From positions 1 through 64,000 of the forward strand of contig JAHEAA010000005.1 of the NCBI GenBank assembly GCA_019721035.1: a stretch of 64,000 nucleotides of DNA. The letters run 5' to 3'. A program made the translations under genes and the position numbers. Positions within the stretch are counted from its first letter, which is position 1. Each line of letters starts with the position of its first letter. Below, piece by piece: positions 1 to 64,000 of this stretch. The notes beneath the pieces were generated by a model. It saw only the letters and a program-made list of their open reading frames with translations. It did not search any database and was not told the origin of the DNA. Source of the stretch: Candidatus Sysuiplasma acidicola. Lineage in GTDB: Archaea > Thermoplasmatota > Thermoplasmata > Sysuiplasmatales > Sysuiplasmataceae.

Positions 1-39
1 CGCTTGTGTGACACATGGCGCATGACTTTCGAGGGTCCT

Positions 40-540
40 TTACCATTGAGATTCCTTTGCGAGAAAATCTGTTGGCGTTACTGCCTTAAATCCCTCATGG
101 GCATACTTGCTATTTACCATGGCTATTACTGCGTTTTCCCAAGTTACAATATAGTCTACTTTTCTTGCGAGAGCAATTGATATCAGGTACCAATCGTTTC
201 CCAAGCTTTTCAGGATCCCTTCATCGACTGTGAGGTGTGCGGTACTGACGGTATTCATATGTTCGAAAATAGCATTGAGTTTGCTTCGAACATAAGGTTC
301 TTGCAGACTGCCGAGTATCCTGAGCACCTCTGCCATTCTATTGTTGATTTGTTTGGCTCTTTCGATGATGTTGCCATCATTCTGGAATACGCGTTCAATT
401 TCCCCTCTCAGTGCGTCACAAGTGTAAGCGGTTATTAAGTCGCTTACCACCAGGTCGTACAGTCGTCTATTTGGACTTCTCCTATTCTTGGTGAGAATTC
501 CCGCGATGATTACATTTGAATCAATTACGACGGAAGTCAA
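40..540 (-). CDS. PIN-domain ribonuclease, probable VapC-like toxin
   Basis: The 166-residue protein opens with a hydrophobic strand followed by DSNV, the first acidic metal-binding position of PIN nucleases. An acidic position lies in the middle (LTVDEG) and the late VDYIVTWEN segment matches the C-terminal PIN strand. PIN proteins are Mg-dependent ribonucleases. As a VapC-type toxin it would cleave tRNA or other RNA in the cytoplasm. The start overlaps the stop of the upstream gene by four bases, so the two are probably translationally coupled, as in toxin-antitoxin pairs. Family membership is fairly clear. The toxin role is inferred from the gene pair; it could also be a housekeeping PIN nuclease. 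Confidence 0.75.
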   Translation of the reverse strand: MTSVVIDSNVIIAGILTKNRRSPNRRLYDLVVSDLITAYTCDALRGEIERVFQNDGNIIERAKQINNRMAEVLRILGSLQEPYVRSKLNAIFEHMNTVSTAHLTVDEGILKSLGNDWYLISIALARKVDYIVTWENAVIAMVNSKYAHEGFKAVTPTDFLAKESQW

Positions 541-1082
541 TCTTTCACTTCGAGTTTCTTCAAAAGTGATGTTGCTTGTACCAACTCATCTTCGCTTACA
601 TCGTGTTCTTTCAGGACCCTATGGAAGTATTCATCCACAACATCTTCACGCAACGCGGACTTTGTAGTGAAATCAGGGTATGCATCGTACACGGTCTTGA
701 TTAATTCGTCATAATTCATCCGATTATACTTTTCTTTGAACGTAATCAGCGATCGCTGTTTATCTCTATCGATTGTTCTCCAGGCTTCGGCACCTGCCTT
801 GAAGCCAGCCACGGTAAGTTCAATACGATCCCTGGAAACCAGGCCGGACCAGACAAGATCCTCTAAATCGTTTGATAGCTCTTTAGAGAATGGACCGTAC
901 CATCCGGGTTTGAATACGTAGTGCTCATCTGCGAATATGTCCCCGAATTTCTGCTCGTAGAGGAATATCTCCTTTTGCAAGTGTGTCTTTGTCGGAACCG
1001 GTTCATTATCCTTGAGCGACTTGCCCCTTGCAAATATGAACGCAAGGAGAGTTTTTGATGGTGTCACGTTCTTTCCAGCCAA
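537..1082 (-). CDS. Hypothetical protein, probable partner (antitoxin-like) of the PIN protein
   Basis: This 181-residue soluble protein has no membrane segment or signal peptide. Its N-terminal half contains a segment (GWYGPFSKELSNDLEDL) resembling the GPFS...L..DL..L signature of winged-helix and Panacea/DUF4065-like antitoxin proteins. The C-terminal half is charged and helical and ends in a Leu/Lys-rich tail. It is the first gene of a two-gene unit and overlaps the downstream PIN gene by four bases. That order is typical of antitoxin then toxin. The function is inferred from position and weak resemblance; I do not recognise the family with confidence. Confidence 0.5.
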   Translation of the reverse strand: MAGKNVTPSKTLLAFIFARGKSLKDNEPVPTKTHLQKEIFLYEQKFGDIFADEHYVFKPGWYGPFSKELSNDLEDLVWSGLVSRDRIELTVAGFKAGAEAWRTIDRDKQRSLITFKEKYNRMNYDELIKTVYDAYPDFTTKSALREDVVDEYFHRVLKEHDVSEDELVQATSLLKKLEVKD

Positions 1083-1546
1083 CCATTCACCAACTATCTA
1101 TTAAAGTATTTTCTGCCCAACTTTAGGATTGCAGATTTATAGGTGCTATGGAAAGAGGTGTATTTAATTGACGGTGTTCGATATTTGCCGTGATTGACTA
1201 TCCCATTTCACCGCCGGATTGCCAATTTTCACAGCATGCCATTGACTTTCTCCAGTTGGTGCAACAGGGTTATGAGCACATTAAGGTCAGTTAAGGGCAA
1301 CATTTCAGAATTTCTAAATGCCAGAGCTATTGACTATTGGCAACCTGTTTCGGACCACTGCAAGAATTTATTCTTGGGTTATGAGCTCAACTGCCGGGGG
1401 GGTTCGATCCCAAAGCATTGGTTTGGTTGTCCAGCTCAATAACTGTGCCAATATTTGAATAAAATATATGCGCTGTAAGAAGATTCTCGGTAAGAAATCG
1501 GCAAATAGGAATGCAGTTATGGCCCATTATTGGAGTATTGGTGAAT
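1083..1546. other. Intergenic stretch with no supported gene
   Basis: About 460 bases lie between the PIN operon and the IS-flanking ORF. An 82-codon open frame (1194-1442, + strand) has no recognisable motif and is Cys/Trp-rich in an unlikely way, so I do not call it. A G-rich run near 1395-1402 sits beside a tRNA T-arm-like string, but no full cloverleaf can be folded. The stretch probably contains the promoter of the PIN operon at its left edge. Confidence 0.5.
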
Positions 1547-1738
1547 ATGAGCGGGTATGCGGAAGAGGACAGTAGGATTAAGGTGCTGTCAATTCTTCAA
1601 AGAAATAAGCTGGATGATAGCACTATAGCCTTTTTCACGTCATTGCCAAAAATGGGAACGGAGAGAAATGCGCAGAAGAGAATGGATAGAGTCAGGAGTT
1701 CAATTGAAAAAGCGGACAGTGTACCAGATCTGCTGTAA
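1547..1738 (+). CDS. Small hypothetical protein abutting the IS element
   Basis: A 63-residue reading frame begins at an ATG at 1547 (an alternative ATG at 1511 adds 12 residues). The predicted protein is charged and helical, with no membrane segment. Its last codons run into the proposed insertion point of the IS element, so the original C-terminus may have differed by a few residues. No family is recognised. It may be a small regulator or simply a chance frame. Confidence 0.25.
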   Translation: MSGYAEEDSRIKVLSILQRNKLDDSTIAFFTSLPKMGTERNAQKRMDRVRSSIEKADSVPDLL

Positions 1739-1764
1739 TTTCCTGATCCTGTACTTCCACTCTA
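1731..1764. repeat. Terminal inverted repeat of the IS element, transposase 3' side
   Basis: This segment pairs imperfectly with the reverse complement of 2949-2985. The inner 20 bases (1745-1764) match 16 of 20 positions with the complement of 2949-2968 by eye. The outer part shares TGCTGTAA with a short gap. Confidence 0.6.
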
Positions 1765-1770
1765 TTCACC

Positions 1771-2933
1771 TCAACTGTCTTCCAAGCTAAGATATTTTCT
1801 GCCTGTCATCCACTCCTCATTGATGTCCATAAGTATGGACACCGTCAGTCGCAGTAGCGACTGTTCACCCGGAAAGGCACCGACTTTCCGGGTTCTCCTC
1901 TTCAGCTCCAGGTTTATCCGCTCGAGCATGTTGGTTGTGCGCAACCGCCTCCAGTACTGCCTGGGAAATGAAGTGTAGTTGAACAATGAATCATGGTAAC
2001 GGTCAAGCATATCCGCCGCCTTCTCCAGTCCCAGGGAGAGAAGCCTCTCCCTGAATGCCGGAACAGACTCCGGGCTGTTCATTGCAGCCTTCATTTCATA
2101 GGACACCTCCGGCCAATGCCGTTTTGCCATTGTCTTCATAATGTTCCTCATGAAGTGTACATTACATGGCATAATTGCCATGCAGCACCTGTAAACGAGT
2201 GCTGCACAGCCTGCATTATGCCCCTGTGGCCGTCGGAGATGACCATCTTGACGCCATGAAGGCCTCTTGCCTTCAGTTCGTCAAAGTACCCTTCCCAGAG
2301 CAGTCCGTCTTCGCCGTCAGCGATCTTTGCACCTAGTATCTCCCTGTTGCCATCCGCCCTGATGCCGGCAACAACAAACAGTGCCTTTGAGACATATCTT
2401 GCTCCGTCCCTCACCTTGAAGTACGATGCATCGACTATGAGGAATGTAATCTCGTCATCGATTGGTCTGTCAAGGAACTGGTGAACGGCAACATCCAGTT
2501 CCTTTGCCATCCTCGACACGGTAGATGGCGATATGTTCTCTACGCCGAGCTGCTCCACGACACTGCGTACATCCCTTGTGGCAACGCCCTGGATGTACGA
2601 TTCCATGATGACACTGGTGAGCGCATTCTCGACTCTGGAATATGTTTCGAAGACCTTTGTCCTGAATGGAAACTCCCTCAGCTGCGGCTTGGACAGCTGA
2701 AGTAGTCCGTGTCTTGTCTTCAGTGTTCGTTCCCTGTATCCGTTCCTGTGTGCCCTTCTTCCCTTTCCCCTTACGTATCTGCCGGCACCGGACTGCTGTT
2801 CTGCTTCATGATCCATGACCTGATTGAGAAACCATGTCATGAGCTCGCGCATTCCCTGCTCATTGCTGTTCAGATACTCTGCTATTAAATCCCTGATATC
2901 CTTATTCTCTATGCCCTGTGCTTCCATTCTCAA
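1771..2933 (-). pseudogene. IS256-type transposase, split by a frameshift
   Basis: The N-terminal part (frame 2148-2933, 261 codons) and C-terminal part (frame 1771-2181, 136 codons) together give a full-length Mutator/IS256 DDE transposase of about 390 residues. The first part includes FLIVDASYFKVRDG (first catalytic Asp) and the VISDGHRGI motif (second Asp). The second part contains the conserved VHFMRN string and the late helical region with NMLERIN (catalytic Glu). The break lies inside the conserved C-x-VHxxRN motif, where the bases TACAT are duplicated in tandem (2158-2162 and 2163-2167 on the plus strand). Removing one copy restores CHVHFMRN. IS256 elements do not normally use programmed frameshifting, so this is most simply a disabled gene. 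Confidence 0.85.
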
Positions 2934-2948
2934 ACACTCCTAATGTTC

Positions 2949-2985
2949 AAGAGTGAAGGTACAGGGTCTATTGAAATTTACAGCA
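2949..2985. repeat. Terminal inverted repeat of the IS element, transposase 5' side
   Basis: This is the partner of 1731-1764, immediately upstream of the transposase start. Its complement contains GACCCTGTACC and, further out, TGCTGTAA. It would be the transposase-binding end. Confidence 0.6.
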
Positions 2986-3024
2986 AAAGGTGTACACGTC
3001 CCAGTGTACAGCTTTGTCTTTAAC

Positions 3025-3153
3025 TTCACAATGCAGCTGCGAGTAACATCTTGTAATCAGAATGCCGATTCGTACATGTGCCAGAATTCTCTTCGTAAAT
3101 CGTAATTTAGACATGGACTTAAACCCAAATAGGTTCAAATCCGGATGAGCCCA
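3025..3153. repeat. 129-bp direct repeat, copy 1
   Basis: This 129-base block is repeated in the same orientation at 4640-4768, with about 83% identity and no gaps when aligned by eye. The best-conserved core is the CAGAATGCCG...TTCGTACATGTGCCAGAAT stretch; both copies end in GATGAGCCCA. It lies just outside the IS end and upstream of the surface-protein genes. No reading frame is conserved between the copies, so it looks like a non-coding repeat, a former element end or a duplicated regulatory region. Confidence 0.8.
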
Positions 3154-3281
3154 TATTTATTGCCGTTCACTGTTCCGCTGAACGAATCCGGGCAACCTTC
3201 AAACTCAAAAGACCAACCTCGGGGTCAGCCTGTTCGCTACCGTCACAAGAGTACAACACTCTGATCACAGCATAAGACAGT

Positions 3282-3557
3282 ATGGATGGCATGGTCAAAG
3301 TCACGGGCCTGACCGACCAACCTATCTATGTTCAGCTTCAAAACGGGACCGAGGAGTGGCTACTCCTCGGCCAGCTCAACTTCACAATGAAGATCTTTGA
3401 TCCGCTCAACAACACTTGGCTGCCTGTCTACAACATAACTGCGCTTCACGGCAATTTCACGGTGTACGACGTATCTGCAGCACCAGTCTATCATGGCAGC
3501 ACTCTTGGAGGAGACTATATAGCAAACGGCATATTTCTTGACGACAAAATAGCTTGA
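3282..3557 (+). pseudogene. Fragment of a glycosylated surface protein
   Basis: The 91-residue frame has five or more N-glycosylation sequons (NGT, NFT, NNT, NIT) and beta-rich, aromatic composition typical of extracellular archaeal proteins, yet it has no signal peptide or membrane segment. An in-frame stop lies just nine bases upstream of the ATG. This suggests the 5' end has been lost, possibly through recombination at the adjacent 129-bp repeat. It may instead be a short intact protein exported by another route. The next gene downstream is also a surface protein. Confidence 0.4.
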
Positions 3558-3593
3558 TGGGATACCAAGGCGAGTAAAGAGAAGTTTGGGAAT

Positions 3594-4493
3594 ATGGGAC
3601 CTCCACTTCAGTCAGTACGGCCGCCAGAACTGGGTCGTGAAATTAGTCAAAAGGTCAAAGCAGTGGTAGTGGTAATCATGGTTGTCGCAGTGTCAGCCGT
3701 TGGTCTTGTCTCATATTACTGGGCAAGCAGAACGGTCTCGGTTACATTCGTGGAGTCAGGCCTGCCTGCCGGCAGCAACTGGTCTGTCTCGATGTTTAAC
3801 CCCACACAGGCTGTGGCCCAGCGCACGTCCAATTCCACAGTCGGCAACCCGTCCACCATAACAGTCAACGGTCTGGAAAAAGACACATGGTATGGCGTTG
3901 TGTTCAACTATCCCGGAGCCTATGCAGCTTATGCCAAATACTGGGGCAAAAACAACAGTATCTGGTGGGAGGAATACAACAAGCCGTTCTCATTCTGGCA
4001 GAACCCTTCTCAGCCCATAGGCATTAAAACCAACTCCAGCTCATCCACTTTGAAAATACTCTTCGATCCCTTCGTCAATGTGGGCTTCTCCTTGGCGTTT
4101 GTGCATCTCAATAACCAGACATACGGTATGTATGATGGAGGAGGTGTTGGAGCTGTCTCTACCAGTACTTCCGTACCGTTCGGACCGCAGCCTGTGAACG
4201 ACACCACGGTTGTTTATGGCTACGAATTCGCCCCTGGCACAGTGTTGCAAGGGAGTAATGGCACATTGCTCAACCTGACTGGCTCTTTCAATGTCACTCA
4301 GGTGAACCTCCAGTCGAATGTGACCGGAATATCGATAATTGGTATGAACCGTACTTTGCCCTGGCACGTCTACATGAGTCCAGTTGAGCCGGAGATCATC
4401 GAGATCAATGTTTATATTCCTCACGAACCTATAATCCAGGCAGTCCTCAATTTCACTCTAACTATTGAGGGCTGGAACCCGAATGGGCAATGA
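3594..4493 (+). CDS. Membrane-anchored extracellular protein with ESGLP-type repeat
   Basis: The 299-residue protein has one hydrophobic segment near residues 23-45 after a basic N-terminus, acting as an uncleaved anchor or signal, and an outward-facing remainder rich in Asn, Ser, Thr and aromatic residues with more than ten N-glycosylation sequons. Just after the anchor comes TFVESGLPAGSNWSVS, a beta-sandwich repeat signature that I recognise from Thermoplasmata surface proteins. No catalytic motif is seen. It is probably an S-layer-associated or adhesion protein of the cell envelope. It sits between two copies of a 129-bp direct repeat, suggesting a variable or mobile surface locus. Confidence 0.65.
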   Translation: MGPPLQSVRPPELGREISQKVKAVVVVIMVVAVSAVGLVSYYWASRTVSVTFVESGLPAGSNWSVSMFNPTQAVAQRTSNSTVGNPSTITVNGLEKDTWYGVVFNYPGAYAAYAKYWGKNNSIWWEEYNKPFSFWQNPSQPIGIKTNSSSSTLKILFDPFVNVGFSLAFVHLNNQTYGMYDGGGVGAVSTSTSVPFGPQPVNDTTVVYGYEFAPGTVLQGSNGTLLNLTGSFNVTQVNLQSNVTGISIIGMNRTLPWHVYMSPVEPEIIEINVYIPHEPIIQAVLNFTLTIEGWNPNGQ

Positions 4494-4906
4494 AGCCGCA
4501 GCAATAGATACCCCTTTGTTGATCAAATGTGAACTGTCGATATCGTGAGAGATGAATTAGCTATCCATCTTCGAGACAACTGGATATCTCAGTGGCATAT
4601 GCGTAGCAGAGCTCGGTAGTACACAGCATCGTCTGCAAATTCACAACACAACTGTTAGTGACATCTATCCATCAGAATGCCGCTTCGTACATGTGCCAGA
4701 ATCCTCTTCGTAAATAGTAATGCCGGTATGGACTTAAATCCGAATAGGTTCAATTCCTGATGAGCCCACTTCATTCTAAGAGCATGTTGCAGCACGCACC
4801 GCAGTCCAGCAGTTCCTGACCCGGGGCGTTGAAGGAGTGTTTGATTGTTACATGACGTGCATGATTATCTGAACACTTATATGTCGGATGGCGAATAGGT
4901 TGCAAA
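4494..4906. other. Non-coding stretch carrying repeat copy 2
   Basis: The stretch of about 410 bases downstream of the surface-protein gene contains the second 129-bp repeat at 4640-4768 and otherwise no open frame with recognisable content on either strand. Confidence 0.6.
4640..4768. repeat. 129-bp direct repeat, copy 2
   Basis: Same-orientation partner of 3025-3153, about 83% identical over the full 129 bases without gaps (107 matches counted by eye). The two copies bracket 1.5 kb holding the two surface-protein reading frames. Confidence 0.8.
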
Positions 4907-5533
4907 GTGCAAGATAAAACAGTGTGCAATACAGCTGGCTTCTGCACCGGGCTATTTTCATTGCTCGGGGCAGAAAATGACATTGGTAATAAGTCGACGC
5001 GAAAGAGTGCTTCAGATATCTCACTCACAGGAAAACTGGATTTCCCTGCCCCTTATTCCTATGCTCTGGACTGGAAAATGGACTATGACGGCATATTTTC
5101 GATCGTTAGGAAGGCAGTCAGGTATGTCATAAACAAGGAGCGCAGCGGACTCGGACTCATGCTCTCCGACCTTCCATCGGAACTCGGGGCATTCTGGGAA
5201 GTGGGCGGCAACTACATAGTGCTCAACGAAACACTCGTGGAATTGATGAGGAAGATGGCGAGATCAGCGCGCGAATTCAACTCCTACGTGTTTGTTGTCC
5301 TCGCTCACGAATATCTTCACGCTATCGGCTACATCGACGAGACAGACGTCAGGAGAGTAACAGCGGCCGTGACAAACAAGGCGATGGGAGAAGATCATCC
5401 GGCAGCCCTGATGGCTTCCGGAGATATGTGGGCAATGTACCCGTTCCTCAGACTGGCTGGAGATGGAAGGGGCAGGAATACGAGGATCGTGGGCAGATTC
5501 GACAGCGAATCAACAAGAACATACATCTGGTGA
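4907..5533 (+). CDS. Putative zinc metallopeptidase (HEYLH motif)
   Basis: The C-terminal half contains VVLAHEYLHAIGYIDE, matching the HExxH zinc-binding helix with a downstream acidic residue. This indicates a metal-dependent hydrolase, most likely a small peptidase. No signal peptide or membrane segment is clear, so a cytoplasmic location is likely. The frame can start at a GTG (4907, 208 residues) but the region before residue 57 is low in family-like character. An ATG at 5078 would give 151 residues starting just before the well-ordered part and may be the true start. No substrate can be named. It is transcribed away from the surface-protein locus and convergent with the cyclophilin gene. 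Confidence 0.6.
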   Translation: MQDKTVCNTAGFCTGLFSLLGAENDIGNKSTRKSASDISLTGKLDFPAPYSYALDWKMDYDGIFSIVRKAVRYVINKERSGLGLMLSDLPSELGAFWEVGGNYIVLNETLVELMRKMARSAREFNSYVFVVLAHEYLHAIGYIDETDVRRVTAAVTNKAMGEDHPAALMASGDMWAMYPFLRLAGDGRGRNTRIVGRFDSESTRTYIW

Positions 5534-5564
5534 TGGCATCTGCCTTTTCTCCACCAATTACAAT

Positions 5565-6026
5565 TCAGCCGGATTTGACAGTAGCCCTGTTTATAACGAC
5601 CTTTGAAACAGGCCGATCATTACTGTCCCTCTTCACGGCACTTATTGCTACTGCGACATCCATTCCTTCGGTAACTCTGCCAAAAACAGGGTGCTTGGAA
5701 TCCAGGAAATTATTGTCTGCCACATTTATGAAAAATTGACTTCCCCCGGTATTCGGCCCTGCATTTGCCATTGAAATCGTGCCTTTTGAATTCCTGTTTT
5801 TCCTCGAAAACTCATCTTTAATGCTGTAGCCAGGTCCGCCCCTGCCGGTTCCCGTAGGGTCTCCGCCCTGAATCATGAAACCAGGTATAACTCTGTGAAA
5901 GATGACGCCGTTGTAAAAGCCCTTCTCAGTCAGTGTTCTGAAGTTACCTGCGGTAACGGGCATTTCGCTCTCAAAGAGTTCGATAACAATCTTTCCCATC
6001 GTAGTTTCCAATATTACGCTGGACAT
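5565..6026 (-). CDS. Cyclophilin-type peptidyl-prolyl cis-trans isomerase
   Basis: The 153-residue protein (from the ATG at 6026; the open frame extends nine codons further) matches a small single-domain cyclophilin from end to end. Visible landmarks are VILETTMGKIVIELFE at the start, FHRVIPGFMIQGGDPTGTGRGG (catalytic Arg within FHR and the QGGD loop), and FFINVADNNFLDSKHPVFG. It catalyses proline cis-trans isomerisation during protein folding in the cytoplasm. It stands alone, convergent with the metallopeptidase gene. The later start is chosen because family members begin at this point. Confidence 0.93.
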   Translation of the reverse strand: MSSVILETTMGKIVIELFESEMPVTAGNFRTLTEKGFYNGVIFHRVIPGFMIQGGDPTGTGRGGPGYSIKDEFSRKNRNSKGTISMANAGPNTGGSQFFINVADNNFLDSKHPVFGRVTEGMDVAVAISAVKRDSNDRPVSKVVINRATVKSG

Positions 6027-6225
6027 TAGGATCGTCTGAGCATCGGACAACATATATCTAAACCATGCGGCCCACTATTTTTTTGTCCAGGCTGCTGTAG
6101 GAATGACATTATGTGCTGCCGTCATCTGGTTCAGACCGTGCAGCGCTGAAAGAGTGTGCCGGCACTGCAGCAGACAGAAGTACAAGCAAGCTGAATGATC
6201 CACGCCTGAAAGACAATCCTCCGGG

Positions 6226-6831
6226 CTAACTGCGCAGAATAATCCCATTGTTTTTCAGGAAGGCTACAAGACCTTCTGCATTCCGGAACAGATGCGATAC
6301 AATGCCTCGTCTTTCAGCAGCTGCAACATTCTCCGGTGCATCATCAACGAACAGACAGTCCTTCGCAGTTGTTCCTGAAACTTTGATGGCTGCATCGAAT
6401 ATCCTGCTATCCGGTTTTACGATACCTACAACATAGGAAAGAACGACCCCGTCAAACAGCCTGTCCATGCCGTAAGTGGTCTTCAGCATGGTCCATGTGT
6501 GTTCGGGCATGTTGCTCAGGGCGACAATTTTCACGCCACCCGCGTCCCTTGCCTGCTCCAGCACACTCCACACTTTCCTGTCTGGGATTATGCTCGAGTC
6601 CAGAATCGAAATGAATTCGCCTGCATCGATGTTTAATTCGAGTCTGTCCAAAACCCTCATGCAGAATTCACCTACGGTGATCCGGCCTTCATCGAACGCA
6701 ACGGCTTCCTCCCTCAAAATGAGGAAAGCTCTCAAATAATCTGTTCCGAACCGTCTGTTAAGCGTTTCAGACATTGTTGCATAGGCGTTCGAAACGCAAA
6801 CCCCGCCAATATCGGTAATTAGACACCTCAA
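6226..6831 (-). CDS. HAD-superfamily hydrolase
   Basis: The 201-residue protein begins with CLITDIGGVCVSN, the DxGGV version of HAD motif I seen in haloacid-dehalogenase and epoxide-hydrolase-N-like phosphatases. It continues with ALSNMPEHTW (motif II, Ser/Asn), a Lys in VVGIVKPDSRIF (motif III), and DCLFVDDAPENVAAA (motif IV). All residues for phosphoryl transfer through the first Asp are present except that the second motif I Asp is Gly. This is common in the dehalogenase-like branch. The substrate is unknown. It is a single gene with short flanks. Confidence 0.85.
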   Translation of the reverse strand: MRCLITDIGGVCVSNAYATMSETLNRRFGTDYLRAFLILREEAVAFDEGRITVGEFCMRVLDRLELNIDAGEFISILDSSIIPDRKVWSVLEQARDAGGVKIVALSNMPEHTWTMLKTTYGMDRLFDGVVLSYVVGIVKPDSRIFDAAIKVSGTTAKDCLFVDDAPENVAAAERRGIVSHLFRNAEGLVAFLKNNGIILRS

Positions 6832-6918
6832 AATAATATACCGGATCCGGCAAATAAACGGCGGAATATATACATTAATGCCGTATGAGCAAGCGAGAAT
6901 TAATGAGCAGCATGAGGA

Positions 6919-7689
6919 CTATTTTGCAGTATATCCGCCATCTGCAATCACTTCAGAACCTGTCATGAAAGATGATTCGTCGGACAGGAGGAATACAATC
7001 ACATTCGCAATTTCATCACTGCGACCCAGACGGCCAAGGGGATGCATACCTGCAACCATTGAATAAACGGCAGTCCTTTCTCCTAAGCTGTCCGCATAAT
7101 TCTGGACCATCGGCGTGTCTATGAATCCGGGATGAACAGAGTTGACGCGAATTCCGTGCTTGGCGTAGAGCAACGCATCCACTTTGGTCATCATTCTGAC
7201 AGCTCCCTTTGATGCATGATATGGAGGAACGTCCTCGCCACCAACTAGACCGTAAATCGACGAGAGGTTGACGATGGAGCCGCGATTGTTCCTTATCATA
7301 TATGGAAGGGCGTGCTTGGTGCAGAAAAATGTGCCTTTGACATTGACCGAGAACACTATGTCCCATTCCTCCTCTGTTAATTCGTGCGTAGGCTTGCTTG
7401 ACCCGCTTATGCCCGCATTGTTGACAAGGCCGTAAACCGGGCCGAGTTCCTTGTTGAGCCTGGTGAAGGTGCCGCTCACTTCCTTTTCGCGGCTCACATC
7501 CATATGATAGTAAGATGCGTGCCCGCCCTTTCCGACAATCTCACTGACGACATCTTTTCCTTCAGTATCCTTCACATCACACACCGCAACATATGCGCCT
7601 TCATCGGCGGCTCTGATAGCCGTAGCCTTCCCGATTCCAAGAGCGGCACCCGTCACAACAACAACTCGTTTGTCTAACCGGCCTGGCAA
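6919..7689 (-). CDS. Short-chain dehydrogenase/reductase
   Basis: A 256-residue classical SDR. It has the TGAALGIG nucleotide-binding loop near residue 13, an Asp at the end of strand 2 (VCDVKD) that favours NAD, the NNAGISG motif, and the Ser-Tyr-Lys active site (NLSSIYG, then YHASKGA). The C-terminus (SSFMTGSEVIADGGYTAK) is that of the FabG and glucose-dehydrogenase-like group. It would oxidise an alcohol or reduce a ketone in the cytoplasm. The substrate cannot be told from sequence. It is a monocistronic gene upstream of neither carbohydrate nor lipid genes. Confidence 0.88.
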   Translation of the reverse strand: MPGRLDKRVVVVTGAALGIGKATAIRAADEGAYVAVCDVKDTEGKDVVSEIVGKGGHASYYHMDVSREKEVSGTFTRLNKELGPVYGLVNNAGISGSSKPTHELTEEEWDIVFSVNVKGTFFCTKHALPYMIRNNRGSIVNLSSIYGLVGGEDVPPYHASKGAVRMMTKVDALLYAKHGIRVNSVHPGFIDTPMVQNYADSLGERTAVYSMVAGMHPLGRLGRSDEIANVIVFLLSDESSFMTGSEVIADGGYTAK

Positions 7690-7801
7690 AATAACACCAG
7701 ATTACCATGAACCATCGGAGACTAATAAGTTTCGCAAAACATTTTCGCTTTTCAAACTAATATGCACTTAACCCGCAAGCAAAATACATTCTGCCAAAAG
7801 A

Positions 7802-9547
7802 TCATACAACAGTGTCGTCGAACCGTTCCACCTGCCTGTCTACAAATTCCGTGAACTGCTTCAGGAAAGCCATAACGTCGCAGACAATTCCATAATCTGC
7901 ATACCTGAAAATAGGCGCGTCCCGGTTGTTGTTTACTGCAACCACTGTTCCCGCATACCTGATGCCCACAACGTGATTATCCTGACCCGAAATGCCGAGA
8001 GCGATGTAGAGCGACGGAGAAATTGAAGTGCCTGTGAGTCCTATTTGCTGCTGCCTCGGGACCCAGCCCATATCCACAACAGGTCTGGTAGCACCTACCG
8101 AGGCACGCATTTTTCCTGCAAGATTGAGAACTGCGACCAGATTATCTCTGCTCTTCAGGCCCCTGCCCACGCCAATAATGATGTCTGAACTGCTGAGTTT
8201 CCTGTAATCCCGGGACAATTCCCTGAATGACACTCTTGTCGGCGATGTCCTGCCTGAAGGCTGAACGGTGCTGATACGCATGGGGGCGGTTCCAACACAT
8301 CTGGGAAATATTCCCGGCCGTACAGTTGCCATTTCAGGGGCAGTCATGGACATTATACGGGCAACTATGCCACCTCCGAAAGCAGGTTTGTACTGTATGA
8401 GTTTGCCGTTTTCAATTTTCAGGCCCACACAATCAGCCGTCAGCCCCAGTCTGAGTCTTGCGGCAATTGCTCCAGCGATTTCACGACCATCGAGAGACGA
8501 CGGGAAAACAATACAGCGTGGTTTCGATGAGGTGATGAGTTCTGCAAGCGTGTCGGTAAGCAGTTCGTTGCCAGCTCCATCAATATACAGGTATTCGTGG
8601 CAGAGCATGCCTTCGAGCGCCTCAGGGGGAATATTGCCGATCACTTTGACAGAGAGGCTTTCCGGTATGGAGAGTTCTGCGAGTTTAGATGCAATTTCCA
8701 TTGCGGTGTCAGGATCGTTGAGTGCAATGCCCCATAGTTCGCCTTTGTGTTCATCTCCACTCGACAGATCAACTCTACGGGCAGCAGTTTTTCTGAACTT
8801 CATGGCGATGGTGTATACCAGCCTGAAGGCGTCTTCCCCAGCTTCGATGAAGGATGTCTTCCTGAAACTATTCACTCTCTCTGTTCCCGTGACAGCAGTT
8901 GGTGAATCCGAACCGCTTACCTGCGCGCCGGCGTCCCTCAGATTCATGACGCGTACGCGTTCTTCGAGATCCGGCGAGGCCGGCCCCGGCACCCTTGCCT
9001 TATTGATCTTCTCGCTGACTGAAAAGACGGCCGGAAGCGGAAGAGAGAACTCTGCAACTCCGTCTTCACGATCCTGTTCAACCACCACACGACCACCTTC
9101 GTCAAAATCGATTCGGGAAACTGACGATTTGAACCCAAAGTTGAGAAATTCTGCGACTTCGGGCGGTACCTGTGAGGTTTCACCGTCAAGGGAGTATTTA
9201 CCCATCAGAATAAGATCGGGTGACAATTTCCTTGCCACCGCTGCCAGCACTTCGGATGTTACCAGTGTGTCGGCGCCAGACAGATTCCGGTCAGTAACGA
9301 GAATCGCACGATCGATACCCATTCTAACCGATTCGATCAATACATCCTTAGCAGATGGAGGGCCCATGGACACTGCAATAGTTGTAGCTCCTGTTTTTTC
9401 GTGTATTCTCACTGCCTCTTCGACAGCCTTTCTGTCAAATGAATTCATGAGAAGAGGTACTCCGTCTCTCTTCACTCTCATAGTGGTTGCATCGAATTCT
9501 ATCCTGTTGACATCCGGAATCTGCTTAACAAAAACAAGCACATGCAT
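7802..9547 (-). CDS. etfBA: Fused electron transfer flavoprotein, beta-alpha order
   Basis: The 581-residue protein joins both ETF subunits. Residues 1 to about 255 are the beta subunit (starts MHVLVFVKQIPDV; contains the D-x-ETSQVPPEVAEF region). The rest is the alpha subunit, with the FAD-binding part near the C-terminus: GVGRGLKSRDN, VGATRPVVDMGWVPRQQQIG, and ALGISGQDNHVVG. ETF collects electrons from acyl-CoA dehydrogenases and passes them to the quinone pool. It overlaps by one base with the upstream Rieske ferredoxin, so the two form an operon. An isovaleryl-CoA-dehydrogenase-like gene elsewhere in the window is a plausible donor. Most organisms have separate genes; the fusion fits Thermoplasmata. 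Confidence 0.93.
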   Translation of the reverse strand: MHVLVFVKQIPDVNRIEFDATTMRVKRDGVPLLMNSFDRKAVEEAVRIHEKTGATTIAVSMGPPSAKDVLIESVRMGIDRAILVTDRNLSGADTLVTSEVLAAVARKLSPDLILMGKYSLDGETSQVPPEVAEFLNFGFKSSVSRIDFDEGGRVVVEQDREDGVAEFSLPLPAVFSVSEKINKARVPGPASPDLEERVRVMNLRDAGAQVSGSDSPTAVTGTERVNSFRKTSFIEAGEDAFRLVYTIAMKFRKTAARRVDLSSGDEHKGELWGIALNDPDTAMEIASKLAELSIPESLSVKVIGNIPPEALEGMLCHEYLYIDGAGNELLTDTLAELITSSKPRCIVFPSSLDGREIAGAIAARLRLGLTADCVGLKIENGKLIQYKPAFGGGIVARIMSMTAPEMATVRPGIFPRCVGTAPMRISTVQPSGRTSPTRVSFRELSRDYRKLSSSDIIIGVGRGLKSRDNLVAVLNLAGKMRASVGATRPVVDMGWVPRQQQIGLTGTSISPSLYIALGISGQDNHVVGIRYAGTVVAVNNNRDAPIFRYADYGIVCDVMAFLKQFTEFVDRQVERFDDTVV

Positions 9548-9864
9548 CAGATATTCACCAGTACTTCGTCGTTTTCCACCTTAACGTCGTAAACCTTCAG
9601 AGGCTTCACGTCGCCGCCATCCTCAGGCGCAGAAACGACTGCTCCGGTGGAGGGATTGAATGTCGCATAATGAAAGCTGCATATCAGATTCCCTCCTTCG
9701 AGCATTCCGTTGGAAAGATCGTCGTTCTCGTGCGTGCATCTGAGCGACGTGGCGAATAACTTTTCCCCGTCCCTGATGATCAATATCTCGATGCTGCCTG
9801 CTTGGGTTCTCAGGAGCCCCGAAACCGGAATGTCGCCAAGGTTGGCGACGCGTTGCCATGCCAT
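9547..9864 (-). CDS. Rieske-type [2Fe-2S] ferredoxin
   Basis: A small, soluble, 105-residue protein with one Rieske fold. Cluster ligands are visible as C43-T-H45 and C62-S-F-H65, separated by 16 residues, as in the dioxygenase/NirD-like ferredoxins rather than the bc1-type Rieske proteins (no disulfide cysteines). It would carry single electrons in the cytoplasm. Its stop codon overlaps the start of the etfBA fusion (TGATG), suggesting a shared transcript and perhaps a direct electron-transfer partnership. That partnership is inference. Confidence 0.9.
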   Translation of the reverse strand: MAWQRVANLGDIPVSGLLRTQAGSIEILIIRDGEKLFATSLRCTHENDDLSNGMLEGGNLICSFHYATFNPSTGAVVSAPEDGGDVKPLKVYDVKVENDEVLVNI

Positions 9865-9931
9865 AGATGGTGAAGAAACAACTGCCTATAAACGGTTTCG
9901 AAAAAAAGCGGCGACTGCAGTTGATGCGATT

Positions 9932-10501
9932 TCACTGTTGTGTAAGCAGTCTCAGAGCTTCCTCTTTTGTCTCCGGGTTCTTCTCGAAAGTTCCACGGAT
10001 AGCGTTCGATACTGTTTCTGAGTTGAAAGATCTGGCTCCTCTCATCTCCATACACATGTGTCTTGCCCTGATGAAAACCATCACACCTTTGGCTCCAAGC
10101 TTGTTGAACAGAAAATCTGCGATTTCACTTGTCAGCCGTTCCTGCACCTGTGGTCTCGATGCGAAATATTTCACCGTTCTAGGCAGCTTTGACAGGCCAA
10201 CGATTCGCTCTCCGGGAATGTAGGCTATCGACACGTCGCCAATAATCGGCAGCAGATGATGTTCGCACATTGAGTACAGTGGTATAGACCGTATAGCAAG
10301 TATATCGTGATAACCCGGATTTTTGAACGAAGTCATCCCCGGCTCTGTATCGCCATTCATGCCTGAGAACAGCTCAGAATACATTCCGTAGACACGTCGC
10401 GGCGTGTTCCTGAAGACTTCGGTGTCCTCTTTTACTCCTATTTCCCTCAATATCGTTCTCACGGCTTCTTCGATGCGTGCCTGCGACCTGGAACTCCTCA
10501 T
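9932..10501 (-). CDS. folE: GTP cyclohydrolase I, bacterial/eukaryal type
   Basis: The 189-residue protein is a FolE1 homologue over its length. The zinc ligands are visible as C79 and H82 (SMCEHHLLP) and C150 (RHMCMEMRG), with the catalytic loop between (PGERIVGLSKLPR). It converts GTP to 7,8-dihydroneopterin triphosphate, the entry step of folate or tetrahydrobiopterin synthesis. It is divergently arranged with the SDR-folB-folK genes across a short gap of 135 bases, consistent with shared control. Many archaea use the unrelated MptA instead, so this bacterial-type enzyme may reflect transfer. Confidence 0.93.
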   Translation of the reverse strand: MRSSRSQARIEEAVRTILREIGVKEDTEVFRNTPRRVYGMYSELFSGMNGDTEPGMTSFKNPGYHDILAIRSIPLYSMCEHHLLPIIGDVSIAYIPGERIVGLSKLPRTVKYFASRPQVQERLTSEIADFLFNKLGAKGVMVFIRARHMCMEMRGARSFNSETVSNAIRGTFEKNPETKEEALRLLTQQ

Positions 10502-10636
10502 TGAGTTACGACCCCACTTAATTGACTTTCATAGAATATAAGTACTTTGAGTTAGCGATGATGTCACAACGAGTGCCGGCTTTTGACAGTTGCGGCGCTG
10601 CCGATCTATTTAAGCAAATACCAGGATGACAAAGAA

Positions 10637-11386
10637 ATGGCAAATCTGGCAGGAAGAACAGCACTTGTGACGGGTGCGGCCAAGAGGATCGGCCGTGAGA
10701 TTTCTATCGCAATAGCAAGCGACGGCGCTGACGTCGTTCTTCATTACAACAGTTCACTGAGCGAAGCAGAATCGTTGAAAACAGAAATAAAGGCAATGGG
10801 AAGGAACGCATGGACAGTGGGCCAGAAATTCACGGGCCCAGATTCTGCGGACGAACTTATGGAAAAAGCGACAGATGCTGCCGGCAGGGTCGACATACTA
10901 ATCAACAGCGCTTCTGTCTATCCCGCCGCCCTGGAAAAATCACATGAGCGGGAGAAAATGGGGTCGACAGTCATGACAAATACATGGATTCCATGGATCC
11001 TCTCCAACCGTTTCTCCAAAATCGTTGACAGTGGCGACATAATAAATCTGCTGGACACGAGAATCTCGGGACACGACATAGGGCGGCCGGTTTATTACCT
11101 CAGTAAACAGTTGTTGAGATACATCACGGAAGAACTTGCGTTGATCCTTGCACCGCGATTCAGAGTAAATGCAATTGCACCTGGACTCATCCTGCCCCCT
11201 GAAGGCAAAGGTCCGGCCTATTTTGAGAAGCTCAAATCGGATGTGCCACTTAAGAAGAGCGGCGAGGCACGGGATGTTTCAAACGCAGTCCTGTTTCTGC
11301 TGCACAGCGGATTCATAACAGGTCAGATAATATTCATAGACGGTGGCCAGCACCTGCTGCACAGGGTTTACGGAGCCGGAAAATAA
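10637..11386 (+). CDS. Pteridine-reductase-like SDR (FolM/PTR1 type)
   Basis: From the ATG at 10637 the protein has 249 residues. It shows the TGAAKRIGREIS loop, whose Arg is typical of NADPH-dependent pteridine reductases, then NSASVYP, Asp within LLDTRISG, and PVYYLSKQLLRYITEEL (Tyr-x3-Lys). The FRVNAIAPG segment and GQIIFIDGGQ end complete the fold. In this family the enzyme reduces dihydropterins or dihydrofolate with NADPH, so it could stand in for dihydrofolate reductase. Its place between folE and folB supports a pterin substrate. The usual NNAG Asn pair is replaced by NSAS, as in PTR1 relatives. Confidence 0.82.
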   Translation: MANLAGRTALVTGAAKRIGREISIAIASDGADVVLHYNSSLSEAESLKTEIKAMGRNAWTVGQKFTGPDSADELMEKATDAAGRVDILINSASVYPAALEKSHEREKMGSTVMTNTWIPWILSNRFSKIVDSGDIINLLDTRISGHDIGRPVYYLSKQLLRYITEELALILAPRFRVNAIAPGLILPPEGKGPAYFEKLKSDVPLKKSGEARDVSNAVLFLLHSGFITGQIIFIDGGQHLLHRVYGAGK

Positions 11387-11436
11387 ATCTATTAATCATC
11401 TGTGTCATCGGGTTAAACAGAAAATGAGGGAACTGC

Positions 11437-11835
11437 GTGAGGCAGGAAAATAGTGAGGATGAGGAGCAGGGCGACACGATAATAATCGACAGATTGCACC
11501 TCAGATGTATCATAGGCATTAATGACATCGAAAGAAAGCAGAAGCAGGATGTTCTGATAAATGTCGAACTGTTGACAGATATGGCGGAGGCGATAAGGAC
11601 TGACAGAATAGAGTCGACCGTCGACTATAAGTCGGTGACGAAAGAGATTATTTCCAAGGTTGAAGGTTCCGAGTTTTTCCTGCTCGAGGCCATGGCTGGC
11701 ATGATCGCAGACATTTGCGTGGCAAAACACGGCGTCAAAAGGGCCAGAGTGACCGTGGAAAAACCCGGAGCACTGAGGTTCGCGAAAAGCGTTGGAGTTC
11801 GGATAACAAGGGAAAAGAAAGATCATCATGGCTGA
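11437..11835 (+). CDS. folB: Dihydroneopterin aldolase
   Basis: The 132-residue protein (GTG start) has an about 15-residue acidic leader, then the FolB fold: LRCIIGINDIERKQKQDV (with the catalytic Glu region), STVDYKSVTK (pterin-contacting Tyr), FFLLEAMAGMIAD with its pterin-anchoring Glu, and VTVEKPGAL with the catalytic Lys. It cleaves dihydroneopterin to 6-hydroxymethyl-dihydropterin and glycolaldehyde. It overlaps folK by eight bases, so the two are coupled. Archaea with methanopterin use the unrelated MptD; the presence of FolB indicates a classical folate route. Confidence 0.92.
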   Translation: MRQENSEDEEQGDTIIIDRLHLRCIIGINDIERKQKQDVLINVELLTDMAEAIRTDRIESTVDYKSVTKEIISKVEGSEFFLLEAMAGMIADICVAKHGVKRARVTVEKPGALRFAKSVGVRITREKKDHHG

Positions 11836-12346
11836 TGTGTATCTGTCGCTCGGATCGAATCTTGAACCGGAGAAGAACATCAGACTCGCTCTCGGTGAAT
11901 TGTTTCGAAATCCGGGCGTTATCGGTTTGTCGACTGTTTACCGCACTTCGCCAATAAAGAGCGTGGAACAGCCGGACTTCTATAACTGCGTGGCCAGATG
12001 TGAGACGTCTGTAGGACCGCACGAACTCAAATTCACCATTCTCAGAGAGATTGAGGCAAGGCTTGGAAGAAAAAGGGTGGCCAACAGATATGCTCCAAGG
12101 ACAATTGACATCGACCTGATAATATATGGAGAGGAGTGCTTTGACGAAAGGGGGCTGCATATTCCGGACCCGGATATCAGACACAGACCGTTTCTTGCAT
12201 TCTGCCTGCAGGAATTGAACGACAGATTGTCTGTGCCTTGCGCTCATCTGAACATATGGGAAATAACAACGACGATCAGCAGGAAAGGCATGAAACCATT
12301 GGACAGATACACCACGGAACTGCGGGAAGAGTTTAAACTTCACTGA
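11828..12346 (+). CDS. folK: 6-hydroxymethyl-7,8-dihydropterin pyrophosphokinase
   Basis: The 172-residue protein carries all the HPPK landmarks: YLSLGSNL at the N-terminus, VYRTSPI, PDFYNCV, the ATP- and Mg-binding RYAPRTIDIDLIIYG with both metal-binding Asp residues, and the IPDPDIRHRPFL loop. It transfers pyrophosphate from ATP to hydroxymethyl-dihydropterin, the step just before dihydropteroate synthase. Its start lies inside the end of folB. No folP (dihydropteroate synthase) is seen in this window, so the next step must be encoded elsewhere. Confidence 0.94.
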   Translation: MADVYLSLGSNLEPEKNIRLALGELFRNPGVIGLSTVYRTSPIKSVEQPDFYNCVARCETSVGPHELKFTILREIEARLGRKRVANRYAPRTIDIDLIIYGEECFDERGLHIPDPDIRHRPFLAFCLQELNDRLSVPCAHLNIWEITTTISRKGMKPLDRYTTELREEFKLH

Positions 12347-12360
12347 TTCCCTTGATTCGA

Positions 12361-12897
12361 TTATTCCTGATAGTCGCACCGATCGTTATTGCACGAAAAT
12401 ACCTTGATCTCGCCTTTTTCACCATACACGGGCTTAAGCTGCCCGCTGCCGCACCTTGGACAGAAATATATGAAATCAGAGACTCGATGAGAGGACAGGA
12501 TATCCCAAATTATCTTTCTTGACAGATATCCGGCCATGTCCGAGACAGTAACATAACCCACTACCTTGCCATTATTTGTCACTGTAGTCCGCTCGAGACC
12601 GTTACGTACCAGATACTCGGCAACCTTTGGCAATGAGAGATTGTGAGGCACAGACGGGAGTGGTCTCCGCATCACTGCCTTGACAGGCACTTCGTCAGGT
12701 CTTTTGTTTCTGAGGATGAATCTCTTAATCAGGCTTCGCTCGCTGAGCAGACCGACCGGAAAACCGTCTGCATTTGTCACAATAATGCCATACACCTTAT
12801 GCTTGGTCATCATTTGGACAGCTTCAAAAATGGTGGCGTCTTCACTGATAGTCTGATAGTCCGAACTCATGATGTCTTCCAGTTTCACAATCTGCAC
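12361..12897 (-). CDS. CBS-domain pair with C-terminal zinc ribbon
   Basis: The 178-residue protein starts with two CBS repeats (about residues 8-65 and 72-130; LEDIMSSDYQTISEDATI and VKAVMRRPLPSV mark their beginnings). A zinc ribbon follows with FCPRCGSG and FSCNNDRCDYQE supplying four cysteines (plus one extra). CBS pairs bind adenosyl nucleotides and act as regulatory sensors. The zinc ribbon may contact protein or nucleic acid. It probably regulates an unidentified partner in the cytoplasm. It is convergent with folK, with only 14 bases between the stops. Confidence 0.85.
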   Translation of the reverse strand: MQIVKLEDIMSSDYQTISEDATIFEAVQMMTKHKVYGIIVTNADGFPVGLLSERSLIKRFILRNKRPDEVPVKAVMRRPLPSVPHNLSLPKVAEYLVRNGLERTTVTNNGKVVGYVTVSDMAGYLSRKIIWDILSSHRVSDFIYFCPRCGSGQLKPVYGEKGEIKVFSCNNDRCDYQE

Positions 12898-13312
12898 TCA
12901 GCCTGGGGGCAACCTTGACTCTCCGTCCGCGGCGCCTATGCCAATAATCCTGCCGCTTCCTATATAACAATGGCGCTTTCGACCATGCTAAATGCGACAA
13001 AATGAACTGGATTCACCAGTTCATGATGGGATTCGGGAAACATGGCCCGGATTCATGTCCATAATTCAGCGTTCTTCGCTGGCCATTTTGATAAGCATCT
13101 GATGCTGATTGCAATTCGAGGACTGGCATTATGCAATATACTAGCACGTTCAGCCGGCAGGTTATCTGCCATAGACCCAGTCGGTGAACCTGTAAACACT
13201 TTTCGGAAAGACGGTTGGCGTGCTGTGCCGGACCAGGTCGAAATTATCGTTGTTGGGAATCCATGGGAAAAGCTTAACTTATACGTGTTCATCTTCTAAA
13301 GGGGTTTAGAGA
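12898..13312. other. Intergenic region with a perfect hairpin
   Basis: About 415 bases. A TATA-like CCTATATAAC near 12959-12968 could drive the minus-strand CBS gene. A perfect 7-bp inverted repeat, GAACTGG-ATTCA-CCAGTTC, lies at 13004-13022. GGATTC recurs three times nearby. An 85-codon plus-strand frame (13042-13299) has an equally long antisense frame and no recognisable domain, so it is not called. Confidence 0.5.
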
Positions 13313-14131
13313 ATGGCTGCTAATCGCAAGATTAATTGTCCGGCATGCGGTTTTTCCATAAGTGCCGACTCACGGTCCTGTGATTTTTGCGGCTACGAGT
13401 TTGAGACCGACATTGACGAGAAGCCATCAGCATCTGCATTCAAGTCGGAGCTCGCGCCCAAGCAGGCTGAGAATCCTGGAGCGGAGGCTCAGAAGAAGAA
13501 CGTAAACGGCAAAAAGAAAGGGAATAATAAGACTAAACCCGCCACCGCTGACCAGAAGCCGGAAGATGAGCAGGTTCCTGCCGTGGCGCCTGCCATGGTG
13601 TCTCAGACGCCGGTTCAACCGGCTGCCGTTAATAGCTCCACCCGAAGTGCTATTTCTGCCGAGGACAGAATAAAGGAGCTGGAAAGGCAGCTTTCTGAAG
13701 CAGAGAATGAACTCGATGTAATATCGAAGATACTTGTTGACCAGCCAAAGGAGATGAAACAGGAATCTGCGCCTGGCGCCGCAAGCGTCATGCCGGCAAC
13801 TTCCCAGGCGGCTAAGTCCTCTGACGGTGAAACACAGAGACGTGTTACCACAGACAGGCAAAGCATTCAGACGACACCGAACTCATCGACCGCATTTGAT
13901 GCTTCAAAGAAAAACAGGACTCCGCTGCACCTGAAGTTTAGAGCCCTGAATGCTGTCTCGATAGCGATAGGAGTGGCTGTCTATGTTGCCTCGGTGTTTC
14001 TATCCTCGAGCCTGGGCAGCCTGGAGGAGTATTTCCTGATGTTTTCGGGCGCCGTACTCATTACGCTGGGCCTCTATGCATCGATCGAGACCGCAGAGAT
14101 TGAGCAACGCCAGACAGTCTATCATGGCTGA
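13313..14131 (+). CDS. Zinc-ribbon protein with coiled coil and C-terminal membrane hairpin
   Basis: The 272-residue protein begins with an N-terminal treble-clef or zinc-ribbon motif (CPACGF and CDFCGYEF). A long low-complexity linker follows, rich in Ala, Pro, Lys and Gln (about 40-110), then a predicted coiled coil (RIKELERQLSEAENELDVI, about 122-140) and another flexible stretch. Two closely spaced hydrophobic segments (about 205-255) would place it in the membrane with the N-terminus inside. I do not recognise a named family. The architecture suggests a membrane-tethered scaffold or sensor. It lies upstream of the Kae1 gene in the same direction but 160 bases away, so it need not be cotranscribed. 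Confidence 0.65.
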   Translation: MAANRKINCPACGFSISADSRSCDFCGYEFETDIDEKPSASAFKSELAPKQAENPGAEAQKKNVNGKKKGNNKTKPATADQKPEDEQVPAVAPAMVSQTPVQPAAVNSSTRSAISAEDRIKELERQLSEAENELDVISKILVDQPKEMKQESAPGAASVMPATSQAAKSSDGETQRRVTTDRQSIQTTPNSSTAFDASKKNRTPLHLKFRALNAVSIAIGVAVYVASVFLSSSLGSLEEYFLMFSGAVLITLGLYASIETAEIEQRQTVYHG

Positions 14132-14295
14132 AATGCAATGCCGGAAGAGCCATAAATTCAGCGCGTATCGACATAAAGTGGCGGTCCGCCCATGTTCGCG
14201 CAAACCGTGCATTGACATAAGCAAGGACAGACGGTACTGCGTGAAAGAAAGACAGAGTGCAACAATTATATGCCTGATACCGGTAAACAGATCAC

Positions 14296-15276
14296 GTGAT
14301 TTGCCTTGGCATTGAGGGAACAGCCCACACGGTCGGCATCGGAATAGTCGATTCCGGTGGCAATGTACTGGCGGAGGGAAGCCATATGTATCGCCCTGAG
14401 AAAGGGGGCATACATCCCAGGGAGGCTGCAAACCATCACGCAGAACATGTCGTTCCACTCATAGAGGACACTCTGAAGCGATCCGGAATAAGCATTGAGT
14501 CTATTGACGTCATAGCCTTTTCACAGGGTCCGGGACTCGGACCTTGTCTGAGAACGGTTGCAACGGCCGCCAGGGCTATCTCGATTTCTCTTTCCAAACC
14601 GCTGATAGGTGTAAACCACTGCGTAGCACACCTCGAAATTGGCAGGATGAAACATGCCGTAGATGATCCGGTAATGCTCTACGCATCCGGCGGAAACACA
14701 CAGGTCATCGCTTACTCGAAACCCAGATACAGGGTGTTCGGAGAGACCATGGACATCGGCGTGGGAAACATGCTTGACAAGTTCGGCATAATGGCAGGAC
14801 TGGGATTCTATGCCGGGCCCGTGATAGAAAAGCTGGCAAAAGCCGGTACGAAACTGATTGATCTGCCATACTCTGTCAAGGGCATGGATGTTTCGTTTTC
14901 CGGCATTCTCACGGCTGCGAAACAGCAACTGAAAAATGGCTGTTCACAGGAGGATCTTTGTTTTTCCCTGCAGGAGACTGTTTTTTCGATGCTGACGGAA
15001 GTCACTGAGAGAGCCATCGCACAGGCAGAAAAGAGCGAGATAGTGCTCGCGGGAGGAGTTGCTCGTAACCGCAGGCTGTCCCAGATGGTTCATGAGATGG
15101 CCGCGGATAGGGGAGCGCGCGTATTCGAGCCCCCATTTGAATATCTCGTCGATAACGGGGTCATGATAGCGTGGAACGGCTTGCTCGCATACGGTTCCGG
15201 GCAGCGAATGTCTATCGAGAGCTCCGCCGTTAACCAGAGATACAGGACGGATCAGGTTCAGGTTACCTGGCGCTAG
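14296..15276 (+). CDS. kae1: tRNA threonylcarbamoyladenosine synthase subunit Kae1
   Basis: The 326-residue protein (GTG start) is a full-length member of the Kae1/TsaD ASKHA-fold family. It shows LGIEGTAHT at the N-terminus, FSQGPGLGPCLR, the metal-binding NHCVAHLEIG, and MLYASGGNTQVIAY. In the KEOPS complex it transfers threonylcarbamoyl to A37 of ANN-decoding tRNAs. In many archaea Kae1 is fused to the kinase Bud32; here it stands alone. Its TAG stop shares the palindrome CTAG with the stop of the convergent RecJ-like gene. Confidence 0.95.
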   Translation: MICLGIEGTAHTVGIGIVDSGGNVLAEGSHMYRPEKGGIHPREAANHHAEHVVPLIEDTLKRSGISIESIDVIAFSQGPGLGPCLRTVATAARAISISLSKPLIGVNHCVAHLEIGRMKHAVDDPVMLYASGGNTQVIAYSKPRYRVFGETMDIGVGNMLDKFGIMAGLGFYAGPVIEKLAKAGTKLIDLPYSVKGMDVSFSGILTAAKQQLKNGCSQEDLCFSLQETVFSMLTEVTERAIAQAEKSEIVLAGGVARNRRLSQMVHEMAADRGARVFEPPFEYLVDNGVMIAWNGLLAYGSGQRMSIESSAVNQRYRTDQVQVTWR

Positions 15277-16625
15277 TGCGTGCTGCGAATCTGCTTGCCC
15301 GTGATCTCGTCCACAGACTTCAGAAATTCCATGAGATGTTCCTTCGGAACCATGGCACCGGATGCTATCACGTGCCCTCCGCCGTGTCCTCCGAACTTCG
15401 ATGCGGAAACAGAAAGACTTTCTGCAAGATCCAATCCGCTTGCGACCAGCGCCTTGGTTCCTCTTCCGCTCACTTTGTATGTTTCTCCGGCCAGGGAATA
15501 TGAAAACGTCGGTCTGTCTTTGCGGCCTATGAACGCCATATAAAGACCGCACAGCGCTCCGGCCAGAGAAGGATCGTCTGAGCGGAAATACTGTATGTTG
15601 TCCATCTCTTCGATTCCTTCCTCAAGCTCGTTGAGTCTTGAAATCATTGCTTTGTTATAGTCCAGTCTGAACTTAAGCGTCTCTGCGGTAGCCTCTCCGT
15701 CCGCCAGCTCCATGGCAAGTCCCAGTCCGTAATTGCCGGTTCGCCCGCAGGCGTTGGCTAGACTCGCCATCTCCGCAATGCTCACTCCGGTAAGTTCCGA
15801 ATAATACTGAGTCGACAGTATCTGTGAAACGTTCTCATAATCGCAGCCGTTTGATGCGAGCGTCATCATCAGTGCGGATGCAACTCTCCTCAAATCCTCC
15901 TCAGAATAGGATGAGTAGTTGATGTCCGGTTTAATTCCGAGAGCGTTGACATAGTCTGGTAAAATCTCGGGTTTACCGGTGAGTCCTTTGAAATAAGGTT
16001 CCGGCGAGTTCAATATTGAATCGGCCAGAGTATTGCCCTGTAGTTGAAGCGATTTTCGTTCGACTATTATTCGACGCTTGATCGCCTCGTTTAGTATGTC
16101 CAGGTTCAATCCACGATAACCCCCGAGATGCTGCATGTCGCCATGAGCTCCTGCAAGCGCCGGGACGGCTGCATCCCAGTTTGCGTCATCGATGTGCTGG
16201 GCTAGAAGGAAACAGGTTGTCGCACCGCTCACGTCCGTCGTTCCGTTAGATCCGAACAGGCTGGGATTCACATGAATCACGCGTTCACTGTCACGGAGAG
16301 GTTTGTGATGGTCGAGTACAATTGTGTCACACTGGAGTTTTTCCAGCAACTCAAGCTGGCCGCTTCCCATGTCGGAGAAGATAAAACACTTTCCGTTTTC
16401 GTTTTTAAGACTGTCCAAGAGACGGGAGTCCAGACTCTGGGTCATCGTAGCGTGAAACGGGACGCCCAGCCGCCGGAGCATAATGGACAGGACTGCTGCC
16501 GAACTGATCCCGTCTGCATCATAATGGCTGATGACCCTGACTTTGGCTGAACGTGCTCCGGTGAGAACAGCCTTGGCTCTCTCGAGCCTTTCAAGCAGTT
16601 CTTTTTGGAGTTTGATGCCGCTCAT
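15273..16625 (-). CDS. DHH-family single-strand nuclease, archaeal RecJ/GAN type
   Basis: The 450-residue protein has DHH-family motifs in order: SHYDADGISSAAV (motif I), FSDMGSG, and VLDHHKPL (motif III). The C-terminal DHHA1 domain ends with the nucleic-acid-binding FGGHGGGHVIASG. Archaeal relatives (GAN, the GINS-associated nuclease, and RecJ paralogues) degrade single-stranded DNA or RNA and bind the GINS-MCM replication helicase. Length and motif spacing agree with these rather than with inorganic pyrophosphatases. A GINS role is inferred from the family. It is convergent with kae1, overlapping by four bases. Confidence 0.88.
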   Translation of the reverse strand: MSGIKLQKELLERLERAKAVLTGARSAKVRVISHYDADGISSAAVLSIMLRRLGVPFHATMTQSLDSRLLDSLKNENGKCFIFSDMGSGQLELLEKLQCDTIVLDHHKPLRDSERVIHVNPSLFGSNGTTDVSGATTCFLLAQHIDDANWDAAVPALAGAHGDMQHLGGYRGLNLDILNEAIKRRIIVERKSLQLQGNTLADSILNSPEPYFKGLTGKPEILPDYVNALGIKPDINYSSYSEEDLRRVASALMMTLASNGCDYENVSQILSTQYYSELTGVSIAEMASLANACGRTGNYGLGLAMELADGEATAETLKFRLDYNKAMISRLNELEEGIEEMDNIQYFRSDDPSLAGALCGLYMAFIGRKDRPTFSYSLAGETYKVSGRGTKALVASGLDLAESLSVSASKFGGHGGGHVIASGAMVPKEHLMEFLKSVDEITGKQIRSTH

Positions 16626-16883
16626 TTATATCCATCTGCCTCTCAATACTGAAACCTTCAAAGAGTTATCCTCTAAATGTTACGTCCCTGCCACATGGAA
16701 TGCAAACTGGCAGATAAGCAATATTGGTGCACAAAAGGCTTCGCCTGGGCGGTTATTCATTTGCGGCCACCTCCTGCGTGGGATCTGTCGGGCAAGCGGC
16801 GCTCTGTCGCATGCAACATGATGCAACGAATCCAACGCAATCTCATGTTTTGCAGTTCTCCGTGCAGGCGTAAACGGATATCG

Positions 16884-18164
16884 TCACACATCATGCTCAG
16901 GCTCCACCACGCTCCCGGCGGAAGGTCGGCCGTCGAGATTCCACAGGCTTTTCATAGGTGTGAATGCAAGAGCAGAGAGAAGCAGGAGCGCTCCCGCGAT
17001 TTCGTAAACTTTCACGACGCCGATTACTGTTATCAGTATGCCACCTACGACAATAGAAGGCGGACCGCCGATGAAACTGAGCAACCCGTCTATCGCGAAA
17101 TATCTCCCTCTCATCGGTGTGGGCACCAGGTTCTGCGCCGACGAGAGCCAGACGTTTCCTCCAAAACCGCTGACCAAACCTATGCCGAAGCCCGCACACA
17201 GCGCCACCGGGACAGTCGGGAAAACGCCAAGCAGTAGCATCAGTGCTCCGGCACAGGCACCATTGACCAGCAGCCACACCTTTCCAGCGTGCCTGACCGC
17301 ATCTGTACGCCCTACAAGGAGAGCACCGGCTGCCCCGCCTATGACAAACGCGGCAAGTATGGCACCAAAGAGGAATGCACCCGCACCGACACCGACTCCG
17401 ACGTAAATCACCAGAAAATAGAACGTGACGCCGAACAGGAAGTTGAAAATGACTGCGGAGAGAGACAGTTCAAGAAGTCCACGCTGTGTGATGAGCCATC
17501 TCATTCCTTCCCTGATTTCATTGCCCATCATCGCCTTCCCTTTCCCCGCACGCCCGACCTTCTTTTTGCCCACAGCCCCAAGTCTCAATAGCAGAAACAG
17601 TGAGAACACAGCGGCAATGATGTATCCTGCAGCGCTGTAAATGAATGCCAGAACTGCGCCTGCAAGCACAATGAGTGCCCCGCCGAGGGCGCTGGAAAAA
17701 GAACCGAGCAGATTGTAACCCGCAATCGTCACGCCGTTCGCGTCAGCCACTTCATCCGGCCCCACGAGTTCAGGAAGAACCGAGTGGTCCGTCGACCTGT
17801 ATAACTCGTTGGCTCCATTCCATACCAGGCTGAACACAATGACTGCGAGCAGCTGGAAACCTGCCTCAATGGTAATCAGCGCAAGCATCACCAGGCAGGC
17901 AGCACGGAGCGCGTTTGAGAACAGGAGCAGCGCCCGGCGGTTGTACCTGTCTATCCATACGCCTGCAGGGAGCGTGACAATTACGGTCGCCACCGAAGCC
18001 GCAAGGCCAACAATTGCGACATCTATTGCAGAATGTGTTACTGCGAACACGAACCAGATGACGGACACGTTAGTGACAGCACCAGCGGTTCTGGACGACA
18101 GGTTCATGCCGAAATAATCGAGAAAGCTCCTGTTCCGAAAGATTCCCTCGGATATGCCCTTCAC
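16884..18164 (-). CDS. MFS transporter, EntS-like exporter group
   Basis: The 426-residue protein has about twelve hydrophobic segments in two halves. Its cytoplasmic loop between segments 2 and 3 reads AGVWIDRYNRRAL, the usual major facilitator signature (GxxxDRxxRR). The N-terminal RSFLDYFGMNLSSRTAGAVTNV and overall pattern resemble MFS proteins of the enterobactin-exporter/multidrug type. The substrate is unknown. It follows an about 260-base gap that shows no gene, and it is not obviously cotranscribed with its neighbours. Confidence 0.85.
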   Translation of the reverse strand: MKGISEGIFRNRSFLDYFGMNLSSRTAGAVTNVSVIWFVFAVTHSAIDVAIVGLAASVATVIVTLPAGVWIDRYNRRALLLFSNALRAACLVMLALITIEAGFQLLAVIVFSLVWNGANELYRSTDHSVLPELVGPDEVADANGVTIAGYNLLGSFSSALGGALIVLAGAVLAFIYSAAGYIIAAVFSLFLLLRLGAVGKKKVGRAGKGKAMMGNEIREGMRWLITQRGLLELSLSAVIFNFLFGVTFYFLVIYVGVGVGAGAFLFGAILAAFVIGGAAGALLVGRTDAVRHAGKVWLLVNGACAGALMLLLGVFPTVPVALCAGFGIGLVSGFGGNVWLSSAQNLVPTPMRGRYFAIDGLLSFIGGPPSIVVGGILITVIGVVKVYEIAGALLLLSALAFTPMKSLWNLDGRPSAGSVVEPEHDV

Positions 18165-18257
18165 ATCATACGCTCCCCAGATTTTACAAAACTTTCCGCA
18201 GCAGCTGACCGGGCAATCAATTTCCGGCTTGTCTGCCGCACTCAGGGCTGCACCCTG

Positions 18258-19928
18258 TCAGGCGTGCAGAAGATGCCTGTCCTCAATATATTTCCTGGCA
18301 GCCTCTCTTCCGGAAACCATTGCCGCCCTTATATCATACTGCCGCCTCTCGCTGATTGAAAAATCAAACTCACTGCCCATCTCTGTTGCAAACACGACTC
18401 CCTTTGATTCGATCAGGCGGCGGAAGGCTGCAGCCCTCGCCCGATCCAGGCTGTTCAGGATTCTCTCAGATGCGACGACCTTTGACACGCCCGCAAGGTG
18501 CAGTATCTCGTCGTGATGCTGGAAGATGTTTGAGTCGAACCGGATATTCGGTCCGGTCGGAATCGGTGGGTAGGTCCTGTCTGGAAGACAGTAAATTCCG
18601 TCTCCACTGTATTCCTGCCCCATCTTCAGACGCACGCCCAGTTTCCTCAGCACTTCCCTGTAATACTCGATGAGTCTGACGAATTCGCCCTTCTTGTGCT
18701 TATCCCGTATATCCAGCAGCTGGCCGCCTATGTCTGTTCTTTTATCATATACCGTTACACTCAGCCCCGCCTTCGCTAGGCAGATCGCAGCTTCGAGGCC
18801 TTTCACACCGGCGCCGACGACATTCACTTCACCTTTGACTCTCGGCAGCGGGTTAACCAGCAATTCCAGTCCAGTCGAGGGGTTTACAGTGCACCTGACT
18901 TCGCCGTACGTGAGGTCGCGGCAGGCCTGGTTGCACCTGATGCATGGTCGAATCGCAGTGTCGCCGGCCAAGACCTTTTCCGCAAAATATGGATCGGCTA
19001 GCATTCCCCTTCCCACCGCAACGAAGTCCGCCTTTTCGAGCACCCTGCGTGCATCAGCGGCATTTGTGACGGAACCAACGACGATCGTTGTCACCGCGGG
19101 CTTTCTCGGCAGCCTCTCAGCGATGTGTGTCTTCACCCCATAGAATGACATTGAAGAGCCGGGGGGTGCTGTTCTGCCCGCAGAGAAATGGACGTAGTCG
19201 ACAGACTTCAGTGATTCAGCTATGGAAAGCCCGTACTCCGGGCCATAGCCGTCGGCGTCGTCCTCATAGAGGCTCAGCCTGATGCCCAGATTGGTGTCCA
19301 CCTCTGACCTAATTGCATCTATGATTTCCTGTGCGAATCGTATCCTTCCCTCGAAAGAGCCGCCATACCTGTCCTTTCTCTGATTCAGTGCTGGTGACAG
19401 GAACTCCTGTATCAGGTAACCATGTGCTCCGTGAAGTTCTATGCCGTCGAAGTTGGAGCGCTTCGCCACTCTTGCTGCCCTGACGAAGCTGGCAATGGCA
19501 TCATCTATGTCCGCAGGGGACATTTCCGCAGGTGTGGTTCCCAGATAATCAACAGCCGTCGGCGCATACGGCCACACTGCATTGTTCTCAGTGAGTGCCT
19601 TTCCACCAGCGTGCACCAGCTGAACGAATATGTTAGCGCCGTGGTTGTGTATCCTTTCTGTGAGCCGCCTCAGCTTCGGCGCGAATTCATCAGTATACAG
19701 GCCCATCTGATTCCTGGCACCTCTGGAATTCGTTCTGTCGATGTACGAGTACTCTGTGATTATGAGGCCGGCGCCTCCTTTTGCCCTCTCTTCGAGATAT
19801 GCCATGTGGCTTTCGTTTGTGCTGCCATCAGGGTTGCAGAGGTTGGATATCATGGGTGCCATGACAATGCGGTTCTTAACGGTCAGGTGCCCGATTGTAC
19901 CTGGCTTGCCTATCTTGTCTTCATTCAT
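18258..19928 (-). CDS. Old Yellow Enzyme / 2,4-dienoyl-CoA-reductase-like oxidoreductase
   Basis: From the ATG at 19928 the protein has 556 residues; the open frame runs 33 codons further but that part is not family-like. Residues 1 to about 330 form the FMN TIM barrel (VKNRIVMAPM, FDGIELHGAHGYLIQEFLSP, NQRKDRYGGS, FVAVGRGMLADP). A 4Fe-4S motif follows: CIRCNQACRDLTYGEVRC. Then comes a Rossmann start, VNVVGAGVKGLEAA. The normal family length is about 650-680; here the C-terminal FAD/NADPH region is about 100 residues short. It probably reduces an enoyl or dienoyl substrate using NAD(P)H. The substrate is uncertain. Confidence 0.85.
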   Translation of the reverse strand: MNEDKIGKPGTIGHLTVKNRIVMAPMISNLCNPDGSTNESHMAYLEERAKGGAGLIITEYSYIDRTNSRGARNQMGLYTDEFAPKLRRLTERIHNHGANIFVQLVHAGGKALTENNAVWPYAPTAVDYLGTTPAEMSPADIDDAIASFVRAARVAKRSNFDGIELHGAHGYLIQEFLSPALNQRKDRYGGSFEGRIRFAQEIIDAIRSEVDTNLGIRLSLYEDDADGYGPEYGLSIAESLKSVDYVHFSAGRTAPPGSSMSFYGVKTHIAERLPRKPAVTTIVVGSVTNAADARRVLEKADFVAVGRGMLADPYFAEKVLAGDTAIRPCIRCNQACRDLTYGEVRCTVNPSTGLELLVNPLPRVKGEVNVVGAGVKGLEAAICLAKAGLSVTVYDKRTDIGGQLLDIRDKHKKGEFVRLIEYYREVLRKLGVRLKMGQEYSGDGIYCLPDRTYPPIPTGPNIRFDSNIFQHHDEILHLAGVSKVVASERILNSLDRARAAAFRRLIESKGVVFATEMGSEFDFSISERRQYDIRAAMVSGREAARKYIEDRHLLHA

Positions 19929-20171
19929 CCTGCAATCATCATTGTGATTGAATATCTGAACCTTTCCAGCAGTAACAGCTGAACATGACGGAGCGGATGA
20001 CATTTTGCACGGAACAGGGCAGAACATTGTGGTGGTTCACTTTCCCTACCTTCCGCTACACCGCTAAATGGAGTTCAAGCCCACTCCTGCAGGGGCCGCA
20101 TGGGACGACGAAAGTCTAATCTATGAAATCAATCTAGTGGCGGGCAGCCGTAACGGCGAGATGAATCCTGA

Positions 20172-21587
20172 ATGGACAGATACGGAAGCAGCGTTCTCAA
20201 AGTGGAGCCATTTGGTATTGAACACATACCGCATGATGAAAGACATGGCAAACCGGGAAAATTATTCACGCTCTGGTTTGCATCCAACGTAACAATAGGC
20301 AGTTATGCGGTGGGTTATCTTGCAGTTTCACTCTTCTCCCTTCCCATCAGTTCGGCACTCCTTGTCCTTCTGGCAGGCAATCTCATCGGCGGTTTCCTGC
20401 TTGCGCTCGCAAGTTCGATGGGGCCCTCGTTCGGCTATCCACAGATGATCATAACAAGGGGAACGTTTGGAAGGAAGGGCGCATATATGCCTGCTTTTCT
20501 GCAATGGGCAAGCAGCGTGGGATGGTTCACTGTCAACGCCGTTCTCGGAAGTTTTGCACTGGAGAGCCTGCTTCACATCGGATATGTCCCGTCTGCGCTC
20601 ATTCTCGTTTCTGTCATGATCGTCATAGGCATATACGGTCACAATTTCATACATCAATTTGAAAAGATAATGGCCCTGGTTCTCGGAGCTTTTTTTGCCG
20701 TTGCAACGGCAGTCATACTGATGCACGGGCAGAGTTTTGCGGCCTACAAGCCTGCAGTTGTGCCAGGCGTTCCAGCCTACGCGGTGAATTCCGTTCTACT
20801 CATGGGCGCATCGCTCTCATATTTGATGAGCTGGGGGCCTTATGCCTCGGACTATTCGAGGTACCTTGGAGAAAAAACTGATTGGAGGAAGTCTGCGGCT
20901 TTCACATTCCTGGGAGGATTTGCGGCATCTTTCTGGTTCGAGGCGCTTGGTGCGCTTGTCGCCGCGTACATCTATGGCAATTACAGCAGAGCGGCTTCCA
21001 TAGGCATAATCGGTTCATTCGGATATGTGCTCGGCCTGCTAGGAACTGCAGCACTGATTGCCATCGTTCTGGGCACACTCTCAGCCAATGCACTGAACAT
21101 ATATACGAGCGCATTGTCTTCGCTCGTACTGGACATCAGGATCGGAAGGTGGAAGGCGGTACTGTTGTCGGGCACCATAGGCGCGGTGCTTACGATTCTG
21201 CTGTCAGGGAGCTTCACATCATTTTACGAAGGATTCCTGCTCCTCCTCGATTACTGGATTACGCCATGGCTCGCCATAGTGCTGATTGATTTTTTTGTGC
21301 TACGCCACAGGAATCCAGTCACAGTAGACAGGGCCACGAACTTCAAAGCCAGCGGCCTGCTGAGTTATCTTCTCGGTCTCGCCGTTTCCGTTCCTTTCAT
21401 ATCATGGGGATACGGTTCATTGAGCTACACCGGATTCATATCGGCCAGTTACCTTGGGGGGGCTGATGTGAGCTACTATGTGGCGCTGTCCGTTACCGGA
21501 TTATCATATTATCTGATGATGAAAAGGAAACCGGAGCCCGGAGCAGGTGCTGACGCTTTGAGATTGAAAACTGGCGGAGCAAGATGA
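20172..21587 (+). CDS. NCS1-family nucleobase:cation symporter
   Basis: The 471-residue protein begins with the NCS1 signature VEPFGIEHIPHDERHGKPGK just before the first of about twelve membrane segments. Other landmarks are GPSFGYPQMIITRGTFGRKGAY and SWGPYASDYSRYLG, both typical of cytosine, allantoin or purine permeases. It would import a nucleobase or related compound with protons or sodium. The start at 20172 is chosen because the signature begins within ten codons. A competing upstream frame (20068-20292) is read in another phase and has no support. The gene is monocistronic. Confidence 0.9.
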   Translation: MDRYGSSVLKVEPFGIEHIPHDERHGKPGKLFTLWFASNVTIGSYAVGYLAVSLFSLPISSALLVLLAGNLIGGFLLALASSMGPSFGYPQMIITRGTFGRKGAYMPAFLQWASSVGWFTVNAVLGSFALESLLHIGYVPSALILVSVMIVIGIYGHNFIHQFEKIMALVLGAFFAVATAVILMHGQSFAAYKPAVVPGVPAYAVNSVLLMGASLSYLMSWGPYASDYSRYLGEKTDWRKSAAFTFLGGFAASFWFEALGALVAAYIYGNYSRAASIGIIGSFGYVLGLLGTAALIAIVLGTLSANALNIYTSALSSLVLDIRIGRWKAVLLSGTIGAVLTILLSGSFTSFYEGFLLLLDYWITPWLAIVLIDFFVLRHRNPVTVDRATNFKASGLLSYLLGLAVSVPFISWGYGSLSYTGFISASYLGGADVSYYVALSVTGLSYYLMMKRKPEPGAGADALRLKTGGAR

Positions 21588-21640
21588 TAGAAGATGGCAG
21601 CGGATAGGAACTTTGCACACATATGCTCTTGGTTTTTGGG

Positions 21641-21682
21641 AAAAGTATAAGTCACCGTGCAATTTGTTGCGTTAAAAGGTGT
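21641..21682 (+). promoter_or_regulatory. Promoter and Shine-Dalgarno of the eS6 operon
   Basis: A TATA-box-like AAAAGTATAAG lies at 21641-21651, about 40-50 bases upstream of the eS6 ATG. The purine-rich AAAAGGTG just after it (about 21675-21682) can serve as ribosome-binding site at normal spacing. Confidence 0.6.
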
Positions 21683-21690
21683 TGGGTTCT

Positions 21691-22083
21691 ATGGCCGATT
21701 TCAAGGCAGTTATAAATGATCCAAAGACAGGTACATCTTACCAGGTAGATGTTGCCGGAACACAGACGTCAGCTCTGGTAGGCAAGAAAATCGGAGATGT
21801 TGTAGACGGCATCTACTTCAAACTTCCGGGATACAAGCTTCAGATTACAGGAGGCTCAGACAAAGACGGTTTCACGATGAGGCATGATCTTCCAGGACAG
21901 CAGAGGCGGCGACTGATGCTATCCGGCGGGACAGGATTCAAGCCAACGAGGAAGGGTGTGAGGAAGCGACGGACCGTGAGGGGAAACACCGTTTCTCCGG
22001 TCACCGTCCAGCTGAATCTCAAGATAACCGCATTCGGACCGACACCTGTTTCAGAGATTTTCCAGAAGAAGGAGAGCAAGTAA
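21691..22083 (+). CDS. rps6e: Small-subunit ribosomal protein eS6
   Basis: The 130-residue protein matches archaeal eS6 from end to end: [47 protein letters not shown], then the basic [18 protein letters not shown]. It is a structural component of the 30S subunit. The ATG at 21691 is chosen over one four codons earlier because it has the ribosome-binding site at better spacing. Its stop codon overlaps the start of the aIF2-gamma gene, the standard archaeal gene order. Confidence 0.96.
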
Positions 22084-23315
22084 TGCATGTTGCAAGACAG
22101 CCAGAGATCAATGTTGGACTCGTCGGCCATGTAGATCATGGAAAAACGAGTCTGGTGAAGGCGCTTTCGGGTGAATCCACAGATCGCCACTCTGAAGAGA
22201 TAAAACGCGGCATTTCCATCAAACTGGGATATGCAGATTCGTCAATATTCAAGTGTGAAGAATGCGACGATCCTGAGTGTTACTCAACTCTGGAGAACAA
22301 TCTGAACTGCAAATCCGGCGTAAAGTACGTGCGGTCGATCTCTTTTGTCGACTCCCCCGGACATGAGACCCTGATGGCAACCATGCTTTCCGGGGCAGCA
22401 ATTATGGATGGAGCTCTCCTGATAATCGCGTCAAATGAAAAGTGTCCACAGCCACAGACAAAAGAGCACCTTATGGCGCTCGACGTCATAGGTGTCAAGA
22501 ATGTCATCATCGTGCAGAACAAGATAGATATTGTCACCGAAGAACAGGCAATGAAGAACTACCAGGAAATCACAAAATTCGTCAAGGGAACGGTCGCCGA
22601 GAATTCTCCGATCGTGCCTGTCAGCGCCCATCACAAAACCAATCTTGATTATCTTGCCTGGAGCATAGAGAAGATTATTCCGACACCTGACCGCGATTTG
22701 ACTAAACCAGCAAGAATGCACATTGCGAGGTCGTTCGACATCAATGTGCCCGGAACTTCCATAGACAAGCTGAAAGGAGGCGTCATAGGAGGTACCATTT
22801 CTGAGGGAAAACTCTCGGTTGGTGACGAGATCGAAATTGCGCCCGGCAAGAGGACAGAAAGCAGCGGGAAGACAAACTGGCAATCTCTGTTCTCGACTGT
22901 TGTGGCCATACAATCGGGTGGACGCAGGTTCGAATCCGCAGGACCAGGCGGACTTATTGCCGTCGGTACAAAGCTGGATCCATCTCTGACCAAATCAGAC
23001 AGTCTGGTAGGCAAGGTCGCCGGCAAGCCAGGGACGCTGCCGCCCGTTCTGCAGTCGTTTTCCATGCAGACGCATCTGCTGGAAAGGGTGGTTGGAAGTC
23101 AGGAAGAGCAGAAGGTCGAGAGCATCAAGACGAATGAGCCGCTGATGCTCAACATGGGAACCTCCACAACGGTGGGACTTGTCACGAGCGCGAGAAAAGA
23201 CACCTGCGATGTGAATCTCAAGATACCAGTGTGCCTTGAAACCAACCAGCGGGTTGCAATATCGAGGAAATTTGCCGGAAAGTGGAGACTGATTGGATTC
23301 GGCATCGCAGTGTGA
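22083..23315 (+). CDS. eif2g: Translation initiation factor aIF2, gamma subunit
   Basis: The 410-residue GTPase shows all G motifs: [14 protein letters not shown] (G1), [11 protein letters not shown] (switch I), DSPGHE (G3), QNKIDIV (G4). A zinc-knuckle insertion is present ([10 protein letters not shown] and a later Cys). The two C-terminal beta barrels have normal length. As the core of aIF2 it binds GTP and initiator Met-tRNA and delivers it to the ribosomal P site. It sits in the conserved order eS6, aIF2-gamma, PIN nuclease. Confidence 0.97.
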
Positions 23316-23318
23316 ATC

Positions 23319-23693
23319 ATGGCACAGATTGTAGTTGTGGACACAAGCACACTTATCTCAGTATTTGAGAACAGGATTAACTTCGACGCGGAACTCAGTG
23401 AGCTCCTCGGTTCGCATGACGTGGTCATTCCAACAGCTGTTCTGGAGGAGCTCGGCCGCGTGAAGAAGAAAGAGGCGAAAATGGCACTGGAGATGAGCGC
23501 AAAGTACAGGACGTTTCAGTCGCGGAAAAAAGGCGATGATGCCATAGTTGAGGCGGCGAAGGAGACAGGATCGTTTGCAGTCGTTACGAATGATGCCCGT
23601 CTGGCTTCCGAACTTGTTTCGGAAGGGTTCAGGGTGATAACGCTTCGTGGAAGGAAGAGACTTGATTTCCGCCGCTCTGACGATGCCATTTGA
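23319..23693 (+). CDS. PIN-domain nuclease, Fcf1/Utp24-like group
   Basis: The 124-residue protein is a bare PIN domain with the four acidic positions visible: VVVDTSTLI near the start, VLEELGR, KKGDDAIVEAA, and VVTNDARLA. Its position directly after eS6 and aIF2-gamma is conserved in archaea and corresponds to the family related to the eukaryotic pre-rRNA endonucleases Fcf1/Utp24. A role in rRNA processing is therefore likely, though not shown here. It overlaps the beginning of the next open frame but not the preferred start of ribK. Confidence 0.85.
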   Translation: MAQIVVVDTSTLISVFENRINFDAELSELLGSHDVVIPTAVLEELGRVKKKEAKMALEMSAKYRTFQSRKKGDDAIVEAAKETGSFAVVTNDARLASELVSEGFRVITLRGRKRLDFRRSDDAI

Positions 23694-23743
23694 TTTGTGC
23701 ACAAAGATTTAATTTGGCGGACCGCTGTGCGGTCGGATTGGGC

Positions 23744-24403
23744 ATGAAGGGATATCACAATTCAGCACTGAAACAACTCGCGCTGATGGGCGCACTGACG
23801 TCATTCACTGAAATCACTTCCAAGAGACTTGGCGAAGCTATCGGAGTCAGTCAGCAGGCCGCATCTATGGAGATACTCAAGCTGGCGGAGCAGCGACTCA
23901 TCGAGAGACAGATAGGCCATAAGGGGCAGAGGCTGATGATATCGGAGAAGGGACTCGAAGTGCTGAAGAGGGAATATCTGGAATACAAAATGCTGTTCGA
24001 GCCGGCAAGAAAGCTGCAGATACACGGTACAGTCTTCAGCGGCCTTGGGGAAGGCAAATATTACATCTCCCAGCAGAAGTACAAACAGCAGTTTCAGAAA
24101 CGGCTGTTGTTCCAACCGTATGAAGGAACGCTGAACATAAGGGTAGTCCCGGCCGACATGCCACTGTTCGAGCGGCTGACTTTTGCTCCGGGCATAGGCA
24201 TACTTGGATTCACAAGCAAGGGAAGGACGTTCGGCGATGTCAAATGCTTCATGGCAAGAATAAATGAAAAGGATTGCGCTGTCATCCTTCCGGTGCGAAC
24301 ACACTACACAGATGTGATGGAAGTGATCGCGAAGGACCACCTACGTTCACTGCACAAACTCAGCGACGGCGATGCAGTAGAGATTGAGGTGGACACGGGC
24401 TGA
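23744..24403 (+). CDS. ribK: CTP-dependent riboflavin kinase with N-terminal HTH domain
   Basis: From the ATG at 23744 the protein has 219 residues. Residues 1-85 form a winged helix (EAIGVSQQAASMEILKLAEQ, then the wing), a known fusion that also acts as a regulator in some archaea (RbkR). The kinase domain follows: LQIHGTVFSGLGEGKYYIS, LLFQPYEGTLNIRV and the late DHLRSLHKLSDGDAVEIEV. It phosphorylates riboflavin to FMN using CTP. The DNA-binding domain may let it repress riboflavin genes, as described for RbkR; here this is inference. It is in line with the eS6 operon. Confidence 0.93.
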   Translation: MKGYHNSALKQLALMGALTSFTEITSKRLGEAIGVSQQAASMEILKLAEQRLIERQIGHKGQRLMISEKGLEVLKREYLEYKMLFEPARKLQIHGTVFSGLGEGKYYISQQKYKQQFQKRLLFQPYEGTLNIRVVPADMPLFERLTFAPGIGILGFTSKGRTFGDVKCFMARINEKDCAVILPVRTHYTDVMEVIAKDHLRSLHKLSDGDAVEIEVDTG

Positions 24404-24405
24404 GC

Positions 24406-25242
24406 TCAGAAGTGAGTCTCCAGATATCTGACAGCAGATTCAATAATCAGCATGCCGTCACCGTATGATTCGGGCGGATTGTCCGTTCTCGTCCAGTCCG
24501 TGTGCAGGTAACGCCAGTATGTTCTCTCTGGATGCGGCATCATTCCAAGCACGAAACCGGTGTCATCGGTCACACCAGCTATGTTGTAAACGCTTCCGTT
24601 GGGATTCCATGGATAACCGGCGTATTCTCCCCTGTCGTCCACATAGCGGAAAACCAGTTCATCGAGTTCATCCAGCTTTTTAACCCACTTATCTGATTTT
24701 GACGGAGGAAATGTCATCTTTCCTTCGCCATGCGCAGTCGGTATGCATAGTATTGTGCCTTCAGGTATCAATGATGTGAAAATGCAGTGTCCCCTGTTGA
24801 CGTTCTTCAGAAACGCAGGACGGCATTCATATCTGCACGATATGTTGGTTGCAAGAGCAGCGCGCGGCAGCAGTTCTCCCTTTTCACCGCCGGAGGGCAG
24901 CATGCCCAGCTCGACCAGGACCTGAAAACCGTTGCAGACACCGAGTACGGGTTTGCCGTTGTCGACGAAAGAGAGCAGTTCTTTCCCTACCGAGGCCTTG
25001 ATTCTGGATGCGAAAATGGCGCCTGCCCTTACATAATCTCCTGCTGAAAAACCGCCAGGTATCACAATCATGTCGTAATCATCAAGCGATCTGTGCCTTG
25101 CTTGCGGACATCTTCCCTCCAGCTGTTTCAGGTGAACCATCTCCGTCCTGACTCCGGACGCAGTAAATGCCGCCGCCGCCTCATCTTCCATATTAGTGCC
25201 CTCAATCCTGAGCACTGCAACAGTTATCTCATTGCGTTTCAT
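24406..25242 (-). CDS. purQ: Phosphoribosylformylglycinamidine synthase, glutaminase subunit
   Basis: From the ATG at 25242 the protein has 278 residues. It is a class I glutamine amidotransferase: VIPGGFSAGDYVRAGAI, GVCNGFQVL with the nucleophilic Cys, and MMPHPERTYW with the His and Glu of the triad. It supplies ammonia for the PurL reaction in purine synthesis. It follows purL with no real gap (stop and start almost touch), and purS lies upstream, giving the operon purS-purL-purQ. Confidence 0.95.
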   Translation of the reverse strand: MKRNEITVAVLRIEGTNMEDEAAAAFTASGVRTEMVHLKQLEGRCPQARHRSLDDYDMIVIPGGFSAGDYVRAGAIFASRIKASVGKELLSFVDNGKPVLGVCNGFQVLVELGMLPSGGEKGELLPRAALATNISCRYECRPAFLKNVNRGHCIFTSLIPEGTILCIPTAHGEGKMTFPPSKSDKWVKKLDELDELVFRYVDDRGEYAGYPWNPNGSVYNIAGVTDDTGFVLGMMPHPERTYWRYLHTDWTRTDNPPESYGDGMLIIESAVRYLETHF

Positions 25243-25244
25243 AC

Positions 25245-27569
25245 TCAGCCCATCCTTTCCCACAGTGGCGATTGCCACTTCTTCCTGAGCGCATCCAGCG
25301 GTTGCTCAAAGAGGACTTCTTCCTCATCCACAATGCTCAGTGTCCTGCCGCCCGTTCTTCCGATGAGCGTGGCGTCTGCACCGAATCTCTCCTCCACCCC
25401 ATCACTATGTTCCGGCAAAACTTCGACAAGCCACCTGCTTGGTCCCTCCGAAAAGAGACGCGAAACGACCGAGCCTTTACCAAGTGCGACCGCATCAATT
25501 GTGACTCCGATATCTCCGCCAAAAGCCATTTCTGCTGCCGAAATGAACAGTCCGCCCTGCGAAATATCATGACAGGAGAGAAGAGTTCCTGCGGATGCTG
25601 CGGCACCTATCGCATTGCAAAGAAGCGCTGTGCGTCTGAGATCAACTGGGGCAAAGAGCGTGTCGCCAGTGTCGAATATCCTGGCAAACTCGGAGCATCC
25701 GAGTCTGTTTTCCTTCGCACCGATCAGATATAATAGAGAGCCTGCTCTCTTGACGTCAGAAGTGACGGACTTTCTTATATCATCAACTATACCCACACCC
25801 ATCAGGGAGACAGTGGGCAAGATGGGCCCTGCCTCCCCGTCATTATAGAAGCTGACATTGCCGGAGGGCACTGCAAGGCCCAGCGCTTCCGCCGCCTCTG
25901 CGAGTCCTCTCACAGATTCGTGAAATTCCCACATGATATCCGGCCGTTCGGGATTGCCGAAGTTCAGACAGTTGGTCAGTGCATCCGGTCTTGCCCCGAC
26001 CGCGGCCAGATTCCTGCAGAGTTCATCAACAGCGTGCAGCGAGCCCTGATACGGATTAACGGAGGCAATCCAGGGTTGTGACGACACCGATACAGCCAGT
26101 CCGCGCCAGCTATCCGGGACGGGTCGCAGAACGGATGCATCGCCGTGTGACTGAAAGCCGGCGAGACCGTGAAGAGGCTTGACCGCCGTCCTGCCTCCCA
26201 CTTCATAATCGTACATATGGACGACCCAGTCCCTGCTGGACACATTCAGGTCGGAAAGTATGCGTTCTGCAACTTCGGCCAGACCGATTTTGCCGTCTAC
26301 CTGCCTTCCGCGGCGACCTCTGATGGTTCTGCTCTTCATCGGTCTTATGCATTCCGGCGCCTTTACGACAAATGCCGTCTCCAGATCCAGTATGATCCTG
26401 CCGTCGTATTTCACGACAATGCTGTTTCCATCGCGGACGGTTCCTATCCTGGATGCTTTCACATCCCAGAAATCGAACACGGACAGCACATGCTCAGCAT
26501 CACGCTCATTGACAGAAATGAGCATCCTCTCCTGTGATTCGGAAACCCAGATTTCCCACGGTTTCATGCCTTGCTCCCTGAGATGCACAGCGCCGATTTC
26601 GATGTCTGCGGCAAGAGAGCCGGAGAGAGACATTTCGCCGACGACAGCAGAGAGACCTCCGCCGCCGAGGTCCTTCATTGATTTGATTTTGCCTTCTTCG
26701 ACAAGTTCCATGATGGCGTGTATTAGTGGTTCCTTTGTAATCGGATCTCCGAGTTGAACGGAGCCCCTGTCCTCTTCATGGGATTGTTCTGTGAGTATTC
26801 TTGAAGCAAAATTAACACCGTGTATTCCATCTTTTCCCGTGAAACCGCCGGCCAGGATGAGAACATCGCCTTCCTCCACGAGACCGTTTCTTGCAACATG
26901 CCTCTTCTCTCCGAAGCCAAGACATCCGGCATTCACCAGGCAGCTGGCAGCATACCTGCTGTCGAACCAGACGCCTCCGGAAACTGTCGGCACACCGATT
27001 CTGTTGCCATAATCCCGTATGCCTGCCACTACCCCGGAGAAGAGATATTTCGGATGTTTTGCGCCGGGCGGCAGCGAATCGGCACCGGCGTCCAGATGAC
27101 CGAAGAATATCGGGTCGACGAGGGCTGCCGGTCTCGTTCCCATACACAATATGTCCCGAACGATGCCACCTATACCGGTGCCTGCTCCGCCGTAAGGCTC
27201 TATAGCGCTTGGGTGATTGTGACTCTCCATTTTCAGAGAATAGACATGCTCGGTGTCGAATTCCATGACACCGGCATCCCCCGTGGCAAAGGCACGACGT
27301 GAGAGCGGAAAAATGAAGCGCCGCAGAACGGGTTTCGAAGTTTTATAACTGCAGTGCTCGCTCCATGCCTGCGCAACGGACTGCAGCTCGATATCGGTCG
27401 GTTCCCTTCCCTTTTTCCTGAAGTAATCTCTGGCAATGATAAGCTCTTCGGGACTCATGCCCAGACACATTGCTCCGTCTATACGCGCAAGATCCTCCTT
27501 GTCTGCGTCCCTGATTCTGACTGTCCATACATCCGGAACTCCGGTATGCTCGAAATAATCATCGGTCAT
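25245..27569 (-). CDS. purL: Phosphoribosylformylglycinamidine synthase, large subunit
   Basis: The 774-residue protein is a small-type PurL, slightly longer than the usual 720-750. It shows SVAQAWSEHCSYKTSKP, KMESHNHPSAIEPYGGAGTG with the catalytic His and ATP-binding region, then the second half of the duplicated PurM-like fold (LNFGNPERPDIMWEF, SCHDISQGGLFISA). It converts FGAR, ATP and glutamine-derived ammonia to FGAM. It needs PurS and PurQ, both adjacent. Cytoplasmic. Confidence 0.96.
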   Translation of the reverse strand: MTDDYFEHTGVPDVWTVRIRDADKEDLARIDGAMCLGMSPEELIIARDYFRKKGREPTDIELQSVAQAWSEHCSYKTSKPVLRRFIFPLSRRAFATGDAGVMEFDTEHVYSLKMESHNHPSAIEPYGGAGTGIGGIVRDILCMGTRPAALVDPIFFGHLDAGADSLPPGAKHPKYLFSGVVAGIRDYGNRIGVPTVSGGVWFDSRYAASCLVNAGCLGFGEKRHVARNGLVEEGDVLILAGGFTGKDGIHGVNFASRILTEQSHEEDRGSVQLGDPITKEPLIHAIMELVEEGKIKSMKDLGGGGLSAVVGEMSLSGSLAADIEIGAVHLREQGMKPWEIWVSESQERMLISVNERDAEHVLSVFDFWDVKASRIGTVRDGNSIVVKYDGRIILDLETAFVVKAPECIRPMKSRTIRGRRGRQVDGKIGLAEVAERILSDLNVSSRDWVVHMYDYEVGGRTAVKPLHGLAGFQSHGDASVLRPVPDSWRGLAVSVSSQPWIASVNPYQGSLHAVDELCRNLAAVGARPDALTNCLNFGNPERPDIMWEFHESVRGLAEAAEALGLAVPSGNVSFYNDGEAGPILPTVSLMGVGIVDDIRKSVTSDVKRAGSLLYLIGAKENRLGCSEFARIFDTGDTLFAPVDLRRTALLCNAIGAAASAGTLLSCHDISQGGLFISAAEMAFGGDIGVTIDAVALGKGSVVSRLFSEGPSRWLVEVLPEHSDGVEERFGADATLIGRTGGRTLSIVDEEEVLFEQPLDALRKKWQSPLWERMG

Positions 27570-27591
27570 TCGTAAGCCGCCGGTGGTTGAT

Positions 27592-27837
27592 TCAGTCGCT
27601 CACCTTTCTGTAGCTGTACATGTGTATTGCGGGGTTCGCAAGAAGTTTTCTGCACATGTCCTCTATCATTCCTTCGGCTTCTTTCCCCTTTCCTCTGAGG
27701 GATATCGAATAAAGTTTGTAAGATGAAACATGAGTGATCGTATGGAAACCGAGAAGTTCGAGCGATTTTTTCGTATTTTCCCCTTCCGGGTCGACAATCC
27801 CTTCCTTGAGTGATATTTTAACTTCGTATACCGCCAA
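27592..27837 (-). CDS. purS: FGAM synthase subunit PurS
   Basis: The conserved part is YEVKISLKEGIVDPEGENT, LLGFHTITHVSSYKL and LANPAIHMYSY, which is PurS. The longest frame (to 27912) would overlap the upstream MFS gene by 35 bases and add an unfamiliar leader. A TTG codon at 27837 gives 81 residues, the normal PurS length, so I prefer it. PurS helps assemble PurL and PurQ into the active complex and channels ammonia. It is the first gene of the purine operon. Confidence 0.88.
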   Translation of the reverse strand: MAVYEVKISLKEGIVDPEGENTKKSLELLGFHTITHVSSYKLYSISLRGKGKEAEGMIEDMCRKLLANPAIHMYSYRKVSD

Positions 27838-27877
27838 ACTGCTTCCCAGACTACGAATACCAATTCTTATTTTAAGT

Positions 27878-29197
27878 TCACCGATGAAAGGCGGGAATGG
27901 TGCCATTTGCATTGCTCGAGCTGCCCCTCTTACCGGAAATCAGCAGATAAGCCAGTATTATCAATGAGAACAGACCAAACAGGTCAAGCGAAGACCAGAC
28001 TTCAATACCGTTGAATGAGAAGATGAACAGAAAAATTGATCCGACTGTTGGTCCGGTTGCCCTCCCTGCAGAGTTGGCCATGCCATTGAATGCCATATAC
28101 CTGCCAACCCTGTCCTCCGGCGACAGCCGGGACACCATGCTGTTAATGCCCGGGGACGTGAGATTCTCCCCGATCGTGATGAGCACCATGTCGGCCATAA
28201 GCTGCAGCAGGTTTCCGGAGAATGCGACAAGGGTGAAACCTACCATGTAGAACGCCGTACCGAGCATCACGACGGTCTCTTCCCTGAGTCTTCTTACGGC
28301 AGTTGTTATTGGGTACTGTCCGAAAACAACAACTAAACCGTTTACAGCGAAGATGTAGCCGAGCTGATTTGAGAGTATCGACGTCCTGACAACTGCATAA
28401 GTCGGCAGAGTAACTGAAAACTGCGATGATAGGACAAACAGCAGAAATGTCCCGGCGCTGAAAATCAGCAGTGTTCTGTCGAACACAATCAAGTCTGAAA
28501 AACGCGCGCGAATTCCTGCCGTTGTCTTTCTGGTATGGGCCCTCCTGTCCCTGATCAGGAAATAGATAATGCAGAATTGCGCTATGAGTGTGAGCATAAC
28601 GAGGAAAAATATCCAGACCACTCCATAGTTGAAAAGCACAGAACCGGCTATTGGACCTATCGCCCATCCTGAGTTCGTCAGTATTCTGAATAACGAAAAT
28701 GCGTTCATTCTGTTTCCAGGGAGCGTGATATCCACAATAAGTGCGTTGAAGGACGGAAAAATGAGCGAGCCAGAAATCGAGCTGAGAACAAAAAGAACGA
28801 CGAGCGGCAATATGCCCGTTCCGTGAATCAGGAGCAGTACGATTCCCGCATAGATTGCTATGCCGATAGTGCTTCCAAGAAGAAGCGTAAATCGCCTTCC
28901 TCTGAAATCAGACAGGTAACCTCCGATTATCTGAAAGATGGTCCCGCAAATGGCCAGAAGAGCGAATATTAATCCCACTGCATAAATGGGAACGTGCATG
29001 ATTCTGTTGAAGAATATGGCCATGAACGGCCATGTTGCTCCGAAACCGATTGAGCGAATCATGCCGGCCGCTCCGACATACCAGAGGCCGGGATTGTCAA
29101 ACATGAATTCTTCTTTGAGTGATATTGTCACGGTATTCGTCCATCCTGCACTTCCATCCTGCAGACGGAGAGGCAGGAGAAAGCGGTTAAGAACCAC
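27878..29197 (-). CDS. MFS transporter
   Basis: The 439-residue frame (an ATG at 29104 would give 408 residues and a more typical start) encodes about twelve membrane segments with the facilitator loop GYLSDFRGRRFTLLLG between segments 2 and 3 and a second copy-like region (RLSPEDRVGRYMAFNG) in the C-terminal half. It resembles sugar-phosphate or drug-exporter-type MFS proteins, but no substrate can be named. It lies between marC and purS on the same strand with short gaps, so it may share a transcript with either. Confidence 0.85.
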   Translation of the reverse strand: MVLNRFLLPLRLQDGSAGWTNTVTISLKEEFMFDNPGLWYVGAAGMIRSIGFGATWPFMAIFFNRIMHVPIYAVGLIFALLAICGTIFQIIGGYLSDFRGRRFTLLLGSTIGIAIYAGIVLLLIHGTGILPLVVLFVLSSISGSLIFPSFNALIVDITLPGNRMNAFSLFRILTNSGWAIGPIAGSVLFNYGVVWIFFLVMLTLIAQFCIIYFLIRDRRAHTRKTTAGIRARFSDLIVFDRTLLIFSAGTFLLFVLSSQFSVTLPTYAVVRTSILSNQLGYIFAVNGLVVVFGQYPITTAVRRLREETVVMLGTAFYMVGFTLVAFSGNLLQLMADMVLITIGENLTSPGINSMVSRLSPEDRVGRYMAFNGMANSAGRATGPTVGSIFLFIFSFNGIEVWSSLDLFGLFSLIILAYLLISGKRGSSSNANGTIPAFHR

Positions 29198-29228
29198 TGT
29201 TTCTTAATCTTTCTCAGGTGCACTTGAA

Positions 29229-29864
29229 TCAAATTGTGCGGGAAACCGCAATAATGCCCGTAATAACGAACTGGATGGCGAGAGCGGAAAGCAGTATTCC
29301 TTCAATACGTGAAAAGGCCATAGCGCCCATTCTGCCCATGCGTTTGAAAAGAGGTGCAGAATACAGCAGCGAGATGTATGAAATGAAGACAGTAATGAGA
29401 ATGGACAAAACGACAAAGGTTTCATCCGTTATCCCTTTCGCTTCGCCGAAGAATATGATAACTGTCGTTATGGCGCCGGGGCCGGCGAACAGCGGTATAC
29501 CCAGCGGTACGATGCCAATGGATTCTTTGGCTAGCGCTTCATCCGCATCTTCACGCGTGGCCTTGGATCTCGGGTTTTCGCCCTGAAGCATTGAGAATGA
29601 AGTGTTGAATAGAAGTATGCCGCCCGCGATTTCGAAGGCAGGCAGGGTGATGCCATAAATGGCGAAAATTATCCTGCCGAACAAACCGAACAGTATGAGG
29701 GCGCCGAGGGTGACGTAAACTATTTTCAGTATGACTTTGCGCTTCATCTCCGGTTCGTAGCCGGTTGTCAGCATGTGAAAAAAGGGAATGTTACCAATCG
29801 GATTGACAACAACAAAGATGGCTGCGGCTGATGCGAGAAAAAATGCAAGATCCATCACCATCAT
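29229..29864 (-). CDS. MarC-family integral membrane protein
   Basis: Family-like sequence begins at the ATG cluster at 29855-29864, giving about 211 residues with six membrane segments. Landmarks are AAAIFVVVNPIGNIPFF near the N-terminus and IVPLGIPLFAGPGAITTVI, the MarC/UPF0056 signature repeated in both halves. The family's physiological role is unsettled; some members have been called neutral amino-acid transporters. The longer open frame back to 29972 overlaps the trmI gene and is not favoured. Confidence 0.88.
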   Translation of the reverse strand: MMVMDLAFFLASAAAIFVVVNPIGNIPFFHMLTTGYEPEMKRKVILKIVYVTLGALILFGLFGRIIFAIYGITLPAFEIAGGILLFNTSFSMLQGENPRSKATREDADEALAKESIGIVPLGIPLFAGPGAITTVIIFFGEAKGITDETFVVLSILITVFISYISLLYSAPLFKRMGRMGAMAFSRIEGILLSALAIQFVITGIIAVSRTI

Positions 29865-29898
29865 CCCGTATTGGTGCAGGGTGTAGTGCCTCCGCCGA

Positions 29899-30666
29899 TT
29901 AATTAATTTCCGACACGCTTCCTGCGACTTTACGGAACAGGCTGACATATCCTGTGTGACCCAGCGTGTCAAAACTATGCCTGCTTGCCCCGCTGGCGAT
30001 TTCCAGCTTACGCAAGATCACTTCAAAACTCTTCTCATGAAGCAGACAACCGTCGACAGCGGACACGACTGTTCGCTCCGTCTGGTTTATTGTAGGAGAA
30101 TAAACAGCGAGCATTCCGCCTGGCCTCAGAGTGATGCATGCAGCGTGCAGGGCTTCCCATGGATCAGGCATGTCGAGCACCATTGCATCCGCTGAATCCG
30201 GCAGTAGCGGCTTTCGCACATCTGCAATGACGGGCCGCCAGCAGGACTGAAGACCGCACCCGGTGACGTTTTCACGTGCAAGGCGGATATGGTCCGTCCT
30301 CAATTCGACCGTGACCACCTCGCCGAGCGGGAAAACAGCATGTAGCAGAGCAATTGTGAGGCTTCCCGAGCCTGAACCTCCTTCCACCACGCGTGAACCC
30401 GAATGTATGCTCAGGCAGTGTATAATCTGGGCCGCATCCTTGGCCATGATGATCTGCGGCCCCCTGGACAGACCGTCCAGCAAATCATCCAGGGTTGGTG
30501 GAAGCAGCAGGAACGCCTTTCCAGCGATGGAGACGTTCGTTCCATAACCTGTGGCAGACAGATTGTTTCTGTCAACTATGCCGAGGCCCTTGACGCGAAC
30601 GAGACCGATCCCGTCCGGAACAATATAACGTCGCCCGTCGCGACTCAAAAGAAGGAATGCACTCAC
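29899..30666 (-). CDS. trmI: tRNA (adenine-N1)-methyltransferase, TrmI type
   Basis: The 255-residue protein has an N-terminal beta domain then a class I SAM-binding fold: VVEGGSGSGSLTIALLHAV (SAM loop), EVVTVELRTDHIRLARENV, and VLDMPDPWEAL (catalytic-site motif). This is the order seen in archaeal TrmI, which methylates N1 of A57/A58 in the T loop of tRNA. The C-terminus with GHTGYVSLFRKV also fits. It is upstream of marC with a short gap. Confidence 0.93.
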   Translation of the reverse strand: MSAFLLLSRDGRRYIVPDGIGLVRVKGLGIVDRNNLSATGYGTNVSIAGKAFLLLPPTLDDLLDGLSRGPQIIMAKDAAQIIHCLSIHSGSRVVEGGSGSGSLTIALLHAVFPLGEVVTVELRTDHIRLARENVTGCGLQSCWRPVIADVRKPLLPDSADAMVLDMPDPWEALHAACITLRPGGMLAVYSPTINQTERTVVSAVDGCLLHEKSFEVILRKLEIASGASRHSFDTLGHTGYVSLFRKVAGSVSEIN

Positions 30667-30756
30667 CTGCGAAACTCTCCGGTGTTAATTCTGTTCTAAT
30701 TCATAAACCATGTTGGAACGGGCGGCCGGTTAGAAACGGGAGCAGGATAAGTCTCA

Positions 30757-32010
30757 GTGTCACAAAATTCCAGTGTTATATTTAATACATCGATGATACA
30801 TCCCGAATACCGAGTCCTGACGACTATGTTGAATAACTACATAACAAAGGAAACTTCGAGGGCAAAATCGAGAAAGGATGTTCCACCTGGCGAAATGAGC
30901 AAGCTGCTATCCCTAGTGCTTTCATTTTTGCCAGAGCACAGGAAGTTTGTCTGGGATTCCAACATAAACGGCATTAATGTCAGATACACAGGAAACAGCG
31001 AGCATCAGTACGACTTCTGGAGAGAGAACTGGTGGCCCGCACCAAACAACAGGGAATCTCTCCCGCATGCCTTCGTTTATTCAGTTATAGGTGTGCCGGA
31101 TATGGAGCCTCAGGCATTTTACTCACCGCAGCTCAATACTGCACTTTTCGTCAATACAGAGTATTATGGACAGGCGAAAAGCTGGGCTCTCGGCATGGCG
31201 GCAGCCATTCTTGAGAGATATTACAATACTCATTCAATACACGGTGCATGTGCAGAAGTCGAGGGTAAAGGAGTCGTCATAGTTGCCCCGACAGGAACAG
31301 GAAAAACCACCCAGGTGAATAAGCTGTTCCAGCACGATTCGGGTAAAGTCGTAGGCGACGACTGGGTATATATTGAACATCCGGCGAATTTGAAGAGTGG
31401 GGTCGGCCACAGATTCAAGGTCAGACAACCGGAAAGAAGACTCTATGTGAGAACTGAAAATGAGGAAAATGAGCCGTGGCTCCGGCCCATACTTGACGGA
31501 TGCAAATGTGAAAATGTTGTGGTGAAGAAAGAGAACTGCCAGAACCAGAAATGCTGGGACAGATGCCAGAATGGTGAGCGCAAGTGCGTATTTGACGAAG
31601 GCCGCGAATGGTGTTTTTATGCATTTGGGAATTCGCGGGCGCTTCTTCCCAGAGAATGGATGAGCGGGGAAGCGAAGGTGGGTGACTCCGCCACACTCAA
31701 CCTCATTGCACTGTTGAGAAGAGACTCAACATCCCCTGCGCAGGTTAACCTCGATCCTGACGAAGCAATCCAGGTTCTGCTCGAAGGCAGTTACATGATA
31801 AGACCGGGGGCTGGCCCGAAGGAAAAATGGGGCACCATGGCACAAGAGCCCTGGTACAATCCGTATCTCCTCGTCAGGGATGACAGAAAACAGGAGGAGT
31901 TCTTCAGAAGAGAAATAGAGTCGTCACGATGCATACTCCTGAATACCGGCGTTGAGGGAATCCAGCAGACGCACGACAGAATACTGAAGGAACTCAGGAA
32001 GGCAACCTGA
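30757..32010 (+). CDS. HPr-kinase/PEPCK-like P-loop protein with Cys-rich insert
   Basis: The 417-residue protein has an unfamiliar N-terminal domain (1-155), then HGACAEVEGKGVVIVAPTG-TGKTT (162-185), strikingly like the HPr kinase pattern HG...G.GV.I...G.GKS. GDDWVYI (200-206) follows at the position of the acidic motif after the P-loop. A cluster of seven Cys at 249, 251, 261, 266, 270, 277 and 286 comes next and may bind zinc or an iron-sulfur cluster. NSRALLP (292-298) resembles the NxRxxxP of ATP-dependent PEP carboxykinases. I infer an ATP-dependent small-molecule or protein kinase of the HprK/PEPCK fold. The substrate is unknown. It is monocistronic, convergent with a membrane zinc-ribbon gene. 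Confidence 0.6.
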   Translation: MSQNSSVIFNTSMIHPEYRVLTTMLNNYITKETSRAKSRKDVPPGEMSKLLSLVLSFLPEHRKFVWDSNINGINVRYTGNSEHQYDFWRENWWPAPNNRESLPHAFVYSVIGVPDMEPQAFYSPQLNTALFVNTEYYGQAKSWALGMAAAILERYYNTHSIHGACAEVEGKGVVIVAPTGTGKTTQVNKLFQHDSGKVVGDDWVYIEHPANLKSGVGHRFKVRQPERRLYVRTENEENEPWLRPILDGCKCENVVVKKENCQNQKCWDRCQNGERKCVFDEGREWCFYAFGNSRALLPREWMSGEAKVGDSATLNLIALLRRDSTSPAQVNLDPDEAIQVLLEGSYMIRPGAGPKEKWGTMAQEPWYNPYLLVRDDRKQEEFFRREIESSRCILLNTGVEGIQQTHDRILKELRKAT

Positions 32011-32012
32011 AT

Positions 32013-32465
32013 TCAAGCGGCATTTTGCCGGACGCCCGCAATGGGTTTTCCGCACTTCATGCATTTCACGTCATAAAATGAAATCGCAGTCCTGCAGGCA
32101 GGGCACCTCGGCAATTCAGCACGATTATCTGTTAGTAAGCTTGAGCCTGAACCCTCAGAAGTCGTGACATCATGCGCTTGGGCCGGCTTTTTGTCCGGCT
32201 GTCGTGTTGCTGTTCTGTGCTTCAGACGAATGTCATAACCGGGAAGCATGCCTCCTGACTGCGAAGCGTGAACGTACCATCTTGACCTGTAAACATACAC
32301 GAGAAAGCAGGGCGGACCAAATATCAGAACTGCAACAGACCACAGTCGTGAATACGCTAGATACCATGCATCATGCCACGTCCACAGCGAGAGAAAAACT
32401 GTAGCCAATATCCAGGACAATGCGGCCAATTCTACTATCAGATTCATCCCAATCCCTTTCCACAC
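32013..32465 (-). CDS. Small membrane protein with C-terminal zinc ribbon
   Basis: The 150-residue frame (an ATG six codons later is an equally good start) has two hydrophobic segments near residues 8-28 and 40-60, then a flexible polar linker and a C-terminal zinc ribbon, CPACRTA and CMKCGKP. The architecture is the reverse of the zinc-ribbon/membrane protein near 13313. I do not recognise a named family. It is convergent with the HprK-like gene (two bases between stops) and divergent from korA. Confidence 0.6.
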   Translation of the reverse strand: MWKGIGMNLIVELAALSWILATVFLSLWTWHDAWYLAYSRLWSVAVLIFGPPCFLVYVYRSRWYVHASQSGGMLPGYDIRLKHRTATRQPDKKPAQAHDVTTSEGSGSSLLTDNRAELPRCPACRTAISFYDVKCMKCGKPIAGVRQNAA

Positions 32466-32503
32466 TTAATGCTCCTTTCGTTATTTAATCATATCTGAAA
32501 CAG

Positions 32504-32517
32504 CTGACAATTGTCAG
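32504..32517. promoter_or_regulatory. 14-bp perfect palindrome between divergent genes
   Basis: CTGACAATTGTCAG is fully self-complementary. It lies in the 264-base divergent region between the membrane zinc-ribbon gene and korA, about 40 bases upstream of the former's start. It has the size of a dimeric regulator's operator. No regulator is identified. Confidence 0.4.
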
Positions 32518-32729
32518 ACGACATCTTGGCACAACCTGTCAAAGTGACCGAAATACTCTACCGCCTTGCGACCGAAGCGGCAGCTGGATATCAACCACAC
32601 CCCGGCAAGTGCGTTAGAAGATTTCATGGCATGCGGAGGCGTAGCATGCTGAAAGGATATCGGCAAATAACGATTTTTTTGCAAAACATTAAAGACCTAA
32701 TCCCTTAATAGCGTACTTCCAATAGATAA

Positions 32730-34520
32730 ATGAACAGATGCAGAAAGGCGGTAAAATTGAAAGAGGCGGACATAACAATAAGGCTCGGTGCGGCCGCCGG
32801 CGACGGTATTCAGAGCGCCGGTGAAATAATTACAAGAATGCTATCGAAGAGCGGTCAGTACGTTGTGACATACAACGGGAACCAGTCATTGATAAGGGGC
32901 GGACACGTGTGGTTCCACATCCATTCAGGAAACTGGAAAGTCACATCGATGGGGTACGGTATAGATTATCTCCTCGCGCTGACGCAACTTGCATTTGATG
33001 AACACGCCGGAAAGGTGAACAGCGGAGGAGCGATTATCTTTGACCCAAAACAGGTGAAGGCGGGTCCGGTGCCCAACGGCGTTAGCCTGATTCCGCTGCC
33101 ACTGACCGAAATTGCGCTGAAATACGACAAAAGACCCCTTATGAAGAATACAGTGGGCATCGGCGCGATAGCCGGAATACTCGACATAGACAGGAAAGTA
33201 CTCGAGGGGGTCATACGGGAACAGTTCGCTTCAAAGGGGCAATCGATTGTCGACGGAAACGTCAAAGCCTCCTTTGAAGGATATGATGAAACAGAAAAAG
33301 ATTTCGTTCCGACACGCAAACTCCAGTTTGATTATGGAGTGAGCAGGAGATTCGCACACGCTGACTTCGCGCTTGCAGCAGGTGCCGTTAATGCCGGTTG
33401 CAGGTTTTACGCAGCATACCCAATGTCTCCCGCTAGCCAGATATTGCACTACATGACGGCTAACGCAAAGAAAATGGGCGTATCTGTTCTTCTTGCGGAA
33501 GATGAAATAGCTGCCATAGGCGCAACGATAGGTGCTGCGTTTGCAGGTGCCAGAGCCATGTGCGGCACAAGCGGCGGCGGTTTTGCATTGATGCAGGAAG
33601 CCTTTGGAATGGCTGCCATGAACGAAACACCGATTGTTGTCGTGGACGTTATGAGAGCTGGACCGTCCACAGGCCTTCCGACGAAGACCGGGCAGGGTGA
33701 TCTGAACATGATGCTGGGCATTTCGCAGGATGATTTTCCGAGAGTGATACTCGCACCCAGGAACCCTGAGGAGACATTCAATTACATGGGGAAAGCGTTC
33801 AACCTCGCTGAAAAGTACCAGGTTCCGGTGATTATCCTTCTGGATTTCGGCATCGGAGACGGAGGGTACGCGACTGTCGAGGATCTCCAGTTAGACAGCA
33901 CAATTGACAGAGGTAAGCTAGTCACGGATATACACGGAAACGGTTCGGTATGGTTTAAACGATATGAACTGACTGAAGATCACGTCTCTCCAAGAGTCCT
34001 TCCCGGAACACCGAACGGCATGTTTGTGGCGAAAACTGATGAACATGACGAGTACGGACACGACCTGAGCGACGTTGAGGCAGGACTGGCCCATGCGGTG
34101 GTTCTGAGAGAAAAGATGATGCGTAAGAGAATGGGCAAGCTCACGCCGATATCAGAAGAACTCAACTTACCGGAAATCGTGGGTCCAAAGGATGCGAAGA
34201 TTTCGCTTGTTTGCTGGGGAAGCACGTCAAATGCAGCCCGTGAGGCAATGAGAGTCCTCTGGAGCGAGGGAGTAAGTGTCAATTCCATCGAGTTTTCAGA
34301 TATTTTCCCTTTGCGGTGGAGTGAAGTCGCAGCAATTCTGTCCTCTGCGGGGCATCTGGTTGACGTTGAATTGAATTATACCGGACAGATGGCCGGTCTG
34401 ATCGCGCGTGAAACCGGCATAATAATTGAGGACAAGCTGCTCTCCTACTCCGGAGAACCGCTTGAACCTGTTGAGATTGTGAATAAAGTGAGGAGCATTG
34501 CCGAAGGGCGGGTGAGCTGA
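32730..34520 (+). CDS. korA: 2-oxoacid:ferredoxin oxidoreductase, fused gamma-alpha subunit
   Basis: The 596-residue protein joins a gamma domain (about 1-190; GAAAGDGIQSAGEII, GNQSLIRGGHVWFHI) with the pyrimidine-binding alpha part (from about 210; AAYPMSPASQILH, the YPITPxS-type motif, then GTSGGGFALMQEAFGMA and GPSTGLPTKTGQGDL). With the beta subunit it oxidatively decarboxylates a 2-oxoacid to acyl-CoA, reducing ferredoxin. The family covers 2-oxoglutarate and broad-specificity archaeal enzymes; which one this is cannot be read directly. The stop is directly followed by korB. Confidence 0.92.
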   Translation: MNRCRKAVKLKEADITIRLGAAAGDGIQSAGEIITRMLSKSGQYVVTYNGNQSLIRGGHVWFHIHSGNWKVTSMGYGIDYLLALTQLAFDEHAGKVNSGGAIIFDPKQVKAGPVPNGVSLIPLPLTEIALKYDKRPLMKNTVGIGAIAGILDIDRKVLEGVIREQFASKGQSIVDGNVKASFEGYDETEKDFVPTRKLQFDYGVSRRFAHADFALAAGAVNAGCRFYAAYPMSPASQILHYMTANAKKMGVSVLLAEDEIAAIGATIGAAFAGARAMCGTSGGGFALMQEAFGMAAMNETPIVVVDVMRAGPSTGLPTKTGQGDLNMMLGISQDDFPRVILAPRNPEETFNYMGKAFNLAEKYQVPVIILLDFGIGDGGYATVEDLQLDSTIDRGKLVTDIHGNGSVWFKRYELTEDHVSPRVLPGTPNGMFVAKTDEHDEYGHDLSDVEAGLAHAVVLREKMMRKRMGKLTPISEELNLPEIVGPKDAKISLVCWGSTSNAAREAMRVLWSEGVSVNSIEFSDIFPLRWSEVAAILSSAGHLVDVELNYTGQMAGLIARETGIIIEDKLLSYSGEPLEPVEIVNKVRSIAEGRVS

Positions 34521-35396
34521 ATGCTTGAAACGGAACTTTTGAACATAAAATCATATGAGAGCGACATAAGACCTGACTGGTGCCCCGGATGCGGTGATTT
34601 CGGTGCACTTTCTGCCGTAAAGAATGCGCTGGTTGGCCTGGGAATAGAGCCGCACAGGGTTCTGATATCTTCAGGCATCGGATGTGCAGCGAACTTTCCG
34701 GGATATATAAGGGCATACGGCCATCATGGCCTGCACGGCAGACCGCTTCCTGTGGCCGTGGGCGCAAAGATTGCGAATCCAGCGCTGACTGTGCTCGCCA
34801 TAGCCGGTGACGGTGACGAATACGGTATCGGTTTCAACCACGTTGTGCACACAGCCCGGCGCAATCACGATATCAAATTGCTCGTGCTGAATAATGAAAT
34901 ATACGGTCTGACCACCGGACAGCTCTCGCCGACATCCAAGATTGGTCAGAGAACAAAGACGACACCGGCAGGTAGCAACATTTACCCGCTGAATCCACTT
35001 TCCTCCCTGCTCGGCATCGGGGCAACATTTGTCGCCCGGGGTTTCTCGGGACAGGTAAAGCAGCTCACCGGGATAATACAGGCTGCGATCAAACACAGGG
35101 GATTCGCGCTGGTTGACATACTCAGCCCCTGCGTTACATGGAACGACATTTACGACGATGTGCGATCCAGAATGTACGACCTCGAAAGTGTGAAGCACGA
35201 TTCGTCTGACTTCATGGCCGCCATGACGAAAGCGCACGAGGAAGACAAGATACCGCTTGGCATCTTCTTTCAGAGAGAGGACATACCGTCTTTCGATGAG
35301 ACAATGCGTGAGTTGGTAGGGGGGACTACTCCAGTTGGCGGAGTCAGACATTTCACAGCCAAGGAAAAGGATGTCGCACTATCCATATTCGAATAA
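34521..35396 (+). CDS. korB: 2-oxoacid:ferredoxin oxidoreductase, beta subunit
   Basis: The 291-residue protein binds thiamine diphosphate and one 4Fe-4S cluster. The N-terminal DWCPGCGDFGAL gives two cluster Cys, GIGCAANFPGY a third and the late ILSPCVTWN a fourth. The TPP/Mg motif is IAGDGDEYGIGFNH...NNEIYGLTTGQ. It abuts the alpha subunit gene, so the pair is one translational unit. No separate ferredoxin or delta subunit gene adjoins it. Confidence 0.94.
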   Translation: MLETELLNIKSYESDIRPDWCPGCGDFGALSAVKNALVGLGIEPHRVLISSGIGCAANFPGYIRAYGHHGLHGRPLPVAVGAKIANPALTVLAIAGDGDEYGIGFNHVVHTARRNHDIKLLVLNNEIYGLTTGQLSPTSKIGQRTKTTPAGSNIYPLNPLSSLLGIGATFVARGFSGQVKQLTGIIQAAIKHRGFALVDILSPCVTWNDIYDDVRSRMYDLESVKHDSSDFMAAMTKAHEEDKIPLGIFFQREDIPSFDETMRELVGGTTPVGGVRHFTAKEKDVALSIFE

Positions 35397-35451
35397 ACCG
35401 CCGGGGCAAGATTTTTAAGCACGCAATCGTGCACGGTACTGGTACTACGGA

Positions 35452-36150
35452 GTGCTGAACATACAGATGAGCACCGGCAATGGATATGAGGCGGCTCTGC
35501 TTGACTTCGATATGACGCTTGTCAACATGTCGGATCTCGTTGACTGGAACGATGCTGCAAGGAGAGTAAGAGAAAAACTTCATGCCAACGGTTTTCAGAT
35601 ATCAAATTTGCGCCACCTTCCAGTCAGCCTCCTTCGTGAGGCCGCGATGCATGACGCTCTAGGACCGGAAACAAGGAAGGAGCGGTGGATGGCGGCGTCG
35701 AACGACCTCTGTGAATTCGAATGCTCTGGAGTCGAAAACACAACACTAAAAGAGGGCGGACTGGAGCTGCTCTCATATTTGCATTCCAGCGGTGTTTCTG
35801 TGGCCATAACGAGTTCGAACTGCGGCAGGGCGATAGAGTACTGCATCGGGAAGCTTTCGCTGAAACACCTGATTACGCTGACAGTCTCAAGGGACGATGT
35901 CCTGTGGGAAATGAAACCTAACGGCAGAGCCATCAGTTTAGCGCTTGACAGACTAGGTGTCAGCGCTGATAAGACATTCGGACTGGGTGACAGCATTGTC
36001 GATATACAGGCATTCCGAAGCGCAGGAGTCGCAGCCTACGGTATCACGGGCGGTATGTCATCCAGAGAGCAGCTGTTTGAAGCCGGTGCACTGGAAGTGT
36101 TCGAAAATCTGAATGAGCTCGTTGAACAGCTGTCTCATTCGACCAGGTAG
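35452..36150 (+). CDS. HAD-superfamily phosphatase
   Basis: The 232-residue frame starts at GTG (35452); an ATG at 35467 is a likely alternative. Motif I is LLDFDMTLVNM (DxDxT), motif II AITSSNCGRA, a Lys within WEMKPNGRA serves as motif III, and FGLGDSIVDIQAFRSAGV supplies motif IV. The pattern is that of the phosphoglycolate/beta-phosphoglucomutase-like group with a helical cap. It hydrolyses an unknown phosphate ester. It overlaps the convergent gene by 16 bases and lies 55 bases after korB, so it may be cotranscribed. Confidence 0.85.
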   Translation: MLNIQMSTGNGYEAALLDFDMTLVNMSDLVDWNDAARRVREKLHANGFQISNLRHLPVSLLREAAMHDALGPETRKERWMAASNDLCEFECSGVENTTLKEGGLELLSYLHSSGVSVAITSSNCGRAIEYCIGKLSLKHLITLTVSRDDVLWEMKPNGRAISLALDRLGVSADKTFGLGDSIVDIQAFRSAGVAAYGITGGMSSREQLFEAGALEVFENLNELVEQLSHSTR

Positions 36151-36620
36151 ATTTCCTGCTCGTCCGCATCATATCTGAGAAGTTCGGCGTACCTTGCCCA
36201 GTTGAGCAGTACGTTGAAGAGACTGTCTGGATGCAGTGAACGCATTGAACTGGAAAGGTATTCGACGACATCCTCCTTTTTCATACGGCGCCCTTCCGAT
36301 TTCCGCAGCTTATTCAGCAGATTGGAGATGCTTTCCACTTTGAGCATCTGCTCCCGGAGTATGTCTTTTCTGAGCTGTATGTCCGCCCGGAGGAATCTCG
36401 TGCCAACGCCCGTAAGCTTCACATCCCCTTCAGGAGTGGATATGAGACCCAGAAGCTCGGCAGATTCTATTGCCGGATAGATCTCATCTATTTCAAGATC
36501 GAAATCGTCGGCAAGCACAGATGCGTCGACGCTGCCGGAAAAATCATTTATCGCTTCAAGGAGTCCTATAATTTCACTGACTCCTGCATGGGGATTCGGC
36601 AAATTCTCGTTACCTCTCAA
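36135..36620 (-). CDS. Stand-alone AAA-associated C-terminal domain (AAA_assoc_C)
   Basis: The 161-residue protein matches the domain normally fused to the C-terminus of NitT/TauT-type ABC ATPases. It reads PNPHAGVSEIIGLLEAIN, then EIDEIYPAIESAELLGLIS, a small winged-helix wing (GDVKLTGVGTRF), LRKDILREQML, and ends LLNWARYAELLRYD. Here it is not attached to an ATPase and no ABC transporter is nearby. It may act as a detached regulator of a transporter elsewhere, or as a DNA-binding protein. The function is inferred from the domain only. Confidence 0.72.
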   Translation of the reverse strand: MRGNENLPNPHAGVSEIIGLLEAINDFSGSVDASVLADDFDLEIDEIYPAIESAELLGLISTPEGDVKLTGVGTRFLRADIQLRKDILREQMLKVESISNLLNKLRKSEGRRMKKEDVVEYLSSSMRSLHPDSLFNVLLNWARYAELLRYDADEQEIYLVE

Positions 36621-36927
36621 CCGCTATTCCAATATTTTGCCTGTTTCTTAATGCTTTCGGAAGAAAGCGGATGTTATCCGATAAGCACGTTCAGCCTATG
36701 TCTGACACCATACAACAATTAACAGGATGAAGACCTTCCGATTCGGAAGCTGTTCATGATGCAATGATAACAGCATGCGACATACGTTTTCTGAACATGC
36801 GTGAATTCCGGCACATCACGGCAACCTGTTGCATGCCGGTTTGTATCCTCCCGGTTTGATACCAGGTGTAATGCGCGTCGAATATCGGCGGGAAAATTAA
36901 AATCAACATCCGTCGTTAGCCTGAAAA
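36621..36927. other. Divergent intergenic region
   Basis: The 307 bases between the AAA-associated-domain gene and the winged-helix gene hold no supported ORF. A near-perfect inverted repeat CTTCCGA-T-TCGGAAG is at 36735-36749. An AT-rich GAAAATTAAAATC around 36890-36902 is a candidate TATA region for the rightward gene. Confidence 0.5.
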
Positions 36928-38109
36928 GTGAAAAGAGATAAAGACCGGATAACACTCAGCGTCAGAGAAAGGATAACACTCCATATTCACAACACCGTTT
37001 CCAGGCTGGGAGGCAGATCGGACAGCAGGCTGCTGACTCAGGCCGGGATCGCCGAATCGCTGCTTATCACCAGGGCACATGCGGCAATTGAACTTGACCG
37101 GGGGATAAGAAAGGGTCTTTTCGCTTCTGAATTCGCAAAGCTGAATGGAGCCGACAGCAAATGGATGAAGGTCTACACACTGACTCCAGCGGGCGTCGAT
37201 GGTGCGAAGACGATTGCAGAAGCATTTGAGAAGGAGAGAATCGTGAGGGAAGCGCTTAAGAATCCTGGAGCGCAACCGATTTTGCGTGTAATAGAGAGTC
37301 TTGATGACCAGACGCTTATCAGACTGTGTGCGATGCGGCTTGCGGACCGGCCGCTCAATGCTTCTTCTATAGGTGTTGGCAAGCGCATACCGCTAACTGT
37401 GCTGGAGGACGGGATGATATCGCTTTCGGACAGTGCTACAGACGAGATTGACAGCTTACTAGGCGACGATACACTTGCAAAGCTGGCATACGGATTGCTG
37501 GCGGACAGTTGTCTCAGGACCGCGGATTATCCCGGCAGAATGAAATATCTGACATTGAGCGGCAGGTACAGGGAAGCAGACCGCACCGCGACAATGCATG
37601 CTTCGGAAATAGAGATCGGCTCCGACGATCAACTGACAGGCCTTCTGCGTGAAAACGAAAGCTGCTATGCGTTTGGCCAGGGGTTCTACCTGCTGCTTGC
37701 GAGGCTCTGCATCAGGGACGGTAAGGCGGATGAAGCCGTAAGAGCCTCGCTGAGAGCAGGTGACGGGAGAAGCGGTCGGCTCGTTCTGGCCGAAAGCCTG
37801 ACCCTTGCTGAAAACATTAAGGAAGCAGAAAACATCATCAAGGGACTGAAAAGTGCTGAACTTGACGGCAAGGAACGTTCAGCATTCCACCGCATTATGA
37901 GCAGGATTTCTCTTGCCGAAGACGCTCTCGAAAAGGCCGTGGCCGAGATAACGCTGGCGCTCAACCTGTCCACTCGGGCGTCTGAACAGTATGAGACAAG
38001 ACTGAATTACGAATTACTGGCAAAGATTGAGAGGAGGAGAGGCAATTATGCCGATGCATCGAGAGCAGAGTCGAAACTCAGGAGCCTCCTTGAGTTCGGA
38101 AGGCGCTAA
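36928..38109 (+). CDS. Winged-helix protein with TPR-like helical repeats
   Basis: The 393-residue protein has an N-terminal winged helix (about 10-90; SRLLTQAGIAESLLITRAHAA, then KVYTLTPAGVDGAK as the wing) followed by a long all-helical region (about 160-390) with the alternating small/hydrophobic pattern of TPR arrays. The family is one of the predicted archaeal transcription regulators, although no effector is known. Its stop overlaps the convergent pheS stop by four bases. A role in controlling neighbouring genes is possible but unproved. Confidence 0.65.
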   Translation: MKRDKDRITLSVRERITLHIHNTVSRLGGRSDSRLLTQAGIAESLLITRAHAAIELDRGIRKGLFASEFAKLNGADSKWMKVYTLTPAGVDGAKTIAEAFEKERIVREALKNPGAQPILRVIESLDDQTLIRLCAMRLADRPLNASSIGVGKRIPLTVLEDGMISLSDSATDEIDSLLGDDTLAKLAYGLLADSCLRTADYPGRMKYLTLSGRYREADRTATMHASEIEIGSDDQLTGLLRENESCYAFGQGFYLLLARLCIRDGKADEAVRASLRAGDGRSGRLVLAESLTLAENIKEAENIIKGLKSAELDGKERSAFHRIMSRISLAEDALEKAVAEITLALNLSTRASEQYETRLNYELLAKIERRRGNYADASRAESKLRSLLEFGRR

Positions 38110-39623
38110 ACAACTGGCAGTTTCTGCAGACTCGACAAATCGCTCACATAGATGTCTCTTATGTCCTTGAAACCGTATTTCATCATGACAAGCCGCTCGA
38201 GTCCGAGACCCCACGCGAGAACCGGGTATCTTATTCCCAGAGGTCTGAGCACCTCCGGCCTGAAGACGCCGGAACCACCCATCTCAATCCACCTGCCGTT
38301 ATAGAATGTGTCTATTTCCATAGATGGTTCTGTATACGGGAAGTAGCCGGGGCGCATCCTGATTCTGTCGAAACCCATCTTGCGGTAAAATTCGTGCAGC
38401 ACGCCGCAGAGCATGTCGAACGATGCACCTTTTTCCATGACCACACCGTCAATCTGGTAGAATTCGGACAGGTGTGTTGCGTCCATAGCCTCGTGCCGGA
38501 ATATTCTGCCGACTGTAAAAGCCTTGACAGGAGGTCTTCTGTTTCTTGACAGGTATTTAATGGTCGCAACCGTGGTGTGTGTGCGCAGCAGTGTTCTTTT
38601 AGCCTCTTCCACGCTCCACTTGTATGCCCAGCCGGTTGATCCAGTGTTACCCCCGTTCTGATGCGCAGCCTTCACTCTTGAAGCCAGCTTGCGATCGAAC
38701 GACAGTTCCGCGGGGCTTGAAAGGTAAAATGTATCCTGCATGTCTCTCGCAGGATGATCCTGCGGCGTGAAGAGCGCGTCCATGTCCCAGAATGTTGACT
38801 GGACGTAATCGTCTTCGATTTCTGTAAAACCCATACTTGCGAAAACAGAAGAAACCTGCCTGATCGTCCTGATCAGCGGGTGGGAGCGCGTGCCTGAGAG
38901 CACAGGCACCGGAGCCCTGAGATCATAGGGGCGGAGTTTGAAGTTTCTCCATGTCCCGTTCTTCAACAGCTCAGGGCTGAGAAGCGACAGTTCTTCTTCA
39001 AAGGTGAGCCCTTCGTCTATAGCCTGCTTTCCCCGTTCAAGCAAGTTCACTTCCCTGACAATTCTATCATGTTCCTTTATGAAATCCCGCCGCGAAAGTA
39101 TGTCCCTGAGAACACTTTCGTTCGCAGCATCTTCCTCAACTTCCTCTTTTTCCATTCGTTTGAGCAGTAACTCGTCAGCACCTGGTCCGGCGGACGCCTT
39201 CCTGCCTTCATCGGTCAGGTGCAGTTTCTTCTCATTGTCCACGGTTGCCCAGTTTTTCCTTCTCAGCCACCCGATAGCGACAGAAACATCGGCAGGATCG
39301 TCCAGCTTCTTTGCAAGGTCCGACACGCTTACTGGCCCGTTGCTGATAATTTCCAGTGCCATACGCTCAGGAAGAGGTTTTCCGACCCTTTTTCCCTGCT
39401 TAAGCGTGTAGAAACGGACTACTTTTTCATCAATCCAGACATACCCTTTTGCCTTGAGCCAGTTAAGTGCATTCATCAGCTCCGAAGGGTTTTTGAAATT
39501 GACTGCTGCTGAAATCTGTGAAAGGGTGGCCCTTCCTGAAAGCTTTGAGAGTGCCGATAATATTTTCTTCTCCGAAAGGCTGAGTCCCTCCGCCCCGCTT
39601 CTACTGATTTCGCTCAAAGTCAT
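38106..39623 (-). CDS. pheS: Phenylalanyl-tRNA synthetase, alpha subunit
   Basis: The 505-residue archaeal/eukaryal-type PheS has an N-terminal set of winged-helix tRNA-binding modules (about 1-170), then the class II catalytic core. HPLIRTIRQVSSVFASMGF and FWDMDALFTPQDHPARDMQ cover motif 1-2 approaches, FRHEAMDATHLSEFYQIDG is motif 2, and GLGLERLVMMKYG is motif 3. With PheT it charges tRNA-Phe. The pheT gene is not in the window. pheS follows trpS with a four-base overlap, forming an aminoacyl-tRNA synthetase operon. Confidence 0.95.
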   Translation of the reverse strand: MTLSEISRSGAEGLSLSEKKILSALSKLSGRATLSQISAAVNFKNPSELMNALNWLKAKGYVWIDEKVVRFYTLKQGKRVGKPLPERMALEIISNGPVSVSDLAKKLDDPADVSVAIGWLRRKNWATVDNEKKLHLTDEGRKASAGPGADELLLKRMEKEEVEEDAANESVLRDILSRRDFIKEHDRIVREVNLLERGKQAIDEGLTFEEELSLLSPELLKNGTWRNFKLRPYDLRAPVPVLSGTRSHPLIRTIRQVSSVFASMGFTEIEDDYVQSTFWDMDALFTPQDHPARDMQDTFYLSSPAELSFDRKLASRVKAAHQNGGNTGSTGWAYKWSVEEAKRTLLRTHTTVATIKYLSRNRRPPVKAFTVGRIFRHEAMDATHLSEFYQIDGVVMEKGASFDMLCGVLHEFYRKMGFDRIRMRPGYFPYTEPSMEIDTFYNGRWIEMGGSGVFRPEVLRPLGIRYPVLAWGLGLERLVMMKYGFKDIRDIYVSDLSSLQKLPVV

Positions 39624-40738
39624 ATCACCTTATCCGGATTGAACGCGAATTTATCGACGGTTTCCTTGGCTTTCTCTCTTTTCATACGGTGTTCTGTCAT
39701 AAATTTTGTCACTTTAGACAGAAGATTCAGCTTGCAATCCCCGCAAAGGAGAGCCCCGCTCCTGCAATCCGTTTCAATCGTCTTCAGCTTGCGATCATCC
39801 GGTTCAAAGAGAAATTCAAAATGATGGTAGACGGGGCAGATATCAGGATTTGCGCCGAGTCTACGCTGTTCTTCGACGGTGGCCCTCCCGCCGGTAAAGG
39901 CGTTCATGACTTTCTTTTTTACAGTCTTGTCGTCATCGGTTGTGTAAATGGCTGCGTCACCGGTGCTCGACATTTTTCCTCCGGACAGGCCCGGCAGCAT
40001 CTTGCCGTGAATGAGCGCGGGTTTGTAATAACCGAGCAGCGGTGCAACATCTCTGGTGACCCGGAAATGCGGATCCTGATCTATGCCGCAGGGAATCAGA
40101 CACGGCACATTTTCTCCTGCAAGGTCGGATTCGATGAATGCCGGAACTGATTGTATTGATGTGAAGAAAATAGAACCTATGTTTGTGCTGTTGCTGAAGC
40201 CGAATACGGCTTTGGCCGTTGAAAAAGTAATCTTTTTGGACACCCTCAGTGCGGTACGATAGAGATGGTCTATATCTCTTGTATCCACTATGATTTTTGT
40301 CCTGACTGAATCGAAACCGAGTGCAATAAAGTCGAGCATGTTGTCCGCGGTTGCGCGGGCAGTATCTTCGAGCGAGAGTTTCTCCTTAAACAGAAACTTC
40401 TCGTCATCTGTCATCTGGAAGTAAAGCTTCACGCCGAAGGCTTCCTGAAGCTGCTTGGTGAATATCCACGGAATCATATGGCCCAGGTGGGTGCCGCTCG
40501 ACGGTCCTCTGCCGGTATACAGATAAAATGGATGCCCACGGCTGTGAAGGCCGAGGAGCCAGTCCAGATCACGGTGGGAATAGAACAGCTTCCTCCTCAG
40601 GAACATGTTATCCTCACCGCCAGGTATTCGCTTTATTATTTCAGGCGTGATATAAGACGTGCCGAACCGGGCAACGAGCTTGTCGTAGTCGACCTCACCG
40701 CTGACTTCCCATGGCGTGACAACAAAATCACCATTCAT
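39620..40738 (-). CDS. trpS: Tryptophanyl-tRNA synthetase
   Basis: The 372-residue enzyme is an archaeal/eukaryal-type class I synthetase. The HIGH-like motif is SGTHLGHMIPW, and the KMSKS-like motif is LSGGKMSSTGDAAIY. Other landmarks include YFQMTDDEKFLF and the C-terminal FEPDDRKLKTIE and LCGDCKLNLL. It charges tRNA-Trp in the cytoplasm. It overlaps pheS and is divergent from the ubiquitin-like operon across about 120 bases. Confidence 0.95.
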   Translation of the reverse strand: MNGDFVVTPWEVSGEVDYDKLVARFGTSYITPEIIKRIPGGEDNMFLRRKLFYSHRDLDWLLGLHSRGHPFYLYTGRGPSSGTHLGHMIPWIFTKQLQEAFGVKLYFQMTDDEKFLFKEKLSLEDTARATADNMLDFIALGFDSVRTKIIVDTRDIDHLYRTALRVSKKITFSTAKAVFGFSNSTNIGSIFFTSIQSVPAFIESDLAGENVPCLIPCGIDQDPHFRVTRDVAPLLGYYKPALIHGKMLPGLSGGKMSSTGDAAIYTTDDDKTVKKKVMNAFTGGRATVEEQRRLGANPDICPVYHHFEFLFEPDDRKLKTIETDCRSGALLCGDCKLNLLSKVTKFMTEHRMKREKAKETVDKFAFNPDKVI

Positions 40739-40850
40739 GCAATGACACTCGTGAAACGGTACAGCTGTAAGACGTTTTAGGCATAAATCTTGCCCTGAAT
40801 CTTCCGTTTGACAGCCGCAGAGTAAACATGATAAGTAATGCTGCCCGTAC

Positions 40851-40855
40851 GGAGG
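40851..40855 (+). promoter_or_regulatory. Shine-Dalgarno of the E1-like gene
   Basis: GGAGG lies four bases before the ATG at 40860 and fixes that start over an out-of-phase ATG at 40828. Confidence 0.6.
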
Positions 40856-40859
40856 ACAG

Positions 40860-41660
40860 ATGCCCGGTGAGATTCGGCTTCATGCAGAGGACAGATATTC
40901 AAGAATGAGATTGGTGACAGGAGTTGACATCAATGCCATCAGAGATTCACACATTTGTGTCGTGGGAGCCGGCGCCCTCGGTAACGAAGTAATAAAGGAT
41001 CTTGCACTATATGCACCGGCCAGGCTGAGCATAGTGGACAGAGATTACGTGGAGTATTCCAACCTCGGCAGATGTTTTCTGTTCAATGAGCAGGATGCAG
41101 AAGAGAGAAGCGGAAAAGCCGAAGCTGCTTCAAGGAGTGCACACAGCATCAACACCGATTGCAAAGCCGAAGCTGTCAATGAGGATGTGACAACCCTGGA
41201 TGCTTCATTCTTTTCTCAATACGATGCAGTATTCGGGTGTGTGGACAGCATAAAAACGAGGCTGCACCTTAACTCGAACTGCTACTTCTCTGGCATTCCG
41301 TACATAGATGGGGGCATAGACGGCCTCTACGGAAGGGTTCAAGTCGTGTTTCCGCCTCACAGTCCTTGCTATGAATGTGCAATAAACGCTACCCATTTTT
41401 CTCAGATTGACAGAGGATACTCCTGCACCGGGAGAGAGGCGAATGTTCCCAGCAGGCAAATTGCTTCCGACCCTTCGGTTTGCGGAACTGTCGGTTCGCT
41501 TCAGACACTACAGGGGTTGAAGGTCGTTTCCGGCACCCTGAGCGAGGGAACTCTGCTGTTCTTCGATGGGTTTTCGTCATCACTGCTGCCTCTTGAACTG
41601 GCCGTCGACCCGAAATGCATCAATCACGTTTCACCTCCCGAAACGACGAGCTCAATATGA
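40860..41660 (+). CDS. E1-like ubiquitin/ThiF-family activating enzyme
   Basis: The 266-residue protein is a ThiF/MoeB/E1 adenylation domain. R12 and R15 (DRYSRMRL) match the ATP-contacting arginines. VVGAGALGNEV (34-44) is the nucleotide loop, D60 and D62 with SNLGRCFLF (67-75) follow, then K86. C170 and C173 (CYEC) form half of a zinc site; the usual second CxxC pair is not evident. C189 in YSCTG sits where E1 enzymes carry the thioester Cys. It would adenylate the C-terminal Gly of the adjacent ubiquitin-like protein and pass it to the E2. It is shorter than UBA3 and lacks a ubiquitin-fold domain for E2 recruitment. It is the first gene of the operon. Confidence 0.88.
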   Translation: MPGEIRLHAEDRYSRMRLVTGVDINAIRDSHICVVGAGALGNEVIKDLALYAPARLSIVDRDYVEYSNLGRCFLFNEQDAEERSGKAEAASRSAHSINTDCKAEAVNEDVTTLDASFFSQYDAVFGCVDSIKTRLHLNSNCYFSGIPYIDGGIDGLYGRVQVVFPPHSPCYECAINATHFSQIDRGYSCTGREANVPSRQIASDPSVCGTVGSLQTLQGLKVVSGTLSEGTLLFFDGFSSSLLPLELAVDPKCINHVSPPETTSSI

Positions 41661-41699
41661 GCCGAAAATATGCGTGTGCCAGTTTTGCATTGAAAAAAG

Positions 41700-41716
41700 C
41701 TCAAAAGATTAAATTA
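41700..41716 (+). promoter_or_regulatory. Possible internal promoter before the ubiquitin-like gene
   Basis: The 111-base gap between the E1-like and ubiquitin-like genes contains the AT-rich AAGATTAAATTAG, about 60-70 bases upstream of the ATG. A CCGGAG block at about 41757-41762 may serve as ribosome-binding site. This could allow extra expression of the modifier relative to its enzymes. Confidence 0.35.
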
Positions 41717-41771
41717 GACAAATGCGTTTCGGGCAGCGCAAGTTACAACCAATCGTCCGGAGAATACAGAT

Positions 41772-42014
41772 ATGAGCATCATGAAACTTGGAGTGAGACA
41801 TTCACAGACGGGAAACAGCGCACTGATGGAAGTTGATTTGAAGACCAGGTTGCAGGAATTACTTGACAGTGCGATAGAATTCTGGTCTCTGCCCAGTGAG
41901 GCATATCTCATTAAATCAGGTAAACGTCTTCTCTCCGCCTCGAAAACGGTTGCCGAGTGCGGACTGAATGACGGAGACATCATTGATCTGCTTCCGGATC
42001 CTGAAGGTGGATGA
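41772..42014 (+). CDS. Ubiquitin-like modifier protein with C-terminal Gly-Gly
   Basis: The 80-residue protein shows the beta-grasp pattern. KLGVRHSQTGNSALMEVDL gives the first hairpin, LQELLDSAIEFWSL the helix, then AYLIKSGKRLLSASKTVAEC aligns with the RLIFAGKQLEDGRTLSDY region of ubiquitin. GLNDGDIIDLLPDPEGG forms the last strand and tail. It ends exactly in Gly-Gly, so no processing is needed before adenylation. Only the Lys at positions 5, 24, 48, 51 and 58 (by count) could form chains. The start at 41772 precedes an alternative ATG three codons later. Its stop overlaps the E2 start (ATGA). It would be the modifier conjugated by the neighbouring enzymes. It resembles the EsaB/YukD-like branch more than SAMP1. 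Confidence 0.85.
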   Translation: MSIMKLGVRHSQTGNSALMEVDLKTRLQELLDSAIEFWSLPSEAYLIKSGKRLLSASKTVAECGLNDGDIIDLLPDPEGG

Positions 42015-42499
42015 TGCTTCCCGTCCAACTGCTTCACATGAGAGTGCAACGGGAACTCGAAGCCTGCAGAAAAATACCTGGAGTCACAATCGAGGGAACG
42101 GTGGACTACGGGAAGACGGAATTTCCCATATGCCTCGACGTTTACGTTACAGGCGCCACGGGAATGATGATTATCGATGGAAAAGCAAGAGAGATAGACA
42201 GTCATAGGTTTGCGGTGGAGATAGGAAGGGATTATCCATACCAGAAACCCGGCGTTTTCTGGCAGACACCGATATTTCATCCGAACATCTGTCCGCCTGA
42301 GGACGGTGGAATGGTCTGCACGAAATTGCTTAACGAGTGGAGGGGCGAGAGAACGTTATATTCGCTCATCAACGCGGTGCTGTATCTCGTAGAACATCCC
42401 AACGGAAGAGAGCCGCTGGGGGCGGATGCATGCATGAACGCGGCGAGATATCTTCTGGAGCGGTCCGGCGATGCGGGTAAAGATAGTCAGCAGCATTGA
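42011..42499 (+). CDS. E2-like ubiquitin-conjugating enzyme
   Basis: The 162-residue protein has the canonical E2 core. An N-terminal helix (about 5-22) leads to the four-strand sheet, then DYPYQKPGVFWQTPIFHPN (74-92). The HPN tripeptide is 90-92 and the catalytic Cys is 103 in GGMVCTKL, 11 residues after Asn as in UBC enzymes with a short insert. W110 matches the conserved Trp after the active site; LYSLINAVLYLV and EHPNGREPL give the crossover helix and PN..PL motif. It should carry the modifier as a thioester and pass it to Lys. Its start overlaps the modifier's stop, and the JAMM gene begins inside its end. No RING or HECT E3 adjoins it. Confidence 0.9.
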   Translation: MMLPVQLLHMRVQRELEACRKIPGVTIEGTVDYGKTEFPICLDVYVTGATGMMIIDGKAREIDSHRFAVEIGRDYPYQKPGVFWQTPIFHPNICPPEDGGMVCTKLLNEWRGERTLYSLINAVLYLVEHPNGREPLGADACMNAARYLLERSGDAGKDSQQH

Positions 42500-43001
42500 A
42501 AGGAAAATCGAAAGCCACCGCATTCCTGAAAATATAACGTGGAGCAGCTGTGGAAACCCGTCGAAAGGAGCTGTCTTCATTAATGCGAGAGCAATTATTC
42601 AAGTCAGAAAGCGCGCTTCAGAAGCGTTTTCAGAACTTAAGGAGACCATGGGATTGCTCCTGGGCCACCCTTTTTACGACTCGGGCGAATTGAAACTAGA
42701 AGTCAGCGAGTCGGTAGCGTTGCCGGTTAATGCGAATGCACATCATGTTGCCGTGGACAAACAGGCCTTGGAATTTAACTGGAACGAAACAGCGGGAGGG
42801 AATCTCATTGTTGGGTGGTATCACTCACACACGGGCCAGGGAAATTTCCTTTCTGAAACTGACAGAAGAACGCACGAACTCTGGTTCAATCAACCGCATG
42901 CTGTCGCAATGCTGATAGAGGCATCCGAAAACACGATAGGCATATATTCAAGACGCGGTGGAGCGCTGACAGCTGTAGATTACAACGTGTTCGAAACGTA
43001 G
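42471..43001 (+). CDS. JAMM/MPN+ metallo-isopeptidase (deubiquitinase-like)
   Basis: The 176-residue protein contains a complete JAMM site: E58 in ELKETMGLLLG, H118-S-H120 in GWYHSHTG, S128, and D131 in FLSETDRR, giving HxH-x7-S-x2-D. The fold matches AMSH, CSN5 and Rpn11-type zinc peptidases and archaeal HvJAMM relatives. It would cleave isopeptide bonds between the ubiquitin-like protein and its targets. Since the modifier already ends in Gly-Gly, a role in removal or recycling is more likely than in maturation. Its reading frame overlaps the E2 gene by 29 bases, strong evidence for coupled expression. Confidence 0.88.
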   Translation: MRVKIVSSIERKIESHRIPENITWSSCGNPSKGAVFINARAIIQVRKRASEAFSELKETMGLLLGHPFYDSGELKLEVSESVALPVNANAHHVAVDKQALEFNWNETAGGNLIVGWYHSHTGQGNFLSETDRRTHELWFNQPHAVAMLIEASENTIGIYSRRGGALTAVDYNVFET

Positions 43002-43045
43002 AAGCAGGACAAATGTGCGAGTGGAGGCATATGGATATGGGGATG

Positions 43046-44068
43046 TCAGGCCACCTTTTCCCTGTCTTCCTTCGTGACCACTCTGGAAAGCATCCTCTCG
43101 AATATCACCTTCATGTAAATCGCATCGTGTTCGAGCAGAGGGGATGAAGAGATTATAGTCATCTCTGGATTCTCTTCGACGATGAGTTCTGCAAGAGGCT
43201 CAAACCGGAGATCACCGCGTTTTATTGGGGTCAATCTCAATTCGTTTCCTCCATAATGTTCAACGCCGGAAAATGAAGTGTACAGCAACCCTTCTGATGC
43301 CTTCCTGACCCGTGAAATGACGGTTCTGAAATCGTCAGGCTCGCGCAATATAGCCCCTTCCTTGGAGTGCAGATGAGCGAAATTGATGACAGGGATTGTT
43401 CCCTTGACTCTCTTAACGGTATCTAGTATTTCGTCGAGGCTTCCAAATATCTCCTGACGCCCGCTGGTTTCAAGTCCGATGGGGGGCGAAAGCTTGTTCT
43501 CCTTCCACCAGTCCCTCACTTCCCTGATGTTCCTGACGATTGCCTCTCCGCCTGCCTTTTTGCCTTTGCTTCCGTAAAAACCAAGCTGAGTGCTCACCAC
43601 GACGCCGTCGAGAGCATCGCATATGAGACATGCCCATTTTAGATTGTTTTTACTTCGTTCGACCATTTCCGTTCTGCCTGAAAAATCCGCATAGTACGTA
43701 GAGTGCACGGACAGCTGAACATCATGGTCTTTGGCATAATCCGCCATCTCATACAGTTCGGAATATGAATGGCAGAGGCCGCTTTCGAGTATCAGCAACG
43801 TGTCTCCGGACCGTATCTTTTCATCTGGAGCATTTATTCTCTCGACTGTCTTTCCGTCCCTTCTCTGAATCTCGACGATGAGATCTGTCTGCAGCTCCGA
43901 GGGTGACTTTCCCACTTCCTCATCGTCAGGGGTTCTTGGAGATGTGCTCGAGCGTATAAGCTGAACTTCCATTGCCGTCAGGCCGAGCGAGTGAACATCC
44001 TCGATGCCGTAAAACAGGGTTCTGCCTTTGCATGACAGAGGTATGCCTGAAGGACCGTAGCGTATCAT
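43046..44068 (-). CDS. Endonuclease IV-like AP endonuclease (TIM barrel)
   Basis: The 340-residue protein has the xylose-isomerase-like TIM-barrel pattern of AP endonuclease family 2. MIRYGPSGIPLSCKGR starts it, AMEVQLIR follows, QLSVHSTYYADFSG covers the first metal-binding His region, GLETSGRQEIFGS supplies a Glu ligand, and NFAHLHSKEGA another His pair. It would cut DNA at abasic sites using zinc. Archaeal homologues of this length are known. The final 30 residues are basic and helical. It is convergent with the JAMM gene and probably unrelated in function. Confidence 0.82.
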   Translation of the reverse strand: MIRYGPSGIPLSCKGRTLFYGIEDVHSLGLTAMEVQLIRSSTSPRTPDDEEVGKSPSELQTDLIVEIQRRDGKTVERINAPDEKIRSGDTLLILESGLCHSYSELYEMADYAKDHDVQLSVHSTYYADFSGRTEMVERSKNNLKWACLICDALDGVVVSTQLGFYGSKGKKAGGEAIVRNIREVRDWWKENKLSPPIGLETSGRQEIFGSLDEILDTVKRVKGTIPVINFAHLHSKEGAILREPDDFRTVISRVRKASEGLLYTSFSGVEHYGGNELRLTPIKRGDLRFEPLAELIVEENPEMTIISSSPLLEHDAIYMKVIFERMLSRVVTKEDREKVA

Positions 44069-44661
44069 TTATTTCCTCCAAAATATTAAATAATCAACTC
44101 AATACAGCACGTCATATATATTGTGTACGGGAATCTGCACGACACTCCGTCATTGCCGATCGTCCTGAAAAATCTATGCCGAAAATTGCCATAATTCCTG
44201 AAAATTGCATTCAACGGAAGTATCAAAAGCATACTCTTACAATAACTTTTGGTCATATGTCATGTTCCTATGCCTACCTCAGACTGACCATATGCAGGCA
44301 AAACCGCACCTGTTCCGATTCCAACCTGGCAGTCCTATTTTTTCAAGTACACTCGCCTGGAGCAGTCCCGCCTTGAAGTCCCCAGGCATTGAACGAGTAA
44401 CGGTGCCGGCGCACAAGCGGGCTAGACACAAAATGGTACCTCTGTTGAAAATTGTCAGTGTGTGGCGGTTCAGCACCCGAACTATTTCCTGTAGAAGCGC
44501 AGCCGGTAATAGGTGAGTAGATATTGTGTTATTTATGACGATCACACTGACCCAAGGGCGAATCGATCAGTGTGTTCGGCGAAGTTTTCATGCGAAACAG
44601 CGCCGTTACAGGGGAGTGAAAAGTTTATAAACGGTATGTTATTAGCTCAATCTCCGACTGG
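44069..44661. other. Long intergenic region upstream of the eL18 operon
   Basis: About 590 bases with no supported gene. It contains an inverted repeat CACACTGA...TCAGTGTG at 44543-44550 and 44567-44574, another copy of TCAGTGTG at 44455-44462, and a strong TATA box (AAGTTTATAA, 44621-44630) about 35 bases before the eL18 start. The rest shows no cloverleaf or other RNA I can name. Confidence 0.55.
44621..44630 (+). promoter_or_regulatory. TATA box of the eL18 ribosomal operon
   Basis: AAGTTTATAA fits the archaeal TATA consensus. Its distance to the eL18 ATG implies a leaderless or very short-leadered transcript. Confidence 0.65.
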
Positions 44662-45051
44662 ATGCTGAAGCAAATGGGAGCCCATAAAAGGAATTCTGGC
44701 AGGAAGACCAATCTGGAGCTGGTGAAGCTGGTTGAGAACCTTTACACGATCTCGGCCAAAGAGAAGTCACCAGTCTGGAGAGACGTGGCAATGAGACTCG
44801 AAAAGCCTATTGGCAACAGGGCAGTAATTAACCTGTCCAGACTTGACAGATACACAAAGGAGGGGGACGTTATTGTGGTTCCCGGCAAAATCCTGGGAAT
44901 GGGGAGAATGTCGAAGAAGATAACAGTCTCTGCATACATGCTGTCATCATCCGCAGTGGCTAAACTTGAAAAAGCCGGATGCAAACTGTATGATCTGCAG
45001 AGTCTCGCCAGGGATAACCCCAAAGGCTCTGGTATAAAGCTGATGGCGTGA
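44662..45051 (+). CDS. rpl18e: Large-subunit ribosomal protein eL18
   Basis: The 129-residue protein is archaeal eL18: TNLELVKLVENLY, FQ-less but clear WRDVAMRLEKP, NRAVINLSRLDRY, and VVPGKILGMGRMSKKITVSA. It is a structural component of the 50S subunit. It is the first gene of the conserved operon eL18-uL13-uS9-RpoN. An ATG four codons downstream is an alternative start. Confidence 0.96.
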   Translation: MLKQMGAHKRNSGRKTNLELVKLVENLYTISAKEKSPVWRDVAMRLEKPIGNRAVINLSRLDRYTKEGDVIVVPGKILGMGRMSKKITVSAYMLSSSAVAKLEKAGCKLYDLQSLARDNPKGSGIKLMA

Positions 45052-45061
45052 GGTTGTAATT

Positions 45062-45475
45062 ATGGCCATAATCGATGCAGAAGGTGCAATTTTGGGCAGG
45101 CTTTCCAGCCAGATTGCCAAGAGATTGCTGAATGGAGAGGAAATCACCGTAGTGAATGCTGACAAGATCCTTCTTTCAGGTTCCAGGGAAAGGAGTTTTC
45201 AGGAGTATTTTGAGGCCTATCAGAGAGGGAAGGCAATTAAGGGTCCCTATTACCCGCGAATGCCGGACAGAATAATCAGGAGAACAGTACGCGGGATGCT
45301 GCCTATAAAGACTGCAAGGGGAAAGAGCGCGTTGATGAGGCTGCAGGTCTTCAACGGCAAGCCAGGAAGCATTGGGCAGGATAAGATTGAGACACAACCG
45401 GCGCCAGAAAAAGGAAAGAGATATACAGAACTCGGTGAGATATCCAAACTCCTCGGCGCGAAGGTGAGACGATGA
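45062..45475 (+). CDS. rpl13: Large-subunit ribosomal protein uL13
   Basis: The 137-residue protein matches archaeal uL13: AIIDAEGAILGRLSSQIAK, ITVVNADKILLSG, PRMPDRIIRRTVRGMLP and the archaeal C-terminal extension. It is part of the 50S subunit and follows eL18 after ten bases. Its end overlaps the start of uS9. Confidence 0.96.
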   Translation: MAIIDAEGAILGRLSSQIAKRLLNGEEITVVNADKILLSGSRERSFQEYFEAYQRGKAIKGPYYPRMPDRIIRRTVRGMLPIKTARGKSALMRLQVFNGKPGSIGQDKIETQPAPEKGKRYTELGEISKLLGAKVRR

Positions 45476-45873
45476 TTGAGAGTTCAATAAGTGTCGGCAA
45501 AAGGAAGTCGGCTGTCGCAAAAGCGACTATCAGAAAGGGTGCTGGAAAAATCAGGGTCAACAGTGTTCCTCTGGAAATTCATGATCCGGAAATCGCTCGA
45601 AGAAAGATGCAGGAACCCGTGCTTCTGGCAGGAGAGAAAGCAGGCGGGTTTGATATAGACGTGGATGTGAGCGGTGGCGGCATCATGGGCCAGGCTGAAG
45701 CTGCAAGAACGGCAATAGCGAAAAGCATCGTATCGTTTCTGAAGGACGAGCAGCTTGAACAGGTCTTCAGGCAATATGACAGATCGCTGCTCATCAGTGA
45801 TCCGAGGAGAAAGATACCCAAGAACCCTGCCGGAAGGGGAGCAAGGAAGAGGAAGCAGAAGTCATACAGGTGA
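45472..45873 (+). CDS. rps9: Small-subunit ribosomal protein uS9
   Basis: The 133-residue protein is uS9: SVGKRKSAVAKATIRKGAG at the start, VSGGGIMGQAEAARTAIAK in the middle, and the conserved basic tail that ends KSYR and reaches the P-site tRNA. It overlaps uL13 by four bases. Confidence 0.96.
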   Translation: MIESSISVGKRKSAVAKATIRKGAGKIRVNSVPLEIHDPEIARRKMQEPVLLAGEKAGGFDIDVDVSGGGIMGQAEAARTAIAKSIVSFLKDEQLEQVFRQYDRSLLISDPRRKIPKNPAGRGARKRKQKSYR

Positions 45874-45878
45874 TTTGA

Positions 45879-46070
45879 TTGATAATACCAATAAGATGCT
45901 TTACCTGCGGAAAGGTGCTTGGGAGCTCATATGAGATATACCTCAAGAGGATAAAGATGGGTGAAACACCCCGGGAAGTGCTTGATTCTATGGGTTTGTC
46001 CAGGTACTGTTGCCGGAGGATGATAATTTCACATGCAGATTTGATTGACGAGGTACTCCCCTTCCACTAG
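45879..46070 (+). CDS. rpoN: RNA polymerase subunit N (Rpb10 homologue)
   Basis: The 63-residue protein has the atypical zinc-binding motif CFTCGKVLG and the distal YCCRRM, which supply the four Cys of Rpb10/RpoN. It begins with a TTG codon preceded by an AGGTGAT ribosome-binding site that partly overlaps the uS9 stop. It is an essential assembly subunit of archaeal RNA polymerase. The operon usually continues with rpoK, eno and uS2; here a tRNA gene follows instead. Confidence 0.96.
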   Translation: MIIPIRCFTCGKVLGSSYEIYLKRIKMGETPREVLDSMGLSRYCCRRMIISHADLIDEVLPFH

Positions 46071-46094
46071 CGAAGGGTTGGTTCGCGCCACCGG

Positions 46095-46167
46095 GGGTCC
46101 GTGGGGTAGCTTGGTATCCTTCCAGCTTGGGGTGCTGGTGACCCCAGTTCAAATCTGGGCGGACCCA
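46095..46167 (+). tRNA. tRNA-Pro (anticodon GGG)
   Basis: A cloverleaf can be folded by hand. GGGTCCG (46095-46101) pairs with CGGACCC (46160-46166) as the acceptor. D arm GGGT/ATCC, anticodon stem CCAGC/GCTGG with loop TTGGGGT (anticodon GGG at 46129-46131), and T arm CCCAG-TTCAAAT-CTGGG complete it. The discriminator is A. CCA is not encoded. The gene has no intron. It begins 24 bases after rpoN and may be processed from the same transcript. Confidence 0.93.
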
Positions 46168-46334
46168 TTATCTTTACGCAATTGGGCAAAAAAAATTATT
46201 TAAACTGACTCCAGCTCGGCTCCATCTCACCCGCCGCATTGACGCTCTCTTTATTGAGCTGGCACAAATAACGGTTTTGAAGCAATCTCGTTAAATGTCT
46301 TAAACTGCCGTAATACTACGGCGTAACGATCGCC

Positions 46335-46703
46335 ATGGACACAATTCCGGTCAAATTAACCCACCGGCTAATCAGCGAAATGGACGAACGGATAACGGAG
46401 GAGTGCGGACTGGGCGCCAGGGAATCCACTGCGATAGCACTTGCCAAACAGGAAGGGGTCAGTCTTGTATTCACCGATGATTTGGAAGCCAATGAAGTGG
46501 CCCGAAATTATGGACTGGAACCGCATGGCACGCTGGCGATTGTAACACGCACATGCAGAGAGCATTCAAATGCACCGAAGTTCTCAGCGTATACGGGCAT
46601 TCCTTTACAGCTCATCGGCCGAATACCTCCATCAATACAGCCTCATCTGTCATTTTGGGTGCCTCTATTGAAAACTCCACTATGGCAATGGCGGAGAAAT
46701 TAA
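46335..46703 (+). pseudogene. Remnant of a DUF3368-type PIN toxin
   Basis: Residues 10-75 of this 122-codon frame resemble the C-terminal half of DUF3368-type PIN proteins: GLGARESTAIALAKQ and FTDDLEANEVARNYGLEPHGT. The expected N-terminal half with its first catalytic Asp is absent upstream. After TRTCREH the sequence becomes unlike the family. It looks like a truncated, decayed toxin gene following a tRNA, a common site for accessory insertions. There is no partner antitoxin. Confidence 0.55.
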
Positions 46704-47085
46704 GCCTAATGTGTCCATTGAGAAGGCGGGAACAGAAAGGAAGCTCATGTACAGTATGTAGAAATCGTTTGGCAAGAAAGGAAGGGAAGGGGATGTCGCT
46801 GTTTGACTTGCCAGAAATGGCAAGACTGATAGAGCCGAATTCAGAAACAGCAGTGATCCGTACAATCATACATAGTAGGCTGGCGGGGGGGGGACCCCAG
46901 TAAAACCCGCCGTTCCAGTATGTTACTCCGGTGCCAAACAGCCTGTATCCAATCGACCCATAGTAATGAAATGCGAAATGACTATCCGGTTGTGCTATAG
47001 GAGGTGGTATCGTCCCTGGAATGAATGGTACGCAGAATATTACACATGCAACTGTCACTATCAGCACGCCTGCCAAGATTACCAT
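46612..47085 (-). CDS. Hypothetical protein with N-terminal membrane segment (possibly decayed)
   Basis: The 157-codon frame starts with a strong hydrophobic segment (about residues 2-24) followed by a Pro-rich and aromatic region up to about residue 70 (GTIPPPIAQ, SIGYRLFGTGV, YWNGGFYWGPPP) typical of exported proteins. After that the translation is unlike protein-coding sequence; a run of nine G at about 46885-46893 lies near the change and may mark a frameshift. It overlaps the PIN remnant on the other strand. I regard only the first part as likely coding. Confidence 0.3.
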   Translation of the reverse strand: MVILAGVLIVTVACVIFCVPFIPGTIPPPIAQPDSHFAFHYYGSIGYRLFGTGVTYWNGGFYWGPPPASLLCMIVRITAVSEFGSISLAISGKSNSDIPFPSFLAKRFLHTVHELPFCSRLLNGHIRLNFSAIAIVEFSIEAPKMTDEAVLMEVFGR

Positions 47086-47252
47086 TCTTCTCTTACCGAT
47101 TCTATTCCACCGCAGGGATTAATGAACGTTGCACAGTTTAGTTTTATTGCAGAAACTCAACTCTGAGGAAGAAAAAATCGAAGTCCCGCTGAACCGTTGA
47201 CTCCACGAGAAAACGGTCATCTTTTATTATTCGTGACTGTTTCCCACATATG

Positions 47253-47939
47253 TTACTCGTTCTCGTTATCAGGTGATTCAGAATCATCAGGCACAACGAT
47301 TTCCTCATCACTCATCCTTCTCAGATATTTTGCCGGGACTTCCTTCGTAATGAAGACAGTTTTACCTGCCCTTTGAATAGGGACGTTTTCCTTAACCATC
47401 ATGGAGGCTTCGATTTCAATTATTGTTGGTTTGTCTGTCCTCACCCTTCCGGCATTATAGGCATCCGCAGATGTCTTGGACAGGTGCACCATCCTTCGGT
47501 CTGCGGGTTTAAGACCGTTCTCAAGCAATATAGGCGCTTCCTCTTCTGTCGCAGGATAGTATAACAATTCGGGTATGTTGTCCGTCGGCAGATCGAGTTC
47601 GACCTCAAAGGAATGGCCGTACGTCGCCCTCATTTTTCCGTTACTCAACTGGTATCTTCCTTTAGGATCTGTCTCCACGATGGCGACTATATGATGCATT
47701 CTGAGCCAGTGGAGTCTCGGCTGCCGCTCGATCATCGCAGATATAAACGCTCTCACATCGACCCAGCCTTTCTCATCCATGTCAAGATCGAAGCGTTTGG
47801 GGAAGTGTCTCAGGACGCCGGCCATGCTTCTTCCTATGTGTTCAACTTCTCTGTCGCTCATGAGGAATTTACCCTCTGCCTCGCATACCGGGCACTTTTC
47901 GCCTCTGAAGTATCCGTGCTCCTGACATTCCCTCAGCAT
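47253..47939 (-). CDS. kptA: RNA 2'-phosphotransferase with N-terminal zinc finger
   Basis: The 228-residue protein matches archaeal Tpt1/KptA. The main landmarks are LRHFPKRFDLDMDEKGWVD, MRATYGHSFEVEL, and LENGLKPADRRMVHLSKTS. It removes the 2'-phosphate left by certain tRNA ligases by transfer to NAD. Ahead of the catalytic domain, C5, H8, C16 and C19 form a small zinc finger, an addition seen in archaeal members. The C-terminus is acidic. It is a single gene with empty flanks. Confidence 0.92.
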   Translation of the reverse strand: MLRECQEHGYFRGEKCPVCEAEGKFLMSDREVEHIGRSMAGVLRHFPKRFDLDMDEKGWVDVRAFISAMIERQPRLHWLRMHHIVAIVETDPKGRYQLSNGKMRATYGHSFEVELDLPTDNIPELLYYPATEEEAPILLENGLKPADRRMVHLSKTSADAYNAGRVRTDKPTIIEIEASMMVKENVPIQRAGKTVFITKEVPAKYLRRMSDEEIVVPDDSESPDNENE

Positions 47940-48264
47940 TTGTACCGGCGCTTACTATACCGAGGTGGCTTAAGTCAGTTTTGCTAAGTGAAGTGCGTGA
48001 ACATTGTGCCGAGGGGTTCTTGACGGCCCTCCTGTTTTGACCCGACTTTGAGATAGAAGTGCGGATTCATTAGCAAATCGCTGCCTATCCCGGTAGCATC
48101 TATCGGTGGAAGCAACCGGCTGCTGCAGGGACAATCTCCAGGCCTCATGGCATAGCCACGTCACGGCATTAATGCGACAAGCGTAGATAACATGCCTTCG
48201 CCGGAGCTGCAGGGATGCCGGACAAAGTAACAGAACTTATACGCGTTAGCCACTACACCATTAT
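47940..48264. other. Intergenic region without recognised content
   Basis: About 325 bases between divergent genes. I see no supported ORF, cloverleaf or repeat. The last part must contain the promoter for the DUF2797 gene. Confidence 0.4.
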
Positions 48265-49101
48265 GTGTTCATCAGTGCGGACAAGTTGCTAACCGTTGAA
48301 AAGGCAGAGAAGATGCATGCGATATCCTTCGACTGGGATGAGTATGCACCTCGCTTCCTGACTTACTCATTTGGTAGCAGCAGGCTTCAGGAGATTGAGC
48401 TGGATGTCATTTCATTCACAGTATCGGACGAACAGTACTGTATAGGAAGTTTCAGGTCTGACGGTTATCGGCCCTGTCCGTTCAGAAGACAGGTAATCAA
48501 CTTTGCCCAGTGTGAATTCTGCAGCAGAAGCATCATACCCATACAGAAATGTCTCTTTGATCCGATATGCGATGGCGAGCTGTGTGACTGGGAACTGTGC
48601 AGGAGAGAACACATGGTTTACATCGCATTCTATGGCAGCAAGACCAAGGTCGGCATGACGAGCAGCAGCAGACTCAGGGAGCGATTGATTGAGCAGGGGG
48701 CAGACGCGTATTTCACTGTGGGAACCTTCCGTTCAAGGAAGGCTGCAAGGGAAATGGAGAAAAAAATCAGTTCGGGCCTATCAATAGCCCAGATGCACAG
48801 ATCCGCTGATCTCATGCAGGAACTCCAGTACGGCCCCGATTACGCAGACATCGACAGATTGTACAGCAGCATCGCTGCCGGGATAAGAGAGCATTTTGGC
48901 TTGTCCCCATCTGACATGGTGACACTGAAGGATTATCCCATCAGGCAACCACTGGAGTCGAAACCGACGTACAGCAAACTGGTAGGTGTTCACGAAGGAG
49001 AAGTGATAGGAGTCAAGGGAAGAATGCTGCTCTATAGAAACGATGGCATCAGGGCACTGAATATGGCCGCATTGCCTTCGCGAGTCATAACACGCATTTG
49101 A
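48265..49101 (+). CDS. DUF2797 family protein
   Basis: The 278-residue protein matches DUF2797: a Cys-rich centre (CPFRRQ, CEFCSRS, CLFDPICDG and two more Cys) that probably binds zinc, then MVYIAFYGSKTKVGMTSSSRLRER and EQGADAYFTVGTF, a GIY-YIG-like core where YIA and VGMT fill the GIY and YIG-like positions. The C-terminal beta domain is family-typical. Biochemical function is unknown; the fold hints at nucleic-acid binding or cleavage. It lies alone upstream of the ornithine-cyclodeaminase-like gene. Confidence 0.78.
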   Translation: MFISADKLLTVEKAEKMHAISFDWDEYAPRFLTYSFGSSRLQEIELDVISFTVSDEQYCIGSFRSDGYRPCPFRRQVINFAQCEFCSRSIIPIQKCLFDPICDGELCDWELCRREHMVYIAFYGSKTKVGMTSSSRLRERLIEQGADAYFTVGTFRSRKAAREMEKKISSGLSIAQMHRSADLMQELQYGPDYADIDRLYSSIAAGIREHFGLSPSDMVTLKDYPIRQPLESKPTYSKLVGVHEGEVIGVKGRMLLYRNDGIRALNMAALPSRVITRI

Positions 49102-49245
49102 AAATGCGCGTTTATTGAAAGGCTGGAGTGCCTGCCTCGTTAAATTCGGATAAGAATTAAACTCACCCAAATAATGAATAGGATGCTTGACATTGCATGG
49201 GTATTTATTTCAGCTCACCGTTATTGGCGTGAGGTGTTGAAACAG

Positions 49246-50229
49246 ATGGCCGGCAAAATCTCGATCTATACCGACGACGACCTTGCCCAGATTATTGCCA
49301 GGGAGGATACGGTAAATGCCGTCGTTTCAGAAGTCGAGGAGTTCATGCGTGACAAGCGCAAGGGACTGGTAGTTTCACCGCCCCGTTTCACATGCGAAAC
49401 CAACGAGGGAAAGCTCGTCGTGACCGCCGGGGCGAGCGAGAGAAAAAGGGAGATTGGACTGAGGGTTTATTCGACGTACGGACAGCTTACTCTTGAGCAG
49501 CAGGTGACCGTCATATACAACATGAACGGAGAAATCAGGGGGATGTTTGTAGGTGAGGACATTGGGAGACTGCGTACAGCTGCAATTAATGCTGTCGCGG
49601 TAAAACACCTCTCCAGGCATGATTCGAAAACACTCGGAGTCATCGGGAGCGGCAAGCAGGCCAGATCTGTTGTGCCTGCAATTGCAAGGATGCGGGAGCT
49701 GGAAAAAATTGTTGTCTACAGCCAGCATACATCGCATGCAAAAGCATACACTGACAAGATGAAAAGTGAGCTCAAGGAGCTTGGACTCGACATATCTATA
49801 TCAGAGGATGCGAGCGGTCTTGTCGCACACTCTGACATCGTGCTGACTGCGACGACTTCCCAGGTTCCGGTTGTGATGAACGACTGGTTGAGACCGGGAC
49901 AGCATGTGTCCAGCATGGGTCAGAAATTCAGAGAATCGCATGAAATAGATCCGGAGATTGTCAAAACCGCCAGCACGGTTTCATCAGATTCTGTACAGCA
50001 GCTGAAGAGTTACGGTTCGCTTTTGTTTGTTGATGAAGCGACAAGAGAGAAGATCACGGATTTGTCTGAACTCATAGACCACGGCGGAAGGAATGACGAG
50101 GACATCTCGCTATTCCTTTCTGTGGGTCTGGCGGGAACCGAAGTTGTGGTTGGCGGGCGCATCATTTCCATGATGGAAAAAGAGGGGATGCCCGCAAGCG
50201 AAGGAACACTGATGCATCTTAACAAATAA
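49246..50229 (+). CDS. Ornithine cyclodeaminase / alanine dehydrogenase-like oxidoreductase
   Basis: From the ATG at 49246 (with GAGGTG ahead of it) the protein has 327 residues. It belongs to the mu-crystallin family: RLRTAAINAVAVKHLSRHDSK, VIGSGKQARSVVPAI (NAD loop), VLTATTSQVPVV, and a late GLAGTEVVVGGRI segment. Members deaminate ornithine, oxidise alanine, or act on imino acids. The true substrate cannot be read. Its stop is 15 bases before the start of the next gene. Confidence 0.88.
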   Translation: MAGKISIYTDDDLAQIIAREDTVNAVVSEVEEFMRDKRKGLVVSPPRFTCETNEGKLVVTAGASERKREIGLRVYSTYGQLTLEQQVTVIYNMNGEIRGMFVGEDIGRLRTAAINAVAVKHLSRHDSKTLGVIGSGKQARSVVPAIARMRELEKIVVYSQHTSHAKAYTDKMKSELKELGLDISISEDASGLVAHSDIVLTATTSQVPVVMNDWLRPGQHVSSMGQKFRESHEIDPEIVKTASTVSSDSVQQLKSYGSLLFVDEATREKITDLSELIDHGGRNDEDISLFLSVGLAGTEVVVGGRIISMMEKEGMPASEGTLMHLNK

Positions 50230-50244
50230 TGGTGGGAACTCCAG

Positions 50245-51195
50245 TTGGCACAGCGCACTTCTGACGCAATTGACATTGGATTCACTAGCAGGCTTAAGAG
50301 TGTTTTGCAATCGGGCAGATTTGCTGTCACATGCGAACTCGGACCTCCCCAGGGATCAACAGTTGAACCGCTAGTTCACAAGGCGGAGATTGTGAAAGGA
50401 TTTGTGGATGCCGCAAATCTCACCGATTGCACAGGCGCAATGGTTAGACTGTCTAGCTTTGCTTCCTCCCTCGCTGTAATGAGGGTAGGACTGGAGCCGG
50501 TCATGCAGATGACGCTCAGGGACAGGAACAGGATAGGCCTGCAGAGCGACCTGCTGGGTGCATCTGCGCTCGGAGTGCGGAACATCCTGTGCCTTTACGG
50601 AGATCTTCCTGCAGTTGGAAACGAGAAGGAAGCCAAACCGGTTTACGACCTTAACACTGAGACACTAATTTCAATGATACGAAAGATGAGAGACGAATCG
50701 GCACTCCTTGGTGGAGGAAAAATATCGGTACCGCCTGATTTTTTCATCGGTGCTGCCGCTTCGCCGGTGCGCGAAGACAGTGAGCAGAGGATCGAAAAGA
50801 TAAGGAAAAAAGTCGATGCGGGAGCGCAATTCATTCAGACGCAACCAATATTCGATCTGGAGCTGTTCGGCGAATTTATGGACGACGTGAATTCAAGCGG
50901 TATTGGCGGTAAGTGCCACGTCATTGCCGGAATAATGCCGCTGCGATCGCTGAAAATGGCGAGACACCTTCGAGAGCAGATGCACGGCATCGCCGTGACG
51001 GACGACATTTTGACGAGAATGGAAAAGGCGGATTCGCAGGAGCAGGAGGGTATCAGAATCTCACTGGAGGCAATAGACGAATTGAAACGGATTCGCGGAC
51101 TAGCTGGCATACACATTATGACCGTATCGTGGGAACAGTCGATACCAAAAATTGTGGAAGAGGCGGGCCTGACGCCCAGACCCGTCTTCCAGTGA
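50245..51195 (+). CDS. Methylenetetrahydrofolate reductase-like protein
   Basis: The 316-residue frame begins at TTG (50245); no ATG or GTG occurs before the conserved FAVTCELGPPQGST. The TIM barrel follows, with NLTDCTGAMVRLS, QMTLRDRNRIGLQSDLLGA, NILCLYGD, and AGAQFIQTQPIFDLELF, all typical of MetF. It reduces methylene-THF to methyl-THF using FAD-bound electrons. The family covers enzymes working on folate and on methanopterin; the folate-synthesis genes in this window favour folate. It is directly downstream of the cyclodeaminase-like gene. Confidence 0.9.
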   Translation: MAQRTSDAIDIGFTSRLKSVLQSGRFAVTCELGPPQGSTVEPLVHKAEIVKGFVDAANLTDCTGAMVRLSSFASSLAVMRVGLEPVMQMTLRDRNRIGLQSDLLGASALGVRNILCLYGDLPAVGNEKEAKPVYDLNTETLISMIRKMRDESALLGGGKISVPPDFFIGAAASPVREDSEQRIEKIRKKVDAGAQFIQTQPIFDLELFGEFMDDVNSSGIGGKCHVIAGIMPLRSLKMARHLREQMHGIAVTDDILTRMEKADSQEQEGIRISLEAIDELKRIRGLAGIHIMTVSWEQSIPKIVEEAGLTPRPVFQ

Positions 51196-51200
51196 GGGCG

Positions 51201-51761
51201 TTATCGCTTTCTCTTCTTCGCCGGGGGGACGGACGGAACGAACCATACGTCGCGGACGAGGTACTCGGGCTTCCTGGCGAACCTGGCTTCGACAGGCATA
51301 CCGACATAAATGTCCTCCCGGACACAGTCCTTCAGCCTTGTCATGAACAGACTGTTAACACCGGCGAATTCAATCAGAGCTAGATTATATGGCGTTTCCT
51401 TCAGGAATGCCTCGCTCCCGAATTCGCATGTCGTCCATGAGTGGACTTTTCCTTTTCGCGGCAGCACCTTCCAGCGTGTCTCCTCACCGCAAAACATGCA
51501 GTGGCTCCTCGGTGTTGCAAATACGTAATCACACCGGGCACATCTCGAACCGAATAACTTGCCGTCGGCGAGGCCGAGGAAGAATCTGGAATCGTTCGCG
51601 TAACTGTGTATGTAGTTCACAGAATAGGGGAAGTTTATGACCAGCTGATCTCCGTATTCCTTTTCGATGTAGATTGCCGCACCCTTCCTGTTTATCTCAG
51701 ACATGACATCGCGGTACTTCGTGAATTTCCTGAGCTTCCTGTTGTTCGCAGTTGAAGCCAT
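51201..51761 (-). CDS. DUF35 acyl-CoA-binding OB-fold/zinc-ribbon protein
   Basis: The 186-residue protein has GLADGKLFGSRCARCDYVF and SHCMFCGEE, the four-Cys zinc ribbon of DUF35, followed by the OB fold (KGKVHSWTTCE, LIEFAGVN, GMPVEARF). Such proteins bind acyl-CoA and work as partners of thiolases, HMG-CoA synthases or thiolase-fold aldolases. It abuts the thiolase-like gene with no spacing, and their products probably form a complex. Confidence 0.9.
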   Translation of the reverse strand: MASTANNRKLRKFTKYRDVMSEINRKGAAIYIEKEYGDQLVINFPYSVNYIHSYANDSRFFLGLADGKLFGSRCARCDYVFATPRSHCMFCGEETRWKVLPRKGKVHSWTTCEFGSEAFLKETPYNLALIEFAGVNSLFMTRLKDCVREDIYVGMPVEARFARKPEYLVRDVWFVPSVPPAKKRKR

Positions 51762-53162
51762 TTATCTCACCGCCTCCAGTATTGAGACAGTAACTGCGCT
51801 TCCCGTGCCTGCGTGTGAATGTATCGCTCCGCGTCTGGGCTTCCTGATCTGCAGCGTGGGGTCAGCGAAGTGTTTTGCAACAGTCCCCTGAAGCTGCCAC
51901 AACGCGAATACGGCCTGCATGAGCCCGGTGGCGCCTACAGGATGACCGCATGCAATCAGACCGCCCGAAGGGTTGACTGGCATTTTTCCGGCGCCCGGAA
52001 CAGGCAAGCCGTAATCAATGCCTTCCAGGAATGGTTTGCCGCTCTCTATGAAGTCATACCCTTCGCCGTATCTGCAGAGCCCCATGTCCTCATATGTCTG
52101 AACTTCTGATGATGCATATGCATCATGAAGCTCGATGAAATCTATCTCCTTCATCGGATTCTCGATACCGGCAGACTCGTACGCTTCAATGGAAGCCGCG
52201 CGGCCCGCCCTGAAAGAGTGAGCGCCCGGATAGGCAAGCCCTGCGTAATCCTCCTTCTTTTCATGTTTCATAAGCGGAACTTCGCCAAAGGGCCGGTCTG
52301 CGAGACGCATCGTGTCAGTTCCGCAGCCCACGCCGCTTATCAGAACCGGATTGTCGGTAAGGCGGAATGCCTCATCCTCGCTGGCGAGTATTGCAACAGC
52401 AGCACCGTCACTCATGGTGCATATCATTTCCCTGGTGAGCGGGTAGGATATCATCTCGGACGACATGACGTCTTTGATGGTCAGCCTTTTAGGATATTGT
52501 GCGTAAGGATTGTGCAGCGCATTTATGTGATTCTTCACCGAAACCATTGAGAGTATTCTCGCAGCCTCCTTGAAAGCAAGCCGCTGAGCCTCTCTTTCAT
52601 CCCTGATGTTCGCGAACTTACTTTTCCTCAGATACTCATATATGTGCCTCGTAACCATCAGCGCGTAGTAACCGCTGTAGAAACCGCCATTCGGATAATC
52701 ATAATTTGTGTCCGATGCAAGGGCTATGAATTCATTTCCTTTCCATGTCTGAACCCTGGACATCGTCTCGAAACCGGCAACCAGACATATGTCCATCCTT
52801 CCGGAGGCGACTGCCTCGAAGCCGGACTGAAAAACCTCTCCACCTGTGGCTCCGCCCCATTCAATACGCATGCTGCCCCTGGGATTCAATCCCAGGTAGT
52901 CCTGAACCATGCTTGCTGCCTTCAGTTGTCTTGTAAAGTGATCCGAGAAATAGGATATCCTTGAACCGTCGATATCATCTTTCTCAAGAGAAGGCAGGTC
53001 CTTCATTGCGTAGTCATATGCCTTCTTCACCATATAGCGAAAATCCATTTCCGGATGCGCCTTCTTAAACTTCGTGACGCCGCCTGAAACAAGATAAACC
53101 CGCCTGCCAAACCGTTTCCTTTTCCCTGCTCCGGTGTCTTCATGGCTCGTAATTTCAATCAC
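51762..53162 (-). CDS. Thiolase-superfamily protein lacking the usual nucleophilic Cys
   Basis: The 466-residue protein is thiolase-like over its length: DICLVAGFETMS, IDFIELHDAYASSE, NPSGGLIACGHPVGATG and a C-terminal HSHAGTGSAVTVSILE. At the position of the CASG nucleophile the sequence reads WGGATGG (about 102-108), so the catalytic Cys is replaced. The second Cys loop is also changed, as in SCPx-type proteins. Paired with DUF35, this pattern resembles Ltp2-type retro-aldolases, which cleave acyl-CoA aldols without that Cys. This assignment is inference. Acetyl-CoA acetyltransferase is what automatic annotation might say but is doubtful. Confidence 0.8.
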   Translation of the reverse strand: MIEITSHEDTGAGKRKRFGRRVYLVSGGVTKFKKAHPEMDFRYMVKKAYDYAMKDLPSLEKDDIDGSRISYFSDHFTRQLKAASMVQDYLGLNPRGSMRIEWGGATGGEVFQSGFEAVASGRMDICLVAGFETMSRVQTWKGNEFIALASDTNYDYPNGGFYSGYYALMVTRHIYEYLRKSKFANIRDEREAQRLAFKEAARILSMVSVKNHINALHNPYAQYPKRLTIKDVMSSEMISYPLTREMICTMSDGAAVAILASEDEAFRLTDNPVLISGVGCGTDTMRLADRPFGEVPLMKHEKKEDYAGLAYPGAHSFRAGRAASIEAYESAGIENPMKEIDFIELHDAYASSEVQTYEDMGLCRYGEGYDFIESGKPFLEGIDYGLPVPGAGKMPVNPSGGLIACGHPVGATGLMQAVFALWQLQGTVAKHFADPTLQIRKPRRGAIHSHAGTGSAVTVSILEAVR

Positions 53163-53316
53163 CTGAAACAGAATAGAACAATCGTAATTAAATCAGTCGG
53201 AAGAATGATTAGCACGCAGCCTGGCGCCTGCTACTAGACCCTGACAATTTGGCGACCTTATCGGGTTGCTACTGCAAATATGCCAATAAGCCCGCAGGGC
53301 AAGCCGGTCCGGCACA

Positions 53317-54465
53317 TCAGGTCAATGAATTCAGCACTTCCCTCGCAATTATCAGTTTCCTTATCTCTGTGGTTCCTGCTCCGATTTCGAGAAGTTTGGC
53401 ATCGCGCATCAGTCGCTCGACATTGAATTCCCGCATGTATCCATTACCGCCCATGATCTGAATAGCATCAAGTGCACTTCTCGTGGATGCTGCCGCCGCA
53501 TACATGATTGCAGCAGCCGCCTCCCTGTTCCTTCCCCTGCCCTTCTGCAGCATATCCAGTGCCCTGTATATCAGCAGCCTGCTGGCCTCCAGATCCACCC
53601 ACATAGTGGCAATCTTCTCCTGAATCATTTCGAATTCAGAAATAGGTGTGCCGAACTGCTTTCTTTTCATTGCATATCTGGCTGCCAGCTCCAGCACTTC
53701 TGCCTGAATGCCGAGTGAGATACCGGCGAGCGTGGCTCTCTCGACATTCAGGCCTGACATAACGATGGATACTCCGCCGTTTTCCCTGCCCACGAGATTA
53801 ATCGCGGGAACAGAGCAGTCGTCGAAATAAATCTCACCGGTAGGCGAGCCGCGCATACCCATTTTGTCGAACTTTTTCCCCTTTCTGAAACCTGAATAAG
53901 AGGCTTCCACAACGAAGGCACTTATCCCTTTGGTCTTCAAATCCGGCCTAGTCTTTGCATAGACCAGACAGATGTCCGCCACCGGAGCGTTTGTTATGAA
54001 CGTCTTGGAACCGCTGAGAATGTATGCGTCACCGCTTCTTCTGGCAGCGGTCCTCATTGCAAGAGCATCAGATCCGGATTCTGGCTCAGTCAGCCCGAGA
54101 CATCCGATAAGTTTGCCTGTTGCCAGCCTTGGCACATAAGCCTCCCTCTGTTCCCTGCTTCCGTTGCGGTATAAATTATCTAGGCAGAGATTCGAATGAG
54201 CGCCTACGGACAGTGCAAAAGCAGGAGAGACACGAGCGAGTTCCTCAAGACACACAGTCTGAGAAATATAATCGAGGCCCGCACCTTCATATTCGGTAGG
54301 CACAGTAATGCCAAGCATCCCCAGGCCGCCCAGTTTTCTGAACATGTCTTCGGGAAAGTAATCATCTCTGTCCATACGTTCTGCGACGGATGCGAGATCA
54401 CCTCTGGCAAACTTCTTCACGGTGCTCCTGACCATCTCGTGCTCTTCGCTGAGCTCAAAATTCAT
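53317..54465 (-). CDS. Acyl-CoA dehydrogenase, isovaleryl-CoA-type
   Basis: The 382-residue flavoprotein has the ACAD pattern: GMLGITVPTEYEGAGLDY, LGLTEPESGSDALAMRT, TFITNAPVADI, MGMRGSPTGEIYFDDC, and at the end QIMGGNGYMREFNVERLMRD then EIGAGTTEIRK. The GLNVERATLAG segment supplies a Glu where isovaleryl-CoA dehydrogenase has its catalytic base, and GAGT replaces the EGT of the short-chain enzymes. It forms a 2,3-enoyl-CoA and donates electrons to ETF (etfBA is elsewhere in the window). It lies upstream of the thiolase-like gene on the same strand, about 150 bases away. Confidence 0.92.
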   Translation of the reverse strand: MNFELSEEHEMVRSTVKKFARGDLASVAERMDRDDYFPEDMFRKLGGLGMLGITVPTEYEGAGLDYISQTVCLEELARVSPAFALSVGAHSNLCLDNLYRNGSREQREAYVPRLATGKLIGCLGLTEPESGSDALAMRTAARRSGDAYILSGSKTFITNAPVADICLVYAKTRPDLKTKGISAFVVEASYSGFRKGKKFDKMGMRGSPTGEIYFDDCSVPAINLVGRENGGVSIVMSGLNVERATLAGISLGIQAEVLELAARYAMKRKQFGTPISEFEMIQEKIATMWVDLEASRLLIYRALDMLQKGRGRNREAAAAIMYAAAASTRSALDAIQIMGGNGYMREFNVERLMRDAKLLEIGAGTTEIRKLIIAREVLNSLT

Positions 54466-54642
54466 GAGTATACCGGATGAGAATCGCTTTACCGATAAAA
54501 ATAGTTGGACCGCGCAATAATGGAAGCAGCCTGTCGTTTCAGCCGGAAGAGCGGGTATGAGAATTGTCGATTAAGGCGGCGAAATTGCTTGAACCAGCTA
54601 TCGGCAGGATCGTGAACAGAGCTTTGTTCAGCGTTCGTTTAC

Positions 54643-55500
54643 TCATCGCAGCGCAAATGGAAAGGGCACCAGACTTGACACAATGAGTGACAGCAAAAAG
54701 ACGAACATATATGCGATGGAGAAACGGAAGCTGCCGAGAAAAAATCGTTTATCCTCGGACCTTGTGCCTTTTACAGAACGGAATATGAGCCATCCGTTAG
54801 CGAGGCTCATCACAAGCAGAAAAACGATGGAGAGGCGCGAAACAAAATACAGGAGATATGTGACGGCAATTGTCACGAGATTGTACAGGAGCGCAGATTG
54901 CGCAATGCTGCGTGTATCCTTGACTGTGGATAAGGCTGGAATGCCTGCGGACCTGTACTCATCCCGGTAATAAATTGAAAGCGGCCAGAAATGACCGGGC
55001 TGCCAAAAGAAGACGACGGCAAAAATTAGGGCGGGAATAAGCCAGTCAGTCTGGGTGTAAACAGACCATCCGCCGAGAGCTGGTATCGCACCGGACAGAC
55101 CGCCCCAGAGAACAGAACCAGGTGTCCTCCTTTTGAGATAAACGGTATAAAGACCGATATACAATATAGAGCCCAAGCCTATGATCAATGCTGTGAGGGG
55201 ATTTATCAGAATGAATGAAAGAGAGACGGACAGGGCGAGCGTGGACAGACCAAAGATCAAAGCCGACGATGGTTTCAATCTTCCTGATGGAACAGCGCGT
55301 CCGGCAGTCCGTGACATAACGACATCTATATCCCTGTCAAAGTAAGAATTGATAGCCGCCGAGCCGCCCAGACCCAGATAACCCAACGCAACAAGCTTGA
55401 TGACAGAAAGCACAGGAACGGACATCCGACCGGCAACGACGAGGCTCGCCACGGCCACAAACAGTTCGGCAGTTATGAGACGCGGCTTTGTCAGCTCAAT
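54643..55500 (-). CDS. ctaB: Heme O synthase (protoheme farnesyltransferase); unusual start
   Basis: The core includes INSYFDRDIDVVMSRTAGR (prenyl-diphosphate binding, NxxxDxxxD) and a second Asp-rich loop near WPLSIYYRDEYRSAG. About seven to nine membrane segments are present. It attaches a farnesyl chain to heme b, making heme O for a heme-copper oxidase. The first GTG (55458) would drop the conserved ELTKPR that precedes the first helix. That motif is encoded in frame at 55480-55500 but no ATG, GTG or TTG lies between it and an upstream stop. I therefore give an ATT at 55500 as tentative start. Confidence 0.85.
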   Translation of the reverse strand: MELTKPRLITAELFVAVASLVVAGRMSVPVLSVIKLVALGYLGLGGSAAINSYFDRDIDVVMSRTAGRAVPSGRLKPSSALIFGLSTLALSVSLSFILINPLTALIIGLGSILYIGLYTVYLKRRTPGSVLWGGLSGAIPALGGWSVYTQTDWLIPALIFAVVFFWQPGHFWPLSIYYRDEYRSAGIPALSTVKDTRSIAQSALLYNLVTIAVTYLLYFVSRLSIVFLLVMSLANGWLIFRSVKGTRSEDKRFFLGSFRFSIAYMFVFLLSLIVSSLVPFPFALR

Positions 55501-55643
55501 GAAATCGGAAATATGAGACGTAAGATTTGCTAAATGGCATTAATATAAAAAGTATGAGTCTGGCCCTTCATCTGTCGCAGAGTGGAGACCAATGCACTGA
55601 GGATGGAAAAGCGACAGTGAAATGACTCCGGTGTCGTCTCAGG

Positions 55644-57776
55644 TCATTCTCTCGGAGCGCCTGAGACAGCTTCTGGAACCGTATGCACCTCGGGAATATC
55701 AGCAGCACCATCATCGGATGACTGTATTGCCGGCAGCCTGAATTCATCGTTTTCCTGTGGGAAGAAGAGATTATCATACAGATACAGTGCGTAGCTGAAT
55801 ATGAGAAACTCAATGCCTGTGCCTATCCCCCAGTATGTGCTTGCCTGGCCCGTGGTCGGAACCAGAAGCATGAATCCGAATATAATGAAGGCAAGAACCA
55901 TGAGGGCCGAGATGAGAAGAATCGGTGATTTTTTAATTCTGACGTCATCCGCCTCAGGTTCATTGCCAATCGTGTCGGTAGATGTTCCGCGGGCGATCTT
56001 CCTGCCGAACAATATGAACGCCAGGCCGATGGGAATTACTATACCAAGACCATAGACTGTTGGCGTGCTCAGGAAACTCGACAACGTGCCAATAAAGACA
56101 AGACCTGCGACGGCCAGCAAAGCTGCAGTTTTCGGAGTTAACCGTAAATTTCCCTTTGCCCTGTTCACGAATTTCGGTATCAGATAAATGCTCAGGAAGG
56201 CAATTACCAGCGGTGGAAGCATAATACCGACCTGGTAGGTGAGAGGTTCGGCCTTCCCGTTTGTTGTATATGCCCAGACGCCTAACTGGACAAGGTAGGT
56301 AATGAGCAGTATGACTACACCTATCCAGAAGGATCTCCTTCGATCTATGGCTTCATCTGTAGACCATGAATGCGCCACACCATTTGTGCTTCTGCCGAAC
56401 AGTGCTAACGAAAGACAAAGAGGAATCAGTATCCCTGCTCCATAAATTACCGGCGAACTCATGAGACTCGGGATAGTGCCTACGAATGTCAGTCCTGCTG
56501 CAATCAGCAGTGCAGACGTCTTTGGGCTCAGTTCAAACTCGCCTCTTCTCCGGTTATGGAATCGTGGCAGCAGATAAACGAACAGGAATGTCATAACCAG
56601 CGGTGGAAGCATGAAACCCACCTGCAATGCGAATGGCTCTGGCACACCGGGGGCTGTGTAGCCCCAGATGGTAAGCTGGACAAGGTAGGTAATGAGCAGT
56701 ATGCCTATGCCTATCCACAAAGATCTCCTTTGCGGCTCGGTTTCGTCTGATCTGTCAAGCCACGGCAAAGCAAGCAGATAGAGCGCGGGAATCATTGCTG
56801 CCAGTGTGGATGCAACCAGCGGATTGTATGCGCCTCCTGTAGGGGTGTTGAAATCAAGTGCTTTGTAGAGGAAAAGGAAGAACCACGGCGGATACGGAGG
56901 CACTGTGAGTGCGAGGGGACTCGTTGGTGATGGAGCCGGGGCAGGCTGCAGTATGAATGGAATGCCGTTTATATTTGCCAGCACGTTTGGAACTATAAGG
57001 ATGAGACCCCAAATCATGAGGGTCAGTGATAGCATGTAGACGAAGTTACGGGGCCACCATGGATTGAAATTTTTCCATTCGTCCTTTGAATATACCGCAG
57101 GAGCTTTGTCTCTGACCTTCTTGGATGGCATCACACCATACTGTTCAAAGAGAAGGAAGTGGATGACGAAAAACGCGCCAATCATGGAGGTAAGTATGAT
57201 GTGCCAGGCAAGAAGCCTTGTATACATGTCCAGAGGCAGACCATTGCCGAACACTATAACCTGAAGCGTACTTCCGCCAGGCAAATAGGAGAGAATACCA
57301 TTGGCTACGCCATCCGCATCCACACCAAGTATGTCAGCCGGCAGGGAGTAACCAGTGAACGCTGTTGCGAGGGTTAGCGCGAATAGTACGAGGCCAACTA
57401 CCCACAGAAATTGGCGAGGCTTCTTGTAGGCGCCGTCAAAATAATTTCTGAAAAGATGAAGGTATATCAGAAAAATCATGAAATATGCACCATACAGGTG
57501 ACTGAACAATATAGGCGCGCCGAACGGGATTTTCTGAACCAGAAAAATGGTCTGGTTGTAAGGATCCGAGGGATAATAGGTCAAAAGCAGGAACAGGCCG
57601 GAAAACACCTCAAACGAAAGTGCGGCAGCCACAAGGGCACCAAGCCAGTATTTAATGCGAAACATATAGTTGGGCGTTTTGAAGAGAGGCTGTTCATTGA
57701 TGTCGATTATATCAGTGAGCGAAAATTTCGGCACGTATTTCGAAATCATACCTGAAAGCTTATCAAACACTTTCAT
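55644..57776 (-). CDS. Cytochrome b (b6-type core) with duplicated C-terminal membrane module
   Basis: The 710-residue protein has the four heme ligands: H93 and H107, and H192 and H206, each pair spaced by 13 residues. The second half of the Qo region reads PPWF (296-299) in place of PEWY. From residue 350 a module of about 130 residues with three to four hydrophobic segments is repeated in tandem (350-479 and 480 to about 600, around 58% identical by eye); the cytochrome b family does not need it. The end is acidic and cytoplasmic. It would transfer electrons from quinol to the Rieske protein. It is directly downstream of the Rieske gene. Confidence 0.9.
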   Translation of the reverse strand: MKVFDKLSGMISKYVPKFSLTDIIDINEQPLFKTPNYMFRIKYWLGALVAAALSFEVFSGLFLLLTYYPSDPYNQTIFLVQKIPFGAPILFSHLYGAYFMIFLIYLHLFRNYFDGAYKKPRQFLWVVGLVLFALTLATAFTGYSLPADILGVDADGVANGILSYLPGGSTLQVIVFGNGLPLDMYTRLLAWHIILTSMIGAFFVIHFLLFEQYGVMPSKKVRDKAPAVYSKDEWKNFNPWWPRNFVYMLSLTLMIWGLILIVPNVLANINGIPFILQPAPAPSPTSPLALTVPPYPPWFFLFLYKALDFNTPTGGAYNPLVASTLAAMIPALYLLALPWLDRSDETEPQRRSLWIGIGILLITYLVQLTIWGYTAPGVPEPFALQVGFMLPPLVMTFLFVYLLPRFHNRRRGEFELSPKTSALLIAAGLTFVGTIPSLMSSPVIYGAGILIPLCLSLALFGRSTNGVAHSWSTDEAIDRRRSFWIGVVILLITYLVQLGVWAYTTNGKAEPLTYQVGIMLPPLVIAFLSIYLIPKFVNRAKGNLRLTPKTAALLAVAGLVFIGTLSSFLSTPTVYGLGIVIPIGLAFILFGRKIARGTSTDTIGNEPEADDVRIKKSPILLISALMVLAFIIFGFMLLVPTTGQASTYWGIGTGIEFLIFSYALYLYDNLFFPQENDEFRLPAIQSSDDGAADIPEVHTVPEAVSGAPRE
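55950..56339. repeat. 390-bp internal tandem repeat of the cytochrome b gene, copy 2
   Basis: Encodes residues 480-609. It shares a 28-base identical block with copy 1 (starting at 56286 and 56676), giving a period of exactly 390 bases. Similarity weakens after about residue 597. Confidence 0.75.
56340..56729. repeat. 390-bp internal tandem repeat of the cytochrome b gene, copy 1
   Basis: Encodes residues 350-479. Each copy begins with RRS(L/F)WIG and includes ILLITYLVQL and MLPPLV, and ends with ALFGR or ILFGR plus a polar linker. Confidence 0.75.
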
Positions 57777-57792
57777 TCAATCACTTTATTCA

Positions 57793-58680
57793 TCACGGGA
57801 ACGGATTTATTTTTGCGGTAACTACAGTAGAACTGCCGGTTACCGGTGTACCGCCTTCCAGAGTGCTCGTATGGCCGTAAACAGGAACTCCCACCTCACC
57901 AACTGCATAAAGTTGATCTGTGGTAGAATCCCATTCCAATACAACCGAAGGCAGTGGCCTTTCAGTAGGTCCAGTCAGCACAGCTGCGCCACGGTAAGGA
58001 TCGTATGTGGAGCCATGACAGTCGCAGTGTATGACAGCCGGGATACCTGCACTGTTAGCTGCTGTAATCGCTTCAGGCGGAAGGAGTGCAGGGGGTGGCA
58101 TGCCGGTTTTCATTTCGTCCGGAGGGTACAAATGAATTTCCGGAGGAGAGCAACCGAGATGCTGACATATTGCGCTGTATGACACAATCGATTTGTGCGG
58201 CCCGACTCCTCCAGCAAACTTATATTTGCTTCCGTCAAGCGGAACCGTGACTTCTGCTGCTGGAACCGCGACAGGGTTGTTTTGCTGGTCACCGAGATTG
58301 AGTACGAAATTGATTTCGTTCTGAAGCGGGTATTCATACAGCGTTATAATTGGATTGTTGACCGGAAATGCGGAAGCCTTTACGGCGGAGCCGGTCGAGT
58401 CCACAAGGAGCATCTTTGTGTAAGACTTCGCACCCACGATCGGTACCTCCAGACCGCGGATTGCGCCGAGAGCGCTCGCCACTGCAGCTGCACCTATTCC
58501 AAATATCATCCCTTTGATGAATTTACGCCGGCTGTCATCGATACGACCAACGTTTGAATCCAGGTACTTGAAAAGATAATCTTCACCATTCTTGACGAAA
58601 AGTTCGTCGTTGAATCTAGTTCGAGGATTCTTCATTGCGCCTGAGGTCTTGGACAGGTAATAGTAATCCTCAATGCTCAT
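57793..58680 (-). CDS. Rieske iron-sulfur protein with Tat-type signal anchor
   Basis: The 295-residue protein starts with about 50 cytoplasmic residues, then SRRKFIKG (Arg51-Arg52, a twin-arginine motif) and a hydrophobic stretch (about 57-75). The Rieske boxes are CQHLGC (C172, H174, C177) and CDCHGS (C219, C221, H222): two Cys and two His for the cluster, plus a Cys pair for the disulfide. The gap between boxes (41 residues) is long. It accepts electrons from the cytochrome b encoded next and passes them to a cupredoxin. Folded export by Tat fits the tatA and tatC genes in the same island. Confidence 0.94.
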   Translation of the reverse strand: MSIEDYYYLSKTSGAMKNPRTRFNDELFVKNGEDYLFKYLDSNVGRIDDSRRKFIKGMIFGIGAAAVASALGAIRGLEVPIVGAKSYTKMLLVDSTGSAVKASAFPVNNPIITLYEYPLQNEINFVLNLGDQQNNPVAVPAAEVTVPLDGSKYKFAGGVGPHKSIVSYSAICQHLGCSPPEIHLYPPDEMKTGMPPPALLPPEAITAANSAGIPAVIHCDCHGSTYDPYRGAAVLTGPTERPLPSVVLEWDSTTDQLYAVGEVGVPVYGHTSTLEGGTPVTGSSTVVTAKINPFP

Positions 58681-58813
58681 AACCTTTAATGCGACCGTTC
58701 AAAACACCCTTGCTCTTTCGTTTGGCGTTATTTGCCAATTGATATTTAATTTTGCGGTATTTGAGCGAGCGGAAAAAGACCCGCGCACCATTAGAATTCG
58801 TGAATGCAGGATG

Positions 58814-59482
58814 TCATGAAGGCAAGAAGTGCATAATCCTGCGCCACAGGAGAATGAGGAGACCAAGAAGTATTGCGTCAATTATGTTGTCAAAGTAACG
58901 ATAACTGGAAACCCATATTTCCAGAGACGCTACAGAAAAATAACTCCTGAGGGCAATCACGGCCAGAACGTCAAGCGGCGCAAGGCACATTAGTACAGTG
59001 AAGATTATAACGATTAAGGAAAAAAATTTAACCGGAACAAAGTCTCTGTGCAGCATGCCGGCCCTGATTGAATCGTAGATGTACAGAGAGTTCCTGACAA
59101 CCATCAGACTGATTATTACTGAGAAAAAAGTGTCTCCCGCCAGGAATACAAGACCGATATGACCCGTTGGAAACCATTCGACGCCGGACTCGTATAAATT
59201 AAGTAAGCTGCCAGTCCGCAGGAAAAAGTAAGGATTGGGAGTATTTGTCGCTGCGAGAAAAGGATAGACGCTCGTGCGGTAATAGAATATCATGTCATTG
59301 GCAGCCGCATAAATGAGCCAGTAAGAAATACCAAATACGGCAATCGCAGATATACGGATCACTCGGGCGGTCACGAGTCTGTTACGAGTGGCTGCTTTGA
59401 GCGAGCTGGCGCCCTTCGAGTCACCTATGCTTCCCTCATTATGATCCAACTTATCCGTTTCAGATTCCATTGACACTGCCAT
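58814..59482 (-). CDS. Unknown membrane protein in the cytochrome b/Rieske cluster
   Basis: The 222-residue protein has a polar N-terminus of about 35 residues, then four hydrophobic segments (about 42-62, 110-135, 150-175, 195-217). An outside loop between the first two carries VYPFLAATNTPNPYFFLR. No heme-binding His pattern or known domain is visible. Position beside the Rieske and cytochrome b genes suggests an accessory subunit or assembly factor. I do not recognise the family. Confidence 0.6.
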   Translation of the reverse strand: MAVSMESETDKLDHNEGSIGDSKGASSLKAATRNRLVTARVIRISAIAVFGISYWLIYAAANDMIFYYRTSVYPFLAATNTPNPYFFLRTGSLLNLYESGVEWFPTGHIGLVFLAGDTFFSVIISLMVVRNSLYIYDSIRAGMLHRDFVPVKFFSLIVIIFTVLMCLAPLDVLAVIALRSYFSVASLEIWVSSYRYFDNIIDAILLGLLILLWRRIMHFLPS

Positions 59483-60021
59483 CCATGCTCAATATATGGA
59501 AATATGAATGTGGTTGGCAAGACTGATTAGAAGGTTATTAAACACCATCGATTATTTTTACTGCAGTACAACAAACACATCTATCCACATACACAACCAT
59601 CACTCATCCAAACGCCTCGAAGAGCATCAGACGGCAGAAAGTGCACTTGTAGGGCCGATCCACATTAACACCAGTGTCGGGTGATCCCTCCGAAAGTTTA
59701 TTAATCGGATTCTTTTTCTCTCACGCGTTAAACAGAGGCGACCCAATCCATGCGGAATTCCAGAACAGGATGTTATACAATGATGGCTGTTGGAGTAATC
59801 GGAATGTCTGTTTCGCTGGTTGCGGCGAACCTGATTACTGCAGTGGCATCAGCCATTCTCGCCCTGGTAGGCGTCTTCTCCCTTGGTAATTGAGCAGACA
59901 GTAACAAATCTGCCGCTCGCCGATCCACCGCTCAGCCAGCTTTTTCGGTCGTGAATCTCGCGGAAGTTGGCGATGTGAATGTTAAAAAAATACATTCACA
60001 CAATAGATTAAGGAAATTAGT
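59483..60021. other. Intergenic region with one small plus-strand ORF
   Basis: About 540 bases. It contains a TATA-like AAAGTTTATTAATC at 59693-59706 and a 47-codon ORF (59750-59893). The rest shows nothing recognisable. Confidence 0.5.
59750..59893 (+). CDS. Small hydrophobic peptide (47 residues)
   Basis: From the ATG the translation is a short polar start followed by one long hydrophobic helix (residues 11-44, with Gly, Ala, Val and Leu; MSVSLVAANLITAV in the middle). It is preceded by a TATA-like box about 45-55 bases upstream and a purine-rich GAGGCG. A single-span membrane peptide is plausible, perhaps a small subunit of the neighbouring respiratory complex. A chance ORF is not excluded. 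Confidence 0.45.
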   Translation: MRNSRTGCYTMMAVGVIGMSVSLVAANLITAVASAILALVGVFSLGN

Positions 60022-61374
60022 TCAGATTGTTTCCCTGACGGCCGCATCGGCATAGATTCCGATGAAGCCTCCAAGATATGTGAGATAATGGGCCTGTGTA
60101 AAGATTGTGCTTGATACGGCAAGTGTGTCCTGGACTGTGTAGTACGTTCCCGATCGCGTACCATGGGATGATTGGATTGTTTTCGTGCTGCTGACTGTCG
60201 TATGAGCAGAAGCAACGAGCGCCGTATAGTTGGATTTCGTCACATTGAATGTTCCCCACATTCCTTTGGCGAAGTCGTTAGAAACTTCAGAAATGTACTT
60301 GTAATTACCCACTCTAGTCACGTTGAAATAAATCTGAATAGTCGTGTTCTTTGGCGTACCCGCAGTAGGATTCGGACTTGATGCGTTCTTGAAAACAGGA
60401 GTGTAATTTGGGGAAGTGGTGTTCGTTATGTTTCCCGGAACAAGTATCCAGGAATGGTTTGAAGCAGATGTTGACGGTATCGTCAGTGTGAGCCAGACCA
60501 TTGTATTGTTCGGAGCCGTCATGGCAGGACCTGGCGTGGTCCCGTTGAACGTCTGAGTGGCGTTGGCACCCGCCACAAGACTGAAATGCTCCTTAGGTAC
60601 AGTGGTCGTAGTGTTGCCTGAAGTGACATTGAACCAGCCCCACATGCCGGATTCGAAGTGACCGGGGAATTCGCAGATGTACTTGTAACTGCCTGCTTTG
60701 TTGGCAAAGAACACAATCTGATCGGAACTGCCGACCGGTGAGCCAGCGGTAGGATTGGGACTTGTTGCATTAGGGAAGACAGGTGTAAAATCGGGAGTTG
60801 GCACGGGCGAAACGTTACCAGGAACAAGTACCCACGAATGTGGATATCCTGCGCTCGAATCAACATGGAATGTAACCCAGACACGGGTGTTTACAGGAAC
60901 AGTAAGTGTAGGACCCGGACTCGTGCCATTGAACGTAAAACTACCGTTTGGACCGGCATCGATGGTGAAGTGAACATACGGTGCAGGTGGAGGTTTGAAT
61001 GCCGGTGGCGGAGGAGTGGTCAGTGTATGAACATCTGCAAATATGAACGCCACACCTATGACAAAAACAATGATACCGGCCATAAGCATATTCTGACGGC
61101 GTCTGATTTCAGGTGTAAATTTCCTGTTGCCTGTTGCGCTGGACCTGGCAGAAGAAGCCCGTGGAGGCGGAGTTTCGTCGTGCTCGCCGGCGGTACTCGG
61201 AGTCTGACTCTTCGGACTCTCCGGTGTCTCTTTTCCGCGCAACGCGGTGTTCAGTCGTTCGAAGAGCTGAGTTGCTTCATTCTCTGAAAGCAATACAGAT
61301 TCTCTATCGCCCATCTTGACTTCGAAAACATCTTTGCGAGATACGTCGACACGTTTTCCGTCGGGTTTTGTCAT
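60022..61374 (-). CDS. Membrane-anchored protein with two cupredoxin domains, one copper-less
   Basis: The 450-residue protein has a cytoplasmic charged N-terminus (about 1-95), one membrane helix (about 96-115), and two homologous cupredoxin domains (about 130-255 and 262-380). In domain 1 the type 1 copper ligands are H179 (YPHSW), C234, H239 and M244 in CEFPGHFESGM, as in sulfocyanins. In domain 2 H307 and M372 remain but C is Ser362 and the second His is Asp367, so copper binding is probably lost. Many N-glycosylation sequons show the domains face outward. It likely shuttles electrons between the Rieske protein and an oxidase. Confidence 0.88.
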   Translation of the reverse strand: MTKPDGKRVDVSRKDVFEVKMGDRESVLLSENEATQLFERLNTALRGKETPESPKSQTPSTAGEHDETPPPRASSARSSATGNRKFTPEIRRRQNMLMAGIIVFVIGVAFIFADVHTLTTPPPPAFKPPPAPYVHFTIDAGPNGSFTFNGTSPGPTLTVPVNTRVWVTFHVDSSAGYPHSWVLVPGNVSPVPTPDFTPVFPNATSPNPTAGSPVGSSDQIVFFANKAGSYKYICEFPGHFESGMWGWFNVTSGNTTTTVPKEHFSLVAGANATQTFNGTTPGPAMTAPNNTMVWLTLTIPSTSASNHSWILVPGNITNTTSPNYTPVFKNASSPNPTAGTPKNTTIQIYFNVTRVGNYKYISEVSNDFAKGMWGTFNVTKSNYTALVASAHTTVSSTKTIQSSHGTRSGTYYTVQDTLAVSSTIFTQAHYLTYLGGFIGIYADAAVRETI

Positions 61375-61526
61375 TCTATCTGCCCGGCTATTATGCTTTT
61401 TCTCTATAAACTTTTCACCATAGCGTGTTTTGATAAAGCATGCAAGACAGATCTAGCTCGATGAGATTTCAACACCAGATTAGTCATCATCGTGGGCGCA
61501 TTTATGCTGATGTTGCCGTTTCCGAT

Positions 61527-62189
61527 TTACTTAACAATGATGACTCCATTCATCCAGCCCGCTGCAAGCATTGCTCCTGCATCCCCGTACGGTCCGCTGC
61601 CGCACAATGCTTCACATTGCCAGTGATAAACACCTGGGCTGAGAACAAATGTGGCATATTCGGTAGAAGAGGGCAGCACAGGAATATTCAAGACAGTCTT
61701 ACCGTTTTTGAACACTGAAAAAGTGTGCGCCACATTGTCCTTCGGGAATGAGCTCAATGTCATTCCGCCATTCACAGCAATACCGGCGCTTGAGGAACCG
61801 GTAGTTGAGTTGACGTTTGTATCGTTTACAACAAAAACATCATTGCCATTTGTTCCTGTGACGTTTGCGAATTGAGAAGGCACAACAGCAGCACCGCCGT
61901 CGTAATTCACGATGGTGATGTCGATTGGAACGTTGGCTGGCAGACTTATGTTAGCCGATGAGTAGAGCTTTCCGTCGTGCACAACAAAGTACGCCGGCTG
62001 CGATCCGATAGTATTGTTATACCAGTTCTGCGTAGTGATTACTAGATTCAAATCATAAACACCATTGCCGGCTCCCGATGCACCGGCAAGGGGGCCGTAT
62101 GAGAATAGAAAACCAGCAAAAATACCTGCGCCAAATACTATCACAACTATGAGTGCCAATGCCTTATCGAAATTGCCGAATATTTTCAT
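61527..62189 (-). CDS. Cytochrome c oxidase subunit II-like cupredoxin
   Basis: The 220-residue protein has an N-terminal membrane helix (about 9-32) and an extracellular beta-rich domain with sequons. Near the end AHTFSV supplies H155, and PGVYHWQCEALCG gives C192 and C196, spaced as in the CuA site (C-x3-C-G). The second CuA His expected four residues after the second Cys is not there (Pro200), and Met207 follows a seven-residue insert. It is therefore CoxII-like but with an altered copper site. It may be an oxidase subunit or a mononuclear copper carrier. It is upstream of the two-domain cupredoxin on the same strand. Confidence 0.75.
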   Translation of the reverse strand: MKIFGNFDKALALIVVIVFGAGIFAGFLFSYGPLAGASGAGNGVYDLNLVITTQNWYNNTIGSQPAYFVVHDGKLYSSANISLPANVPIDITIVNYDGGAAVVPSQFANVTGTNGNDVFVVNDTNVNSTTGSSSAGIAVNGGMTLSSFPKDNVAHTFSVFKNGKTVLNIPVLPSSTEYATFVLSPGVYHWQCEALCGSGPYGDAGAMLAAGWMNGVIIVK

Positions 62190-62432
62190 GATTGACGATT
62201 TACGGGTTCAACAATAAATACATTGTAACTCACATATAAGGCGAATATGCAATGAACGACCTGCCAGAGAGCGTGATGCAGACCGATCACCACATCTGCG
62301 ACAGTCTTGTCGAAGCATTCTGTGTAGCATGCGCAGCCGTATCATAATGAGTATCAGTCACTCTGAGTATCGAAATACCACGTATTCGAAATGTCTATAA
62401 GCTGCGGCAGGTATAGAGCATCACTCGAGGTG

Positions 62433-62624
62433 ATGGTGCTGATAGGAAACATGTGGGACTGGGCCATAGTAATAATCGTAGCACTCATTTTATTCGGCGG
62501 TGCTAACAAGATACCGGATATGTTCAGGTCATTCGGTAAGGCAGCCGGTGAGTTCAAGCGTGGACAAATGGAAATACAGAAAGAGCTCGAGAAAGAAGTT
62601 CAGGTTACAGCTGAAAAGAAGTGA
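62433..62624 (+). CDS. tatA: Twin-arginine translocase subunit TatA
   Basis: From the ATG at 62433 the protein has 63 residues (an ATG at 62451 gives 57). WDWAIVIIVALILFGGANK followed by IPDMFRSFGKAAGEF is the TatA pattern: one membrane helix, a Phe-Gly hinge and an amphipathic helix. The charged tail ends in Lys. It forms the pore for folded protein export. It is convergent with tatC, about 275 bases apart, and near a Tat-type Rieske substrate. Confidence 0.9.
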   Translation: MVLIGNMWDWAIVIIVALILFGGANKIPDMFRSFGKAAGEFKRGQMEIQKELEKEVQVTAEKK

Positions 62625-62899
62625 CATCCTTCGCACGCTGCATGCGGTGACTTCCTGCGGAAGAATCCGTGACTGTTCGCGCTTCCGCGTGAGCAGCCCG
62701 GGACCTCAGAGTCCCGTCTGATCGTACGTTCACTACACAAGCTCGGATTCAGATGTGTCCCGCCATGCTGCCATTGCAAAGAGTTAGGCCCTGTGTTTTG
62801 TTTGTCTTTCGCTTTCGTCCTGCCGTTAAAACTGGAGTCTTCCTACTCGCTTTTATAAAGGAGTTCCCAGCACTCATTCATTTTTGCCAATAGAGGCAC
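62625..62899. other. Intergenic region between tatA and tatC
   Basis: About 275 bases with no supported gene. A symmetrical TATA-like CTTTTATAAAG is at about 62850-62860; it could serve either strand, but no gene lies in the right place to use it. Confidence 0.4.
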
Positions 62900-63817
62900 T
62901 CAGATTTTCCCTTGTGATTCGACAGTTTCAACTTGTGAGGTCGCATTTTTCCTCGCCACACGCCGTGATGCGAGGGCACCTGCCGCATACAGTCCGGAGA
63001 GTGTGAGCCCGATTATAGTCTCAATCAGACCGCCAGTAACTCCGGGAGAAATGAGCAGGGCAATGATAAATGATGCAAGTATGCCCATTCTCCAATTCTC
63101 CTTCCAAACCTCCGGCCCGACAAAATTGAATTTCGTCAGAGTAACCATAACTATCGGCAGCTCGAATGCCAAACCAAACGAGAATAGGAAGCCGACGATG
63201 AGGGCCACGAGCGATTTAAAACTGATGGTTGCCTGGATGCCCAGCGAAATCATGTACAGTTTCACCACTACCAGGATTACCGGTATGATCACAAAATAAG
63301 CGAAAGCTGCCCCTGAAATGAATAGAAGAAAAGCAGGAATGATCACCAACTTGAGCTGGTTCTTCTCGTGACCATACAGCGCAGGGGAGATAAACTTCCA
63401 CATTTCGGTCAAAATTACAGGCATAGAGATTGCCACACTGAACAGAAGCGATACCTGCATGGAAGAGAGTATTGGGTCGAAGACATTGACATTCAGTACC
63501 ACGACGCCTTTCGGCACCTCATGAGTTATGAAGTACCGCAGTGCGAGAGTGGAAAAACTGTTCAGAAATGACGGCACGACGATCGGTATCCTTGTAATGG
63601 TGAAAGCACCAAACAAAGGGAGAGCTATGTGCGTAGGCGACACAGACACAGATGAAGGACCGAAAAACATGAAAAAAGCGGTGAAAAGCAGAATGGTGAA
63701 TAAAATGCGCCTTAGACGCGAAGCAAGTTCCTGCAGATGATCCAGAAGCGGCGTCAGGGGACTGGGCTCTTTTGCTGCACCTTCATTCATGCCGTGACGG
63801 CTAAGCAAGGCGGTCAA
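62900..63817 (-). CDS. tatC: Twin-arginine translocase subunit TatC
   Basis: The 305-residue protein has the TatC landmarks. SPLTPLLDHLQELASRLRR is the N-terminal signal-binding motif with its Glu, the first periplasmic loop is somewhat long (about 55-100), and GFLFSFGLAFELPIV carries the conserved Phe-Glu-Pro in the later helices. Six membrane helices are predicted. It recognises twin-arginine signals such as that of the Rieske protein here. The polar C-terminal tail ends in Lys-Ile. Confidence 0.92.
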   Translation of the reverse strand: MTALLSRHGMNEGAAKEPSPLTPLLDHLQELASRLRRILFTILLFTAFFMFFGPSSVSVSPTHIALPLFGAFTITRIPIVVPSFLNSFSTLALRYFITHEVPKGVVVLNVNVFDPILSSMQVSLLFSVAISMPVILTEMWKFISPALYGHEKNQLKLVIIPAFLLFISGAAFAYFVIIPVILVVVKLYMISLGIQATISFKSLVALIVGFLFSFGLAFELPIVMVTLTKFNFVGPEVWKENWRMGILASFIIALLISPGVTGGLIETIIGLTLSGLYAAGALASRRVARKNATSQVETVESQGKI

Positions 63818-63924
63818 CTATAAAGATATTCAAGGAGTGTGAGGAGTTGGCAATGTCAGAAGCCGGTTAACCAGACTTGCCATGGCGAAAGGATGAACCA
63901 TCCGCAGAGCCCGTCTGTGGCCAA

Positions 63925-64000
63925 TCATGTCGGTTCTCTGAGTATGGCGCCTATGTGCCTGACATGACTGTAAACAACAAAGGCAACAACCACATTCATG
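63925..64000 (-). CDS. Possible C-terminal end of a gene running off the window
   Basis: The minus strand is open from the window edge to a TGA at 63925-63927. The visible residues (NVVVAFVVYSHVRHIGAIL then REPT) look like a membrane segment with a basic end. It may be the tail of a further membrane subunit, or a chance frame. Confidence 0.25.
   Translation of the reverse strand, partial: MNVVVAFVVYSHVRHIGAILREPT

Follow-up and report, generated by a model that had tools for sequence, protein, structure and literature searches.

An in-frame duplication of a four-helix C-terminal module in a SoxC-like archaeal cytochrome b

The SoxC-like cytochrome b encoded within the window, that is, the whole stretch of 64,000 nucleotides analysed here, carries a C-terminal membrane module in two tandem copies, and the same architecture is present in a sister species of these acid-dwelling archaea. 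The duplication and its age relative to the divergence of the two species can be read from the comparisons described below; that the extra four helices form a lipid-facing periphery with no part in electron transfer is considered probable. The usual picture of cytochrome b is of a respiratory membrane protein with eight helices and a high degree of conservation, and a limited search of the open-access literature found no description of a similar duplication in this protein.

Results

The gene lies on the minus strand at 55644..57776, in a Thermoplasmata genome (G000; 1.97 Mb, 35 contigs) related, among others, to that of Candidatus Sysuiplasma superficiale (L033), and encodes a protein of 710 amino acids with approximately 16 transmembrane helices, as judged from hydropathy and AF2 secondary structure. 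Scores of 149.9 bits (cut-off 27) and 76.4 bits (cut-off 27.2) place it within the PF00033/PF13631 cytochrome b families (E-values of 8.5e-44 for PF13631 and 3.3e-21 for PF00033). The NCBIfam SoxC model, NF041076, an equivalog for a subunit of the SoxABCD-type quinol oxidase complex, matches in two stretches (2.3e-195, 650.6 bits), and since this score falls below the curated cut-off of 740 the protein is referred to as SoxC-like rather than as SoxC. It is proposed, from sequence, to be the membrane subunit that oxidises quinol in a bc1-like archaeal complex, of which the product of the adjacent Rieske gene is also part.

The catalytic core, delimited with a 10-sequence alignment and by alignment to b6/bc1 structures, comprises helices A-F (residues 1-349; 56730..57776, minus strand). 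Heme ligation and the Qo motif in this family sit in the core, ahead of the module. The ligands here are H93/H107 and H192/H206, two bis-His pairs on helices B and D, and the Qo motif of the PEWY type reads P296-P297-W298-F299 (PPWF); both features are invariant in the 10-sequence alignment. Systematic variation in this motif has been described (PMC9162462). At the opposite end of the protein, a two-helix tail (residues 616-671; 55764..55931, minus strand), recognised from alignment, hydropathy and AF2 helices, is common to single-module SoxC relatives.

Between core and tail lie the two copies of the module. Comparison of the protein with itself gave a best offset of 130 residues, or 390 bp, at which 60 of 100 residues match (the next offset gives 20). 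Across residues 350-479 and 480-609 identity is 67/130 (52%), and all 67 identities fall within 350-462 and 480-592, where the figure becomes 67/113 (59%); the corresponding DNA is identical at 238 of 390 positions (61%) across the full period and at 66% across the module. Copy A (residues 350-462; 56391..56729, minus strand) was delimited by self-comparison, profile and alignment, and copy B (residues 480-592; 56001..56339, minus strand), its tandem paralogue adjoining the C-terminal helix pair, by self-comparison and profile. A profile of the module, built from sequences that include the window copies, finds two full matches in the protein (iE 4.4e-50 and 1.7e-49). A 28-nt stretch at 56676..56703 in copy A (minus strand; cDNA 1074-1101) recurs unchanged at 56286-56313 in copy B, and encodes ILLITYLVQ in each (residues 359-367 and 489-497). 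The first-pass annotation had described a tandem membrane module of about 130 residues, with some 58% identity between residues 350-479 and 480 onward, an exact 390-base period, 28 identical bases in a row and no extra heme His pairs, and the repeat was confirmed, as was the lack of such pairs. The complete set of histidines consists of the four ligands (93, 107, 192 and 206) together with 407, 469 and 698, and neither copy of the module contains a heme-ligand pair. Nor does any feature of the cytochrome b sequence support the extended quinone or proton paths that the annotation had suggested as a purpose. Assignment of the module to DUF2568 (PF10823) was rejected, as the score of 20.7 bits (best stretch 492-561) is below the gathering threshold of 24.2.

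Each module contributes four helices, hydropathy and predicted secondary structure giving a total of 16 in the window protein as compared with 12 for single-module relatives; one tail helix of the window protein was missed at the hydropathy cut-off, but is placed at 644-671 by the AF2 model. In alignments to solved cytochrome b chains, the C-terminal portion of these chains is matched up to residues 399-409 of the window protein. The beginning of the module gives a weak alignment (E = 0.004) to b6f subunit IV, from slightly ahead of its third helix to within that helix. On the basis of these alignments, and with helices in the solved chains named as is customary for cytochrome b, the first two helices of the module most likely correspond to canonical G and H, and the other two are a SoxC-specific pair. 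The module, judged by these alignments, is not foreign to cytochrome b. AF2 models of the window protein and of a single-module relative, computed from alignments of 10 and 8 sequences, have mean pLDDT values of 49.6 and 54.3; with pLDDT near 50 and just 8-10 sequences, they are too weak to place the module against the core, and helix boundaries alone were taken from them. When the single-module model was searched with Foldseek, the matches were cytochrome b chains at query TM-scores of about 0.3, with nothing usable for the module.

The distribution of the module was surveyed in up to 200 genomes of the class, 8 of the order, 147 of the Sulfolobales-type order and 390 of the phylum, module number being judged by open-frame length and match coverage, and by the profile for approximately 40 fetched proteins. 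The profile finds two modules in the window protein and two in that of the sister species G064 (isolate WH2.bin25; protein identical to L032, also L003), where the copies have the same spacing and overall identity to the window protein is 78%. A single module was found in about 35 other relatives from the Sulfolobales, the Thermoplasmatales and the same order, including four other species of that order and the longest open frames of the Sulfolobales order (600-637 amino acids). The remaining case is G031, from another genus (L004, 710 amino acids), in whose protein the first module is normal (5.3e-37) and the second very diverged (5.3e-12), as scored with a profile from which its own sequences had been left out. 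No second module was seen beyond these three species in the class, order, Sulfolobales-type order and phylum genomes searched, and its occurrence is patchy, at three of the seven species of the order that have the gene. A comparison of copy number among relatives had been suggested with the first-pass annotation, along with the possibility that the true copy number is one; two copies in the sister species, from a separate assembly, rule out the latter, and one copy is the number in most relatives. In G056 the cytochrome b gene (L008/L040) is split into open frames of 292 and 337 amino acids, owing to a frameshift or a sequencing error.

In a tree of modules, the A copies of the window species and G064 group together (support 96/96), as do the B copies (84/76), and all four form one group (82/84). 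Since the copies cluster by position and not by species, the duplication is placed, on the strength of this tree, before the split of the two species. The cores of the two species are 92% identical in protein, and the proportion of identical codons at identical residues within them is 0.51, where full saturation would give 0.36; synonymous sites have come close to that limit. The earlier claim of a recent duplication or gene conversion therefore fails as regards recency, while a local conversion is weakly hinted at. The hint comes from the 28-nt run, which has P ~0.005 given the overall codon identity, and from codon identity that is slightly higher between copies within a species (0.53 and 0.52) than between orthologous copies (0.42 and 0.36). 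Informative sites, however, are divided between 18 concerted and 19 orthologous, with a longest concerted run at P = 0.16. Broad gene conversion was rejected, as these sites show no significant clustering; limited conversion is possible, as far as the sequences tell.

Of 23 positions conserved in single-copy modules, 19 are kept in copy A and 17 in copy B, and the PGV loop (376-378) persists in copy A and is lost in copy B (NGK). Between the window species and G064, copy A differs at 36/113 positions and copy B at 32/113, as compared with 28/349 in the core, whereas the single-module pair G049 and G020 differs at 19/113 positions in the module and 35/349 in the core. The excess divergence of the modules after duplication relative to the single-module pair (p ~0.01, with sites taken as independent and one species pair per class) suggests that constraint on both copies was relaxed.

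The core tree pairs G000 with G064, G049 with G020, and G031 with G008, and rejects a grouping of G000, G064 and G031 (p 0.00017), for which reason the expansion in G031 would be either independent or older and followed by losses. The second module of G031 sits on a branch of length 2.35 in the module tree, and none of three shared origins tested for it is rejected, whether with the B copies, the whole set of duplicated copies or the first module of G031 itself (AU p 0.28, 0.28 and 0.16, respectively).

The gene immediately upstream of cytochrome b in transcription (57793..58680, minus strand) encodes a Rieske iron-sulfur protein (PF00355, 2e-4), termed SoxL2-like, its match to TIGR03171 (SoxL2; 1.4e-112, 375.8 bits) lying below the cut-off of 582.1. 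A Rieske gene adjoins cytochrome b in 7/7 species of the order that have the latter. Oxidase genes, for a subunit I+III fusion and a subunit II with a full CuA motif, are found about 10 kb away on the same contig. A weakly matching CoxB-like protein (61527-62189, minus strand) has a CuA-type motif that lacks the His (CEALCGSGPYGDAGAM), and a second subunit II, with CTELCGLGHADM, is encoded at G000:C5:70399-71088. The sulfocyanin-like protein at 60022-61374 (minus strand) has two tandem cupredoxin domains, the second of which, in G064 also, is without the Cys and one His ligand (YISEVSND as opposed to YICEFPGH). A link between the doubled sulfocyanin domain and the doubled module was rejected because alignment coverage suggests that the sulfocyanin of single-module G020 and G049 is doubled too. 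A polytopic membrane protein of 693 amino acids with a C-terminal 4Fe-4S domain also adjoins the respiratory genes (L062:5397-7478, minus strand, equivalent to G000:C5:65396-67477); orthologues occur in L066 and L065, and its membrane part has no family match. Elsewhere in the window, three neighbouring open frames (40860-43001, plus strand) form a compact ubiquitin-like conjugation cluster of this Thermoplasmata archaeon, with matches to ThiF/E1-like PF00899 (1.4e-49), E2-like PF00179 (1.6e-12) and JAB deubiquitinase-like PF01398 (3.2e-12).

Discussion

The explanation that we favour, and regard as probable, starts from a common ancestor of two sister species in a Sysuiplasma-related order, in which the C-terminal four-helix segment (G, H and the SoxC-specific pair) acquired a tandem in-frame copy. 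With four helices to the unit, an even number, its addition would have left the topology of core and tail unaltered. Copy A would remain in the canonical place beside the catalytic core, with copy B, which is without cofactor ligands, inserted between copy A and the terminal helix pair. The four extra helices would then be peripheral, enlarging the lipid-facing surface and taking no role in electron transfer, a reading with which the intact heme ligands and Qo motif of the core are in keeping. The duplicated module shows no sign of new chemistry. Nevertheless, a specific function, rather than a tolerated structure, could account for the fact that two species have kept both copies with most of the conserved positions intact.

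Such a function might be that of a docking surface for the Rieske protein, the heme-copper oxidase or another supercomplex partner, an idea considered unlikely. The genomic setting is suggestive, in that cytochrome b adjoins the Rieske gene in G020 and G049, and in G020 is immediately followed by the genes for oxidase subunits I+III and II, while in the window genome these genes fall within about 15 kb; conservation of both copies across two species points the same way. However, oxidase and sulfocyanin genes also accompany single-module cytochrome b, as in G020, so that the set of partners is no guide to the number of modules, and the modules diverge fast instead of being held as an interface would be. 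Slightly less likely still is that the duplication is functionless and has merely been tolerated. Accelerated divergence of both copies, the extreme branch of the second G031 module and the patchy distribution all speak for such near-neutral retention, but an open frame and the module motifs have been kept in both species even though synonymous sites are close to saturated. A recent duplication or an assembly artefact can be given practically no credence: the 28-nt run is indeed unexpected at synonymous saturation (0/20000 simulations), but the copies, at 61% DNA identity over the period, differ at around one third of their bases, they group by position, and the separate G064 assembly has already refuted this reading.

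Returning to the favoured explanation of an ancestral duplication with a peripheral role, the presence of a very diverged second module in another genus means that the expansion may have happened twice. A more ambitious proposal, which must be regarded as improbable, is that the four-helix unit of SoxC-like cytochrome b is expandable and has been multiplied at least twice independently in one archaeal order, in the G000/G064 lineage and in G031, building a dedicated partner- or lipid-binding surface. A duplication of the helix G-H region that was maintained across a speciation, and that may have recurred in a second genus, shows that the C-terminal half has room for extension with the catalytic core left as it was, and the natural one-copy and two-copy relatives provide material with which the peripheral helices of archaeal bc-type complexes can be tested.

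Among known systems, SoxC of the Sulfolobales (NF041076) is homologous over the whole length, with approximately 43-58% identity in the aligned core, and shares the heme ligands, the PPWF Qo motif, the module, the C-terminal helix pair and, in L034, an adjoining SoxL2-type Rieske gene. However, the relatives examined have one module and about 530-610 amino acids, whereas the window protein has two modules and scores short of the family cut-off. The cytochrome b chains of bc1 and b6f complexes (e.g. PDB 6rqf, 6kls and 8smr) have in common with it the core fold, the bis-His b hemes and the region of helices E-H, but terminate at helix H or close to it (for subunit IV of b6f, helix G), whereas the chain of the window protein goes on into two SoxC-type helices, then the four duplicated ones and one more pair. 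A parallel for the duplication itself is heme A synthase, a protein of 8 TM helices thought to derive from a duplicated 4-TM unit (PMC12808453), which likewise represents a tandem in-frame four-helix duplication in a respiratory membrane protein. It belongs to an unrelated family, however, and its two halves constitute the enzyme itself, whereas the repeat in the window protein lies outside the catalytic core.
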